DNA from: Myxococcota bacterium
GTDB lineage: Bacteria; Myxococcota_A; Bradymonadia; UBA7976; UBA1532
NCBI GenBank assembly: GCA_963169045.1
Contig: CAUJDF010000001.1
Coordinates: forward strand, 1 to 42,305
Reading direction: 5' to 3'
Length of the DNA stretch: 42,305 bases
Below, piece by piece: positions 1 through 42,305 of this stretch; within the stretch, counting starts at the first letter, position 1; every line of letters begins with the position of its first letter. The translations under genes were made by a program, and so were the position numbers. The notes under the pieces were generated by a model. That model saw only the letters and a program-made list of their open reading frames with translations. It was not told the DNA's origin and searched no databases.

Positions 1-1
1 C

Positions 2-610
2 CCCGGCTACTTCCCGACGCCGCCGACGCTGGCGCGCCGCGCCGTCGCCGCCGCGGACATCCAGCCCGGGCACCGCGTCCTCGAACCGTCGGCCGGCTCC
101 GGCCACATGGCGCGCGAGATCCGCGACGCGCACCCCGACGCGGACCTGCACGCGATCGAGTTCAACACGAAGCTGCAGGGCTACCTGCGCGAGCAGGGCT
201 TCAACGTCGTGCACCACGACCACATGGCGCACGACGACCCCCACGGCTACGACCGGATCGTGATGAATCCGCCGTTCGAGCACGGCCAGGACGCCGAGCA
301 CGTCCGGCGCGCCTACGACAAGCTCCGCCCGGGCGGGCGTCTCGTCGCGATCACGTCCGAGGGGCCCTTCTTCCGCTCGGACAAGAAGTCGCAGGCGTTC
401 CGCGACTGGCTCGACGAGGTCGGCGCCGACCACGACCGGCTCCCCGAGGGCAGCTTCGCCGGCAGCGACGCCGACCGGCAGACCGGCGTGAACACGCGGA
501 TGATCGTGATCGACAAGCCGCACGACCGCTCCGCCGAGGCCGGAAAGGCGCGCCCGCGGCGCGTCCGGCGCAACGTGATCGCGCTGGTGTGGGGGGCCGC
601 CCATGCGTAA
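2..610 (+). CDS. DNA adenine-methyltransferase-like protein, C-terminal part (5' end cut by window)
   Basis: The reading frame is open from base 2 and ends at TAA 608-610, so the N-terminus lies outside the window. What is visible is a class I SAM-dependent methyltransferase core: an FPTPP segment near the start, the SAM-binding motif I EPSAGSGH (bases 83-106), an acidic strand AIEFN, and the catalytic NPPF motif typical of N6-adenine (or N4-cytosine) DNA methyltransferases. By family knowledge it would methylate DNA, plausibly to protect phage DNA from restriction. It may be the tail of a larger polyvalent protein. The C-terminus carries EAGKA (bases 536-550), a basic run, then a hydrophobic VIALVW, a pattern shared with neighbouring genes. 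The stop overlaps the next start by 8 bases, suggesting translational coupling. An in-frame ATG at 107 falls inside the SAM-binding region and is not the real start. The class is well supported; the target base is not determined. Confidence 0.85.
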   Translation, partial: PGYFPTPPTLARRAVAAADIQPGHRVLEPSAGSGHMAREIRDAHPDADLHAIEFNTKLQGYLREQGFNVVHHDHMAHDDPHGYDRIVMNPPFEHGQDAEHVRRAYDKLRPGGRLVAITSEGPFFRSDKKSQAFRDWLDEVGADHDRLPEGSFAGSDADRQTGVNTRMIVIDKPHDRSAEAGKARPRRVRRNVIALVWGAAHA

Positions 611-3245
611 CGTGTTCGTCCTGTGCTTCTCCCGCGAGGCCGCGAAAGCGCAGCTCGGCCTCTTCGGTGGCAGCGGCGGCGGAAGCCGCGGATCGAGCTC
701 GAAGCCGACGTCGGCGCCGAAGCCGCGCCCAGCGGCGGCGCCCGCGGCGCAGCTCGGCCTCTTCTCGGCCCCGCCGCCGCGTCCAGAACCTGCGAGCACC
801 GGGCCGGCACCCGGGGCGACGGCTTCGGCCGAAACGCCTCACTCGACGGTGCCGGCCCGGGCGCCCGCGGCTTCGACGGGCGCCAGCGGCCCGCCGCAGC
901 TCGGCCTCTTCGGTGCGCTTCCGCTGCAGCCGGCGGCGAAGCCCGCCGACCACACCGCGGCCGGTGCCGCGCAGGACCCGAGCCACGGCGGCGCCCTGCA
1001 CCGCGAGCAGCGCACCGACGCCACGGGCCGCACGCAAACGCGGTGGGTCGGCTCGCCGCGCCCGTCGCAGGGCAAGGGGTCGCGGCTCCGGCACAAGGTC
1101 GAGGCCGGCGAGCACGTCTTCGGCTCCCGCGCCGACCTCGCGGCGCGCAGCGTGTCCGATCTCGAGCGACTGAGCGCGGCCGAGGCGCGGAAGGCCGTGA
1201 CGAAGGCGCGCCTGCTCCCCGACTTCGACGCTGAGGCGTTCCGCACCCAGGGCAAGAGCCCCGGCTACATCACGCTCCGCCACGCCGTCGAGCGCCTGGT
1301 GGCGGCGCAGCCGCCCGACTCGCACGAGGCCCGCGTCGAGTACATGAAGGGCCTGGACTTCCTGACCCGCTCGCTCGACGCCTGCACGACGGCGCAGGAC
1401 GTCTCCGAGCTGCTGCAGGACTGGCACTTCCTCGCCCGAGGCTACCGCGCCGGCCGAGCGTTCGAGACCTACGCGCAGGCGCGCGACGAGCGCAGCCGAG
1501 ACAGCTACCTCGCGACGGCTCCGTTTCAGCCGAAGCCCGGCGCGGAGCGCAGCCGCGAGTTCGTCCGCGACAAGGACCTGCCGTCGCAGGTCCGCGAGAA
1601 CCCCTACGCCAAGATGGCGGCGATGCTCGGCCCGAGCTTCGCCCGCGCGATCTCGTCGCAGAACGTCTCCGAGAAGTACAGCGGCAAGACCTACGCGAAC
1701 GCCGTCTGGATGGGGCGCGACCTCGACCGCGAGGGCTGGAACGAGAAGACCGAGCGGCTCGTCGAGGAGGCGACGGGCAAGAAGGCGACCCGGACCCGCG
1801 CCGAGGTCGACGACGCAGACAAGCCCGTCGCGTGGGGCGACTGGACCAAGGAGCGCGAGGCCGCCGGCAGGGCAGAGCGCGTCGGCGGGCGCGCCCTCGG
1901 CATGACGTCGTCGCACCAGATGGTCGCCGAGTTCGGGCTCAAGAACGTCCAGTTCGGCAATTGGGTCAACGACGACGACGCTCGCGAGCACGTCCGCAAC
2001 GCCACCGGCGCCTTCCATGACCTCGCCGACGTGCTCGGCATCGAGCCCCGTGTCGTGTCGCTCAAGGGCCGCCTGTCGCTCGGCATCGGCGCGCGTGGCC
2101 ACGGCGGCATGGCCCGCGCCCACTACGAGCCGAGCACGAAGGCGATCAACCTGACGCGGTGGGCCGGCGGCGGCTCGCTCGCCCACGAGTGGGGCCACGC
2201 CCTCGACAACCTGATGGCCGAGTTGCACCGCGGCGGCACGGCCGGCGCGGCGGGATGGGTCTCCGACTACACCGTCGCCGGCAACGCGCGGCAGTTCGGC
2301 GAGATGCCGGCGACCGTGCGTGAGGCGTTCGAGGACGTCATGGGGGCCATCTACGGCCCCCGATGGGCCACGCGCTCGAAGCTGACCCGTCTGTGGCGTG
2401 ACTACCAGCTCGCCGAGGCGCAGCACGGCCGCTTCTCCGCCGAAGCGAAGGCCAAGGCGAAAGAGCTGGAAGAAGCGCAGAAGACGAAGACCAGCGGCGG
2501 TTACTCGAGGTTCTACCGGGACAGCGACGCCTTCAACGGCAAGAGCGCCCGCGGCGGCGACCCCGAGAAGAAAGAAGGGTACTGGACGCGCCCGCACGAG
2601 CTGTTCGCGCGCGCGTTCGAGACCTACGTCGAGCAGCGGCTCAAGAAGTCGGGGCGGCGGAATACCTACCTCGTCCGCGACCACGACCAGCCGCACCCGA
2701 CGGGCCGCTTCCGCGACGACGAGGCGAAGAAGAAGGGCGAACACGCCTGGCCGTACCCGCTCGGCGAGGAGCGCGACCAGATCCACGCCGCCTTCGACCG
2801 CCTCTTCGACCTGTTGCGCGCCACCGGCGCGATCTACAAGGCGCTGGACGCGCTCGACGCGCGCGAGGGGGCAGTCATGGGCCGGCACGTCATCGCGTTG
2901 TGCTTCCGAGGTGAGGCCGGGAAGGGCGGCACGATCGCCGGACGTCCCGGCCTGCACCTCGACCCGCAGAAGCACCGATGGGTCAGTGACTTCCCGCAGA
3001 GCGACGACGTCGACGAGGTCGCCGAGCACATGGACAAGGCACCCGTCGGCGCCAAGGTCCGCGTCCACGACGTCACGAGCCCGCATCAAGGCGTGTGGGA
3101 GCACCACGGCAGCGGCCAGTGGGAGCGCGAAGGCGCGCAGTACGGGGCGTGGTTCAACCCCGGCGCGAACGCCGTCGACTCCTACACGCTGTCCGAGCAC
3201 GGTGCCGAGGTCCACGACGAGCAGTCGGTGAAGACGGGGAGCTGA
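603..3245 (+). CDS. Polyvalent protein with HEWGH zinc metallopeptidase domain and three QLGLF motifs
   Basis: An 880-aa protein. Residues 1-130 are low-complexity, rich in Ala, Pro, Ser and Gly, and contain three copies of QLGLF at residues 17-21, 50-54 and 99-103, which fit the bacterial beta-clamp-binding consensus QL[SD]LF. A predicted zincin-like peptidase lies around residues 470-690, with HEWGH at 528-532 and a downstream HELFARAFE segment (E666, E673) that could supply the third zinc ligand. This resembles the LPD1-type domain of phage polyvalent proteins; that family assignment is from memory. From residue 759 a second module begins (MGRHVIALCF), which repeats the style of the protein's own N-terminus (MRNVFVLCF) and has its own ribosome-binding site. 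The start overlaps the methyltransferase end. A role in processing host or co-injected proteins is inference. The peptidase call is strong; the substrate is unknown. Confidence 0.85.
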   Translation: MRNVFVLCFSREAAKAQLGLFGGSGGGSRGSSSKPTSAPKPRPAAAPAAQLGLFSAPPPRPEPASTGPAPGATASAETPHSTVPARAPAASTGASGPPQLGLFGALPLQPAAKPADHTAAGAAQDPSHGGALHREQRTDATGRTQTRWVGSPRPSQGKGSRLRHKVEAGEHVFGSRADLAARSVSDLERLSAAEARKAVTKARLLPDFDAEAFRTQGKSPGYITLRHAVERLVAAQPPDSHEARVEYMKGLDFLTRSLDACTTAQDVSELLQDWHFLARGYRAGRAFETYAQARDERSRDSYLATAPFQPKPGAERSREFVRDKDLPSQVRENPYAKMAAMLGPSFARAISSQNVSEKYSGKTYANAVWMGRDLDREGWNEKTERLVEEATGKKATRTRAEVDDADKPVAWGDWTKEREAAGRAERVGGRALGMTSSHQMVAEFGLKNVQFGNWVNDDDAREHVRNATGAFHDLADVLGIEPRVVSLKGRLSLGIGARGHGGMARAHYEPSTKAINLTRWAGGGSLAHEWGHALDNLMAELHRGGTAGAAGWVSDYTVAGNARQFGEMPATVREAFEDVMGAIYGPRWATRSKLTRLWRDYQLAEAQHGRFSAEAKAKAKELEEAQKTKTSGGYSRFYRDSDAFNGKSARGGDPEKKEGYWTRPHELFARAFETYVEQRLKKSGRRNTYLVRDHDQPHPTGRFRDDEAKKKGEHAWPYPLGEERDQIHAAFDRLFDLLRATGAIYKALDALDAREGAVMGRHVIALCFRGEAGKGGTIAGRPGLHLDPQKHRWVSDFPQSDDVDEVAEHMDKAPVGAKVRVHDVTSPHQGVWEHHGSGQWEREGAQYGAWFNPGANAVDSYTLSEHGAEVHDEQSVKTGS
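2877..3245 (+). CDS. Possible nested start giving a short C-terminal product of the metallopeptidase gene
   Basis: The internal ATG at 2877 (residue 759 of the long protein) is preceded by a strong Shine-Dalgarno-like GAGGGGG at 2865-2871 with 5-base spacing. The resulting 122-aa product would begin MGRHVIALCFRGEAGKG, very similar in layout to the long protein's N-terminus MRNVFVLCFSREAAKA. It contains the short module with HRW seen in other polyvalent proteins. Either this is a relic of a gene fusion or both forms are made. No function is recognised. Confidence 0.4.
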   Translation: MGRHVIALCFRGEAGKGGTIAGRPGLHLDPQKHRWVSDFPQSDDVDEVAEHMDKAPVGAKVRVHDVTSPHQGVWEHHGSGQWEREGAQYGAWFNPGANAVDSYTLSEHGAEVHDEQSVKTGS

Positions 3246-3249
3246 CGCC

Positions 3250-3918
3250 GTGGCCCGTGACCCGCTCGCCTTCGAGACCCTGGCCGAGACCGCGAAGGCG
3301 GTGGAGATGGGCCCGCCGCCGGCCAGGAACCGCGCCCGCTTCCCGTTCAAGGGCACGATCGCGCTCCCCGGACTGCCCCTGATCCGCGTCGAGACACCGA
3401 AGGGCGACACGCGCAGCGGCACCGACCGCGACGGCAACCCGTGGAGCGTCGTGATGCCGGCGCACTACGGCGAGTTCGCGCGCACCGAGGGCGTGGACGG
3501 CGACCCCGTCGACGTGTTCGTCGGGCCGGACGAGCACGCCGCGCACGCCTACGTCGCCCACATGGCCGTGCCGGGCACGACCCGCTACGACGAGGACAAG
3601 GTGCTGTGCGGCTTCCGCACGCGCGACGAGGCCGAGGCGATCCTGCGCCGCGCCTACAACCGCCCCGGCCTCGTCCTCGGCCTGCGGAAGCTGACGATCC
3701 CGGCGCTGGCGGCGTGGCTCGCCGATCCGGCGCGGCGCGGCCGGAAGATCACGGCCGGCGCCGAGCTGGCCAAGGCCGCCGACGACGACGCGCCGCGCTG
3801 CTGCGGCGAGGCCATGACGCGGTGCCGCTGCAAAGACGCCTGGCACTGCAGCGCCTGCGGCCGGCGCGGTCGGCCCGAGACGGGGAAGTCCGCGATCGTC
3901 CTCATCTGGCGCCGGTAG
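3250..3918 (+). CDS. InPase-like (inorganic-pyrophosphatase-fold) polyvalent protein with zinc ribbon
   Basis: A 222-aa protein starting at GTG 3250, four bases after the previous stop. Residues 50-160 carry the signature of the phage InPase domain: a TRSGTDRDG turn, a PAHYG segment (70-74), the acidic DGDPVDVFVG (83-92), and a DEDKVLCGF strand. The acidic cluster resembles the metal-binding loop of soluble inorganic pyrophosphatases. The domain is known from polyvalent proteins of phages and conjugative elements, where it is usually one domain of a much larger protein; here it stands nearly alone. The C-terminus adds a Cys-rich zinc ribbon (C184/C185, C192, C194, C200, C203) and ends with ETGK followed by hydrophobic AIVLIW, like the ends of neighbouring proteins. 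The domain assignment is good; whether it hydrolyses pyrophosphate is not shown. Confidence 0.75.
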   Translation: MARDPLAFETLAETAKAVEMGPPPARNRARFPFKGTIALPGLPLIRVETPKGDTRSGTDRDGNPWSVVMPAHYGEFARTEGVDGDPVDVFVGPDEHAAHAYVAHMAVPGTTRYDEDKVLCGFRTRDEAEAILRRAYNRPGLVLGLRKLTIPALAAWLADPARRGRKITAGAELAKAADDDAPRCCGEAMTRCRCKDAWHCSACGRRGRPETGKSAIVLIWRR

Positions 3919-4000
3919 CGGCCCGCGCGCGTCTCGCTGGACACCGCGCCGGCCTCGGCCAACGATCGAGCTCGAACCTGCACACCGAGGGGGTCCGTAG

Positions 4001-7000
4001 ATGCGCCTGATGCTGGCGTCGCCGCGCCTGTTCGCCGCCATCGCCCAGGAGGCAGCGAAGGCCGAGAACCCTGGCGAACGGTGGATCACCGTTCACCCGC
4101 ACGGCAAGGACGAGCCCGGCTACCCGGTGCTGATCAAGGTCGACCCGAACAACCCCCGCGTGGGCCGGATCATCGGCGGCGCCGGCGGGAAGTTGAACTA
4201 CGTGCAGGTCCACCTCAAGACGCCGGAGGAGTACCGGCGCGAGGCCAGCGTGCGCCGCGCCGAGAAGCGCGCCCGCGCCGAGGCGATGCGGAAGGGGGAG
4301 ATCGAATCGCCGAAGAAGGCGAAGTCGTTGGAGAAGCTCAAGGCCGACCGGGAAAAGACCGAGCAGGAGATCGTCAAGAAGCTCGCCGAGGTCCTCGGGT
4401 GGGGCAAGGGCGACGAGGTCATCCAGCCGGACCAGGACGCGACTCGAGGTCTCGACGACAAGGCCCGCGACAAGCTCCGCAAGGAGCACCTCAAGAGCCT
4501 CCTGCGCGACGCCAACCGGGCCGGCGAAGCCGCCAAGGAGTTGCTCCGCACCGACGCCCGCGCGCGCGCCGAAGCGGGCCTCGGCGAGCTGTCGATCAAG
4601 ACCGACGACACGCGCCTCGGCGCCGAGGACCTGCTCACCGACAACGAGTTGAAGGAGGCGCCCGGCTACCAGAAGGAGGCCAGCGGCGTCGACAACGACG
4701 ACCTGCGCGCCGAGCGCGTGCGAGCGTTGGAGAACCGGCTCAAGGACGCCACCGGCGGCGGCGCGCCAGAGGACGCCGCCCGCCTCGCGCAGCGCCTCGC
4801 GCGCTACCGCCCGATCGAGCAGCACGAGATCGAGACCGCGGACCCGTCCATGCTGTGCGGGTGGGCGCGGCAGGTCTGGCAGCGCTACGACCGCCTCGAC
4901 AACCTGATCGCCGCTCGCCAGGACATCGAGAAGAAGCGGGACGGCGAGGTCAAGACCGAGCACCCGATGGACGACGGCGAGCGCGCCGAGCTGGACGGGC
5001 TCGGCAAGCTGGTCGCCGGGATGCCGATGTCCGAGGCGCTCAACAACGCGCACAGCAGCTTCGGCAAGAAGCACCTGCGCGAAGCGCTGACGATCGCGGC
5101 GAAGCACGGCCTGCTCGATCCCAAGGAGGCGAAGCGCATCGACCGCGAGCGCGAGGCGCTGCGCTTCGAGGAGGCGAACGCACCGAAGCCCGAGGAGATC
5201 ACGCCGGAGAAGCTCGACGAGCTACCGAGCGAGGCCCTCGCGGTGCTGGTGGACGAGGCCGCCGGCCGGCTCCGCAACAACATCCTCCTGCCGGCCGAGG
5301 TCCGCGAGGAGGCGATGGTGGCGCAGACCGCGGCCCGCGTTGAGGTCGCCGGGACGCGCGCGCAGCAGGCCCAGGGCGACCGCCAGCAGACCCTGCCCGA
5401 CGGCGGCGCCACCGGCACCGGCCCGCAGCAGGACCTCGCCGAAGAGTCCGAGGTCGCGAGCATCCAGATGGACGACGAGCAGAAGCGCGCGTTCTTGAAA
5501 CGCGCGATCGAGCTCAAGGCCATCGGGACGAACGCGAAGCCGGAGCCGAGCAAGGAGGAGATGGACGAGCGCCGCGAGAACCGCGACGTGGCCATCGACG
5601 ACGGCGCGAAGGCGGCGCAGGTCTACCACCTGGTCACGAAACTCAAGGAGGTCAAGCGCGCGGCGCAGCGGGCGAAGAAGAAGATCGAGGCCGGCGAGTC
5701 GGTGCCGGGGCTCGAATACGATCCGGGCCTCGACACGGCGCCGGCCGAGAAGGCGGGGCGCGGCGGCGCCGTCGACCTGCACATCGACCCCAAGGTCGCC
5801 GAGAAGCTGGTGGCCGATCTCGAGGACGACATCCGCACGCACACCGCGCGCAGCTTCCTCGACCAGCTCCACGACGCCTACAAGGACGTCGCGTCCCAGG
5901 ACCACCTCAAGGCGGGCGAGGCCGAGCGCGACCTCTTCCACCACCTCGCGTTCGGCGCCGCGGACGCGATCAACAACCACGGCCAGACCATCCTCGGCGG
6001 GCCCGTCATCGACCGGCAGGCGATCGACACGCTCGGCGCCGAGGGCGCGGCGCAGCTCATGGCGTGGGCGGTGCACCAGCACCGCGGCGACGACGTCGAG
6101 GCCATCCACGGCGCCGTCGGCGACTACCACGCCGGCACGCAGAAGGATCAGGCCGAAGAGGCGATGTCCACGGCCCGGGAAGCCTACGAGACGGCCAACG
6201 AACTGCACCAGGGGATGCTGGCGAACGAGGCCGCCGACCTGCCGACGTGGCACGCGCTCAACCAGCAGCGGATCCAGCACCTGCACCGCGCGCGCGAGGC
6301 CCTCGGCCGCGCCCTCGGCGCGCTCGAATCGACGGCGGCGCTGCACCGCGCGCTCAAGAAGCCGCCGACGGACCAGATCCGCGTCTCGCTCGGCCAGACC
6401 GCCGTCGACACCGCGGCGTCGCAGGCGCGCGCGATCGGCCTGTCGCCGGACGACTACGAGATCCACCACGACGGCACGAACGCCTGGCTGCACGTCAAGG
6501 CCAGCGGCTTCCCGAAGCTGGTGCGGAAGGTCGACCCCGCCGACGCCGCCCTGCACGCCGACATGGAGGCGATCAAGGGCGGGCAGCACGACGAGCAGGG
6601 ATGGCTCCCGCAGGGCTTCGCTCGGCGCACCGACGCCCCGGTCTACTCGGGCCCGGCGGCACCGTCGCACGCCGAGCCCTTCGACTACGGTCTCGCCAAG
6701 CACGGCAACGTCAAGGAGGCGCTCGCCAGCTACATCGGCCAGCGCGTCAACGACGGATGGAGCCCGGCGCAGATCCACCAGGACCTGCTCCGCGACTCGC
6801 ACCGCCTCGCGTTCGACCAGCACGGCGGCGGCACGCCCGCGGCCGGCGGCGGTGAGCACCCCGAGCTGGCCGCGTGGGACCGCGACAACGTCGAGCCGCA
6901 GCGGATGGCGCCGTCGCTGTTCGGCGGCGAGGAGGAGACGGACGAGTGGCGGGCCTGGAAGCGGGCCCGCGACGAGCACGCGGCGCAGCTCGGCCCGGCT

Positions 7001-9709
7001 CCGGCGGCGGCCGGCGGCGGCGAGGGCGCTGGCGCGGCGCGCTTCAAGGAGTTCAACGACGCGCTCGACGAGCTCCTGCCCGGTCGCCACGAGGCCACCG
7101 GAACGAAGCAGATGGCCGAGAACTGGGGCCCCGCGATGCGGACGATGGCGGAGGAGTACATCCAGCGCCACCGCGGCGGCGACACGGCCGGCGCGCTGCA
7201 CCACCAGAAGCTGCACCCCGACCACGCCCGCGACGCCGCGTTCCGCGCCCTGGCCCGGCACCCCGAGGCCACGGTGGCGTTCAAGCCCGTCGAGGAGTTG
7301 ACCCACGCCGACCGCGAGGCGCTGCGGCTCGCCTACCACCGCTACCACGCCCGGAAGTCGAACGAGGGCGGCGCCGGAGATCCCGACGAGCGCATCGCGG
7401 CGTGGGAGCGCGCGAACGTTGAGCCCGAACGCTATGCGCCGTCGCTGTTCGGCGGCGAGGAGGAGACCGAGGGCTGGCGCGCGTGGAAGCGCGACCGCGA
7501 CGCCGCGCACGCGAAGTTCAAGGAGGAGGCGCAGGCCGACGAGCCGCTCGATTGGGAGGGCTACAAGAACGCCCACCGCGGCAGCCGCAACGCCTACCGC
7601 GCCATGCAGGACATCGTCCGCGGGCGCTACCTCGCCGACTTCAAGGCGCAGTACGAGGGCCTCGCGGGCGAACCGCTCAAGGCCGGCGTGACCGCCATCG
7701 AGGGCTGGCGCCAGCACCGGCACGCGATGGATCCCGAGTGGAAGGAGTACGAGCAGCAGCGGCGCGCCGCCGCGCAGGGCTCGCTGCAGAAGCGCGACCG
7801 CGGCAAGTTCGCCGCCGACGCCGTCCGCGAGCGCATCGACAAGCGACTCGAGGACGAGGGCGCGCTGCAGCAGCGCCAGCGCACCGCGTTCGACGACGAC
7901 CCCGGCGAGGGCCGCGCCCGCCCCGGCGGCGCCGGCACGCCCGCCGGCCACGAGCGCATCACGCTCGGCGATTCGCTCGAAGCGCAGCTCGCCGACCACG
8001 TCCGCGAGCACGCCGATCTCGTCGACCCCCGGCAGCCGTTCACGGCCCGCATGGGGATCACGATGGACGGCTCGAAGATCGACCAGCAGCGCGCCGTCAA
8101 GGCGTGGCTGCGCGCGAAGCGCATGGGCGTGTTCCTCGGCGCCGGATCCGGCAAGACCAACGTGAGCTTCGGCGCGTTCGGCGAGGCCCGCGCCCGCGGG
8201 CAGGCGCGGCGCGGCATGTACGCCGTGCCGTCGATCGTCCAGGGCCAGTTCGGATCCGAGGCGCTGGCCTACCTCGAACCGGGGAAGACGAAGTGGTGGG
8301 CCAAGGCCGGCGCGCCCAAGGAGGAGCGCTTCCGCGCCTACGGCGACCCCGGCAACCACATGGTCGTGGTCACGCACCAGGCGCTGCGCGACGACGTGAC
8401 CGAGATGGTGTCGCGCCACCTCGGGATCCCGCCCGAGGAGGTCACGACCCGCATGACGGGCTACGACGCCGAGGGCAACGAGGCCCCCGGCGCGTGGAGC
8501 GAGGCCGACACCGACAAGCACGTCGCCGACGCGCTGCGGAAGCACGGCGCCGACGGCCTGCTCGACTTCATGGCCGTGGACGAGGGCCACACCGCCCTCA
8601 ACCGCGCCGGCAAGCGTGACTCCCACATGGCCCGCGTGATCGACTCGCTCGGCCGCTTGTCGAAGCACATCGGGTACATGACCGGGAGCCCGGTGAAGAA
8701 CGACGCCAGCGAAATCTTCGACCAGCTCAAAAAGGTCGCGCCGCACAAGTACGGCGACGGCGAGGGCAAGGTCGGCCGCGCCGAGTTCCTGCGACGATAC
8801 GGCGTCGACACGACGGCGAACCGGGCCGCGCTCCGCCGCGAGCTGGGAAAGCACACGTTCCTCGGCCGCGTCGACCCCGGCACGAAGCCGAAGTACCACC
8901 ACGAGCAGCTCCCCGCGAGCGAGGCGCAGCGCCAGCGGCTCGCCGAGGTCGAGACCGCCTACCTCGACGCGCGGCGCGCGCAGCAGCGTGGCGAGGTCGA
9001 CATCGACGCGATGCGGAAGCTGTCTCCGGGCGCGTTCAAGGACGCCCCGCCGCACGAGCACCACGAGATCGCGAAGCGGCTGCAGGGGAGCGCCGGCATC
9101 ATCCGCGAGGCCGCCTACAACCACGCGATCAACGTGCACGAGGGCTCGGCCAAGTTCGACCGCGTCGCCGAGATCGTCGGCAAGCACGCGGGCGAGAAGG
9201 ACGCGAAGGGGCGCCCGAAGTCGGGCGTCGTCTTCGCTCGCAATCTCGACGCCGTCGAGGCGATTCGACGCCGGCTCGAGTCCGCAGGCCACAAGGTCGT
9301 CACCCTCACCGGCAAGGACGGCGCCGACAACAAGGCCAAGGCCAAGGAGGCGTTCCAGCGCGGCGAGGCCAACGTGATCGTGCTGTCCGACGCGGGCGCC
9401 ACCGGCGCGAACCTGCAGCGTGGCTCCTACCTCGTCGAGCACGACATCCCGCAGACGTTCATGACGTGGGACCAGCGGCAGGCGCGCATCAACCGCATCG
9501 GGCAGGAGCACCAGGAGCCCGACATCTACACGCTCGGCGTCGATCACCCGTGGGAGCACGCCAACCGCGACCGCTTGGAACGTAAGCGGGCGCTCAACGA
9601 CCTCTTCTTCGACGGGGCGACCGAGCGCCTCGACGACTCCGGGCTCGCGTACTATCTTCGGCAGCACCTGGCCAAGCGAGACGACGGGGCGGAGGCGAAG
9701 ACGGCGTGA
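4001..9709 (+). CDS. Giant polyvalent protein with C-terminal SNF2-type helicase
   Basis: A 1902-aa protein; ATG 4001 follows a GAGGGGG ribosome-binding site. The N-terminus has a hydrophobic stretch, EAAKA (17-21), then a small module beginning ERWITVHPHG (about 26-79) that is common at the start of phage polyvalent proteins. Residues 80-1300 are mostly charged, helical and likely coiled coil, with a duplicated 35-residue block around APSLFGGEEET (about 959-993 and 1135-1169). The C-terminal 600 residues form a superfamily 2 helicase: Walker A GAGSGKT (1380-1386), Walker B DEGH (1527-1530), TGSP (motif III type), and motif VI QARINRIGQ (about 1827-1835), the form seen in SNF2/DarB-like enzymes. 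By analogy with P1 DarB it could travel in the capsid and counter restriction; that is inference. The helicase call is firm. Confidence 0.88.
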   Translation: MRLMLASPRLFAAIAQEAAKAENPGERWITVHPHGKDEPGYPVLIKVDPNNPRVGRIIGGAGGKLNYVQVHLKTPEEYRREASVRRAEKRARAEAMRKGEIESPKKAKSLEKLKADREKTEQEIVKKLAEVLGWGKGDEVIQPDQDATRGLDDKARDKLRKEHLKSLLRDANRAGEAAKELLRTDARARAEAGLGELSIKTDDTRLGAEDLLTDNELKEAPGYQKEASGVDNDDLRAERVRALENRLKDATGGGAPEDAARLAQRLARYRPIEQHEIETADPSMLCGWARQVWQRYDRLDNLIAARQDIEKKRDGEVKTEHPMDDGERAELDGLGKLVAGMPMSEALNNAHSSFGKKHLREALTIAAKHGLLDPKEAKRIDREREALRFEEANAPKPEEITPEKLDELPSEALAVLVDEAAGRLRNNILLPAEVREEAMVAQTAARVEVAGTRAQQAQGDRQQTLPDGGATGTGPQQDLAEESEVASIQMDDEQKRAFLKRAIELKAIGTNAKPEPSKEEMDERRENRDVAIDDGAKAAQVYHLVTKLKEVKRAAQRAKKKIEAGESVPGLEYDPGLDTAPAEKAGRGGAVDLHIDPKVAEKLVADLEDDIRTHTARSFLDQLHDAYKDVASQDHLKAGEAERDLFHHLAFGAADAINNHGQTILGGPVIDRQAIDTLGAEGAAQLMAWAVHQHRGDDVEAIHGAVGDYHAGTQKDQAEEAMSTAREAYETANELHQGMLANEAADLPTWHALNQQRIQHLHRAREALGRALGALESTAALHRALKKPPTDQIRVSLGQTAVDTAASQARAIGLSPDDYEIHHDGTNAWLHVKASGFPKLVRKVDPADAALHADMEAIKGGQHDEQGWLPQGFARRTDAPVYSGPAAPSHAEPFDYGLAKHGNVKEALASYIGQRVNDGWSPAQIHQDLLRDSHRLAFDQHGGGTPAAGGGEHPELAAWDRDNVEPQRMAPSLFGGEEETDEWRAWKRARDEHAAQLGPAPAAAGGGEGAGAARFKEFNDALDELLPGRHEATGTKQMAENWGPAMRTMAEEYIQRHRGGDTAGALHHQKLHPDHARDAAFRALARHPEATVAFKPVEELTHADREALRLAYHRYHARKSNEGGAGDPDERIAAWERANVEPERYAPSLFGGEEETEGWRAWKRDRDAAHAKFKEEAQADEPLDWEGYKNAHRGSRNAYRAMQDIVRGRYLADFKAQYEGLAGEPLKAGVTAIEGWRQHRHAMDPEWKEYEQQRRAAAQGSLQKRDRGKFAADAVRERIDKRLEDEGALQQRQRTAFDDDPGEGRARPGGAGTPAGHERITLGDSLEAQLADHVREHADLVDPRQPFTARMGITMDGSKIDQQRAVKAWLRAKRMGVFLGAGSGKTNVSFGAFGEARARGQARRGMYAVPSIVQGQFGSEALAYLEPGKTKWWAKAGAPKEERFRAYGDPGNHMVVVTHQALRDDVTEMVSRHLGIPPEEVTTRMTGYDAEGNEAPGAWSEADTDKHVADALRKHGADGLLDFMAVDEGHTALNRAGKRDSHMARVIDSLGRLSKHIGYMTGSPVKNDASEIFDQLKKVAPHKYGDGEGKVGRAEFLRRYGVDTTANRAALRRELGKHTFLGRVDPGTKPKYHHEQLPASEAQRQRLAEVETAYLDARRAQQRGEVDIDAMRKLSPGAFKDAPPHEHHEIAKRLQGSAGIIREAAYNHAINVHEGSAKFDRVAEIVGKHAGEKDAKGRPKSGVVFARNLDAVEAIRRRLESAGHKVVTLTGKDGADNKAKAKEAFQRGEANVIVLSDAGATGANLQRGSYLVEHDIPQTFMTWDQRQARINRIGQEHQEPDIYTLGVDHPWEHANRDRLERKRALNDLFFDGATERLDDSGLAYYLRQHLAKRDDGAEAKTA

Positions 9710-10008
9710 GCACGCGCCCGACGAGCCAGACGAGCGACGATCCGACTGCGACACACCGCGAGAACGTGCGCCGCAACCTCGCGCGCGTCGAGGGCGCGCT
9801 GCGCCTCGCCGAGCACCACCACGGCCAGATCCGCGCCGGCCTCATGCGGGAGCACGACGACATCGTGCGCGACATCCATCACCACCAGCGCCTGCTACTC
9901 GACCCGAAGGCGGGGCCCTGGACTGCCGAGGATCGCGCCGACTACGAGCGGCTCCTCGACCGCCGGCACCACATCGAGACCTTGCTGCAGGGAGGCGAGG
10001 AGCAGTGA
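9706..10008 (+). CDS. Small helical protein, unknown function
   Basis: A 100-aa protein starting at GTG 9706, whose GTGA overlaps the stop of the helicase gene, so it is probably translated by coupling. It is rich in His, Arg, Glu and Leu and predicted by eye to be almost entirely helical (residues 18-95), with an HHHG and an IHHHQ cluster. No family is recognised. Its position suggests an accessory subunit or chaperone of the giant protein, but this is only inference from adjacency. Confidence 0.65.
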   Translation: MSTRPTSQTSDDPTATHRENVRRNLARVEGALRLAEHHHGQIRAGLMREHDDIVRDIHHHQRLLLDPKAGPWTAEDRADYERLLDRRHHIETLLQGGEEQ

Positions 10009-10271
10009 TCGAGCTCGAAACCGAGGAGCAGGCCGAGCAGCTCGTGACGGCGGCGCAGGCCGTCTCGCTGATCGCCGACGCCGACGAGGAGGCCATCGAC
10101 CCCGAGGGCTTCCGCCGCCGCCGAGACCGCGAGCGACGGCGCGGGAAGTCGCTCGCGCTGGTGTGCGCGCTGGCGGGGCTCGGCGCGTCGGCGCCCAGGC
10201 CGGAGCCGGTGCGCCGCGCCGCGCCGGCACGGCCGCGCCAGCGGTCCAGCCACAGGGCGGCGGGGGGCTGA
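10005..10271 (+). CDS. Small acidic/basic protein, unknown function
   Basis: An 88-aa protein from GTG 10005, again with a four-base GTGA overlap with the preceding stop. The N-terminal 35 residues are acidic and helical, the middle is very basic (RRRRDRERRRGK), followed by a short hydrophobic stretch ALVCALAGLGA, then a Pro/Arg-rich tail. No family is recognised. The short hydrophobic run is too weak to call a membrane segment with confidence. Confidence 0.55.
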   Translation: MIELETEEQAEQLVTAAQAVSLIADADEEAIDPEGFRRRRDRERRRGKSLALVCALAGLGASAPRPEPVRRAAPARPRQRSSHRAAGG

Positions 10272-10273
10272 CG

Positions 10274-10510
10274 ATGCCGCTCTACGAGTACAAGTGCGAC
10301 GAGGGCCACATCACCCTCGACCTGCGGAAGATCGACGCCCGCCACGACCCCCACGTCTGCGAGACCTGCGGCGCGCCAGCGGCGTTCACGCCGTCGGTGG
10401 CGCGCACGTACATGAAGGCCGACGGCTTCCAGAAGGCCATGCCGTCGCGGCCCGGCTTCGACAACTGCGACTACAAGAACCGGCGCTGGCCCGCCGAGCG
10501 CGCGGGCTGA
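10274..10510 (+). CDS. FmdB-type zinc-ribbon protein
   Basis: A 78-aa protein. The MPLYEYKC opening with C8, H12, C29 and C32 is the hallmark of the FmdB/CxxC_CxxC_SSSS zinc-ribbon family, small regulators or adaptors whose exact function is unknown. ATG 10274 was chosen because it lies two bases after the previous stop, has a GGGGGG run just upstream, and matches the family's usual N-terminus; the frame is open further upstream but only as overlap with the previous gene. The C-terminal half (GFQKAMPSRPGFDN) is phage-like. Confidence 0.8.
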   Translation: MPLYEYKCDEGHITLDLRKIDARHDPHVCETCGAPAAFTPSVARTYMKADGFQKAMPSRPGFDNCDYKNRRWPAERAG

Positions 10511-10514
10511 TCGA

Positions 10515-10769
10515 GTGCCCGCCGTCGCCTGCGACGGGTGTGGCGAGGTCCTCGGCGACCTCGACGGCCCGAACGGCGCGCTCAAGGCGCGTCGGGTCTC
10601 GATCAGCAACGGGCGGATGCGCGTGAAGTGCCCGAAGTGCCATCACCACCACGAGGTCGGCGGCGTGGCGGTGGTGCGGAGCGGCGAGGCGGGGAAGGCG
10701 ACGGCGCCGCGGGGGAAGCTCGCCGTCGTGGTCGTGCACCGCGCTACGGGCGACAGCGGCGCAGGATGA
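10515..10769 (+). CDS. Small zinc-ribbon protein with C-terminal EAGKA-hydrophobic tail
   Basis: An 84-aa protein from GTG 10515. Two CxxC knuckles (C6/C9 and C39/C42) separated by about 30 residues form a treble-clef or ribbon-like zinc site, similar in layout to Com-type translational regulators of Mu-like phages, though the similarity is too weak to assign. The C-terminus carries EAGKA (58-62) followed by a hydrophobic AVVVV, the same order as at the end of the methyltransferase gene. Its 3' end overlaps the convergent minus-strand gene by 26 bases. Confidence 0.65.
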   Translation: MPAVACDGCGEVLGDLDGPNGALKARRVSISNGRMRVKCPKCHHHHEVGGVAVVRSGEAGKATAPRGKLAVVVVHRATGDSGAG

Positions 10770-11034
10770 CGGCCCCGCCGTCGGTGCCGACCGGCTCCCA
10801 CCCGTCGGGCACGGCGCAGCCCGAGACGAGCGCGGTGCAGCTCCGGTCCATCGTCGGCAGCCAGACCTTGACGTCCCAGGCCGCGCAGGCGCCCGCGGTC
10901 GTCTCGCTGGCGCTGGACTGAGACACCTTCCCGGCGGCAGCGCCCGTGACCCCCGCCACGAGCACGCCGACCGCCACGAGCATCGCCGTCCGGCGCCGCC
11001 GCTCGCCCTGCCTCACCTCCAACCGCTTCGCCAT
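10744..11034 (-). CDS. Small membrane-anchored or exported four-cysteine protein
   Basis: A 96-aa minus-strand protein. I chose ATG at 11034 because a GGGAGCAGGG purine stretch precedes it and the N-terminus then reads as a standard signal: a basic stretch with RRRR (12-15), a hydrophobic helix from residue 17 to 34, then a polar domain with four cysteines (C50, C66, C73, C94) that could form two disulphides outside the cytoplasm. No family is recognised. It is the only minus-strand gene inside the plus-strand early/head cluster, so it probably has its own promoter. Surface exclusion or lysis help are possibilities, but nothing in the sequence proves either. Confidence 0.6.
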   Translation of the reverse strand: MAKRLEVRQGERRRRTAMLVAVGVLVAGVTGAAAGKVSQSSASETTAGACAAWDVKVWLPTMDRSCTALVSGCAVPDGWEPVGTDGGAVILRRCRP

Positions 11035-11048
11035 GATCCCTGCTCCCG

Positions 11049-11078
11049 TTGACTCTCGATGGTGGTGCCGCATAGCCT
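11049..11078 (+). promoter_or_regulatory. Candidate sigma-70-like promoter before the large hairpin
   Basis: TTGACT at 11049-11054 (five of six consensus bases) is followed after 18 bases by TAGCCT at 11073-11078 (weak, three of six). The surrounding 11065-11105 is AT-richer than nearly all of the window. It would fire rightward into the hairpin and the head genes. On the other strand TTGTTC and TATGCG, 16 bases apart, could serve the minus-strand gene but match poorly. Confidence 0.4.
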
Positions 11079-11100
11079 AGCGGCAAACAGGAACAAGGCG

Positions 11101-11192
11101 AAAGCCGGGCGTTGTCCACGCCCGCGGACCCGAGGGGGCTGATCCCTCCTCTCGGGCCCGCGGGGTCTCCGTGGATGGCGCCCGGCTTTTTT
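11101..11192 (+). terminator. Very long stable hairpin ending in six T: terminator or structured RNA
   Basis: Arms pair in nested order: AAAGCCGGGCG (11101-11111) with CGCCCGGCTTT (11179-11189), TCCAC (11115-11119) with GTGGA (11171-11175), CCCGCGGACCCGAG (11121-11134) with CTCGGGCCCGCGGG (11151-11164, one A-C mismatch), and GGGG (11135-11138) with TCCT-type pairs (11147-11150), leaving an 8-base loop. Six T follow (11187-11192). This is about 33 base pairs in 89 nt. It separates the polyvalent and head modules. Read as coding it would need TTT TTT CGT codons that are rare here, supporting a non-coding role. If the promoter upstream is real, a discrete RNA of about 105 nt would result. Confidence 0.75.
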
Positions 11193-11207
11193 CGTTTCGG
11201 GGCCGGC

Positions 11208-12281
11208 GTGTACGCGGGTTGGCGCCAGCAGATTGCGTTCGGTGACGGGTACGCGGACTTCGTGCCCGCGCCCCCCGTGCGTCTCGGCTGGTACGACGAG
11301 GCCGCGAAGGCGGGCTCGGCCGGTTTCGCCTCGCCCGAGCTGGTCATCGAGAACGGGGTACGGAAGCGCAACGGCGTCACCGTCCCCGTCGGCGCCCGGT
11401 GGGTGTGGTTCCGGTTCTCGGACGAGCGTCCCGACCTCGAAGGCGAGGTCATGGACATCGAGTCGATCCGCAAGTTCGCGTCCTACGTGATCGCGCAGGC
11501 GGGCTGGATCGACCTGAACCACTGGTCCCGGCCGGGGAAACTCCCGCCGGAGATGCTCGCCGCCGGCCGGAGCCCCGAGGAGTACGTGATCGGGGCCCTC
11601 ACGGGCATCCGCGTCTCTCCCGACGGCGTGGCCTACGCCGAGGGCTTCTTGTGGCCCAAGGGCGTCAACGCGCACGCCGATACGGCGTGGACGTGGCTGC
11701 AGATGGCGCCCGAGAAGGTGCACTGCAGCGTCGGCGGCCCGGCGATCAGCCGCGAGCGCGAGCGGCTCCCCGATGGCCGGTGGATCACGCGGCTCAAGCT
11801 GCTCATGAACCACCTGGCCGTCTGCAACCAGGGCGTGCACGTCGACACCGAGGTACGCACGGCCCCGTTCGGGGAGTTCACCAAGGCGCTACTCGGCGGC
11901 GTGCCGGACGAGCCCTGCGACGGCGAGGGCTGCGTGCCGTGCTTCATCCGTGGCCACCGTGAGCCCGGGAAGGGCGTGGTGTCGGCCGGCGGCACGGGCG
12001 GGATCAACAGCACGGGCGCGGTCCCCGAGGACCTCGAAGGCGCGCCGCGCCCGGGCAAGACCTCTGGTGGGGCGCGGAAGGCGTCTCGCCGTGAAGTGGG
12101 GCTCGAGGACGGGCCCCAGGACTGCGTGCACCTCCGGGGCCGTGGCACGTTCGCCAGCGACAAGGCGGCGATCGACCACATGACGGACTGCCTCGGATGG
12201 AGCGCCCAACGGGCGCGAGACACGCTTCGACTCGCCCGGAGCGGTGCGCCCGGCGCGAACAGAGGGAGTGAGGCGGCATGA
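11208..12281 (+). CDS. Putative prohead maturation protease
   Basis: About 357 aa. By pattern it is a herpesvirus-assemblin-fold prohead protease like T4 gp21: a histidine in IDLNHW (H105), a nucleophile serine in VHCSVGG (S174), and a downstream LMNHLAVCNQGVHVDT segment like the third conserved strand. It would cleave scaffold and capsid proteins inside the prohead, and it sits directly before the scaffold and capsid genes as expected. GTG 11208 was preferred because GGGG lies five bases upstream and the hairpin ends at 11192; ATG 11175 or TTG 11112 would place the start inside the hairpin. The protein contains EAAKA (bases 11298-11312) and EPGKG (11961-11975), possible self-cleavage sites. 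The last 100 residues may be a separate Ser/Arg-rich region. Start uncertain, family moderately sure. Confidence 0.72.
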   Translation: MYAGWRQQIAFGDGYADFVPAPPVRLGWYDEAAKAGSAGFASPELVIENGVRKRNGVTVPVGARWVWFRFSDERPDLEGEVMDIESIRKFASYVIAQAGWIDLNHWSRPGKLPPEMLAAGRSPEEYVIGALTGIRVSPDGVAYAEGFLWPKGVNAHADTAWTWLQMAPEKVHCSVGGPAISRERERLPDGRWITRLKLLMNHLAVCNQGVHVDTEVRTAPFGEFTKALLGGVPDEPCDGEGCVPCFIRGHREPGKGVVSAGGTGGINSTGAVPEDLEGAPRPGKTSGGARKASRREVGLEDGPQDCVHLRGRGTFASDKAAIDHMTDCLGWSAQRARDTLRLARSGAPGANRGSEAA

Positions 12282-13114
12282 ACGCGATGGATCGGCTCCG
12301 GGCGCAGTCGGCGCGCCTGACCGCGATGCTTCCGGGCAACGAGCCCGGCAAGGCGATGGGCGCCCCCGAGCCCGGCGGCGCGATGGCGCCGGCACCGGCC
12401 GGCGGCGGCCCGACCCCGGGCGCGCCCGCCGCGCCCCCGGCGGCGCCCGCGCGCCCCGCCGCGCCGGCCGCCCCCGCGGCTCCGCCGCGCCGGCCCGCCG
12501 CCCCGCCGCCCGGCGGCGCGCCCGGTGGCGCCGCGCCGGGCCGCAGCGGCGACGACAACGGCGAGGAGCCCGACGACGACGAGAACCCCGACGAGCCCGG
12601 GAAGGCGCTGCAGCTCCCGCCCGGCACCGAGCAGGTCACGCTGCTCGACGGCGAGGCGTTCATGGCGCACATGGGCGCGCTCGTCGAGGAGCGCGTCAAG
12701 GCGCTGCTCGATCAGCACCTGGCGCCCGTCCACAAGGCGCTCGACACGATCGCCGAGGCCAACGTGGCGGCGCTGGCGGGCCTCGAAGAGACCGGCAAGG
12801 CGATCGGCGCCATGCGGGCCCTGCCGGCGGGCCACATGCCGACGCGCGGCGTCGCGGGCTCGAACGCTCTGCCGGCGACCGCGGGGCAGCGTCTCGGCGA
12901 CCCGCCGCCCGTCCTCGACGGCATGGCTCAGGTCAACGAGAAGCTGAAGTCGCTGGACGCCACCGGCCGTGAGCGCGTGCTCATGCCGCTCGTCTACGAG
13001 GGCCAGATCGGCATGGGCGACGCGCAGTGGGCGGTGAACCACGGCGAGTTCCGCGCCGACACCACGTTCAAGAACCCGGACGCCGTCAAGGCGGCGCTCA
13101 AGGACGCCCGCTAA
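12278..13114 (+). CDS. Probable capsid scaffold protein
   Basis: A 278-aa protein starting at ATG 12278 in a four-base ATGA overlap with the protease. Residues 24-105 are an extreme Ala/Pro/Gly-rich linker and acidic segment (DDDENPDEPGK); residues 125-180 look like a long helix; the C-terminus is a compact charged domain. Scaffold proteins are typically helical, low-complexity and encoded between protease and capsid genes, which is why I call it so. EPGKA occurs twice (residues 22-26 and about 106-110), flanking the linker, and may be cleavage sites. No direct family match is seen. Confidence 0.6.
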   Translation: MNAMDRLRAQSARLTAMLPGNEPGKAMGAPEPGGAMAPAPAGGGPTPGAPAAPPAAPARPAAPAAPAAPPRRPAAPPPGGAPGGAAPGRSGDDNGEEPDDDENPDEPGKALQLPPGTEQVTLLDGEAFMAHMGALVEERVKALLDQHLAPVHKALDTIAEANVAALAGLEETGKAIGAMRALPAGHMPTRGVAGSNALPATAGQRLGDPPPVLDGMAQVNEKLKSLDATGRERVLMPLVYEGQIGMGDAQWAVNHGEFRADTTFKNPDAVKAALKDAR

Positions 13115-13165
13115 CCGGGCATGGCGCTGGCGGGGCGTCCCGGCCGGCGGAGGTAGGTGTACTCG

Positions 13166-14779
13166 ATGAGCGACCAGCAGTACCGGACGGAAGGCAACAT
13201 CAGCGGCCTCGTCGTCCCCCTGAACAGCCAGATCATCGGCCAGCTCGGCGGCGTCGAGCGCGTCAAGGCGATGGTCAACGTCGGCGGCGCGACCGTGATC
13301 CCGCTGTCTGCCGACGTGCTCCGCATCATGGGCGGCGAGGAGCGCCTCAAGGCCGTCATGATGGCCGGCGGCGCGGACGGCATCAACGCGCAGGGCGCGG
13401 TGCCCGAGAACCTGGAGATGACGGCCCACGTCTATCTCTGGCGCCGCGAGCACCTGCAGTTCATGCGGATGATCCCGAACGTGCCCGCCGCGAGCATCAA
13501 CCACGAGTACGACGTGGTGACGAGCTACGGCGACGTCGGCGGCCCGATCTTCACCGCCGAGGGCACGCTCGGGTCCAAGGAATCGCTGCGCGTCGAGCGG
13601 CACGTCAACCGCATCGTGACCCTGCAGCACGTCAACCAGGTCACGGGGACGGCCCAGGATCAGAAGACCGTCTCGATCCTCGGTGCCACCCGCGCGCTCG
13701 AGTCCAACCGCGAAGGCGTGATGCGCCTCCACCTGCTCAAGAAGTCGGTGGCGACCATCTTCGCCGACACGAGCACGACCGCGTCCGAGCTGCGCTTCAA
13801 GGGCGTCCTGCAGCTCTGGCGCGAGAAGCGGTCCAGCGCCGACTTCGCCGACGAGCCGTGGTCGATCGACGCCGACGTCTTCGTCGACCGTCGCGGCGGC
13901 CCGCTGCGCCGCTCCGACGTCCGCAGCGCCGGCACGCGCATGTTCGAGGAGGCGTGGGGCCAGGGCAACCTGCTGGTCATGGACCCGCAGACGTCCGAGG
14001 GCTTCCAGGGCGAGATCGAGAAGATCGGCTCGAACGGCGCCGTCATGGAGCGCATCGACGCCTCGAAGGTGAACGAGGGCATCATCCTCGGCACCACGAT
14101 CGCCGGCATCCAGCACCAGGGCGGCGTCGCGAAGTTCGTCGTCGACAACACCCTGCACCCGTCCTTCCACAAGGCCGAGTGGAAGGGCCAGCCCGCCGTC
14201 GGCGCGCCGTCGCAGCCCGCGGTCCCGACCGTCACCGTGCTCAACGCGAACGCGAACAGCCGGTGGGAGGCCGCGGACCTCAACGGCGCGAACGCCGTGA
14301 TCAAGTACAAGATCCAGGCGGTCAACGATCAGGGCTACTCGGAGTCGAGCGCCGCGACCGCCGCGATCGACGGCCTGGACGCCGGTGACTCGGTGCGGAT
14401 CACCATCACGACCCGCGCCGACGCCCACAGCTACCGGATCCTCCGCAACACCGCCGAGAAGCCCAACGTCTTCTGGGAGGTCGCGGAGATCAAGAACACG
14501 GCCGCGACCGTCACCCACGACGACCACAACTACTTCCTGCCCGGTGGTCGGTGGGCGCTGTTCCTCGAGATGCTGGCGCCGCGCTCGAAGGAGAACCGCC
14601 TCGGTGCCAACCCCTACGACAACGCGATCCGCTACGCGACGCTGCGCGAGCTGACCGCGCGCAAGATGGCCGACATCGGCGACTTCGAGTGGGAGCGGCT
14701 GATCGAGCGCTTCTGCCCCGAGGTTCCGCAGCCGTTCCGCGTCATCGTGTACTACAACATCGGCACGCGCGGCCTGTAA
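13166..14779 (+). CDS. Major capsid protein with inserted Ig/FnIII-like domain
   Basis: A protein of about 537 aa, the best candidate for the HK97-fold major capsid protein by position, size and the conserved central region (HEYDVVTSYGD, IFTAEGTLG) seen in capsid proteins of large myoviruses. Around residues 345-455 there is an inserted beta domain with KYKIQAVNDQGYSES and SYRILRNT, typical of fibronectin-III/Ig folds used as surface decorations. ATG 13166 is preceded by AGGTG at a six-base spacing; a GTG at 13157 in the same frame sits too close to GGAGG but cannot be excluded. The N-terminus contains RTEGN, a possible cleavage point for the prohead protease. A weak hairpin (14800-14821) follows the gene. 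Confidence 0.82.
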   Translation: MSDQQYRTEGNISGLVVPLNSQIIGQLGGVERVKAMVNVGGATVIPLSADVLRIMGGEERLKAVMMAGGADGINAQGAVPENLEMTAHVYLWRREHLQFMRMIPNVPAASINHEYDVVTSYGDVGGPIFTAEGTLGSKESLRVERHVNRIVTLQHVNQVTGTAQDQKTVSILGATRALESNREGVMRLHLLKKSVATIFADTSTTASELRFKGVLQLWREKRSSADFADEPWSIDADVFVDRRGGPLRRSDVRSAGTRMFEEAWGQGNLLVMDPQTSEGFQGEIEKIGSNGAVMERIDASKVNEGIILGTTIAGIQHQGGVAKFVVDNTLHPSFHKAEWKGQPAVGAPSQPAVPTVTVLNANANSRWEAADLNGANAVIKYKIQAVNDQGYSESSAATAAIDGLDAGDSVRITITTRADAHSYRILRNTAEKPNVFWEVAEIKNTAATVTHDDHNYFLPGGRWALFLEMLAPRSKENRLGANPYDNAIRYATLRELTARKMADIGDFEWERLIERFCPEVPQPFRVIVYYNIGTRGL

Positions 14780-14799
14780 CCCGCGCCCCGGCCCGCCCA

Positions 14800-14821
14800 G
14801 GGCGCGCACCATCCGGCGCCC
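14800..14821 (+). terminator. Weak GC-rich hairpin after the capsid gene
   Basis: GGGCGC and GCGCCC form a six-base-pair stem around a ten-base loop in the 76-base gap behind the capsid gene. There is no T-run, so it may act as an mRNA 3' stabiliser or attenuator rather than a full terminator. Such short GC stems also occur by chance at this base composition. Confidence 0.25.
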
Positions 14822-14855
14822 GGGCGGCTTCCACCACGCACCCGGAGCCTCACCG

Positions 14856-15635
14856 ATGGCCGCACGTCACTGTTTCATCCGCCAGAAGCGCGTCGAGGGC
14901 CAGCCCTTCAACCGCGAAGTCGTCCTCGGCGGCGTCACGCTCGTCTTCGACGGCGACGGCGCCGCGCGCAACAAGGACACCAACCAGGCCGAGCTCCCGG
15001 AGATCGTCGGGCAGTTCGCCGAGAAGCGCCCGCAGCGCTACGAGGTCACGTACAAGGACGGACCCGTGCCCGGCCTCATGCCGACGCGCCTGCCCCGCGT
15101 GATCGTCGAGCGCCGGCCGGAGCCGCCGAACGTCGAGGAGCTGGTGGCCCTCGGTGTCGAGCGCAAGGCCGCCGCCGACGCCCGCGCCTACCAGCGCTAC
15201 CTGCACGCGCAGGAGGTGTTCCCCTACGGCGCCCGCCCGATGCCCCCCGAGGGCAGCGAGGCGATGCTGCAGCGGTACATCAAGCAGGAGCGCGAGCGCG
15301 CCGCCGGCAAGGCGCAGGAGGCCGAGGCGCAGGCCGGCGACGAGAAGGCGGTCGAGAAGCGCGGCGCCGACGGCGACGAGAAGCGCCAGACGGGCGGCAA
15401 CAAGAAGTCGCACTACGAGCGCCGCCGCGACGAGTTGCAGGAGCTGGCCCGGCCCGAGAACGAGGGCGGCGCCGACCGCCTGCGCCAGATCGTCGAGGGC
15501 CTCGGACTCGAGCCCTCGACGTCGAAGCGCGACATGCTCGACGCCATCCTCGGGCGCGAGTTCCCGCGCGAGCACGCCGCCGCGTCGAAGGCCACCGGCG
15601 GCGGCAAGAAGAAGGCCGCGGACGCGGAGGAGTAA
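14856..15635 (+). CDS. Virion-associated protein with C-terminal SAP/HeH-like helix pair
   Basis: A 259-aa protein; ATG 14856 follows GGAG by eight bases. The first 90 residues look like a beta domain (REVVLGGVTLVFDGDG), the middle (110-190) is a long charged helix rich in Glu, Lys and Ala, and residues 205-230 (LRQIVEGLGLEPS, KRDMLDAIL) have the spacing of SAP/HeH helix-extended-helix motifs that often bind nucleic acid and are common in phage head proteins. The C-terminus is Lys-rich. Its place directly after the capsid gene suggests a head or neck component. The SAP-like call is by eye only. Confidence 0.6.
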   Translation: MAARHCFIRQKRVEGQPFNREVVLGGVTLVFDGDGAARNKDTNQAELPEIVGQFAEKRPQRYEVTYKDGPVPGLMPTRLPRVIVERRPEPPNVEELVALGVERKAAADARAYQRYLHAQEVFPYGARPMPPEGSEAMLQRYIKQERERAAGKAQEAEAQAGDEKAVEKRGADGDEKRQTGGNKKSHYERRRDELQELARPENEGGADRLRQIVEGLGLEPSTSKRDMLDAILGREFPREHAAASKATGGGKKKAADAEE

Positions 15636-15641
15636 GCCGCC

Positions 15642-16172
15642 ATGCCGAACAGCCGCGGCACGATGCGCGTGACGGCGCGCGACGTATGGGAGTGGTTCCA
15701 GCGAGCGTTCTCCGCGCCCGGGCGCGACCCGCTGCACGTCAAGCTGCAGCGCGGCCAGGTCACGTTCGACCCGGCCGTCTCCGGCTTCGGCTTCGAGCGC
15801 GTGCCCGCCGCCGTCGACGACGACGAGGCGTTGCCGGCGGCGAGCGTCGCCGCCGCGTCGGCGGAGCCCCGGCTGTTCGACCTGCGGCCGTTCACCTCGG
15901 CGCGCTTCTTCGTCGAGTTCCTCGCCGACGACGGCAGCGTCGTCGCGCTCGACAACACCTCGACCGTCACCGTCGAGGCGTGGCGACGCCAGGACACCGG
16001 CGCGATGGTGAAGGGCGAGACGTGGGCCGGCGTCGGCCACCGCGTCGAGAAGCTCGACGACCACGTCGTCGGGCGCTTCACCCTCTACCGCCTCACGACC
16101 TTCAATTTCGTCGCCCCCGCTACCAACGTGCGCCTGCGCGTCGCTGGCGAGGGCCTCGGCTTCGTGGAGTAG
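15642..16172 (+). CDS. Head/neck structural protein, unknown
   Basis: A 176-aa protein from ATG 15642, six bases after the previous stop. It is mostly beta-strand by eye (FTSARFFVEFLADDGSVVAL, STVTVEAWRR, RFTLYRLTTFNF), suggesting a beta-sandwich such as a decoration or head-tail joining protein. No family is recognised; the assignment rests on its position between capsid and connector genes. Confidence 0.6.
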   Translation: MPNSRGTMRVTARDVWEWFQRAFSAPGRDPLHVKLQRGQVTFDPAVSGFGFERVPAAVDDDEALPAASVAAASAEPRLFDLRPFTSARFFVEFLADDGSVVALDNTSTVTVEAWRRQDTGAMVKGETWAGVGHRVEKLDDHVVGRFTLYRLTTFNFVAPATNVRLRVAGEGLGFVE

Positions 16173-16179
16173 GCCCGCG

Positions 16180-16566
16180 ATGAACCTGCGACAGCTCCCC
16201 GAGGGCGTGCAGCCCTTCACGTTCTCGATCACGATCAACGACGGCGAGGAGGCCGTGATCGGGCCCGCCGGCTACTCGGGCGTCACGCACGCGATCGAGG
16301 GTCTGCCGGCGCACGCACAGATCGGCCACTGGCAGGTCTTCGCCGACGCCACCAACACCGTCGGCGTCGACTACAAGAAGCGCAGCGACGCCTTCGTCGC
16401 CGCTGGCGACGACAACACCGCGAACTACCTCACCCTCGCCGCCGACCTCGGCGACGTGGACGACACGTTCGCGATCGGGGCCTGGAACCAGACGATGCGG
16501 CTCCGGCCGTCCGGCGAGGCCAACGTGAAGGTCACGGGCCGCGTGCTGGCGAAGGTGACGCGGTAA
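16180..16566 (+). CDS. Small beta-rich structural protein, unknown
   Basis: A 128-aa protein, ATG 16180. It has alternating hydrophobic strands (FTFSITIND, IGHWQVFAD, TMRLRP, ANVKVTGRVLAKVTR) typical of a virion beta-barrel. It ends in TAATG, sharing one base with the next start, so the two genes are coupled. A role as capsid decoration or neck protein is inference from neighbours. Confidence 0.55.
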   Translation: MNLRQLPEGVQPFTFSITINDGEEAVIGPAGYSGVTHAIEGLPAHAQIGHWQVFADATNTVGVDYKKRSDAFVAAGDDNTANYLTLAADLGDVDDTFAIGAWNQTMRLRPSGEANVKVTGRVLAKVTR

Positions 16567-18023
16567 TGGGCTTCGAGCGCGGGAAGGGGCGCGGCGCAGC
16601 CCCCGTCGGCGGCGGAGGCGGCGGCGAGACGGAGACGCCGGTGGCCGCGACCGGGCTGCTCACCGTCGGCGGCGAGCCGTCCGGCTATATGTTCGGCGAG
16701 GGCTTCACGCTCCCCGACGGCATCGACGACCCCGTCAACTTCACCTGGACGAACACCGGCGGCATCGGCCCGAGCTACAACGGCACGCAGATCGACACCG
16801 GCGGCGGGCCATCGGCGGCGCAGCTCGCGGCGCGCATCACCGCCGCGATCAACGCGCACGCCATCCGCGTCACGGCCACCGACAACGGCGACGGCACGGT
16901 CTCACTCGAGAACGACGTGCCGGGCTCGCACGGCAACGCCGCGATCACGCTGATCGGCTCGTTCACCGAGGGCTTCGAGGTCGAGGGGATGTCCGGCGGC
17001 GCTGGCGACGCGGCGCCCCTCACGGCGATCACTGGCCTGCAGCGCTCGCAGAACCTCGCCGACCTGCCCGACCCCGAGGCCGCCCGCGTGGCGCTCGACG
17101 TCGGCTACGGCGTCGGGTCGACGAGCGGCGATCACGGCTTCGCCGTCGGCGACACGATCCGCGGGAACTTCGGCCTGTGGGAGAAAGCCACCGCGGACAG
17201 CCCCTCGAACGCGGCCGGCATCGTCGGCATCGTCGTCGAGGTGCCGACGTCCACGACGTTCCGGTGGGCCGAGGCGGGGCAGGAGATCGACCTGTCCGGC
17301 GCCAACGAGGGCACGCTCTACTGGCTCGACACCGTCGCCGCCGGAGCGCTTTCGCCGACCGAACCCACCGCGCCGGGCCAGGTCAAGAAGCTCATGGCCA
17401 TCGGCGTCGGCGACGACCGCGCCGTGGTCGTGAACGGCCCCGCGATCCCGGTGCAGTCGGTCGCGGTGCAGGCCGGCGCGACGCTCTACAAGACCGGCGC
17501 CGCCCCGGCCGCCGCGGACCCCGACCACGTCATCCCAGGCTTCGCCGCGAACGGCGGCAACATGCACAACGGCGTCGGCTTCCAGAACCCCGACGTGCCG
17601 CGCACGCTGACCTGCACGTTCCCCGCGGATTGGGATGGCGGCGACGTCACCGTGCCGATCTATGACCAGTACGGCCTCTTCTCCAACGAGGTCTTCGTCG
17701 CCGCCGGGAACGAGGGCACCACCGTCGCCGGCACGAAAATCTGCGCCTCGCTGGCCGGCAACGTGACCAAGGCGCAGGTCGGGGCCTCGGCCAGCGAGGT
17801 CACGATCGGCACCGGCAACACGCTCGGCCTCTACTTCCCGTCGGCGGGCGGCCCGGGCGAGACGCTGGTCAACGACGCCAACGTCGCGTGGAGCAGCGCC
17901 CCGGCGCTGATCGGTGCCACCGTCGACACGCTCAAGGACGCCTTCACCCCCGACGTGGTGCCGAACGGCGCGCTGACGTATCGTCTCCTCCTGAACGTCT
18001 ACCACCGCCACAACCTGACGTAG
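16566..18023 (+). CDS. Large beta-rich virion protein, possible decoration or head fibre
   Basis: A 485-aa protein. After a Gly-rich leader (residues 1-25) comes a domain (about 30-150) with FTLPDGIDDPVNFTW, IDTGG, AAQLAARITAAINAH and GTVSLENDVPGSHGN, an arrangement that recurs in phage structural and fibre proteins. The middle (165-300) resembles a capsid-decoration/fibre module (GNFGLWEKATAD, LYWLDTVAAGALSPT, KLMAIGVGDDRAVVV), and the C-terminal part (300-485) is another beta domain. It lies between capsid and connector genes, so a head fibre or decoration is likely. The exact family is not recognised. Confidence 0.55.
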   Translation: MGFERGKGRGAAPVGGGGGGETETPVAATGLLTVGGEPSGYMFGEGFTLPDGIDDPVNFTWTNTGGIGPSYNGTQIDTGGGPSAAQLAARITAAINAHAIRVTATDNGDGTVSLENDVPGSHGNAAITLIGSFTEGFEVEGMSGGAGDAAPLTAITGLQRSQNLADLPDPEAARVALDVGYGVGSTSGDHGFAVGDTIRGNFGLWEKATADSPSNAAGIVGIVVEVPTSTTFRWAEAGQEIDLSGANEGTLYWLDTVAAGALSPTEPTAPGQVKKLMAIGVGDDRAVVVNGPAIPVQSVAVQAGATLYKTGAAPAAADPDHVIPGFAANGGNMHNGVGFQNPDVPRTLTCTFPADWDGGDVTVPIYDQYGLFSNEVFVAAGNEGTTVAGTKICASLAGNVTKAQVGASASEVTIGTGNTLGLYFPSAGGPGETLVNDANVAWSSAPALIGATVDTLKDAFTPDVVPNGALTYRLLLNVYHRHNLT

Positions 18024-18047
18024 CCCGCAGCCCAGGAGGGTGACGCC

Positions 18048-19247
18048 GTGGCCCTCGAAACGCTCGTCGCCCTCGCTGGCGATCCGTTCCAAGTCGACGA
18101 CGCGATGCAGGTCACGGTGTCGTTCCGCGCCGCCGCGACCCTCGCGCTCTACAACCCGTCCAGCGTCGTCGCGATCGAGCTGATCGACACCGACGGCGAG
18201 ACCGTGCTGCAGACCCGCGAGGGCGCAGACATCCAGAACGTCGGCGTCGGCGCGCGGCGCGTGGTGTTCAACGCCGTCGACACCGTCGGCTTCTACTACG
18301 TCCGCACGACGTTCGTGCCGCAGCTCGGCGACGACGAGACGATCGACAACCACTCGATCCAGGTCGCGAACCTCGCCGCCGTCGCCGTCGCGGGCGTCCT
18401 GAGCGTGGACGAGATCCGCGGCGACTTCCTCGGCAGCTTCGGCGCCGACGACCTCTTCGACATGCTCGTCGAGGAGGACGAGGACGGCGTGCCGCAGCCG
18501 ATCCTGCCCGACGCGACGATCGCGGCGCACATCCGCCAACAGGCCGCCTACGTCGAGCGCGCGCTCGAAGTGCACCTCAAGACCACGCGGTTCGCGTGTC
18601 GGCCGGAGCTGACGATCCCGGGCGGCACGCCGCTGGTGCACGGCGAGGACTACGACGAGGAGGTCGACCCGCTCGATATGCAGTGGCCGCACAGCGGCGG
18701 CCCCGCTGGCATCCTGACCCTGCCGCACAACCCCGTGTGGCGCATCACCAGGGCCCGGATCATCTACGGCCAGACGGTGCTCTATACGCTCCCGACGCGG
18801 TGGTTCAACCTCAACCGGAACCACGGCGTCGTCCGCATGATCGTGGACTCGGGCAGCTACGAGTTCGCTCAGAGCGCCATCGCCTACTCGGCCACGTTCG
18901 GCTGGATCCTCGGCGCGGCCGGGATGCGGGGCCAGAAGTGGCCGCTGGTGTGGGCCCTCGACTACGAGGGCGGGCTCCCGAGCGTGCCCGAGGACGTGAA
19001 GGCCCTGATCGGCTGGCGCGCGGTCTCGACGCTGCTCCCCGTCGCTGCCCGGCGTGCGAACCGCGCCGCGGTGCAGAGCCAGAGCACGAGCAAGGACGGC
19101 GTGTCGCGCTCCATGAGCGTCGCCGACTCGCAGCCCGGCGGGCGCTTCTCGGCGCTGCTGCAGGCCGACGCGATCAAGGAGTGGTGCAGCAAGGAGAAGA
19201 TCGACGAGATGCGCCGCCTCGTCCGCGGCTCGGCCAAGGTCTTCTGA
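18048..19247 (+). CDS. Probable head-tail connector or neck protein
   Basis: A 399-aa protein starting at GTG 18048 behind GGAGGG. The first 120 residues form a beta domain (QVTVSFRAAATLALYN); residues 135-300 contain an acidic helix, a tryptophan-rich middle (GWILGAAGMRGQKWPLVW) and a helical end with VPEDVKALIGWRAVSTLLPVAARRA, reminiscent of head-completion proteins that dock on the portal. No firm family match is made. It is placed by gene order: after decoration genes and before the gp10-like protein. Confidence 0.5.
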   Translation: MALETLVALAGDPFQVDDAMQVTVSFRAAATLALYNPSSVVAIELIDTDGETVLQTREGADIQNVGVGARRVVFNAVDTVGFYYVRTTFVPQLGDDETIDNHSIQVANLAAVAVAGVLSVDEIRGDFLGSFGADDLFDMLVEEDEDGVPQPILPDATIAAHIRQQAAYVERALEVHLKTTRFACRPELTIPGGTPLVHGEDYDEEVDPLDMQWPHSGGPAGILTLPHNPVWRITRARIIYGQTVLYTLPTRWFNLNRNHGVVRMIVDSGSYEFAQSAIAYSATFGWILGAAGMRGQKWPLVWALDYEGGLPSVPEDVKALIGWRAVSTLLPVAARRANRAAVQSQSTSKDGVSRSMSVADSQPGGRFSALLQADAIKEWCSKEKIDEMRRLVRGSAKVF

Positions 19248-19248
19248 G

Positions 19249-19845
19249 ATGGCGCTCGACGCCGACAACCCCCTCTTCGACGCCGCGTTCGAGCCCAGGC
19301 GCCCGATCTCGAGGTCGCCGGTGCACAGCTCGAACGTCGACAGCGTCGGGTACGACGAGGGCAACCGCGTCCTCGAAGTGGCCTTCACCGGCGGCACCGT
19401 CTACCGCTACGCCGCGGTCCCCTTCGAGACCTACCGGGCGCTGATGTCGTCGCCGAGCGTGGGGCGCGCGTTCGCCGGCATGGTGCGGGGTCACTTCCAC
19501 GAGCGCCGGATGCCGCGGCAGGTCGAGGAGAAGCCGGAGCCGCCGCCGAAGCTCGAACAGCCGTCGTCGGACGTCGCGCCGGAGCCGCGCCCACGCCCGC
19601 CGCGGTCGCCGCGCGTGGGGCCGAAGCCGGGCCCCATCGAGGCCACCGTCGTCGCCGACGAGGAGATCGTCGAGCGCCTGGCCGACGGCCGCGTCGTCGT
19701 CGGCGGCAGGCCGTGTGATATGTGCGGCGGGCAGCTCGTCGCCGACGCGGACGCCGCGCGCGGCAAGGCCGGCGTGCTGCGCTGCACCCGGGGGCACGTC
19801 CAGATGTCGGCGGGCTTCAACGCTGACCGACTCGAGGTCGGATGA
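19249..19845 (+). CDS. KTSC-domain protein with C-terminal zinc ribbon
   Basis: A 198-aa protein. Residues 24-80 (SSNVDSVGYDEGNRVLEVAF, TVYRYAAVPFETYRALM, PSVGRAF) match the KTSC domain, a small beta fold first noted at the C-terminus of some lysyl-tRNA synthetases and common in phages and mobile elements; its role is unknown. A Pro/Glu-rich linker follows, then a zinc-binding CDMCGG (C156, C159) with a CTRGH pair. The gene begins one base after the previous stop and overlaps the next by four. Finding KTSC inside a neck operon hints at a structural or packaged role, which is inference. Confidence 0.75.
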   Translation: MALDADNPLFDAAFEPRRPISRSPVHSSNVDSVGYDEGNRVLEVAFTGGTVYRYAAVPFETYRALMSSPSVGRAFAGMVRGHFHERRMPRQVEEKPEPPPKLEQPSSDVAPEPRPRPPRSPRVGPKPGPIEATVVADEEIVERLADGRVVVGGRPCDMCGGQLVADADAARGKAGVLRCTRGHVQMSAGFNADRLEVG

Positions 19846-20039
19846 TGGCGACGCGCCACGAGGTCGAGGACCTGGACGCCATCCGCCGCCCGTCGGAACC
19901 GGCACCGACGTCGCGCCCGCGCGCCGGCCGCCCCTGCGCCCGCTGCGGGCTCCCGGTCGCCGCCGACGGTCGATGCCCGTCCGGGCACGAGAACGGGCGC
20001 CAGCGCGGCGCAGAGCGCCCGCCGGAGGGCAAGAACTGA
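19842..20039 (+). CDS. Tiny zinc-ribbon protein
   Basis: A 65-aa protein; ATG 19842 overlaps the KTSC stop, with a second ATG in frame at 19845. A compact zinc site is visible at C32, C35, C45 and H49 in a CARCGLPVAADGRCPSGH segment, similar in layout to the ribbon at the end of the KTSC protein, as if duplicated. It ends in TGATG, coupled with the next gene. Function unknown. Confidence 0.6.
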   Translation: MMATRHEVEDLDAIRRPSEPAPTSRPRAGRPCARCGLPVAADGRCPSGHENGRQRGAERPPEGKN

Positions 20040-20755
20040 TGCCGAAGCCGCTCCCGTGGCCGAAGATGCCGAAGCCGCCGCGACTGCGGCAGGCCGACAT
20101 TGACCACCAGCTCAGGATCGAGGGCCAGCCGACGCTCGTGCGGAGGGGCGTGATCTGCTCCTGCTACGACGTCGAGACCCACAACCCCGACGAGACCTGC
20201 GAAGACTGCGACGGGTGGGGCTTCATCTACGACGCCGACGACGAGCTCGTCGACCTGCCCGTGCAGTGGACGGGGCACAACGCCCAGGCCGAGATGGCGC
20301 AGCGCCTCGGCCTCGGCGAGCCCGGCGCCTTCACCGTGACGTGGCCGAGCACACAGCCGCTCGGCCTCGGGGATATGTTCGTGCACCCGCTCGAAGAGGC
20401 GGTGTGCCCGAACGAACTGCTGCGCCGCGGCGAGCTGGCGCCCGGCGGCGCCGAGAGCCTCGAACGGCTGCGCTACCGGATGATCACCCGCGTCGAGGTC
20501 GTCCGCACGCGCGAGAAGCGCTACGTGCGGGGCGTCGACTGGCAGCTCAACGGCCAGACGATCGAATGGCTCCCGGACGGCGACTCGCCCGCCCTCGGCG
20601 AGCACTACGGCGTCCGCTACGGCTACCGGGCGCACTTCATCATCCGCGACGAGTTGCCGAAGCTGCGCGAGGACGGCGAGCGGCTCGCGTACACCTGCCA
20701 GGTCAAGCGCTTCATGGCCATCGCCCGACAGGCCAACGCGCTCGGCGGGGCGTGA
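20039..20755 (+). CDS. Neck/tail-joining protein with N-terminal CxC-CxxC zinc site
   Basis: A 238-aa protein. ATG 20039 was chosen because it overlaps the previous stop (TGATG); the frame is open upstream only as a shadow. The zinc site C40, C42, C54 and C57 in ICSCYDVETHNPDETCEDC, followed by DGWGF, is characteristic of a conserved phage structural protein located between connector and tail-completion genes. The rest is beta-rich with YRMITRVEVVRTREKRYVRG and YGVRYGYRAHFII. A head-closure role is likely from gene order, but not proven. Confidence 0.6.
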   Translation: MPKPLPWPKMPKPPRLRQADIDHQLRIEGQPTLVRRGVICSCYDVETHNPDETCEDCDGWGFIYDADDELVDLPVQWTGHNAQAEMAQRLGLGEPGAFTVTWPSTQPLGLGDMFVHPLEEAVCPNELLRRGELAPGGAESLERLRYRMITRVEVVRTREKRYVRGVDWQLNGQTIEWLPDGDSPALGEHYGVRYGYRAHFIIRDELPKLREDGERLAYTCQVKRFMAIARQANALGGA

Positions 20756-20758
20756 CCG

Positions 20759-21769
20759 ATGCCGGGGCCGAACGACCGGAACCACGCCGGCTACCTGCTC
20801 AACGTCCCGATGCCGGTGGCGCCGGCGGGCGTCGACTTCCCCCGGCTCCGCGAGGCGGTGCGCCGCGCCGGCATCCTGCAGTTGGAGACGTGGGGCCGGC
20901 TCGCCGACGGCGAGGCCGTCAACCGCCTCACCGGCGCGTACCTCGCTGGCCTGCGGACGGAGGACAGCTTCCAGTACCCGTTCGACAAGGACCGGCTCGC
21001 CGTCGGGGTGTTCAACAACGCGCGCCACGCCGCCGCGATCGAGTACGGGCACCCGCCCTACAACCTCGCGTCGCGGATCCGGTGGGGCCGCACGCCGAAG
21101 TCGCGGTGGTCCAAGCGGCAAGGGCGCTGGTACATCCTGATCCCCTTCCGCCACTACACGCCCGCCCGGGCCGGCGAGGGCGCCAGCGTCGGCCGCGAGA
21201 AGGCGTCGATGCCGAAGGCGGTGCACGAGATCGCCAAGACGCTCCGCCCCGGCGAGCGCCTGACCGGGAAGCCGGGCCGGATCGTCGCCGAGCACGAGGA
21301 CGTCGAGAAGACCGTCTTTCGGCGGCAGGTCGTGATCGGGACTCGAGGACGTGGCCCAGGGCGCCCTGCTGATCACCCGCTCGGCGAGCATCCAGGGGGG
21401 CGGTACGTCACGCCGAACAAGCGGGAGACGCAGGAGCTGATCGCACAGCCCCAGGCCAAGAGCGCGCCGAGCTTCGCCGCCGCCGTCGCCGCCGCGAAGG
21501 CCGGGAAGCGCGAGCCGCCGTCGCCGTTCCACGCCACGGGCCGCTACGAGGGCATGTTCAAGAGCGGCGCCCGCGGGCACACGCAGTACATGACGATCCG
21601 CACCATCACGCAGCACAGCCAGTGGTGGATCCCGGCGCGGCGCGGCGCCTTCGTCGCGAAGAAGGTGGCCGACGTCACTGACCCGATCATCCGGGGCATG
21701 TTCGAGGACGCCTTCGTCAAGGACGTCGAGGCCGCGATGATGAAGGCGCTCAAGGGCGGAGGGACCTGA
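20759..21769 (+). CDS. HK97 gp10-like tail-completion protein (tentative)
   Basis: A 336-aa protein, ATG 20759. The segment FNNARHAAAIEYGHPPYNL (about residues 85-103) resembles the N-x-x-x-Y/A-x-x-x-E-x-G core of HK97 gp10/neck proteins that connect tube and head. An insertion rich in Lys, Arg and Pro (about 120-260) and a helical C-terminus (TDPIIRGMFEDAFVKDVE) make it longer than the usual 100-200 aa. It lies directly before the putative tail-terminator gene. Confidence 0.5.
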   Translation: MPGPNDRNHAGYLLNVPMPVAPAGVDFPRLREAVRRAGILQLETWGRLADGEAVNRLTGAYLAGLRTEDSFQYPFDKDRLAVGVFNNARHAAAIEYGHPPYNLASRIRWGRTPKSRWSKRQGRWYILIPFRHYTPARAGEGASVGREKASMPKAVHEIAKTLRPGERLTGKPGRIVAEHEDVEKTVFRRQVVIGTRGRGPGRPADHPLGEHPGGRYVTPNKRETQELIAQPQAKSAPSFAAAVAAAKAGKREPPSPFHATGRYEGMFKSGARGHTQYMTIRTITQHSQWWIPARRGAFVAKKVADVTDPIIRGMFEDAFVKDVEAAMMKALKGGGT

Positions 21770-21771
21770 CC

Positions 21772-22626
21772 GTGCAGTACCTGATCCGGCGCCTGATCGA
21801 CCGCGGGATCATCGCGCGACGCAACGACGCCGCGTGGCTCCGACGCGCCCTGTGCGACCGCTACGAGGTCTCGGGCCAGATCCGCGAGGTCGACGCCGAC
21901 ACCATCGTCGACCCCGAGCAGCACTTCCCGTTCAACGTCTACGGCCGCTTCGACGGCGAGGGGCACCACGAGGACGGCGAGCGCCTAGCCATCGTGACCG
22001 GCGCCGCCGCCGGCAAGTCGTGGGAGCTGCTCGACTCGACGGGGAGCCGCTTCCGCGTCGTCGGCGCCGTCGACCTCGCCGCCGAGGGCGTCGCCGTCGG
22101 CGACTCCTACGAGGTCCACCGCCGACAGGAGGACCGAGCGATCGAGTGGTTCGGGAAGATGGCGATCCGCACGATCATCGGCTTCCCGCAGACGGCCGGC
22201 GTCGCGCCCTGCTACGCCGTCACGTTCGAGGCCAGCGACGAGCAGGGGCGCCCCGTCGGGAACACCGGCCGCTACGTCACGCGCAGCGGCTCGCCGGAGG
22301 GCCCGATCGTGCGCGACCTGCGCTCGACGTGGCAGGAGCGCTATTCGGTCCAGTGCCACGCCGTCACACCAGACGCTTGCGACTGGATGGCGGAGGTGTT
22401 GCTGTACCTGTACCGAAACTCCATCCGCATGTTCGATCGTGCGTTCGACAGCGACGTCACGGCGCAGATGAGCGGCCTGACGTTCATCGACACGTACAAG
22501 ACGTTCATGCGGGAGGTGACGATCGGTGGGCGAGTCGAGTTGAGCACCAAGGAGGAGGTCGCGTGGCACAAGGACGAAAGCGTGGGGGTGACGGTGGGAG
22601 CGAAGCGAGTGGATCTGCGGCGCTGA
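21772..22626 (+). CDS. Possible tail terminator or tail-completion protein
   Basis: A 284-aa protein from GTG 21772, two bases after the previous stop. It has a mixed alpha/beta pattern with two recognisable strands around FNVYGRFDGEG and CYAVTFEASDEQGRPVG and a C-terminal helix pair near CDWMAEVLLYLYRNSIRM. No family is recognised. The slot immediately upstream of the sheath gene is usually occupied by the tail terminator. The stop overlaps the next small gene (TGATG). Confidence 0.5.
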   Translation: MQYLIRRLIDRGIIARRNDAAWLRRALCDRYEVSGQIREVDADTIVDPEQHFPFNVYGRFDGEGHHEDGERLAIVTGAAAGKSWELLDSTGSRFRVVGAVDLAAEGVAVGDSYEVHRRQEDRAIEWFGKMAIRTIIGFPQTAGVAPCYAVTFEASDEQGRPVGNTGRYVTRSGSPEGPIVRDLRSTWQERYSVQCHAVTPDACDWMAEVLLYLYRNSIRMFDRAFDSDVTAQMSGLTFIDTYKTFMREVTIGGRVELSTKEEVAWHKDESVGVTVGAKRVDLRR

Positions 22627-22790
22627 TGCTCTCGATCGACGACTTCTGCACGGGGCGGCCGGCTGTGGACCGGGCCCTCTTGATCGGCTACTTTCGGCGA
22701 AACAGCGACACGGAACAGGCGGAGACGGCCCGCACGGCGGAGCAGTGGGAAGCGCTGCTCGCGGCCGAGCGCCGCCGGCCGACGCCGTAA
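22626..22790 (+). CDS. Very small protein, unknown
   Basis: A 54-aa open frame whose ATG at 22626 shares one base with the preceding TGA. The peptide is helical and acidic toward the C-terminus (AEQWEALLAAERRR). The frame is open much further upstream, but that part is a shadow of the previous gene. It is kept because of the tight coupling and because it fills the gap before the sheath gene. Nothing else can be said about its function. Confidence 0.5.
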   Translation: MLSIDDFCTGRPAVDRALLIGYFRRNSDTEQAETARTAEQWEALLAAERRRPTP

Positions 22791-22802
22791 GGGGGCGGTG
22801 CG

Positions 22803-24638
22803 ATGGCCTTGGGGGTGCAGGACTTCTCCGGCCGGGAGCGTGTCGAGCCGAGCATCGACACCAAGTTCACGTTCACCGAGGGCGGACAGGCGATCCTCGC
22901 CAACCCCTTCGTGCCGACGCTGCTCGCCCGCTTCAACGCCGGCCCCATCGGCGAGGTCGTCGAGCACACGTCGCTGGCCGAGTTCCTCGAGTCCCGCGAC
23001 CCCGAGGACCTGCGCGACGCCGCCTCGCTGTGCGGCCGATTCGCGCTCAACCCCGGCTTCAACGTCGCCGACATGCGTCGGCCGTCGAAGCTCCGCACCG
23101 TGCGCGTCGGCGCCGAGGACAACGCCCCGACGCCCGCGACGTGGGCGATCAAGGGCGCCGGGGACGTCACCGTCGCCACCGCGACCAGCCTCGATCTCGG
23201 CACCGGGCCGAACAACCTGTACGGGAAGATCACCGCCGGCACGACCGCCGGCCGGCGCGTGTACCTCAAGTACAAGGACAACCCCGCCTGGATCCTGAGC
23301 GGCGACAACCTCGGGCCGCTGTTCACCGTCGACTACAACGGCGACGCCGACACCGCGACGCTGGTGGTCACGCGCGCCGCCGACAAGGCGACGACCTTCG
23401 CGATCACCCTCGTCGGCGCCAGCGACGGCAGCGCCTCGATCAACATCGACCTGACCTCGCCGGACTTCGACACCGTCGAGAAGGTGGCGTCGTTCATCAA
23501 CCGCCAGGTCGGCTACACCGCCACGCTGGCGACCACGGATCTCAACCTCTCGTCCTGCCCGAGCTACGAGTTCGACGCCGTCGCAGGTACGGAGCTGGTC
23601 GCCGCCGGGGCGACGGTCGTGACCGCCAACCTCGGCGCGATCATCGTCTGGCTCAACCAGAACGCGCGCCGCATCGGCCCCGTGCCGGGCGTCACCGTCG
23701 CCCGCGCCGCCGCCGCGGTCCTGCAACCCGCCGTCATGGCCGCGTACACCCGCTTCGCTGGCGGCACGCAGCCTGCGGTCGCGTCCTCGGACTGGACGGC
23801 CGCGCTCGACGAGCTCGAAGCCGCGGAGCTGACGTCCGGCGTGCTGTTCGTCGACACCTACGACAGCACCGTGCAGGAGCTGGTGCGGACCTGGATGCAG
23901 GAGCAGCTCGACGAGGGCAAGGTCTGGCGCGCCGTGTTCGGGATGCAGGCCTACACGCCCGCAGAGTCGGCCCGCAAGTACGCGGGCCAGATCGCCAACG
24001 AGCGCATCGCGATCTGGCACCAGCGCGTGCTGGACACGCGGAACACGCAGCGCGACCCGTTCCACGTCGCGGCGATGTTCGCGGGCGCGACGGGCGGCGT
24101 TGACGCGCCGGGCGACGTGCAGAGCGTCGTGCTGACCAACCGCCGGATCAACGCCAGCGCGATCGACCCCGCCGACCGGCAGAAGAAGTCGGTGCGCGAG
24201 AAGTCCCTGCTGGCCGGCGTGAACACGCTGCGCGAGGAGGGCGGCAAGGTCCTGATCTCCCTCGGCCGCAGCACCTACCAGGGCAACACGACGGCGCTGC
24301 AGAAGTGGTCGGAGACCGTGACCCTCGACTGGCTGCGAATCGCCGTCGAGGAGCGCGTCAGGCCGCAGATGGTGGCGTGGGGCACCGTCGAGTACGTGGC
24401 CAACGTCCGCGGGATCGTCATGGACGAGCTGCGGAAGTGGCGCGACGCGGGCGTCATCGCCGCCGGCCTCGACCCCGACACGGGCGCGGCCGTCCCGGCG
24501 TTCACGATCCCCGTCGTCGAGGTCCGCGGCGGGGCCGTCTACATCAGCTTCGAGGTCGGACTCGTGGGCGAGGTCGACCACGTCCGCATCCGGGGCAACA
24601 TCCGGCGCGTGGCCCTGTCCACGTCGCTCGCCGCGTAA
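22803..24638 (+). CDS. Contractile tail sheath protein
   Basis: A 611-aa protein; ATG 22803 follows a GGGGG run. Family-typical parts are the domain around residues 320-430 (GVLFVDTYDSTVQ, AAMFAGATGG at about 418-427) and the C-terminal domain with LISLGRSTYQG, KWSETVTLDWLRI and a final VDHVRIRGNIRRV strand. Sheath subunits polymerise round the tube and contract on infection; this protein is the main proof that the phage is a myovirus. Residues 120-260 form an inserted beta domain (WAIKGAGDVTV to SSCPSYEFDAVAG), which makes the protein larger than the simplest sheaths and would face outward. Confidence 0.9.
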   Translation: MALGVQDFSGRERVEPSIDTKFTFTEGGQAILANPFVPTLLARFNAGPIGEVVEHTSLAEFLESRDPEDLRDAASLCGRFALNPGFNVADMRRPSKLRTVRVGAEDNAPTPATWAIKGAGDVTVATATSLDLGTGPNNLYGKITAGTTAGRRVYLKYKDNPAWILSGDNLGPLFTVDYNGDADTATLVVTRAADKATTFAITLVGASDGSASINIDLTSPDFDTVEKVASFINRQVGYTATLATTDLNLSSCPSYEFDAVAGTELVAAGATVVTANLGAIIVWLNQNARRIGPVPGVTVARAAAAVLQPAVMAAYTRFAGGTQPAVASSDWTAALDELEAAELTSGVLFVDTYDSTVQELVRTWMQEQLDEGKVWRAVFGMQAYTPAESARKYAGQIANERIAIWHQRVLDTRNTQRDPFHVAAMFAGATGGVDAPGDVQSVVLTNRRINASAIDPADRQKKSVREKSLLAGVNTLREEGGKVLISLGRSTYQGNTTALQKWSETVTLDWLRIAVEERVRPQMVAWGTVEYVANVRGIVMDELRKWRDAGVIAAGLDPDTGAAVPAFTIPVVEVRGGAVYISFEVGLVGEVDHVRIRGNIRRVALSTSLAA

Positions 24639-24653
24639 CGGGAGGTCCGGCAC

Positions 24654-25112
24654 ATGGCACGCGACGCGCGCTCGCGCTCCTGCTCGCTTTGCCAGTTCAT
24701 CGTCGTCACCGACGTCAACCCCAAGGGCTTCACCCTCGGGTACGTCGAACAGTTCTCGATCAACCAGACGCTCGCCACGGAGCTGATCCGCGCCGTCGGC
24801 AAGAAGAAGGCCGTCGAGAACGTCCTGCACGGCATCGACCGCGCCGACATTTCGTGGGGCCAGACCCTCACGGTGCCGGCCGACTCGCTGCAGGCCGTCG
24901 GCGCCGCGCCCGGCGAGAACAACATCGCCGCGTTCAATCCGATCGCGGTGCGGCTGTTCGACGAGGACCGCGGCGAGATCATCGCCGAGGTCCGCGGCGT
25001 GCTCCCGGCCAGCATCGGCATCAGCGGCTCGGCGATGGCCAAGATCACCAACAACTTCTCCGGCAGCGGTATCGAGGTCGTGTGGGCTGACGACCTCAAC
25101 GCCGCGGCCTGA
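24654..25112 (+). CDS. Tail tube protein
   Basis: A 152-aa protein; ATG 24654 is preceded by GGAGGT at a suitable distance. Directly after the sheath gene, with the size and beta-rich pattern of myovirus tube subunits (FIVVTDVNPKGFTLGYVEQF, ISWGQTLTVPAD, AVRLFDEDRGEIIAEV), it is the best tube candidate. The N-terminus contains two cysteines (CSLC, residues 10-13), unusual for a tube protein. Confidence 0.75.
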   Translation: MARDARSRSCSLCQFIVVTDVNPKGFTLGYVEQFSINQTLATELIRAVGKKKAVENVLHGIDRADISWGQTLTVPADSLQAVGAAPGENNIAAFNPIAVRLFDEDRGEIIAEVRGVLPASIGISGSAMAKITNNFSGSGIEVVWADDLNAAA

Positions 25113-25162
25113 TCTCGAGCCGCACCCACCAGCGGCTGCACACCCCGTCGAGGAGGTCCCCC

Positions 25163-25537
25163 GTGTTCAAGCCACCCGAGAAGGCCGTCACCGTCAACGA
25201 CCGCGCGTTCACCCTGCGCCGGCCCGGCCGTGGCGGCATCGCCCGGATTCCGGCGCACATCGCCCGCGCGCTGGCCGCGGGCGGCATGTTCCCCGACGTC
25301 GTGGAGCAGATGGACGGCGACGGCGTCCGCATGGAGGCCGTGCTCCGCGAGTACCTCGTGGCGTGCCCGGACGACTGGAAGGCGAAGAACCAGCCCGACG
25401 GCGCGCCGCGCCCGCTGCTGGACTTCGAGAACGTCGACCCGGCCGAGTTCGAGGAGGTGGGGAGGGCGGCGCTCGCGTTCCACGACACGTTTCGCGACGT
25501 GGACACTCGCTTCCGCGCTCAGGACCGCAAGGGCTGA
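25163..25537 (+). CDS. Tail assembly chaperone, first frame
   Basis: A 124-aa protein from GTG 25163, with GAGGAGG just upstream. It is helical and acidic toward the end (DPAEFEEVGRAALAFHDTFRDVD). It lies between tube and tape-measure genes, where phages encode the short (G or gp41-like) chaperone that coats the tape-measure protein. The next reading frame is open throughout and continues past this stop, so the pair resembles G/GT loci. A perfect AGGAGGTG lies inside the gene (25452-25459) with no usable start after it. Confidence 0.65.
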   Translation: MFKPPEKAVTVNDRAFTLRRPGRGGIARIPAHIARALAAGGMFPDVVEQMDGDGVRMEAVLREYLVACPDDWKAKNQPDGAPRPLLDFENVDPAEFEEVGRAALAFHDTFRDVDTRFRAQDRKG

Positions 25538-25565
25538 GGAGAACCGCGCGCGCTGGCGCGCCGTG
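25529..25565 (+). promoter_or_regulatory. Stop/hairpin/start signal joining the two chaperone frames
   Basis: TGA (25535-25537) is immediately followed by AGGAG (25537-25541) and then a hairpin with stem GCGCG (25548-25552), loop CTGG, and CGCGC (25557-25561). GTG at 25563 lies directly behind. If the hairpin folds, the AGGAG-to-GTG distance falls from 21 to 7 bases, the normal spacing, so it could couple termination to reinitiation. It could instead stimulate frameshifting at the stop. Confidence 0.4.
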
Positions 25566-26033
25566 CGGGCCCTGCCGCACCTCCTGACGCCCGGAGCCGA
25601 CGGCCTCGACCCCGAGACCGAACTGCTGATCATCGCGCACACCGTCCTCGACGACGGCCTCGACTTCTGCGGGGCCTGCGAGGCGCTGGTGCGCGCCGGC
25701 CGCTTCTGCTGCGAGTGCGGCGGGGCCCTGGTCGCGAATGCGCCGCAGGCGGGGCAGTCGAGGCCGGTGCGGAAGTGCCCGAACGAGCGCTGCAACATCC
25801 CGACGACGTCGACCTGGTGCTCGGCGTGCGGCGCGCGTGTGATCCACCCCGAGCTGCAGGCCATCGAGGAGGGGCGCACGACCCTGATCGAGTCGCTGAT
25901 CCGCGGGCGCCAGCGCTACCTCGCCGCGCTCGAACGCATGGAGGCGCAGGGCAAGCGCTTCCCGGGCATGGCCCCGCAGACCCCCGACGACGCCGAGCGC
26001 CGCGCCCTCTACAAGCTCACCGGGGACACCTGA
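25563..26033 (+). CDS. Tail assembly chaperone, second frame, with double zinc ribbon
   Basis: About 156 aa if started at GTG 25563, in the +1 frame relative to the first chaperone gene. An acidic helix (PETELLIIAHTVLDDGLDF) is followed by two zinc ribbons (CGACEALVRAGRFCCECGG and CPNERCNIPTTSTWCSACG) and a C-terminal helix. It may be made as an independent protein or as a frameshift fusion with the upstream frame. Third-base GC bias supports frame one up to its stop, so any shift would lie near 25520-25537. No classical slippery heptamer is visible there. It precedes the tape-measure genes by three bases. Confidence 0.65.
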   Translation: MRALPHLLTPGADGLDPETELLIIAHTVLDDGLDFCGACEALVRAGRFCCECGGALVANAPQAGQSRPVRKCPNERCNIPTTSTWCSACGARVIHPELQAIEEGRTTLIESLIRGRQRYLAALERMEAQGKRFPGMAPQTPDDAERRALYKLTGDT

Positions 26034-26036
26034 CCG

Positions 26037-28856
26037 ATGCGGTCGCAGGGATCGACCCGCAACGGGCCCGTGGGGCTCGTGACGCGCGCGGACACGTCGC
26101 TTTCCGACCGCAACGTCGACCTGCTCAAGCAATGGGGCCAGGAGGCCGAGGAGCACATCGCGCAGATCCCCGACGCGGTGCTGGCCGGCGCGCGCGACGT
26201 CGAGGTCTTCGCGCGGTGGCACGAGCGCCAGGGCGGCATCCTGCGCCGGCACCGCGCTCTCTTCCACGAGCAGGTCGAGACCGTCCGGCAATACTACGAG
26301 CGCACGCTCGTCGAGCTGGCAGCGGAGATCGGGCAGGTTCACCCGACGTCGCTGGTCGGCGGCACGCCCCTCGCCGACCTCGCGCAGCGGCAGGAGCAGC
26401 ACAACAAGGCGTACTCGCTGCGCCAGCGCGCCGCGTACCTGCGCCAGATCCTCGACCGCGCGCAGCGCGTCACCGTCGCATCCGCGGACTGGAACCCGAT
26501 CCGCTGGTCGACGCCAGCCATCGGCGCCGTCGGGCTCCCGACGTTCGGCCCCGACGGCACCACGATCGCCATGCCGCCGACGCCCGTGGGCGTGCCCGAT
26601 GCGCCGGGGCCCGGCTTCGCCGGCTCGCCCGGCGTCCGGTGGGGCCTGCGGATCCCGCCCGCGGCGCGCTTCTGGTTGTGGGGCCCGACCGGCACCGCGG
26701 GCGGCTTCGCGCAGGGGATGCTCCGGCGCGGCTACGCCCGCGTCACGGGCGCGGCGCAGATGCTGCGCGGGTACGGCGCGGCGTACCTCTTCGGCTTTCT
26801 CCACGAGGGCATGGGGAAGGCAGAGGCCAACACCGAGGAGCTGACCGCGCTGGCGGCGCAGCGCGCCATGTTGCGGCCGGGGAAGGGCGGCGTCGGAGTC
26901 GAGCGCGCTGGCGATCCGTGGTGGTCACGGCAGGTCGACGTCAACATCGGCATCCCTCGCGCGGCGCCGAAGTACGAGACCCTCTACCGGCGGCAGGGCG
27001 ACGCGGCCGTCATTGAGCTCCGGGGCATGGCCGAGAAGGCGGCGTCGGCGTTCGCGTACACCAGCGGCGAGATGATCGCCGGCGCACGCGCCCTCGGCCC
27101 GTTCCTGACCGGGGGCCGCCTGCTCGCGGCGTCGCAGTTCTCGCGCCGCATGGGCCTCGCGCCGGCCGAGGCCAGCGCGCACTACCAGCGCCTGCTCACG
27201 CACGTCCACGAGTCGCTGGTGCTGCAGGTCCCGGTGAAGCGGGAGACGTGGCCCGCCGGCCTCGCGCCGAGCGGCGAGAAGGCGCACGCACTCGAGCACC
27301 GCACCGACGTCTGGCCCGAGGGGTCGCCCGAGGGCGCCATGACCAGCGGGTCGTTGCTGCTCGACGTCAACCGCGCCATGCACCAGGCCGGGATGCGCGA
27401 CCGCCCGGAGCAGTTCATGGCCAACGTCGAGGCCGTCGCCGCCGCGATGTCGGCCGGCGTGGGGCTCGCCGACTCCCGCGACGCCATCGGCCTCGCCACC
27501 CTCTTCGGCGAAGCGGGGCTCGGCGGCGAGCGCTGGCAGGGGCTCATGGCGGGGAGCGTCGGCGCCAGCAGGGCGCGCTCCGGCGAGGCCGTCACGGCGG
27601 CGAAGATCGCGGCCGTGCGCCGGCACTTCGCGGCCCCGGTCACGCTCGGCGCCGGCCCGGCGGCGGAGGTCGTGGACCCCCGCACCTACCTCGGCGCGAT
27701 GCGGCTGATCGACAGCGGCGACCCGCGCATCATGCAGGCGTTCGCGGCCTACGCGCGCGCCAAGAGCCCCGACGACGAGGAGTTCGCCCGCACGATCTTC
27801 CGCTCCATGATGCCGGGCCTGTCCCACCGCGACGCCCGGCTGGTGTGGGAGCGCGTCGTGCCGCAGCTCGGCCGCGTGCGGAGCGCGGGGAAGGGCTACG
27901 GCGCCGACGAGCCCACCGAGGGCCACCGGCCCGGGCGCGGCGTCGACCCCGCCACCGGGCGCCCGATCGCGTTCCTCGACCCGAACGAGCGCTGGCGTGA
28001 GGGCCCGATGATGAAGGGCCCGGACGGGACCTCGCGGCACAGCATCGCGCGCGAGAACGCAGGGATCGACTGGGCGCAGTACCGGATCGGCGTGCCGCTC
28101 GTCGAGATGGCCACCGACATCAAGGACGCGGTCGTCACCGCCGCCGAGGGCTTCGCCAACGGCGAGTCGATCTTCGACGCCGTGACCAAGGCGATCGGCG
28201 GGATGCCTGCCGAGGCGCAGCTCATCCTCGGGATGCAGATGCTGGCCGCGGGCGGCGACAACAACGGCCTGATGGCCGCCGCCATCTTCGGCGGCGCGAC
28301 CTACGGCATGGCGCGCGACCTGTACCACGAGGCCGTGCGCGACGTGCGAGGCACGATCAACGCCGGCCGGCGGCGGCTCGGTCTGCCCGTGCTTGAGCCC
28401 GACTTCGGCGGCTCGGACGGCCCCGCGCCGCAGTTGCAGTTCCCCGTGGCCGGCGGGCGCGTCACCGGCCACGTCGGCGACGTCCGCGGCACGCACGTCC
28501 ACCAGGGCCTCGACGTCGCGGCGCCGACGGGAACGCCCGTCGTGGCCACGACCGCCGGTACACTCGAGATCGCCGGCTTCGAGCCGAACGGCTACGGCGC
28601 CTATGGCAACGTCGTCGTCCTGCGCCACCGCACCAACCCGCGGCTGACGAGCCTGTACGCGCACCTCGACCACATCGATCCGCGGCTGCTCGACGACCAG
28701 GGACGCCCGCGGCAGGGCGTCCAAGTCGAGGCGGGGCAGGCGATCGGCGGCGTGGGGAGCACGGGCCGATCGACCGGGCCGCACCTGCACTACGAGCTGC
28801 GCCACGCTGGCCAAGCCATCGACCCGCGGCGATACTTCGGGGCACAGCGTCCATGA
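26037..28856 (+). CDS. Tape-measure-like protein with C-terminal M23 peptidase
   Basis: A 939-aa protein. The N-terminal 150 residues are long charged helices; the middle is Gly/Ala/Met-rich with hydrophobic helices (YGAAYLFGFLHEG, AQLILGMQMLAAGG), as in tape-measure proteins. Residues 800-935 form a LytM/M23 zinc endopeptidase domain: HQGLD (H822, D826; HxxxD) and HLH (916-918) supply the metal and catalytic histidines. Such domains in tape-measure proteins cut peptidoglycan cross-links during DNA entry. The gene follows the chaperone locus and overlaps the next gene by four bases (ATGA). Length and content fit a tape measure, but the next gene shares the role, so the tape may be split. Confidence 0.8.
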   Translation: MRSQGSTRNGPVGLVTRADTSLSDRNVDLLKQWGQEAEEHIAQIPDAVLAGARDVEVFARWHERQGGILRRHRALFHEQVETVRQYYERTLVELAAEIGQVHPTSLVGGTPLADLAQRQEQHNKAYSLRQRAAYLRQILDRAQRVTVASADWNPIRWSTPAIGAVGLPTFGPDGTTIAMPPTPVGVPDAPGPGFAGSPGVRWGLRIPPAARFWLWGPTGTAGGFAQGMLRRGYARVTGAAQMLRGYGAAYLFGFLHEGMGKAEANTEELTALAAQRAMLRPGKGGVGVERAGDPWWSRQVDVNIGIPRAAPKYETLYRRQGDAAVIELRGMAEKAASAFAYTSGEMIAGARALGPFLTGGRLLAASQFSRRMGLAPAEASAHYQRLLTHVHESLVLQVPVKRETWPAGLAPSGEKAHALEHRTDVWPEGSPEGAMTSGSLLLDVNRAMHQAGMRDRPEQFMANVEAVAAAMSAGVGLADSRDAIGLATLFGEAGLGGERWQGLMAGSVGASRARSGEAVTAAKIAAVRRHFAAPVTLGAGPAAEVVDPRTYLGAMRLIDSGDPRIMQAFAAYARAKSPDDEEFARTIFRSMMPGLSHRDARLVWERVVPQLGRVRSAGKGYGADEPTEGHRPGRGVDPATGRPIAFLDPNERWREGPMMKGPDGTSRHSIARENAGIDWAQYRIGVPLVEMATDIKDAVVTAAEGFANGESIFDAVTKAIGGMPAEAQLILGMQMLAAGGDNNGLMAAAIFGGATYGMARDLYHEAVRDVRGTINAGRRRLGLPVLEPDFGGSDGPAPQLQFPVAGGRVTGHVGDVRGTHVHQGLDVAAPTGTPVVATTAGTLEIAGFEPNGYGAYGNVVVLRHRTNPRLTSLYAHLDHIDPRLLDDQGRPRQGVQVEAGQAIGGVGSTGRSTGPHLHYELRHAGQAIDPRRYFGAQRP

Positions 28857-30727
28857 CGAGCACGGCACACCTCCGGCTGCACCTCGACTCCGGCGACACG
28901 CAGCTACGGCTGGCGCGCTTCGCCCTCGACTCGGCGCAGGTCCGCACCGCCTGGCGCGAGCTGCCCGAGGACGTGCGTCTCGCACAGACGGAGATGAACC
29001 GGCTGGCGCAGACGCAGATCCGCGTCGGACACATGCGCCAGCGGGAGCGCGATCAGTTCGCGGTGTACCAGGACCGCGTCTCGCGCCACCACGAGCACCT
29101 CGTCCGCTCGATGGACCGCGTCCGGGGCCAGGCCGAGGCGAACCCGTATTACGGCTGGTACGGCGCGCTCAAGGCCCACGGCAACGCCCGCCAGTGGCGG
29201 CAGGCGATGCAGATGCCCGAGTTCGAGGAGCTGCACGGCCAGATGCAGATCCTGTCGCAGCTCGGCGCGCAGCGGGCCGCGATCATGGACTCGGACGCGA
29301 TCCGGGCCCGCTACGGCGCCGACGGCCAACCGAACTTCGGGCAGGCCGCCGGGTACTGGATGCGGCGCGCCACGTTCGGCACTGGCCCCGACGGCGAGAC
29401 GCCGCGCACCGCAGGCCAGTGGGCCAAGGACAGCGCCGTCGGCGGCTTCAATTGGGTCCGCAACAAGGCCAACCAGGTCGCGGGGCTGTTCACGATCTTC
29501 GAGGGCATCCGCATGGTGACGCGGAGCATGGAAGCCTACGAGGAGCACGCGGAGACCGTGCAGGACCTCGGGGCCCGGCTCGGCGGCAACTTCTCGACCG
29601 TCACCGCGTCGCTGGCGGGGCTCCGAAAGCAGTACGCCCTCACGCTGCACGACATCCGCAGCGGGCTCACCGACTACGCGCGCCTCACCGGCACCGTCGA
29701 GGGCTCCGAGGCCGCGGTGCGCTTCGCCCGCGCGACCGGCCTGTCTCCCAACGCCGTGCTCGGCCAGTTCGGGCACATGGCCATGTACGGGCCGATGAAC
29801 GCTCAGATGGCCGAGCGCGCGATGGGCCTGATGGGCTTCAACGCGCGCCCGGAGACCTACCTCGGATGGCTCGGCGCGACGACGGCGCAGCTCGGCCACG
29901 GCATGTATCAGGTCGGGACCGACGCGCCGCTGCGGTACATGGGCCTCGTCGCGGGCGCGTTCGGCTCGCCCTACATGAACGAGCGCGGGCAGGACGTCAC
30001 GCAGCGTCTGCTCGGCGGCATGATGGGCGCCGCGACGGGCGGCGATCCCGTCTCCGCGTCTCGCCTGCACGCCGTCCGGCGCATGGACCGCGGGAAGTTC
30101 AAGGAGAAGTACGGGATCGACATCGGCACGTATTGGGGGATGCAGGAGGCACTCGAGTCCGGCGCGCCCGAGGTCCTCGAAGCGCTCTACGGCGAGTCGG
30201 TGCGGCTCGGCGGCGGCGGCGAGATGGGCCAGATGGCGTTCAAGGCCCTCGCCGGCCGCGGGCTCAACTTCCACGAAAACCGCCGCGTCTTCCGCCACAT
30301 GCGCGGCGCGGGCGGCAAGATGCTGACCGAGGGCGAGCTCATGTTCGGCCCCGACCTGAGCGACCAGCTCGCCGCGGTGCAGGGCACCGAAGCGTACAAG
30401 ATGCAGGCGCTCAAGTCGGCGATGGAGACCGACGTCTACGAGCCGATCGGCGAGAAGCTCAAGCCGATCAGCATGGACTTCAAGGAGGCGGCGCGCCGGC
30501 TCGCGGTGCGCCTCGCCGAGTCCACCGACGCCTTCGACCTCGCCGGCAACGCGCTCCTCGGCATCGGCGACGCCGTGAACTACCTGCGCGGCGAGCGCAC
30601 GGGGTCGGCGGCGCACTACCTCTTCGAGTTCAGTCTCTTCGGCGGCTCGATGGCCGAGATCGCCGCGAAGCAGGCCGCCATCGGCGCCGCGCAGGGCGCC
30701 GCCGCCGCGCAGGGGGCGAGACCTTGA
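28853..30727 (+). CDS. Second tape-measure-like protein
   Basis: A 624-aa protein starting in ATGA overlap. Residues 1-110 are charged helices and residues 180-330 match tape-measure style: a helix with EGIRMVTRSMEAYEEH, then AGLRKQYALTLHDIRSGLTDYARLTG and AAVRFARATGLSP, which is very similar to the 'TP901-like' N-terminal region of tape measures. The C-terminus is Ala/Gly-rich with a probable hydrophobic helix. It probably complements the 939-aa protein as part of the tape, or is an ejected internal tail protein. There is no peptidase motif. Confidence 0.7.
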   Translation: MTSTAHLRLHLDSGDTQLRLARFALDSAQVRTAWRELPEDVRLAQTEMNRLAQTQIRVGHMRQRERDQFAVYQDRVSRHHEHLVRSMDRVRGQAEANPYYGWYGALKAHGNARQWRQAMQMPEFEELHGQMQILSQLGAQRAAIMDSDAIRARYGADGQPNFGQAAGYWMRRATFGTGPDGETPRTAGQWAKDSAVGGFNWVRNKANQVAGLFTIFEGIRMVTRSMEAYEEHAETVQDLGARLGGNFSTVTASLAGLRKQYALTLHDIRSGLTDYARLTGTVEGSEAAVRFARATGLSPNAVLGQFGHMAMYGPMNAQMAERAMGLMGFNARPETYLGWLGATTAQLGHGMYQVGTDAPLRYMGLVAGAFGSPYMNERGQDVTQRLLGGMMGAATGGDPVSASRLHAVRRMDRGKFKEKYGIDIGTYWGMQEALESGAPEVLEALYGESVRLGGGGEMGQMAFKALAGRGLNFHENRRVFRHMRGAGGKMLTEGELMFGPDLSDQLAAVQGTEAYKMQALKSAMETDVYEPIGEKLKPISMDFKEAARRLAVRLAESTDAFDLAGNALLGIGDAVNYLRGERTGSAAHYLFEFSLFGGSMAEIAAKQAAIGAAQGAAAAQGARP

Positions 30728-32310
30728 GCAGCCGCACCACGTTCTGCCGGGTGAAGATCATCACCCCGCACCTACCCTGGCAGCCCACGGAGACCTTCGA
30801 GTGGGCGGGGCCCGTCGGCTCGCAGTCCCTGAGCGACCTGATGCGCGTCGAGGTCTCGTCGACCGTGGACGGCCCGGTCAACGGCTTCACGCTGCACCTG
30901 GCGCCCCACAACTTCGGGCAGGTCGACTCGCTGGCGGAGCGGATCCCCGCCTACTCGCTGGTGTTCATCGACATGGGCGTCGCTGGCGAGGACGAGGACC
31001 CGACCGTCATGGTCGGGCTCACCGAGCCCGCGGTGGAGTCCGAGCGCTGGACGCCCCAGGGCCCGCAACGCTCGATGGCGATCCGCGGCCGGGGCATCGA
31101 GGCCGTGCTGGTGGACGCGACCGTCTGGTGGGCGCCATACCTCGAGACCCACGCGCTCGAAGCGTCGGACCTCGACCGCACGATCACCGACTCGTTCCTC
31201 GAACAGCTCACCGGGCAGCTCGTGTGGGCGAAACAGATCGTCGGGGAGGACGTCGACCCGCGGCAGGCGCTGCTCTCGATCCTGTTCTACTACCTGTTGA
31301 ACCACGGCAGCAGCTTCATGAACCTGCTCCTGCCGGGCGACAACAAGATCCGCGACCTGCTCCTGCCGGCGGAGTACACACCCGCCGACCTCGACGCGGC
31401 GCTGGCGAAGTTCCCGCCGAAGCCCGGCACCAAGTACAAGGTGCCCCGGTCGTGGACCTACGTCGGCGACAAGCTCGGGCTCACGAAGCTCCTGTTGCAG
31501 ACCGGCTCGATCCACCCGCAGCCAGGCCCGATCCTGAACATGCTGTATCAGGTCATGGACCGCGTGTTCCACGAGCTGTTCGTGACCTACGAGCGCGACG
31601 GCGGGGGGAAGGGCGTGCCGCGGGCGCGCCTGCACCACCGGCTCAAGCCGTTCGCCCTGCCCGGCTTCGCCGAGGCGCTCGACGTCGTGGACTGGACCGT
31701 GCTCGGCCGGCGCCCGACGGCGTCGCGCTTCCTGCTCAACGAGGTCGAGACCGTCGAGATGACGGCCGACGACCTCATGGGCTCGACGCTGGCGCACGGG
31801 ATGCGCGACGTGAAGAACGTGTTTTTCGTCTCGCCCGGCCAGGGCGCGTTCTTCGAGGAAGGCGGCTTCAAGGCGCTGCTTGCGCCGGAGTTCTGCGGGC
31901 GCCGGAGCCAGCCCGGCTACATCGGCCGCTACGGCATCCGGCCCTTGGAGCACACGAGCCCGCACATGGTCATCGGCACGCCCGGCGGCGACCAGCAGGC
32001 CGCCGTGATCAAGGCCGCCGAGGAGATGTCTCGCACGCTGCGCGTCTGGTACGAGCCGCAGCCGATCATGCTCGAAGGCACGATCCAGGTGCGCGGTCGG
32101 GCGAAGTACCGCGCCGGCCGGCGCCTCGTCTGGCACGGCCGCACCGACGACGGGCAGCAGGACGGGCGCCCGACGCGCGAGTTCTACATCCGCGGCGTCC
32201 AGCACAGCTACGACTTCGGGACCGGCGCGTTCCTGTCGACGCTGCAGGTCAACCGCGGCTGGCAGATCGGGCCCGGGCCGGCGGGCGCGCACCGAGCGGG
32301 GGCGGGATGA
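30724..32310 (+). CDS. Baseplate hub protein (gp27/gpD-like)
   Basis: About 528 aa from TTG 30724, which overlaps the previous stop (TTGA). The overall pattern, with an N-terminal beta domain (MRVEVSSTVDGPVNGFTLHL, VMVGLTEP), a helical middle, and a C-terminal RGRAKYRAGRRLVW and REFYIRGVQHSYDFGTGAFLSTL, is that of the hub proteins on which the central spike sits. It occupies the slot after the tape measure. The TTG start is supported only by the overlap; no ATG is near. Confidence 0.75.
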   Translation: MSSRTTFCRVKIITPHLPWQPTETFEWAGPVGSQSLSDLMRVEVSSTVDGPVNGFTLHLAPHNFGQVDSLAERIPAYSLVFIDMGVAGEDEDPTVMVGLTEPAVESERWTPQGPQRSMAIRGRGIEAVLVDATVWWAPYLETHALEASDLDRTITDSFLEQLTGQLVWAKQIVGEDVDPRQALLSILFYYLLNHGSSFMNLLLPGDNKIRDLLLPAEYTPADLDAALAKFPPKPGTKYKVPRSWTYVGDKLGLTKLLLQTGSIHPQPGPILNMLYQVMDRVFHELFVTYERDGGGKGVPRARLHHRLKPFALPGFAEALDVVDWTVLGRRPTASRFLLNEVETVEMTADDLMGSTLAHGMRDVKNVFFVSPGQGAFFEEGGFKALLAPEFCGRRSQPGYIGRYGIRPLEHTSPHMVIGTPGGDQQAAVIKAAEEMSRTLRVWYEPQPIMLEGTIQVRGRAKYRAGRRLVWHGRTDDGQQDGRPTREFYIRGVQHSYDFGTGAFLSTLQVNRGWQIGPGPAGAHRAGAG

Positions 32311-33026
32311 GCAACGAGAACATGGTCGGCGTCGGCGGCGGGCGCCTGTCGATCGTCCCGCAGTGGGCCAGCGTCGAGAAGGTCTACCGCAGCGACCCGA
32401 AGCGCGGCCCCGGATGGCTCTGCAGCGGCCGGATCAGCTCCGGCGCGCCCTACGAGAAGGCCCGCGTCGTCGGCGCCCGCCTGCCGCGCGTGGGGACGAA
32501 GAAGCGCCCCTCGTGGGGCGTGCTGATGTACCTCGCCGGCAACGTCTACGACCCGATCTTCTTCCCGTGCCCGTGGGTCTCGGCGACGCACCACGACATC
32601 GAGTCGCACGACCTCCTCGACGTGTTCGAGCGCTTCGAGATCCACATCGAGGGCGGCTTCTACTCGATCAAGAGCCCCAAGGAGAACGGCGGCGCGAAGT
32701 ACCTGCAGATCGTCGCCGCCAGCGGCGAGGGCGACATCGGCCGCGTCGTGTTGCTCTCGGGCCTCAACCGCATCGCCCGCGGGCCGAGCGCCGAGGGCGC
32801 GCCCATCGGCGACTACATCGCGATCGACTCGATCACGTCGCCGCAGTTCGCGGCGTGGATGATCGCCGTGGATGCGTTCCTCCGCGCCATGCCCGGCGGC
32901 GGCGCCCTGCCGGCGCTCCCGATGGACGCGATCCCGCAGAAGGACGACCAGCCCCCGGTGGCCGCCGAGGCGGTGCAGGTCGTCGGCCAGATCGTGACCG
33001 GCTCCTCGTACTTGAAGGGGAGGTGA
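32307..33026 (+). CDS. Baseplate spike-related protein (tentative)
   Basis: A 239-aa protein from ATG 32307 (ATGA overlap). It has an N-terminal OB-like region (WLCSGRISSGAPYEKARVVGARL), a middle with WGVLMYLAGN and FERFEIHIEGGFYSIKSPKENGG, and a hydrophobic helix near 190-205. Between hub and gp25 genes one expects the spike (gpV/gp5-like), and the OB-like start fits, but no spike beta-helix or PAAR motif is seen. Call by order and fold impression. Confidence 0.5.
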   Translation: MSNENMVGVGGGRLSIVPQWASVEKVYRSDPKRGPGWLCSGRISSGAPYEKARVVGARLPRVGTKKRPSWGVLMYLAGNVYDPIFFPCPWVSATHHDIESHDLLDVFERFEIHIEGGFYSIKSPKENGGAKYLQIVAASGEGDIGRVVLLSGLNRIARGPSAEGAPIGDYIAIDSITSPQFAAWMIAVDAFLRAMPGGGALPALPMDAIPQKDDQPPVAAEAVQVVGQIVTGSSYLKGR

Positions 33027-33029
33027 CTC

Positions 33030-34862
33030 GTGCCGCTCCCGCCTGGACTCGACCCGAGCATCCCGCAGATCGGTGGCGTCGCGTCGCGCCTCGGGCCCGT
33101 CGTGCGCCCGCGCGCGTTCGACCCCGACGCGCCGAACCTGAGCGGCTACGACCTGCGGATGATCTTCCGCATCGTCGACCGCGACACGTTCGAGGTCCTG
33201 CGCGAGCTGGCGGTGCTCGGCCACGTCGAGTCCTACAACCGCCAGCCCGGCGTCCGCCTGGCCGTGCACCCGACGGCCGGCGGCTTCACCGTCGACCTGC
33301 CGGAGACGGACGCGCGCGGGCTCGAGTACCACACCATGCGCGGCTCGTCCGGCGTGTGGCCCGACGGGCGCGGCGCGGGCAAGCCCGACGGCATGGCGTG
33401 GCTCCGGGCCTTGGAGCTGTTCTTCGCCGAGATCCTGCAGCCCATCGTGGCGGGGCGACCACGCGAGCAGGTCGAGCTCGAATGGTTCAACCCCGACGCC
33501 CCGATCAGCGGCGACGATCCCGCCGGTGACTCGCTGTTCGTCGTGGTGCCGCACCAGAGCACGGTGCCGACGACGCGCAACGCGCGGCAGGCCAGCACCT
33601 ACGGCTGGACGGTGTCGCTGTGCGCCTACAAGCGTCGGCAGGCCAGCGCGCGCGAGCTGCAGCGGCGCGCCGAGGCCGAGCTGGGCTTCTACGCGAAGCT
33701 GCTCCGGGGCGTGCAGGCGCTCAACCGCTACTCGTTCGACCAGATGTTCTCGCGCTACCAGCAGACGATCGCGCCGTTCACCCAGGGCGTCGCGGCCGTC
33801 GGCGACGTGCGGCACTTCCTCGAAGGGTACGCGCAGGGCGTCAACACGTTCGTCGCCTACAACGTCAACCTCTTCAACGACGCGGTGCAGGAGCTGGCGG
33901 CGCTGACGGTGAACCTCGACGAGACGCTCGGGGTGAACCAGGGCGACCGCTTCGGCCCCGACGGGCCCGTGCTGCGCGCGTTCGAGAACATGCGCCGGGA
34001 CCTGACCCGGACGTGGGCCGCGGTGGCGCAGCGCGAGGGCGTGCGCGCGCCGAGCCTCGACGGCGACGACGCCATCGGCCCGACCGCCGGCACGGCCGCG
34101 CAGGGCCTGCGCCCGCCGACGGCGCTGGCGAACACGCGCGCCCGCCTCGGGCTCCCCGACCTCGACCGCGGCACCGGGCGCCAGGCGCTCGGCGCCCTGA
34201 GCCTCGGGGCGCGGCAGGCCGCCGTCACGCCCGGCGCGACGCTGGACCGGCTCCGGCCGTCGGGCTTCACCGACATCGACCTGATCCGACTCAACCGGCT
34301 CCGCTGGCCGTACATCGACAGCAGCCGCACGCGACCGAGCGACGACCCGCCGCCCCGGCCCGGCGATCGGTGGGTCGCCTACCTCGGCGAGACGGTGCTG
34401 ATTCCGGCCCGGCACGATGCCGGCGGCGCGACCGGCGCCGCCGACGCCGTCGGCGGGCAGCTCGGCGCCGACCGCGACGAGCGCATCTTCGGCGTCGACA
34501 TCTACGTCGACCCCGAGACGAGGGCGCTGGCGTGGGATCCCGACGTCGGCGACGTCCGCACCATCGGCGGCGTGCCGAATCTCCTGCAGGCGCTGTGGTC
34601 GTGCTGCGTCGTGCCGCTCGGCGCGCTGCACTACGCGCCCGACCTCGGGAGCCACCTGCACCGCGAGTCGCAAGGGAAGTGGGCCACCGACCTGCAGGTC
34701 CGTCTCAACGCCGTCGCAGCGAAGCGGACGTTGGAGCAGGACCCGCGCGTCCGCAGCGTCGACCGTGTTACCGTGGTGGCCCGAAGCGGCGTCTTCGACG
34801 TCGACTTCGAGCTAACCACGATCGACGGCGTGCCGCGGGGCCGGCTGGCGCTGACCTCGTAG
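33030..34862 (+). CDS. Baseplate protein: large N-terminal domain, LysM-like segment and C-terminal gp25-like wedge
   Basis: A 610-aa protein starting at GTG 33030, preceded by a near-perfect GGGGAGGTGA. Residues 1-190 form a beta-rich domain; 200-360 are helical. Around 410-450, RLNRLRWPYIDSS and PGDRWVAYLGETVLIPA resemble a LysM-type segment found in other baseplate proteins. The last 125 residues (FGVDIYVDPETRALAW, GDVRTIGGVPNLLQAL, LEQDPRVRSVDRV) match the gp25/gpW wedge family with high similarity of pattern. T4 gp25 is only about 130 aa, so this is a fusion. It sits before the J gene, as usual. Confidence 0.8.
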   Translation: MPLPPGLDPSIPQIGGVASRLGPVVRPRAFDPDAPNLSGYDLRMIFRIVDRDTFEVLRELAVLGHVESYNRQPGVRLAVHPTAGGFTVDLPETDARGLEYHTMRGSSGVWPDGRGAGKPDGMAWLRALELFFAEILQPIVAGRPREQVELEWFNPDAPISGDDPAGDSLFVVVPHQSTVPTTRNARQASTYGWTVSLCAYKRRQASARELQRRAEAELGFYAKLLRGVQALNRYSFDQMFSRYQQTIAPFTQGVAAVGDVRHFLEGYAQGVNTFVAYNVNLFNDAVQELAALTVNLDETLGVNQGDRFGPDGPVLRAFENMRRDLTRTWAAVAQREGVRAPSLDGDDAIGPTAGTAAQGLRPPTALANTRARLGLPDLDRGTGRQALGALSLGARQAAVTPGATLDRLRPSGFTDIDLIRLNRLRWPYIDSSRTRPSDDPPPRPGDRWVAYLGETVLIPARHDAGGATGAADAVGGQLGADRDERIFGVDIYVDPETRALAWDPDVGDVRTIGGVPNLLQALWSCCVVPLGALHYAPDLGSHLHRESQGKWATDLQVRLNAVAAKRTLEQDPRVRSVDRVTVVARSGVFDVDFELTTIDGVPRGRLALTS

Positions 34863-34875
34863 GCAGGGGGCAGGG

Positions 34876-36066
34876 ATGGCGGAGGACTTCCTCGTCCGCA
34901 CCGAGGAGGAGATCGGCACCGACGGCATGAACGCCGTGGTGGCGCAGACGCGGGCGACCGACGTAGCGCGCGTCTCGATCCTCTCGGCCTTCTGCCGGGG
35001 CGTCTTCGCGCCGGAGCTGGCCCAGGTCTACGCCAGCGGCCTCATCATCGCCGAGGGCTTCTACGTCTCGACCGCGACCGGCGACGCGCTCCGGCGCCGC
35101 CTCGCCGACTTCGGCATCGACTGGCCCGAGGCCGTGGTCGCCTTCACGACGCTGCGCTTCGCGCGCGCGGCTGGCGTGGCCGGCGTGATCCCCATCCCCG
35201 CCGGCACCGTGGCGCGGTGCATCACCGCCGACGGCACCTTCCGCGACTTCGCGACGCGGGCCGACGCCGAGATGGCCGCGAACGAGAACGAGATCGACAT
35301 CGTCGCCGACGCCAGCGAGGAGGGCAGCGGCTACAACGTCGGCGCCGGCACGATCACGACGCTCCCCAACCCGATCCCCGGCTTCGAGGATGGCGACGTC
35401 ACCGTCACCAACGTCTACGCCGTCACGAGCGGGCGCGACGAGGGCAACGACGAGGAGGCGCGCCAGCGCTTCTACGACTGGCTGACGGCCCGGACCCGGG
35501 CGACGCCGGCCGCGCTCGAGTATGCGGCCATGACCTACGCCGAGACGGGCAGCGACGGCGTCGTGCGGCACCCGATCATGAGCGCCGCCGCCGAAGAGTT
35601 CCTCGACGAGCCCGGGCCCGACAACGCCGCGGTGCGGCTCTACATCTGCCAGCACGGCGGCGAGCTGGCCACCGACGAGCAGTTCGAGGGCGTCGAGCAG
35701 CGGATCGACGGCTACACCGACGGCGACGGCAACGAGGTCGAGGGCTGGCGCGCCGCGGGGATCAAGGTCATCTACGCCGACCCGGTCTTCCGCGACGTGG
35801 ACGTCACGATCTCGCTCAAGCTGTCCACCCGCGGCAGCGCCGCGACCGTGCGCCGGCTGCAGTCCGACGTCACGCTCCGCACCGCCTCGCTCCCCATCGA
35901 GAACGGGCGCGGGCGCGGGATGCTCAAGGTCAAGACGCTGTTCGACGCGATCTGCAACCTCGGCGACGAGGTCGAGAACGCGCGGATCATCACCCCCGTC
36001 GAGGACGTGCAGCTCGCGGTGGGGCAGAAGATCGTCCTGCGCTCCCTGACCATCCTGACGGAGTAG
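34876..36066 (+). CDS. Baseplate J-like wedge protein
   Basis: A 396-aa protein; ATG 34876. Typical features of the gp47/gpJ/T4 gp6 family are a helical N-terminus (VARVSILSAFCRGVFAPELAQVY), a middle with VIPIPAGTV and NVYAVTSGRDEGNDEEARQRFYDWL, and a C-terminal beta part ending in LRSLTILTE. It forms the baseplate wedge with the gp25-like protein and with the I-like end of the next gene. Family membership is clear from pattern and order. Confidence 0.88.
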   Translation: MAEDFLVRTEEEIGTDGMNAVVAQTRATDVARVSILSAFCRGVFAPELAQVYASGLIIAEGFYVSTATGDALRRRLADFGIDWPEAVVAFTTLRFARAAGVAGVIPIPAGTVARCITADGTFRDFATRADAEMAANENEIDIVADASEEGSGYNVGAGTITTLPNPIPGFEDGDVTVTNVYAVTSGRDEGNDEEARQRFYDWLTARTRATPAALEYAAMTYAETGSDGVVRHPIMSAAAEEFLDEPGPDNAAVRLYICQHGGELATDEQFEGVEQRIDGYTDGDGNEVEGWRAAGIKVIYADPVFRDVDVTISLKLSTRGSAATVRRLQSDVTLRTASLPIENGRGRGMLKVKTLFDAICNLGDEVENARIITPVEDVQLAVGQKIVLRSLTILTE

Positions 36067-36072
36067 GCGGCG

Positions 36073-39000
36073 ATGGCTGCTCGCTGGCGACACCACGTCC
36101 GCAAGGGCGACGCCGACGCCGACCGCCGCGACCTGCAGGTCAACGGCAGCGCCCGCGCCATCGGGCCGTGGCGCGACGCGCACGGCGACTTCAACGCCCC
36201 GGCCGGCGTGTCGAAGTACGTCGGCTTCGGCGCCGACGGCCGCTGGTACGAGGACGGCGTCGTGGTCTCGACGGGCCTGACGGAGTCGTTCTCCTCGGAC
36301 GTCTACGACCTCAACAGCCTCAAGTGGTCCGTCGCGGCCGAGACGATGGATTGGGACCAGCTCCCGGGCGGCATCGTCGCGTCGACCGCAGGCGGCGCCG
36401 CCGAGCGCTTCGAGGTCGACGGCCGCTTCCAGCTCCGCGGCGACTTCCACGTCCGGCTCACGGTGCAGAGCACCATGACGCCCGGCACCGACGACACCGG
36501 CGAGCTGGACAACGCGGTGTGGTTCGGCGTGCGGCGCCTCACCGACCTCGCCGACTACTGGCGCGTGAAGCACACCCGCAACGCCACCATCGACCACCCG
36601 GCCGGCTTCGCGGCCGAGGTCGGCGGCGTCGGCGAGCAAGAGGGCTACACGGGGTACGGCTTCGGCGCCACGGCGAAGTACGACCTGGTGATCCGGCGCG
36701 AGGCCGGCGTGCTCAAGCTCGACGCGGTGCCGACGAACGACGACCCGATCAACGTCTTCACCGGCGCGGTCTCGGGGATCCTCTTCATCGAGTTCGGCGT
36801 GCGCCAGAACGGCGCCGCCGCCTGGACGGCGACGATCGCGAAGTTCACCCACGTCGAGGGCTGGCACAGCTACACCGGCACGGCGTCGTGGTGGGCGGAG
36901 CAGGCGCGCGGCGTCGTGTTCGAGGAGTGGGTCGGGGACGAGCTCGATCCGCTCCTGTGGACGGCCTCGACGACCGGCGGCGGCTTCGCCACGCCCGGCG
37001 CCGACGACGAGGGACGCGGCCTCGAGATCGGCGTGGCCGTCGCTGGCGCGGGTGGCACGGCCAAGGTCGACGGCGTCACCGTCACCGGCGACTTCACGTC
37101 GCGGACCACGGTGCGCTGGACGCGGCCCGAGACCTACGACATGCCGGTCGAGACGCAAGACACCCTCGTCGCGCTCGACTGGCTGGCCGACGTCGGCGAC
37201 GAGGAGGCGCGCGTCACCGTCGAGGTCACGGTCGACCACGTCGAGGGCGGCGCGTCGCCGGACTTCAAGCGCATCGTCGTCGACCTCTTCATCGACAAGG
37301 CCGACGGCGCGGGCCAGTCGGGCGTGGCGCAGTACGCGAACATGCCCGACGTGCCCGAGGACGGGCTCACCATCGAGTTCGAGCGCCGGGGCCTGGTCTG
37401 GAAGGTCAACGTCGACGACCTGAGCGGCAACCGCCTGATCTCGGCGACGGTGAACGCCGGCAACATCCCCACGGTGCCGATGCTCCCGCGGTTCCGCTGC
37501 GCCAGCGCGAACAGCGGCGCCGACTTCTCGACCGTCGTGGGGACCTTCACGATCGCGACGCCGCACGCGCTGCAGCACGTCGAGGCGTGGCCGTCCGACT
37601 ACTACGGCGCCGGCGCCGGCGCCATCGCGACCTCGAACGAGGTCACGGCCGTCCCCGGCTCCGGCCTGACCCCGGTGCTCTCGCAGCTCGCGTTCATCGA
37701 CATCGGCCTGCGGACGCCGGTGTGGCGGATCGTCGGCTACGGCACCGGCGCGGGCGTCTCGGGCCTGCAGGCGCTTCCGGGCGGGCGCGTCGGCGACGTC
37801 TACGTCGACCCCGACGCGGGGCGGTTCGTGATCCCGGTCGGCAGCACGGACCCCGCGAACGACGGCGGCTTCGTGTTCGTCGACCTGGTGAACGACCGGA
37901 TCAAGCTGTACCGCACCGGGCCCGCGGTGCTGCAGTTCGACGGCGTCATCGGCCAGCGCCAGCTCGGCCTCGGGTACACCGCCCTCGCCGAGTCGACCGG
38001 CGGCAACATGCCGCAGGGCGGCTCCGCGCTCGGCTACGACGAGACGCACGGCACCGGCTCGGCCGGCGGCGACCTGCGGATCTGGACGAGCGAGAAGGGC
38101 ATCACGGCGTTCAACGACTTCAGCAACGCCGCCGTGGCGCTGGTGAAGGACGACGATCCCGGCACCGACGGCACGACGCTGATCTTCCGCAGCGTCGTCT
38201 TGCAGCCGACCGGGGCGCAGCCCGCCGCGCTCGTGGTGGCGGCGCAGCGCCGCACCGACGTCGCGATCGTCGTGTACCGCTCGATCCCGGCCGCGATCCT
38301 CACCGGCGGGGAGGGCTTCCCGGGCGAGAAGGCCAGCGCCATCTACACCGGCACGGCGCCGGACCCCGACAACGACTTCACCGCCGGCAAGATCATCGGT
38401 GCCGCCGCGCTTGGCGTCGGCGAGGTGCCCGACGTGCACGCGCTGCGGCCGACGTCGGAGTGGGCGGCGGGCCTGCCGCTGATCGCCGTGGGGCGCGGCG
38501 TCAGCGGCGCGTGCGTGCTGCAGGACGCCGCGGTGGCCGCCGACGCGGTCACGATGGAGTGGGAGGTCGAGGGCGTCGTCTTCGCCGAGCCCGACGACGT
38601 GCCCGACCTGACGATGCTGCGGTGGGACCCGATCGGCGTGCGCCTCACGCCCGATGCGGACCTGACGCCGGGGGCGCGCACGGGCTGGTTGATCTGCAGC
38701 GAGGGCGCGGCGCGACTCGAGGTCGAGTTCACCTTCTACTTCGGCGGCATCGAGACCGTGTCGCTCGACAGTGGCCTCGCTCGCGACTTCGTCTCGACGC
38801 ACGCGATCGACGCCGAGTTCGTCGGCAAGAACCCGCGCGCGACGGGCCAGGACGTGCTGGTCATCTACCCGCCGCCGGGCCTCGTCGCCGGCACCCGCGT
38901 CGTGTTCGGGCTCCGCGACTACCGGCTCGGCGTCGTCGAGTACGACACCATGACGATCGGCGGCGGGCCGTGGTCGGGGCCGCACATCGGCGGCACGCGC

Positions 39001-39870
39001 TTCGCGCTCGACGGGTGGGGCCTTGACAACGTCGTCGAGGTCACGGTCGGCGGCGTGGCGTGCTTCGGCCTGCAGCTCGACGTGCGCGGCGAGGTGCCGA
39101 GCCTCTCGGCCGTCAACCGTGCCCTCGGCTGGATCGAGCATCCCGAGGCCGAGTCGCCGGTAATGTCCGACGCCGAGCTGGAAGAGACGGCCGAGTGGCC
39201 GCACGACGTCGTGCTCCGGTTCCGCGACGGCTTCGAGGTCCTGCTCCCCGAGGCGTTCGTCTACGAGTCCGACCTCTGCATCGAGCGCAACTTGCGCCGC
39301 CTGCTCGGCCGACTCGACGAGGCGCGCTTCGATCAGGACCCGAAAGCCAACTGGCTGCAGCGGCACATCCTCGTCGCGCTGGCGTACCTGATCTGTCGCG
39401 TCCGGCGCTCGTTCCACACGCCGTTGGAGCGCGACACGTTCCGCGCCGAGGCCGTCGGCGATGGCCTTGAGCACCTGGCCGCGAGCTACGACGCCGCGGA
39501 GCCCTACGGTGGGATGTCGGACGCGCAGCTCCGGGCCTGGATTCTGGCCAAGGCGTTCGGCAACCGCGTCACGGTGAAGGCGATCAAGGACGTCCTCGAG
39601 CCCATCCTCGGCGTGCGCCCGACGATCACCGAGGGCTACCGGGAGTTCACCGTCCACGTCGAGGCGCTCCCCGAGGGCGAGGGCGACTTCCCGGCCAACT
39701 TCTTCGCGGACGAGGACGATCCCGACCTGACGACGGGCGCCTTCTACGACCGCGACTTCTGGGGCGGCGACGACCCGCGGATCGTCGCAGCGCGGCGCGT
39801 GCTGGACATCGTGCGGGCCGCTGGCGTGCGGGCGAATCTGGTGTTCGGGACCGAGGAGGTCGAGGCGTGA
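36073..39870 (+). CDS. Giant baseplate/fibre fusion: two ConA-like domains, IPT-like domain, gpI-like C-terminus
   Basis: A 1265-aa protein, ATG 36073. Two tandem concanavalin/laminin-G-like modules begin near residue 72 (FSSDVYDLNSLKW) and 281 (VVFEEWVGDELDPLLW), sharing an F-x-x-D/W-x-x-x-x-L-D/N-W pattern and used by phages to bind glycans. Beta domains follow, including an IPT/TIG-like segment near 970-1000 (RFALDGWGLDNVVEVTVGGVACF). The last 230 residues (LLGRLDEARFDQDPKANWLQR, LRAWILAKAFGNRVTVKAIKDVLEPILG) resemble the gpI/Mu gp48 wedge protein that follows J and bears the fibre. The usual separate fibre and I proteins seem fused here. Overlaps the next gene by four bases. Confidence 0.72.
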   Translation: MAARWRHHVRKGDADADRRDLQVNGSARAIGPWRDAHGDFNAPAGVSKYVGFGADGRWYEDGVVVSTGLTESFSSDVYDLNSLKWSVAAETMDWDQLPGGIVASTAGGAAERFEVDGRFQLRGDFHVRLTVQSTMTPGTDDTGELDNAVWFGVRRLTDLADYWRVKHTRNATIDHPAGFAAEVGGVGEQEGYTGYGFGATAKYDLVIRREAGVLKLDAVPTNDDPINVFTGAVSGILFIEFGVRQNGAAAWTATIAKFTHVEGWHSYTGTASWWAEQARGVVFEEWVGDELDPLLWTASTTGGGFATPGADDEGRGLEIGVAVAGAGGTAKVDGVTVTGDFTSRTTVRWTRPETYDMPVETQDTLVALDWLADVGDEEARVTVEVTVDHVEGGASPDFKRIVVDLFIDKADGAGQSGVAQYANMPDVPEDGLTIEFERRGLVWKVNVDDLSGNRLISATVNAGNIPTVPMLPRFRCASANSGADFSTVVGTFTIATPHALQHVEAWPSDYYGAGAGAIATSNEVTAVPGSGLTPVLSQLAFIDIGLRTPVWRIVGYGTGAGVSGLQALPGGRVGDVYVDPDAGRFVIPVGSTDPANDGGFVFVDLVNDRIKLYRTGPAVLQFDGVIGQRQLGLGYTALAESTGGNMPQGGSALGYDETHGTGSAGGDLRIWTSEKGITAFNDFSNAAVALVKDDDPGTDGTTLIFRSVVLQPTGAQPAALVVAAQRRTDVAIVVYRSIPAAILTGGEGFPGEKASAIYTGTAPDPDNDFTAGKIIGAAALGVGEVPDVHALRPTSEWAAGLPLIAVGRGVSGACVLQDAAVAADAVTMEWEVEGVVFAEPDDVPDLTMLRWDPIGVRLTPDADLTPGARTGWLICSEGAARLEVEFTFYFGGIETVSLDSGLARDFVSTHAIDAEFVGKNPRATGQDVLVIYPPPGLVAGTRVVFGLRDYRLGVVEYDTMTIGGGPWSGPHIGGTRFALDGWGLDNVVEVTVGGVACFGLQLDVRGEVPSLSAVNRALGWIEHPEAESPVMSDAELEETAEWPHDVVLRFRDGFEVLLPEAFVYESDLCIERNLRRLLGRLDEARFDQDPKANWLQRHILVALAYLICRVRRSFHTPLERDTFRAEAVGDGLEHLAASYDAAEPYGGMSDAQLRAWILAKAFGNRVTVKAIKDVLEPILGVRPTITEGYREFTVHVEALPEGEGDFPANFFADEDDPDLTTGAFYDRDFWGGDDPRIVAARRVLDIVRAAGVRANLVFGTEEVEA

Positions 39871-41246
39871 AGTTCCGTTTCCCGTGGGTCTGGCCCAACC
39901 AGCGCATCGTCCCCAAGGACTTCCTGCGCCTCGCCGAGATGGTCGAGGACCTGGTCGCGCACGTCGCGCAAGGCTTCTTCATCGACCCCGCCGACGCGAC
40001 GATCAACAAGACCGGCGTGGTGCTGTGGGGCCTCAAGGTCACGAACACCACCGACGTCGGCGGCCCCAAGGTGACGATCGCGCCCGGCCTCGCGCTGGCG
40101 CCGGAGACCGGCGGCGAGCGGAAGTGGCGCCTGGTGCCGCTGCTCTCCGAGTACACCGTGAACCTCGCCTATCCAGGCGCCGGCACCCGCACCGACACGA
40201 TCCAGATCGGGCTGGCCGCCGACGCCGACGCGCTCGACATCAACAGCGTGGAGCAGCGCGAGTTCCGGCGCGTGAACGCCGACGGCGCCCAGGAGGTCTA
40301 TCAGGACGGGGTCAAGACCTACCGGATCCCCACCGGCGTCCCGTCGGCGAACGCCAACACGCTCGACGCCAACCCCGCCGCGTCGGCCGGCGCGGTGCGC
40401 CTCGCGGCGATCAAGCTCGACACCGACTCGGTGGTGTCGCTGACCGACTGGCGGAAGTTCATGTGGGCGCCGCCGGTGGCGTGGGGCGCGGCGTGGGACT
40501 CGACCGCCTACGAGGCCGGCACCTACTACCGGAGCGCGCGGCAGGCGTACAACCGCCTCGCCGCCGCCGTGGCGCAGGTCCTGACCATCGACGGGAAGCT
40601 CCGCACGGTGGTCTCGATCAACGACGGCGGCGCCGACCTCAACTTCTCGAACGCCGCCGGCAACGCCCTGATGCAGCTCGGCACCCGCGCCCTCACCACG
40701 CTCAAGACCGTCTCGGCGCGGCTGTTCGTCCTCGACCCGAGCAGCGACGACTCGTACAGCAACGACCACGCGACGCTCGACGTCGGCCGGCTGTGCCGCG
40801 CCTCGATCAACGTGCGTGTGGAGCGCGACGGCGGCGGTTCGATCACGGCCTGCGAGTGGACCGGCTTCGGCGTCGAGAAGGTCGTCGACTTCGGCACCCC
40901 AGGCACGGGCGTCTTCGAGGTCTACTTCGACTCGGCGATCTTCGACGACGCCCCCGACCTCACGAGCCAGCGGTATCAGCCGCTCGCGTGGCAGACGCCC
41001 TACGACGCCAACCGCGACACCCCGCCGGACGCCGACGACCCGATCTGGTGCAGGACGGTCGGCTACGCGCCCGACTCGGGCGTCGCGAACAAGGGCCGGC
41101 GCCTGCTCGTGTACGTGAGCGCGTGGGACACGACCGCCGCGGCCGGCGCTGGCGACGTCGTGACCTACGCCGTCGGTTTCTCGGTGCGCCTGTACGGACC
41201 CCTCGGCGTGCCCGACGAAGGCGCCTGGACGGCCTGCGTTCCCTGA
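39867..41246 (+). CDS. Tail fibre / receptor-binding protein (probable)
   Basis: A 459-aa protein from GTG 39867 (GTGA overlap). The N-terminus has a short helix (DFLRLAEMVEDLVAHVAQG) then a beta domain opening with VTIAPGLALAPETGGERKWRLVPL, as in fibres that fold as trimers. The rest is beta-rich with a Gly/Asp-rich C-terminal domain (VRVERDGGGSITACEWTGFG). It is the last plus-strand gene, the normal place for the adsorption protein. No catalytic motif is seen. Its stop codon lies within the palindrome shared with the convergent lysin gene. Confidence 0.65.
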   Translation: MKFRFPWVWPNQRIVPKDFLRLAEMVEDLVAHVAQGFFIDPADATINKTGVVLWGLKVTNTTDVGGPKVTIAPGLALAPETGGERKWRLVPLLSEYTVNLAYPGAGTRTDTIQIGLAADADALDINSVEQREFRRVNADGAQEVYQDGVKTYRIPTGVPSANANTLDANPAASAGAVRLAAIKLDTDSVVSLTDWRKFMWAPPVAWGAAWDSTAYEAGTYYRSARQAYNRLAAAVAQVLTIDGKLRTVVSINDGGADLNFSNAAGNALMQLGTRALTTLKTVSARLFVLDPSSDDSYSNDHATLDVGRLCRASINVRVERDGGGSITACEWTGFGVEKVVDFGTPGTGVFEVYFDSAIFDDAPDLTSQRYQPLAWQTPYDANRDTPPDADDPIWCRTVGYAPDSGVANKGRRLLVYVSAWDTTAAAGAGDVVTYAVGFSVRLYGPLGVPDEGAWTACVP

Positions 41247-41252
41247 TCAGGG
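41241..41252. other. Palindrome holding both stop codons of convergent genes
   Basis: CCCTGATCAGGG is a perfect 12-base palindrome. TGA of the fibre gene occupies 41244-41246 and TGA of the minus-strand lysin gene is the complement of 41247-41249, so the genes abut with zero spacing. No conventional terminator hairpin with T-run separates them. Confidence 0.85.
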
Positions 41253-41693
41253 CGCGGCAGCGACGAGCGCCCCGGCCGGGCGCAACTGCCAGAAGACGTG
41301 GACGGTGTCGGTGGCGTGCAGCGGCTCGTAGCCGTTGCGCGACCACGCGGCGCGAACCTTCCCGAGCGCGTAGGGCGCGACGAAGGCCAGCGCGCGCGTC
41401 GCCCAGGCCGGCGGGCGCACGACCCCGAGGCGCACCCCGGCGAAGAGGGCCTCGAAGCGGCGGCGGTCGCGCAGCGGGCAGGCGGTGGCGAATTGCAGCG
41501 GGGCGAGCAGTTCGGCGCGGACGCTGCGACCCGAGCGGCGCGCGCGGTTGATCGCGACCTGCGCGATGGCGGCGAGCTCGTCCCGGCCGCCGGGCCGGTC
41601 GAGGAGGCCGCGCCCCTCGGCGCAGAGGACGGCGCCGCCCACGGCGACCTCGGCGCGGAAGGCCAGCAGGGCGGCGAGGAGGGCGGCGGTCAC
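41247..41693 (-). CDS. SleB-type cell-wall hydrolase (endolysin candidate)
   Basis: A 148-aa minus-strand protein from GTG 41693, whose GTGA overlaps the end of the upstream minus-strand gene. It matches the Hydrolase_2/SleB fold by pattern: catalytic glutamate in LCAEGRG (E26), IAQVAINRAR (43-52), LLAPLQFATAC, and a C-terminal TDTVHVFW. These enzymes cut the glycan strands of peptidoglycan. A short hydrophobic N-terminus (AALLAALLAF, 3-12) may be a weak export or arrest signal. It is the most likely endolysin of the phage. The gene was read from the shorter start; the frame is open further upstream but overlaps the next gene. Confidence 0.72.
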   Translation of the reverse strand: MTAALLAALLAFRAEVAVGGAVLCAEGRGLLDRPGGRDELAAIAQVAINRARRSGRSVRAELLAPLQFATACPLRDRRRFEALFAGVRLGVVRPPAWATRALAFVAPYALGKVRAAWSRNGYEPLHATDTVHVFWQLRPAGALVAAAP

Positions 41694-42304
41694 GGGGCGG
41701 GCGTTGGCGCCGGCGCGAGCTGCGCGCGGGCGGCCTGGACGGCTTCGAGGGCGCGCAGCAGGTTCGCCTCGGCGGCGCGCAGCAGCGGATCGGCGAGCGC
41801 CGGCAGCGCCTCGGGCGATGTGCGGATCGACGCCATGAGGACGCCGTCGGCGAGGCCGCCCGCGTCGCGCGCGAAGGCCGCGGTGCGCGCCAGCGCCGCG
41901 AGCAGCGCGTCCGGCGAGCCCGGTGCCGGAGGCGGCGCGCCAGCGGCCCGGCGCTCGGCGCCCTCGGTGGCGACGGCGAGGCCCTCGGGGCTCGCCACCA
42001 ACTCGACGCGAGGGCTCCGCGTGCCAGCGCCGCGTCGGCGAGGCGGGCGCTCCGCCGGCCGCGGGTCGGGCAGCGCGTCGGGATCGCGCAGCGGCGACGC
42101 CTCGCCGTAGGTGTGCAGGATCGCGCCGGGCTTCGCCACGAGCGGGGGATCGCCGCCGTCGCGCGAGGTCACGACCTCGACGGCGCCGTCGCCGGCCGGC
42201 GTGGCGGCGGCCCACGCGACGATGCCGTCGGCGGGCGCGTCGGGCCGTGCCTCGGGCGTGGCCTCGGCCGGCGGCTCCGGGTCACGCGCAGGGCACGGCG
42301 CCGG
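41690..42304 (-). CDS. Unknown Ala/Pro-rich protein, N-terminus cut by window
   Basis: The minus-strand frame is open to the window edge (about 204 codons visible) and ends four bases into the hydrolase gene. The N-terminal visible part is Pro/Glu/Ala-rich, the middle has GDGAVEVVTSRDGGDPPLV and KPGAILHTYG, and the C-terminal 90 residues are a long Ala/Leu-rich helix (LLRAAEANLLRALEAVQAARAQL). A GTG at 42172 could be an internal start. No family is recognised. Linkage to the hydrolase suggests part of a lysis or late cassette, but it shows no membrane helix. Confidence 0.55.
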   Translation of the reverse strand, partial: PAPCPARDPEPPAEATPEARPDAPADGIVAWAAATPAGDGAVEVVTSRDGGDPPLVAKPGAILHTYGEASPLRDPDALPDPRPAERPPRRRGAGTRSPRVELVASPEGLAVATEGAERRAAGAPPPAPGSPDALLAALARTAAFARDAGGLADGVLMASIRTSPEALPALADPLLRAAEANLLRALEAVQAARAQLAPAPTPAP

Positions 42305-42305
42305 C

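Follow-up and report, generated by a model that had tools for sequence, protein, structure and literature searches.

Candidate promoter and long terminator hairpin at the entrance of a phage head operon

Gene content of the locus and its relatives

The window, by which we mean the whole stretch of DNA analyzed here, is one complete assembly contig of 42,305 bp with 72% G+C, within a genome assembly of 9 Mb. It carries part of a contractile-tailed phage, including a head protein (phrog_752), tail sheath, baseplate J and tape measure. The gene order at the studied site runs from a helicase-type protein through four small genes and a minus-strand ORF to a candidate promoter and a hairpin, followed by genes for a protease, a scaffold and the major head protein. 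The helicase-type protein (4001-9709) is very large at 1902 aa and has a helicase C-terminal domain; its N-terminal motif, GERWITVHP-GKDE...IGGAGGKLN, is present throughout the phage family and provides a good family marker. Two of the four small genes (9706-10769) are zinc ribbons, among them the last gene of the upstream operon (10515..10769, plus strand), which shows weak zinc-ribbon matches and weak similarity to the related contig L017. The minus-strand ORF (10744..11034) is a possible divergent gene for a 96-aa protein with an N-terminal hydrophobic segment; it is uncertain, its coding score is weak and ambiguous, and homology searches found no homologue.

The first gene of the head operon (11208..12281, plus strand) was assigned as a head maturation protease through its relatives, since the corresponding proteins of L021, L119 and L017 match phrog_1028; the protease of the window is 47% identical to that of L020. 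The second gene (12278..13114, plus strand) lies between the protease and the major head protein and is a probable scaffold gene; in L119, protease and scaffold are fused. The major head protein (MCP) gene (13157..14779, plus strand) was assigned by its match to phrog_752 (E 3e-26).

No close DNA relatives of the window were found in the searched collections, nor did single-protein pattern scans find direct relatives. A contig of another assembly from the same phylum (L017, assembly G253) has a matching order of helicase, zinc ribbon, protease, scaffold and head protein, and it was used as a bridge: alignments with it yielded 10 viral loci and then 11 genome loci. Further viral loci were collected by the head protein and a set of 80 by the helicase, a few of them already in the collection, and an iterated protease model then gave 96 loci. 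Removal of near-duplicates left 59 non-redundant loci, which comprise 23 window-type representatives and 36 representatives of a second type carrying a TCGTGAC motif. These loci are partly dependent on one another, and the TCGTGAC group and the starts of other genes served as controls.

The motif that defines the second type is strongly conserved about 22 nt before the protease start, where gTCGTGAC is followed by about 15 nt and then the start codon. It is found in 36 of the 59 non-redundant relatives and marks the protease gene in most (for instance L021, L039, L079 and L104, besides about 50 other loci). Loci of Novacetimonas hansenii (L031) and Oxalobacter (L038) belong to this second type. 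The element, which presumably resembles the 3' part of 16S rRNA, is absent from the clade of the window.

Candidate promoter, hairpin and probable protease start

The candidate late promoter consists of a -35 element TTGACT (11049..11054, plus strand) and a -10 element TAGCCT (11073..11078) separated by an 18-bp spacer. The earlier note had described this pair as promoter-like, and its sequence bears that description out: it has the top sigma70-type score on both strands of the 42 kb (13.2 bits, rank 0) and is the sole TTGACN-(16-19)-TANNNT in the window. Equivalents were found in L024, L026, L044, L112, L113 and L119. The -10 element is enclosed by a dyad, TGCCGC-ATAGCCTA-GCGGCA (11066-11086), and reads TAGGCT on the minus strand; it could therefore serve a divergent promoter for the minus-strand ORF at 10744-11034, or an operator. 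From the promoter spacing, transcription is predicted to start near 11085, about 15 nt before the stem. The initially transcribed region from 11079 to 11110 contains no T.

Positions 11100-11190 of the plus strand form a single nested hairpin of 91 nt, with stems of 21 (11100-11120/11170-11190), 7 (11121-11127/11158-11164) and 10 pairs (11129-11138/11147-11156) that add up to 38 bp. It has an 8-nt loop, a 5-nt bulge at 11165-11169 and several G-U pairs. The earlier note had put it at 89 nt and roughly 33 bp with a T6 end; the hairpin and its T6 are real, and the size is corrected to 37-38 pairs in 91 nt. The minimum free energy is -73 to -78 kcal/mol (-77.5 for 11085-11200), and none of 200 dinucleotide shuffles folded equally well (z = -6.8). 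With G+C regressed out, the hairpin is the strongest outlier of all 92-nt windows in the 42 kb (residual z -7.0; next independent -3.9), in keeping with its earlier description as nested and much longer than a normal intrinsic terminator. The TTTTTT at 11187..11192 is the only T6 in the window, where T5 occurs once elsewhere. Thus 11100-11192 has the two parts of an intrinsic terminator, a G+C-rich hairpin and an immediate U-tract, and is predicted to terminate transcription; by the strict definition given below it is the sole plus-strand terminator of the window. A generic promoter and terminator scan listed neither feature: its promoter rule sets a threshold of 9 matches out of 12, where the pair reaches 8, and its terminator rule missed the long bulged stem.

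The predicted terminated leader RNA is about 108 nt long (11085..11192, plus strand). Rfam 15 covariance models gave no match over the gathering score for the hairpin region, and no further copies of the hairpin were found in its own genome or plasmids. Being present there in a single copy, the hairpin was rejected as a mobile element or repeat. A bidirectional terminator was also rejected, as the minus strand has a mere TTT past the stem.

The open frame of the protease extends back to TTG 11112 and takes in ATG 11175 in the 3' arm, so that alternative starts do exist within the stem, as had been proposed. By codon statistics, however, coding begins only at about 11202: all six frames score negative between about 11030 and 11180, and the protease frame alone turns positive, from about 11202 onwards. 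If coding, the T6 would amount to two TTT codons, and the genes of the window use TTT 4 times versus 352 for TTC; reading it as Phe-Phe was rejected on this ground. The N-terminus of the L020 protein also agrees with a start near 11208, where a GTG lies outside the stem, 16 nt past the end of the T6. Since codon likelihood, the rarity of TTT and the L020 N-terminus agree, the T6 appears to be kept for a non-coding reason, with the gene beginning about 16 nt later at its probable start, GTG 11208. A translational switch for the protease gene, which the earlier note had offered as an alternative, is not supported in the window, where no frame of the arm looks coding and the stem does not include the probable start.

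Recurrence upstream of the protease gene

Terminators were defined strictly as a single hairpin with at least 0.55 kcal/mol per nt, an energy of at most -12 kcal/mol and 5 T in 9; a loose hairpin definition was dropped, as its background was about 0.2 per 250 nt. A strong intrinsic terminator lies at most 210 nt upstream of the protease in 24 of the 59 loci, versus 1 of 55 MCP starts and 17 of 374 starts of other long ORFs (Fisher P = 5e-13). Counted from the conserved protease domain over the same distance, terminators were found in 10 of 23 window-type loci versus 0.0096 expected per site (P = 7e-15) and in 14 of 36 TCGTGAC-type loci against a background of 0.0123 (P = 5e-18). In five loci (the window, L022, L024, L026 and L042) the terminator at the protease site is the sole plus-strand terminator in the 15-42 kb of each. 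Hairpin lengths at this site do not differ overall from those of terminators elsewhere (median 13 versus 12 pairs), and only the hairpin of the window is extreme.

On the MCP tree the terminator state changed at least 13 times by parsimony, and therefore the recurrence is not simple inheritance. Stem sequences are unrelated between clades, while the position before the protease is kept. The stems of five relatives from one clade (L113, L114, L115, L119 and L121) are alignable; 97% of their pairs are preserved, with 5 of 13 positions changed on both sides; in a control in which the partner was slid by one column, pairing fell to about 56%. Conservation of the stem by compensatory changes in relatives, on which the earlier note had let its candidate depend, is thereby borne out in this clade for the relatives' own stems.

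The promoter recurs as well. In the ten terminator-bearing window-type phages, the terminator usually follows a sigma70-type promoter match: the best one in the 160 nt ahead of the stem scores exceptionally well against its own contig (Fisher P = 9e-9). This pattern was first spotted by eye in a few loci that were among those scored afterwards. The match has rank 0 in the window, L113 and L119 and rank 1 in L026, and several relatives lacking a U-tract keep it (rank 0 in L044 and L027, rank 2 in L017). TCGTGAC phages with terminators provide an internal negative control, showing no sigma70-type promoter signal (P = 0.94). Six matches to the strict TTGACN-N17/18-TANNNT pattern occur near the site versus 0.08 expected. 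Spacers in the relatives' promoters are mostly 18 bp, and the -10 element is 22-48 nt from the stem in clear cases. In the cassette members that are clearly readable, the U-tract is followed by the start codon after about 16-30 nt, so no separate promoter fits between terminator and gene.

Other arrangements were observed around the same site. In many TCGTGAC relatives the terminator lies upstream of the TCGTGAC element and is a true module boundary; in L025, L033, L035 and L124 a long terminator hairpin lies between that element and the protease start, similar to the one that follows the promoter in the window. The nearest relatives of the window, L020 and L047, have no T-tract and only a weak promoter match; they carry a hairpin (17612-17645 and 5088-5120, respectively) with the ribosome-binding site in its loop and the protease ATG in its 3' arm. 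Because this hairpin stands in place of a U-tract terminator, regulatory elements of different kinds swap for one another upstream of the protease. Many relatives (e.g. L110, L113, L119, L049 and L073) have a second recurrent terminator some 2.9-3.2 kb past the conserved start of the protease, roughly where the gene for the major head protein ends; by the same definition, none lies at this place in the window.

Proposed antitermination and competing explanations

The computed support covers the hairpin, the U-tract, the promoter match, the non-coding T6 and the recurring architecture. We consider it moderately likely that promoter, leader and terminator make up one cassette at the head of this operon that stops transcription by default, with the head genes expressed by conditional readthrough involving an antiterminator. 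RNA polymerase would start at about 11085 from the sigma70-type promoter at 11049-11078, transcribe the leader of about 15 nt followed by the giant hairpin, and stop by default at the T6 (11187-11192), releasing the RNA of about 108 nt. The head genes, namely protease, scaffold, major head protein and those behind, start 16 nt past the T6 and would be expressed on readthrough. The best-supported form of control is that readthrough occurs late in infection, on condition that a processive antiterminator has loaded at the promoter or close to it, as Q of lambda or 21 does at pR'-tR', or AlpA. We infer promoter firing, terminator function, regulated readthrough and the factor responsible from the sequence and its recurrence.

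Position is the main argument for this reading. A terminator placed 3' of the promoter, with some 16 nt left ahead of the gene, must be read through if the head genes are to be expressed, and a promoter followed by a terminator directly before genes makes most sense if readthrough is used. Distant relatives repeat the arrangement with unrelated sequences, and thus a stop that has to be overridden probably holds back the head genes. Of the proposals in the earlier note, the promoter with a strong terminator is supported by its recurrence in divergent relatives, again ahead of the head protease gene, and by the compensatory pairing in one sub-clade. The position also partly suits a module-separating terminator that protects the head operon, except that this one stands after the promoter, some 16 nt short of the gene, and so needs readthrough.

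The main rival is a plain, unregulated terminator or insulator that would end transcripts of the upstream helicase operon and leave the head genes to whatever transcripts, begun upstream or at the local promoter, escape incomplete termination, with no antiterminator. The module-boundary terminators of many TCGTGAC relatives speak for it. Ordinary phage boundary terminators likewise place a GC hairpin and U-tract between the early/DNA and head modules. Unlike these, the terminator of the window sits after a promoter and immediately before a gene, with a stem about three times the usual length. In the window and window-type relatives, a terminator standing after the best promoter and ahead of the start codon would throttle highly expressed head genes without benefit. 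We regard a plain terminator as rather unlikely here. A post-transcriptional switch, in which the hairpin would sequester the protease start or act as an RNase III site for processing of the head mRNA, appears improbable. A 38-bp RNA duplex is a plausible RNase III substrate, and the hairpin of L020 and L047 does enclose ribosome-binding site and start codon; however, coding begins outside the stem in the window, the ribosome-binding region is free downstream in L113, L115, L119 and L110, and the T-tract and promoter enrichment call for transcription rather than translation. The adjacent zinc ribbon (10515-10769) has no Com-family match, and no relative of it was found in the L113/L119/L112 type. 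A switch similar to Mu com/mom was rejected, given the lack of a Com match and a coding start outside the stem. Very improbable is that the predicted RNA of about 108 nt is a dedicated trans-acting small RNA, with the terminator just its end. The spacing of promoter and terminator does define a short, very stable predicted RNA, close to the one of about 105 nt, from near 11085 to the T-run, that the earlier note had envisaged; a function of its own finds no support in an Rfam family, an alignable homologue or another copy in the genome or plasmids, and stems that differ wholly between clades at a kept position are as expected for a cis element. This RNA is more likely a by-product.

Among known systems, the Q factors of phages lambda and 21 load at the late promoter and let polymerase bypass a terminator before the late genes (PMC6606751), while AlpA of Pseudomonas aeruginosa is an antiterminator bound in the alpB and PA0807 promoters that lets polymerase bypass the terminator(s) there (PMC7969949, PMC9371919). 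The site in the window is probably a late cassette similar to lambda pR'-tR', with regulated readthrough for the head genes. Like lambda pR'-tR' and 21 PR'-tR', its sequence places a sigma70-type promoter and a close intrinsic terminator before late genes, and a short terminated leader would be expected. In contrast to both phages, the terminator lies directly before the first head gene, the hairpin has 38 bp, and the records searched yielded no Q-family gene: no antiterminator of this family (PF06530, PF03589) scored over the cut-off in 16 related phage records (many of them fragments), the G253 assembly or the genome itself. Lambdoid Q systems have a -10-like pause site, which is also absent here, as 11079-11110 holds no T. 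Reading by eye revealed neither a conserved pause-like element in the relatives' initially transcribed regions nor an evident shared motif between -35 and -10 (Q-binding element) in their spacers, and co-occurrence brought out no gene specific to cassette carriers as a candidate antiterminator. We thus do not class the cassette as a Q system, given that no antiterminator was found in these records and that the pause site is absent. The intrinsic terminator(s) between promoter and first gene are shared with AlpA-controlled alpB and PA0807, except that AlpA acts on a cellular lysis locus and the present site serves a head operon. A put-type RNA as in HK022 was rejected, with just about 15 nt between predicted start and stem and no Rfam match, and an attenuator or riboswitch was rejected because the leader is too short.

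To our knowledge, the control of late phage genes by antitermination has been worked out well only for the lambdoid phages and a small number of others. We tentatively raise the possibility, itself rather unlikely, that an uncharacterised and widespread family of tailed phages keeps its head operon under processive antitermination, with a factor and loading site unlike Q, N, put and AlpA, and that such cassettes arose many times at the same genomic site. The promoter-terminator pair is conserved in position and unrelated in sequence among phages of about 48 to 72% G+C, which points to a common, undescribed way of delaying the synthesis of capsids. Should this require a factor, the phages would encode or recruit an antiterminator outside all searched families, and the site would offer a ready reporter for finding it.
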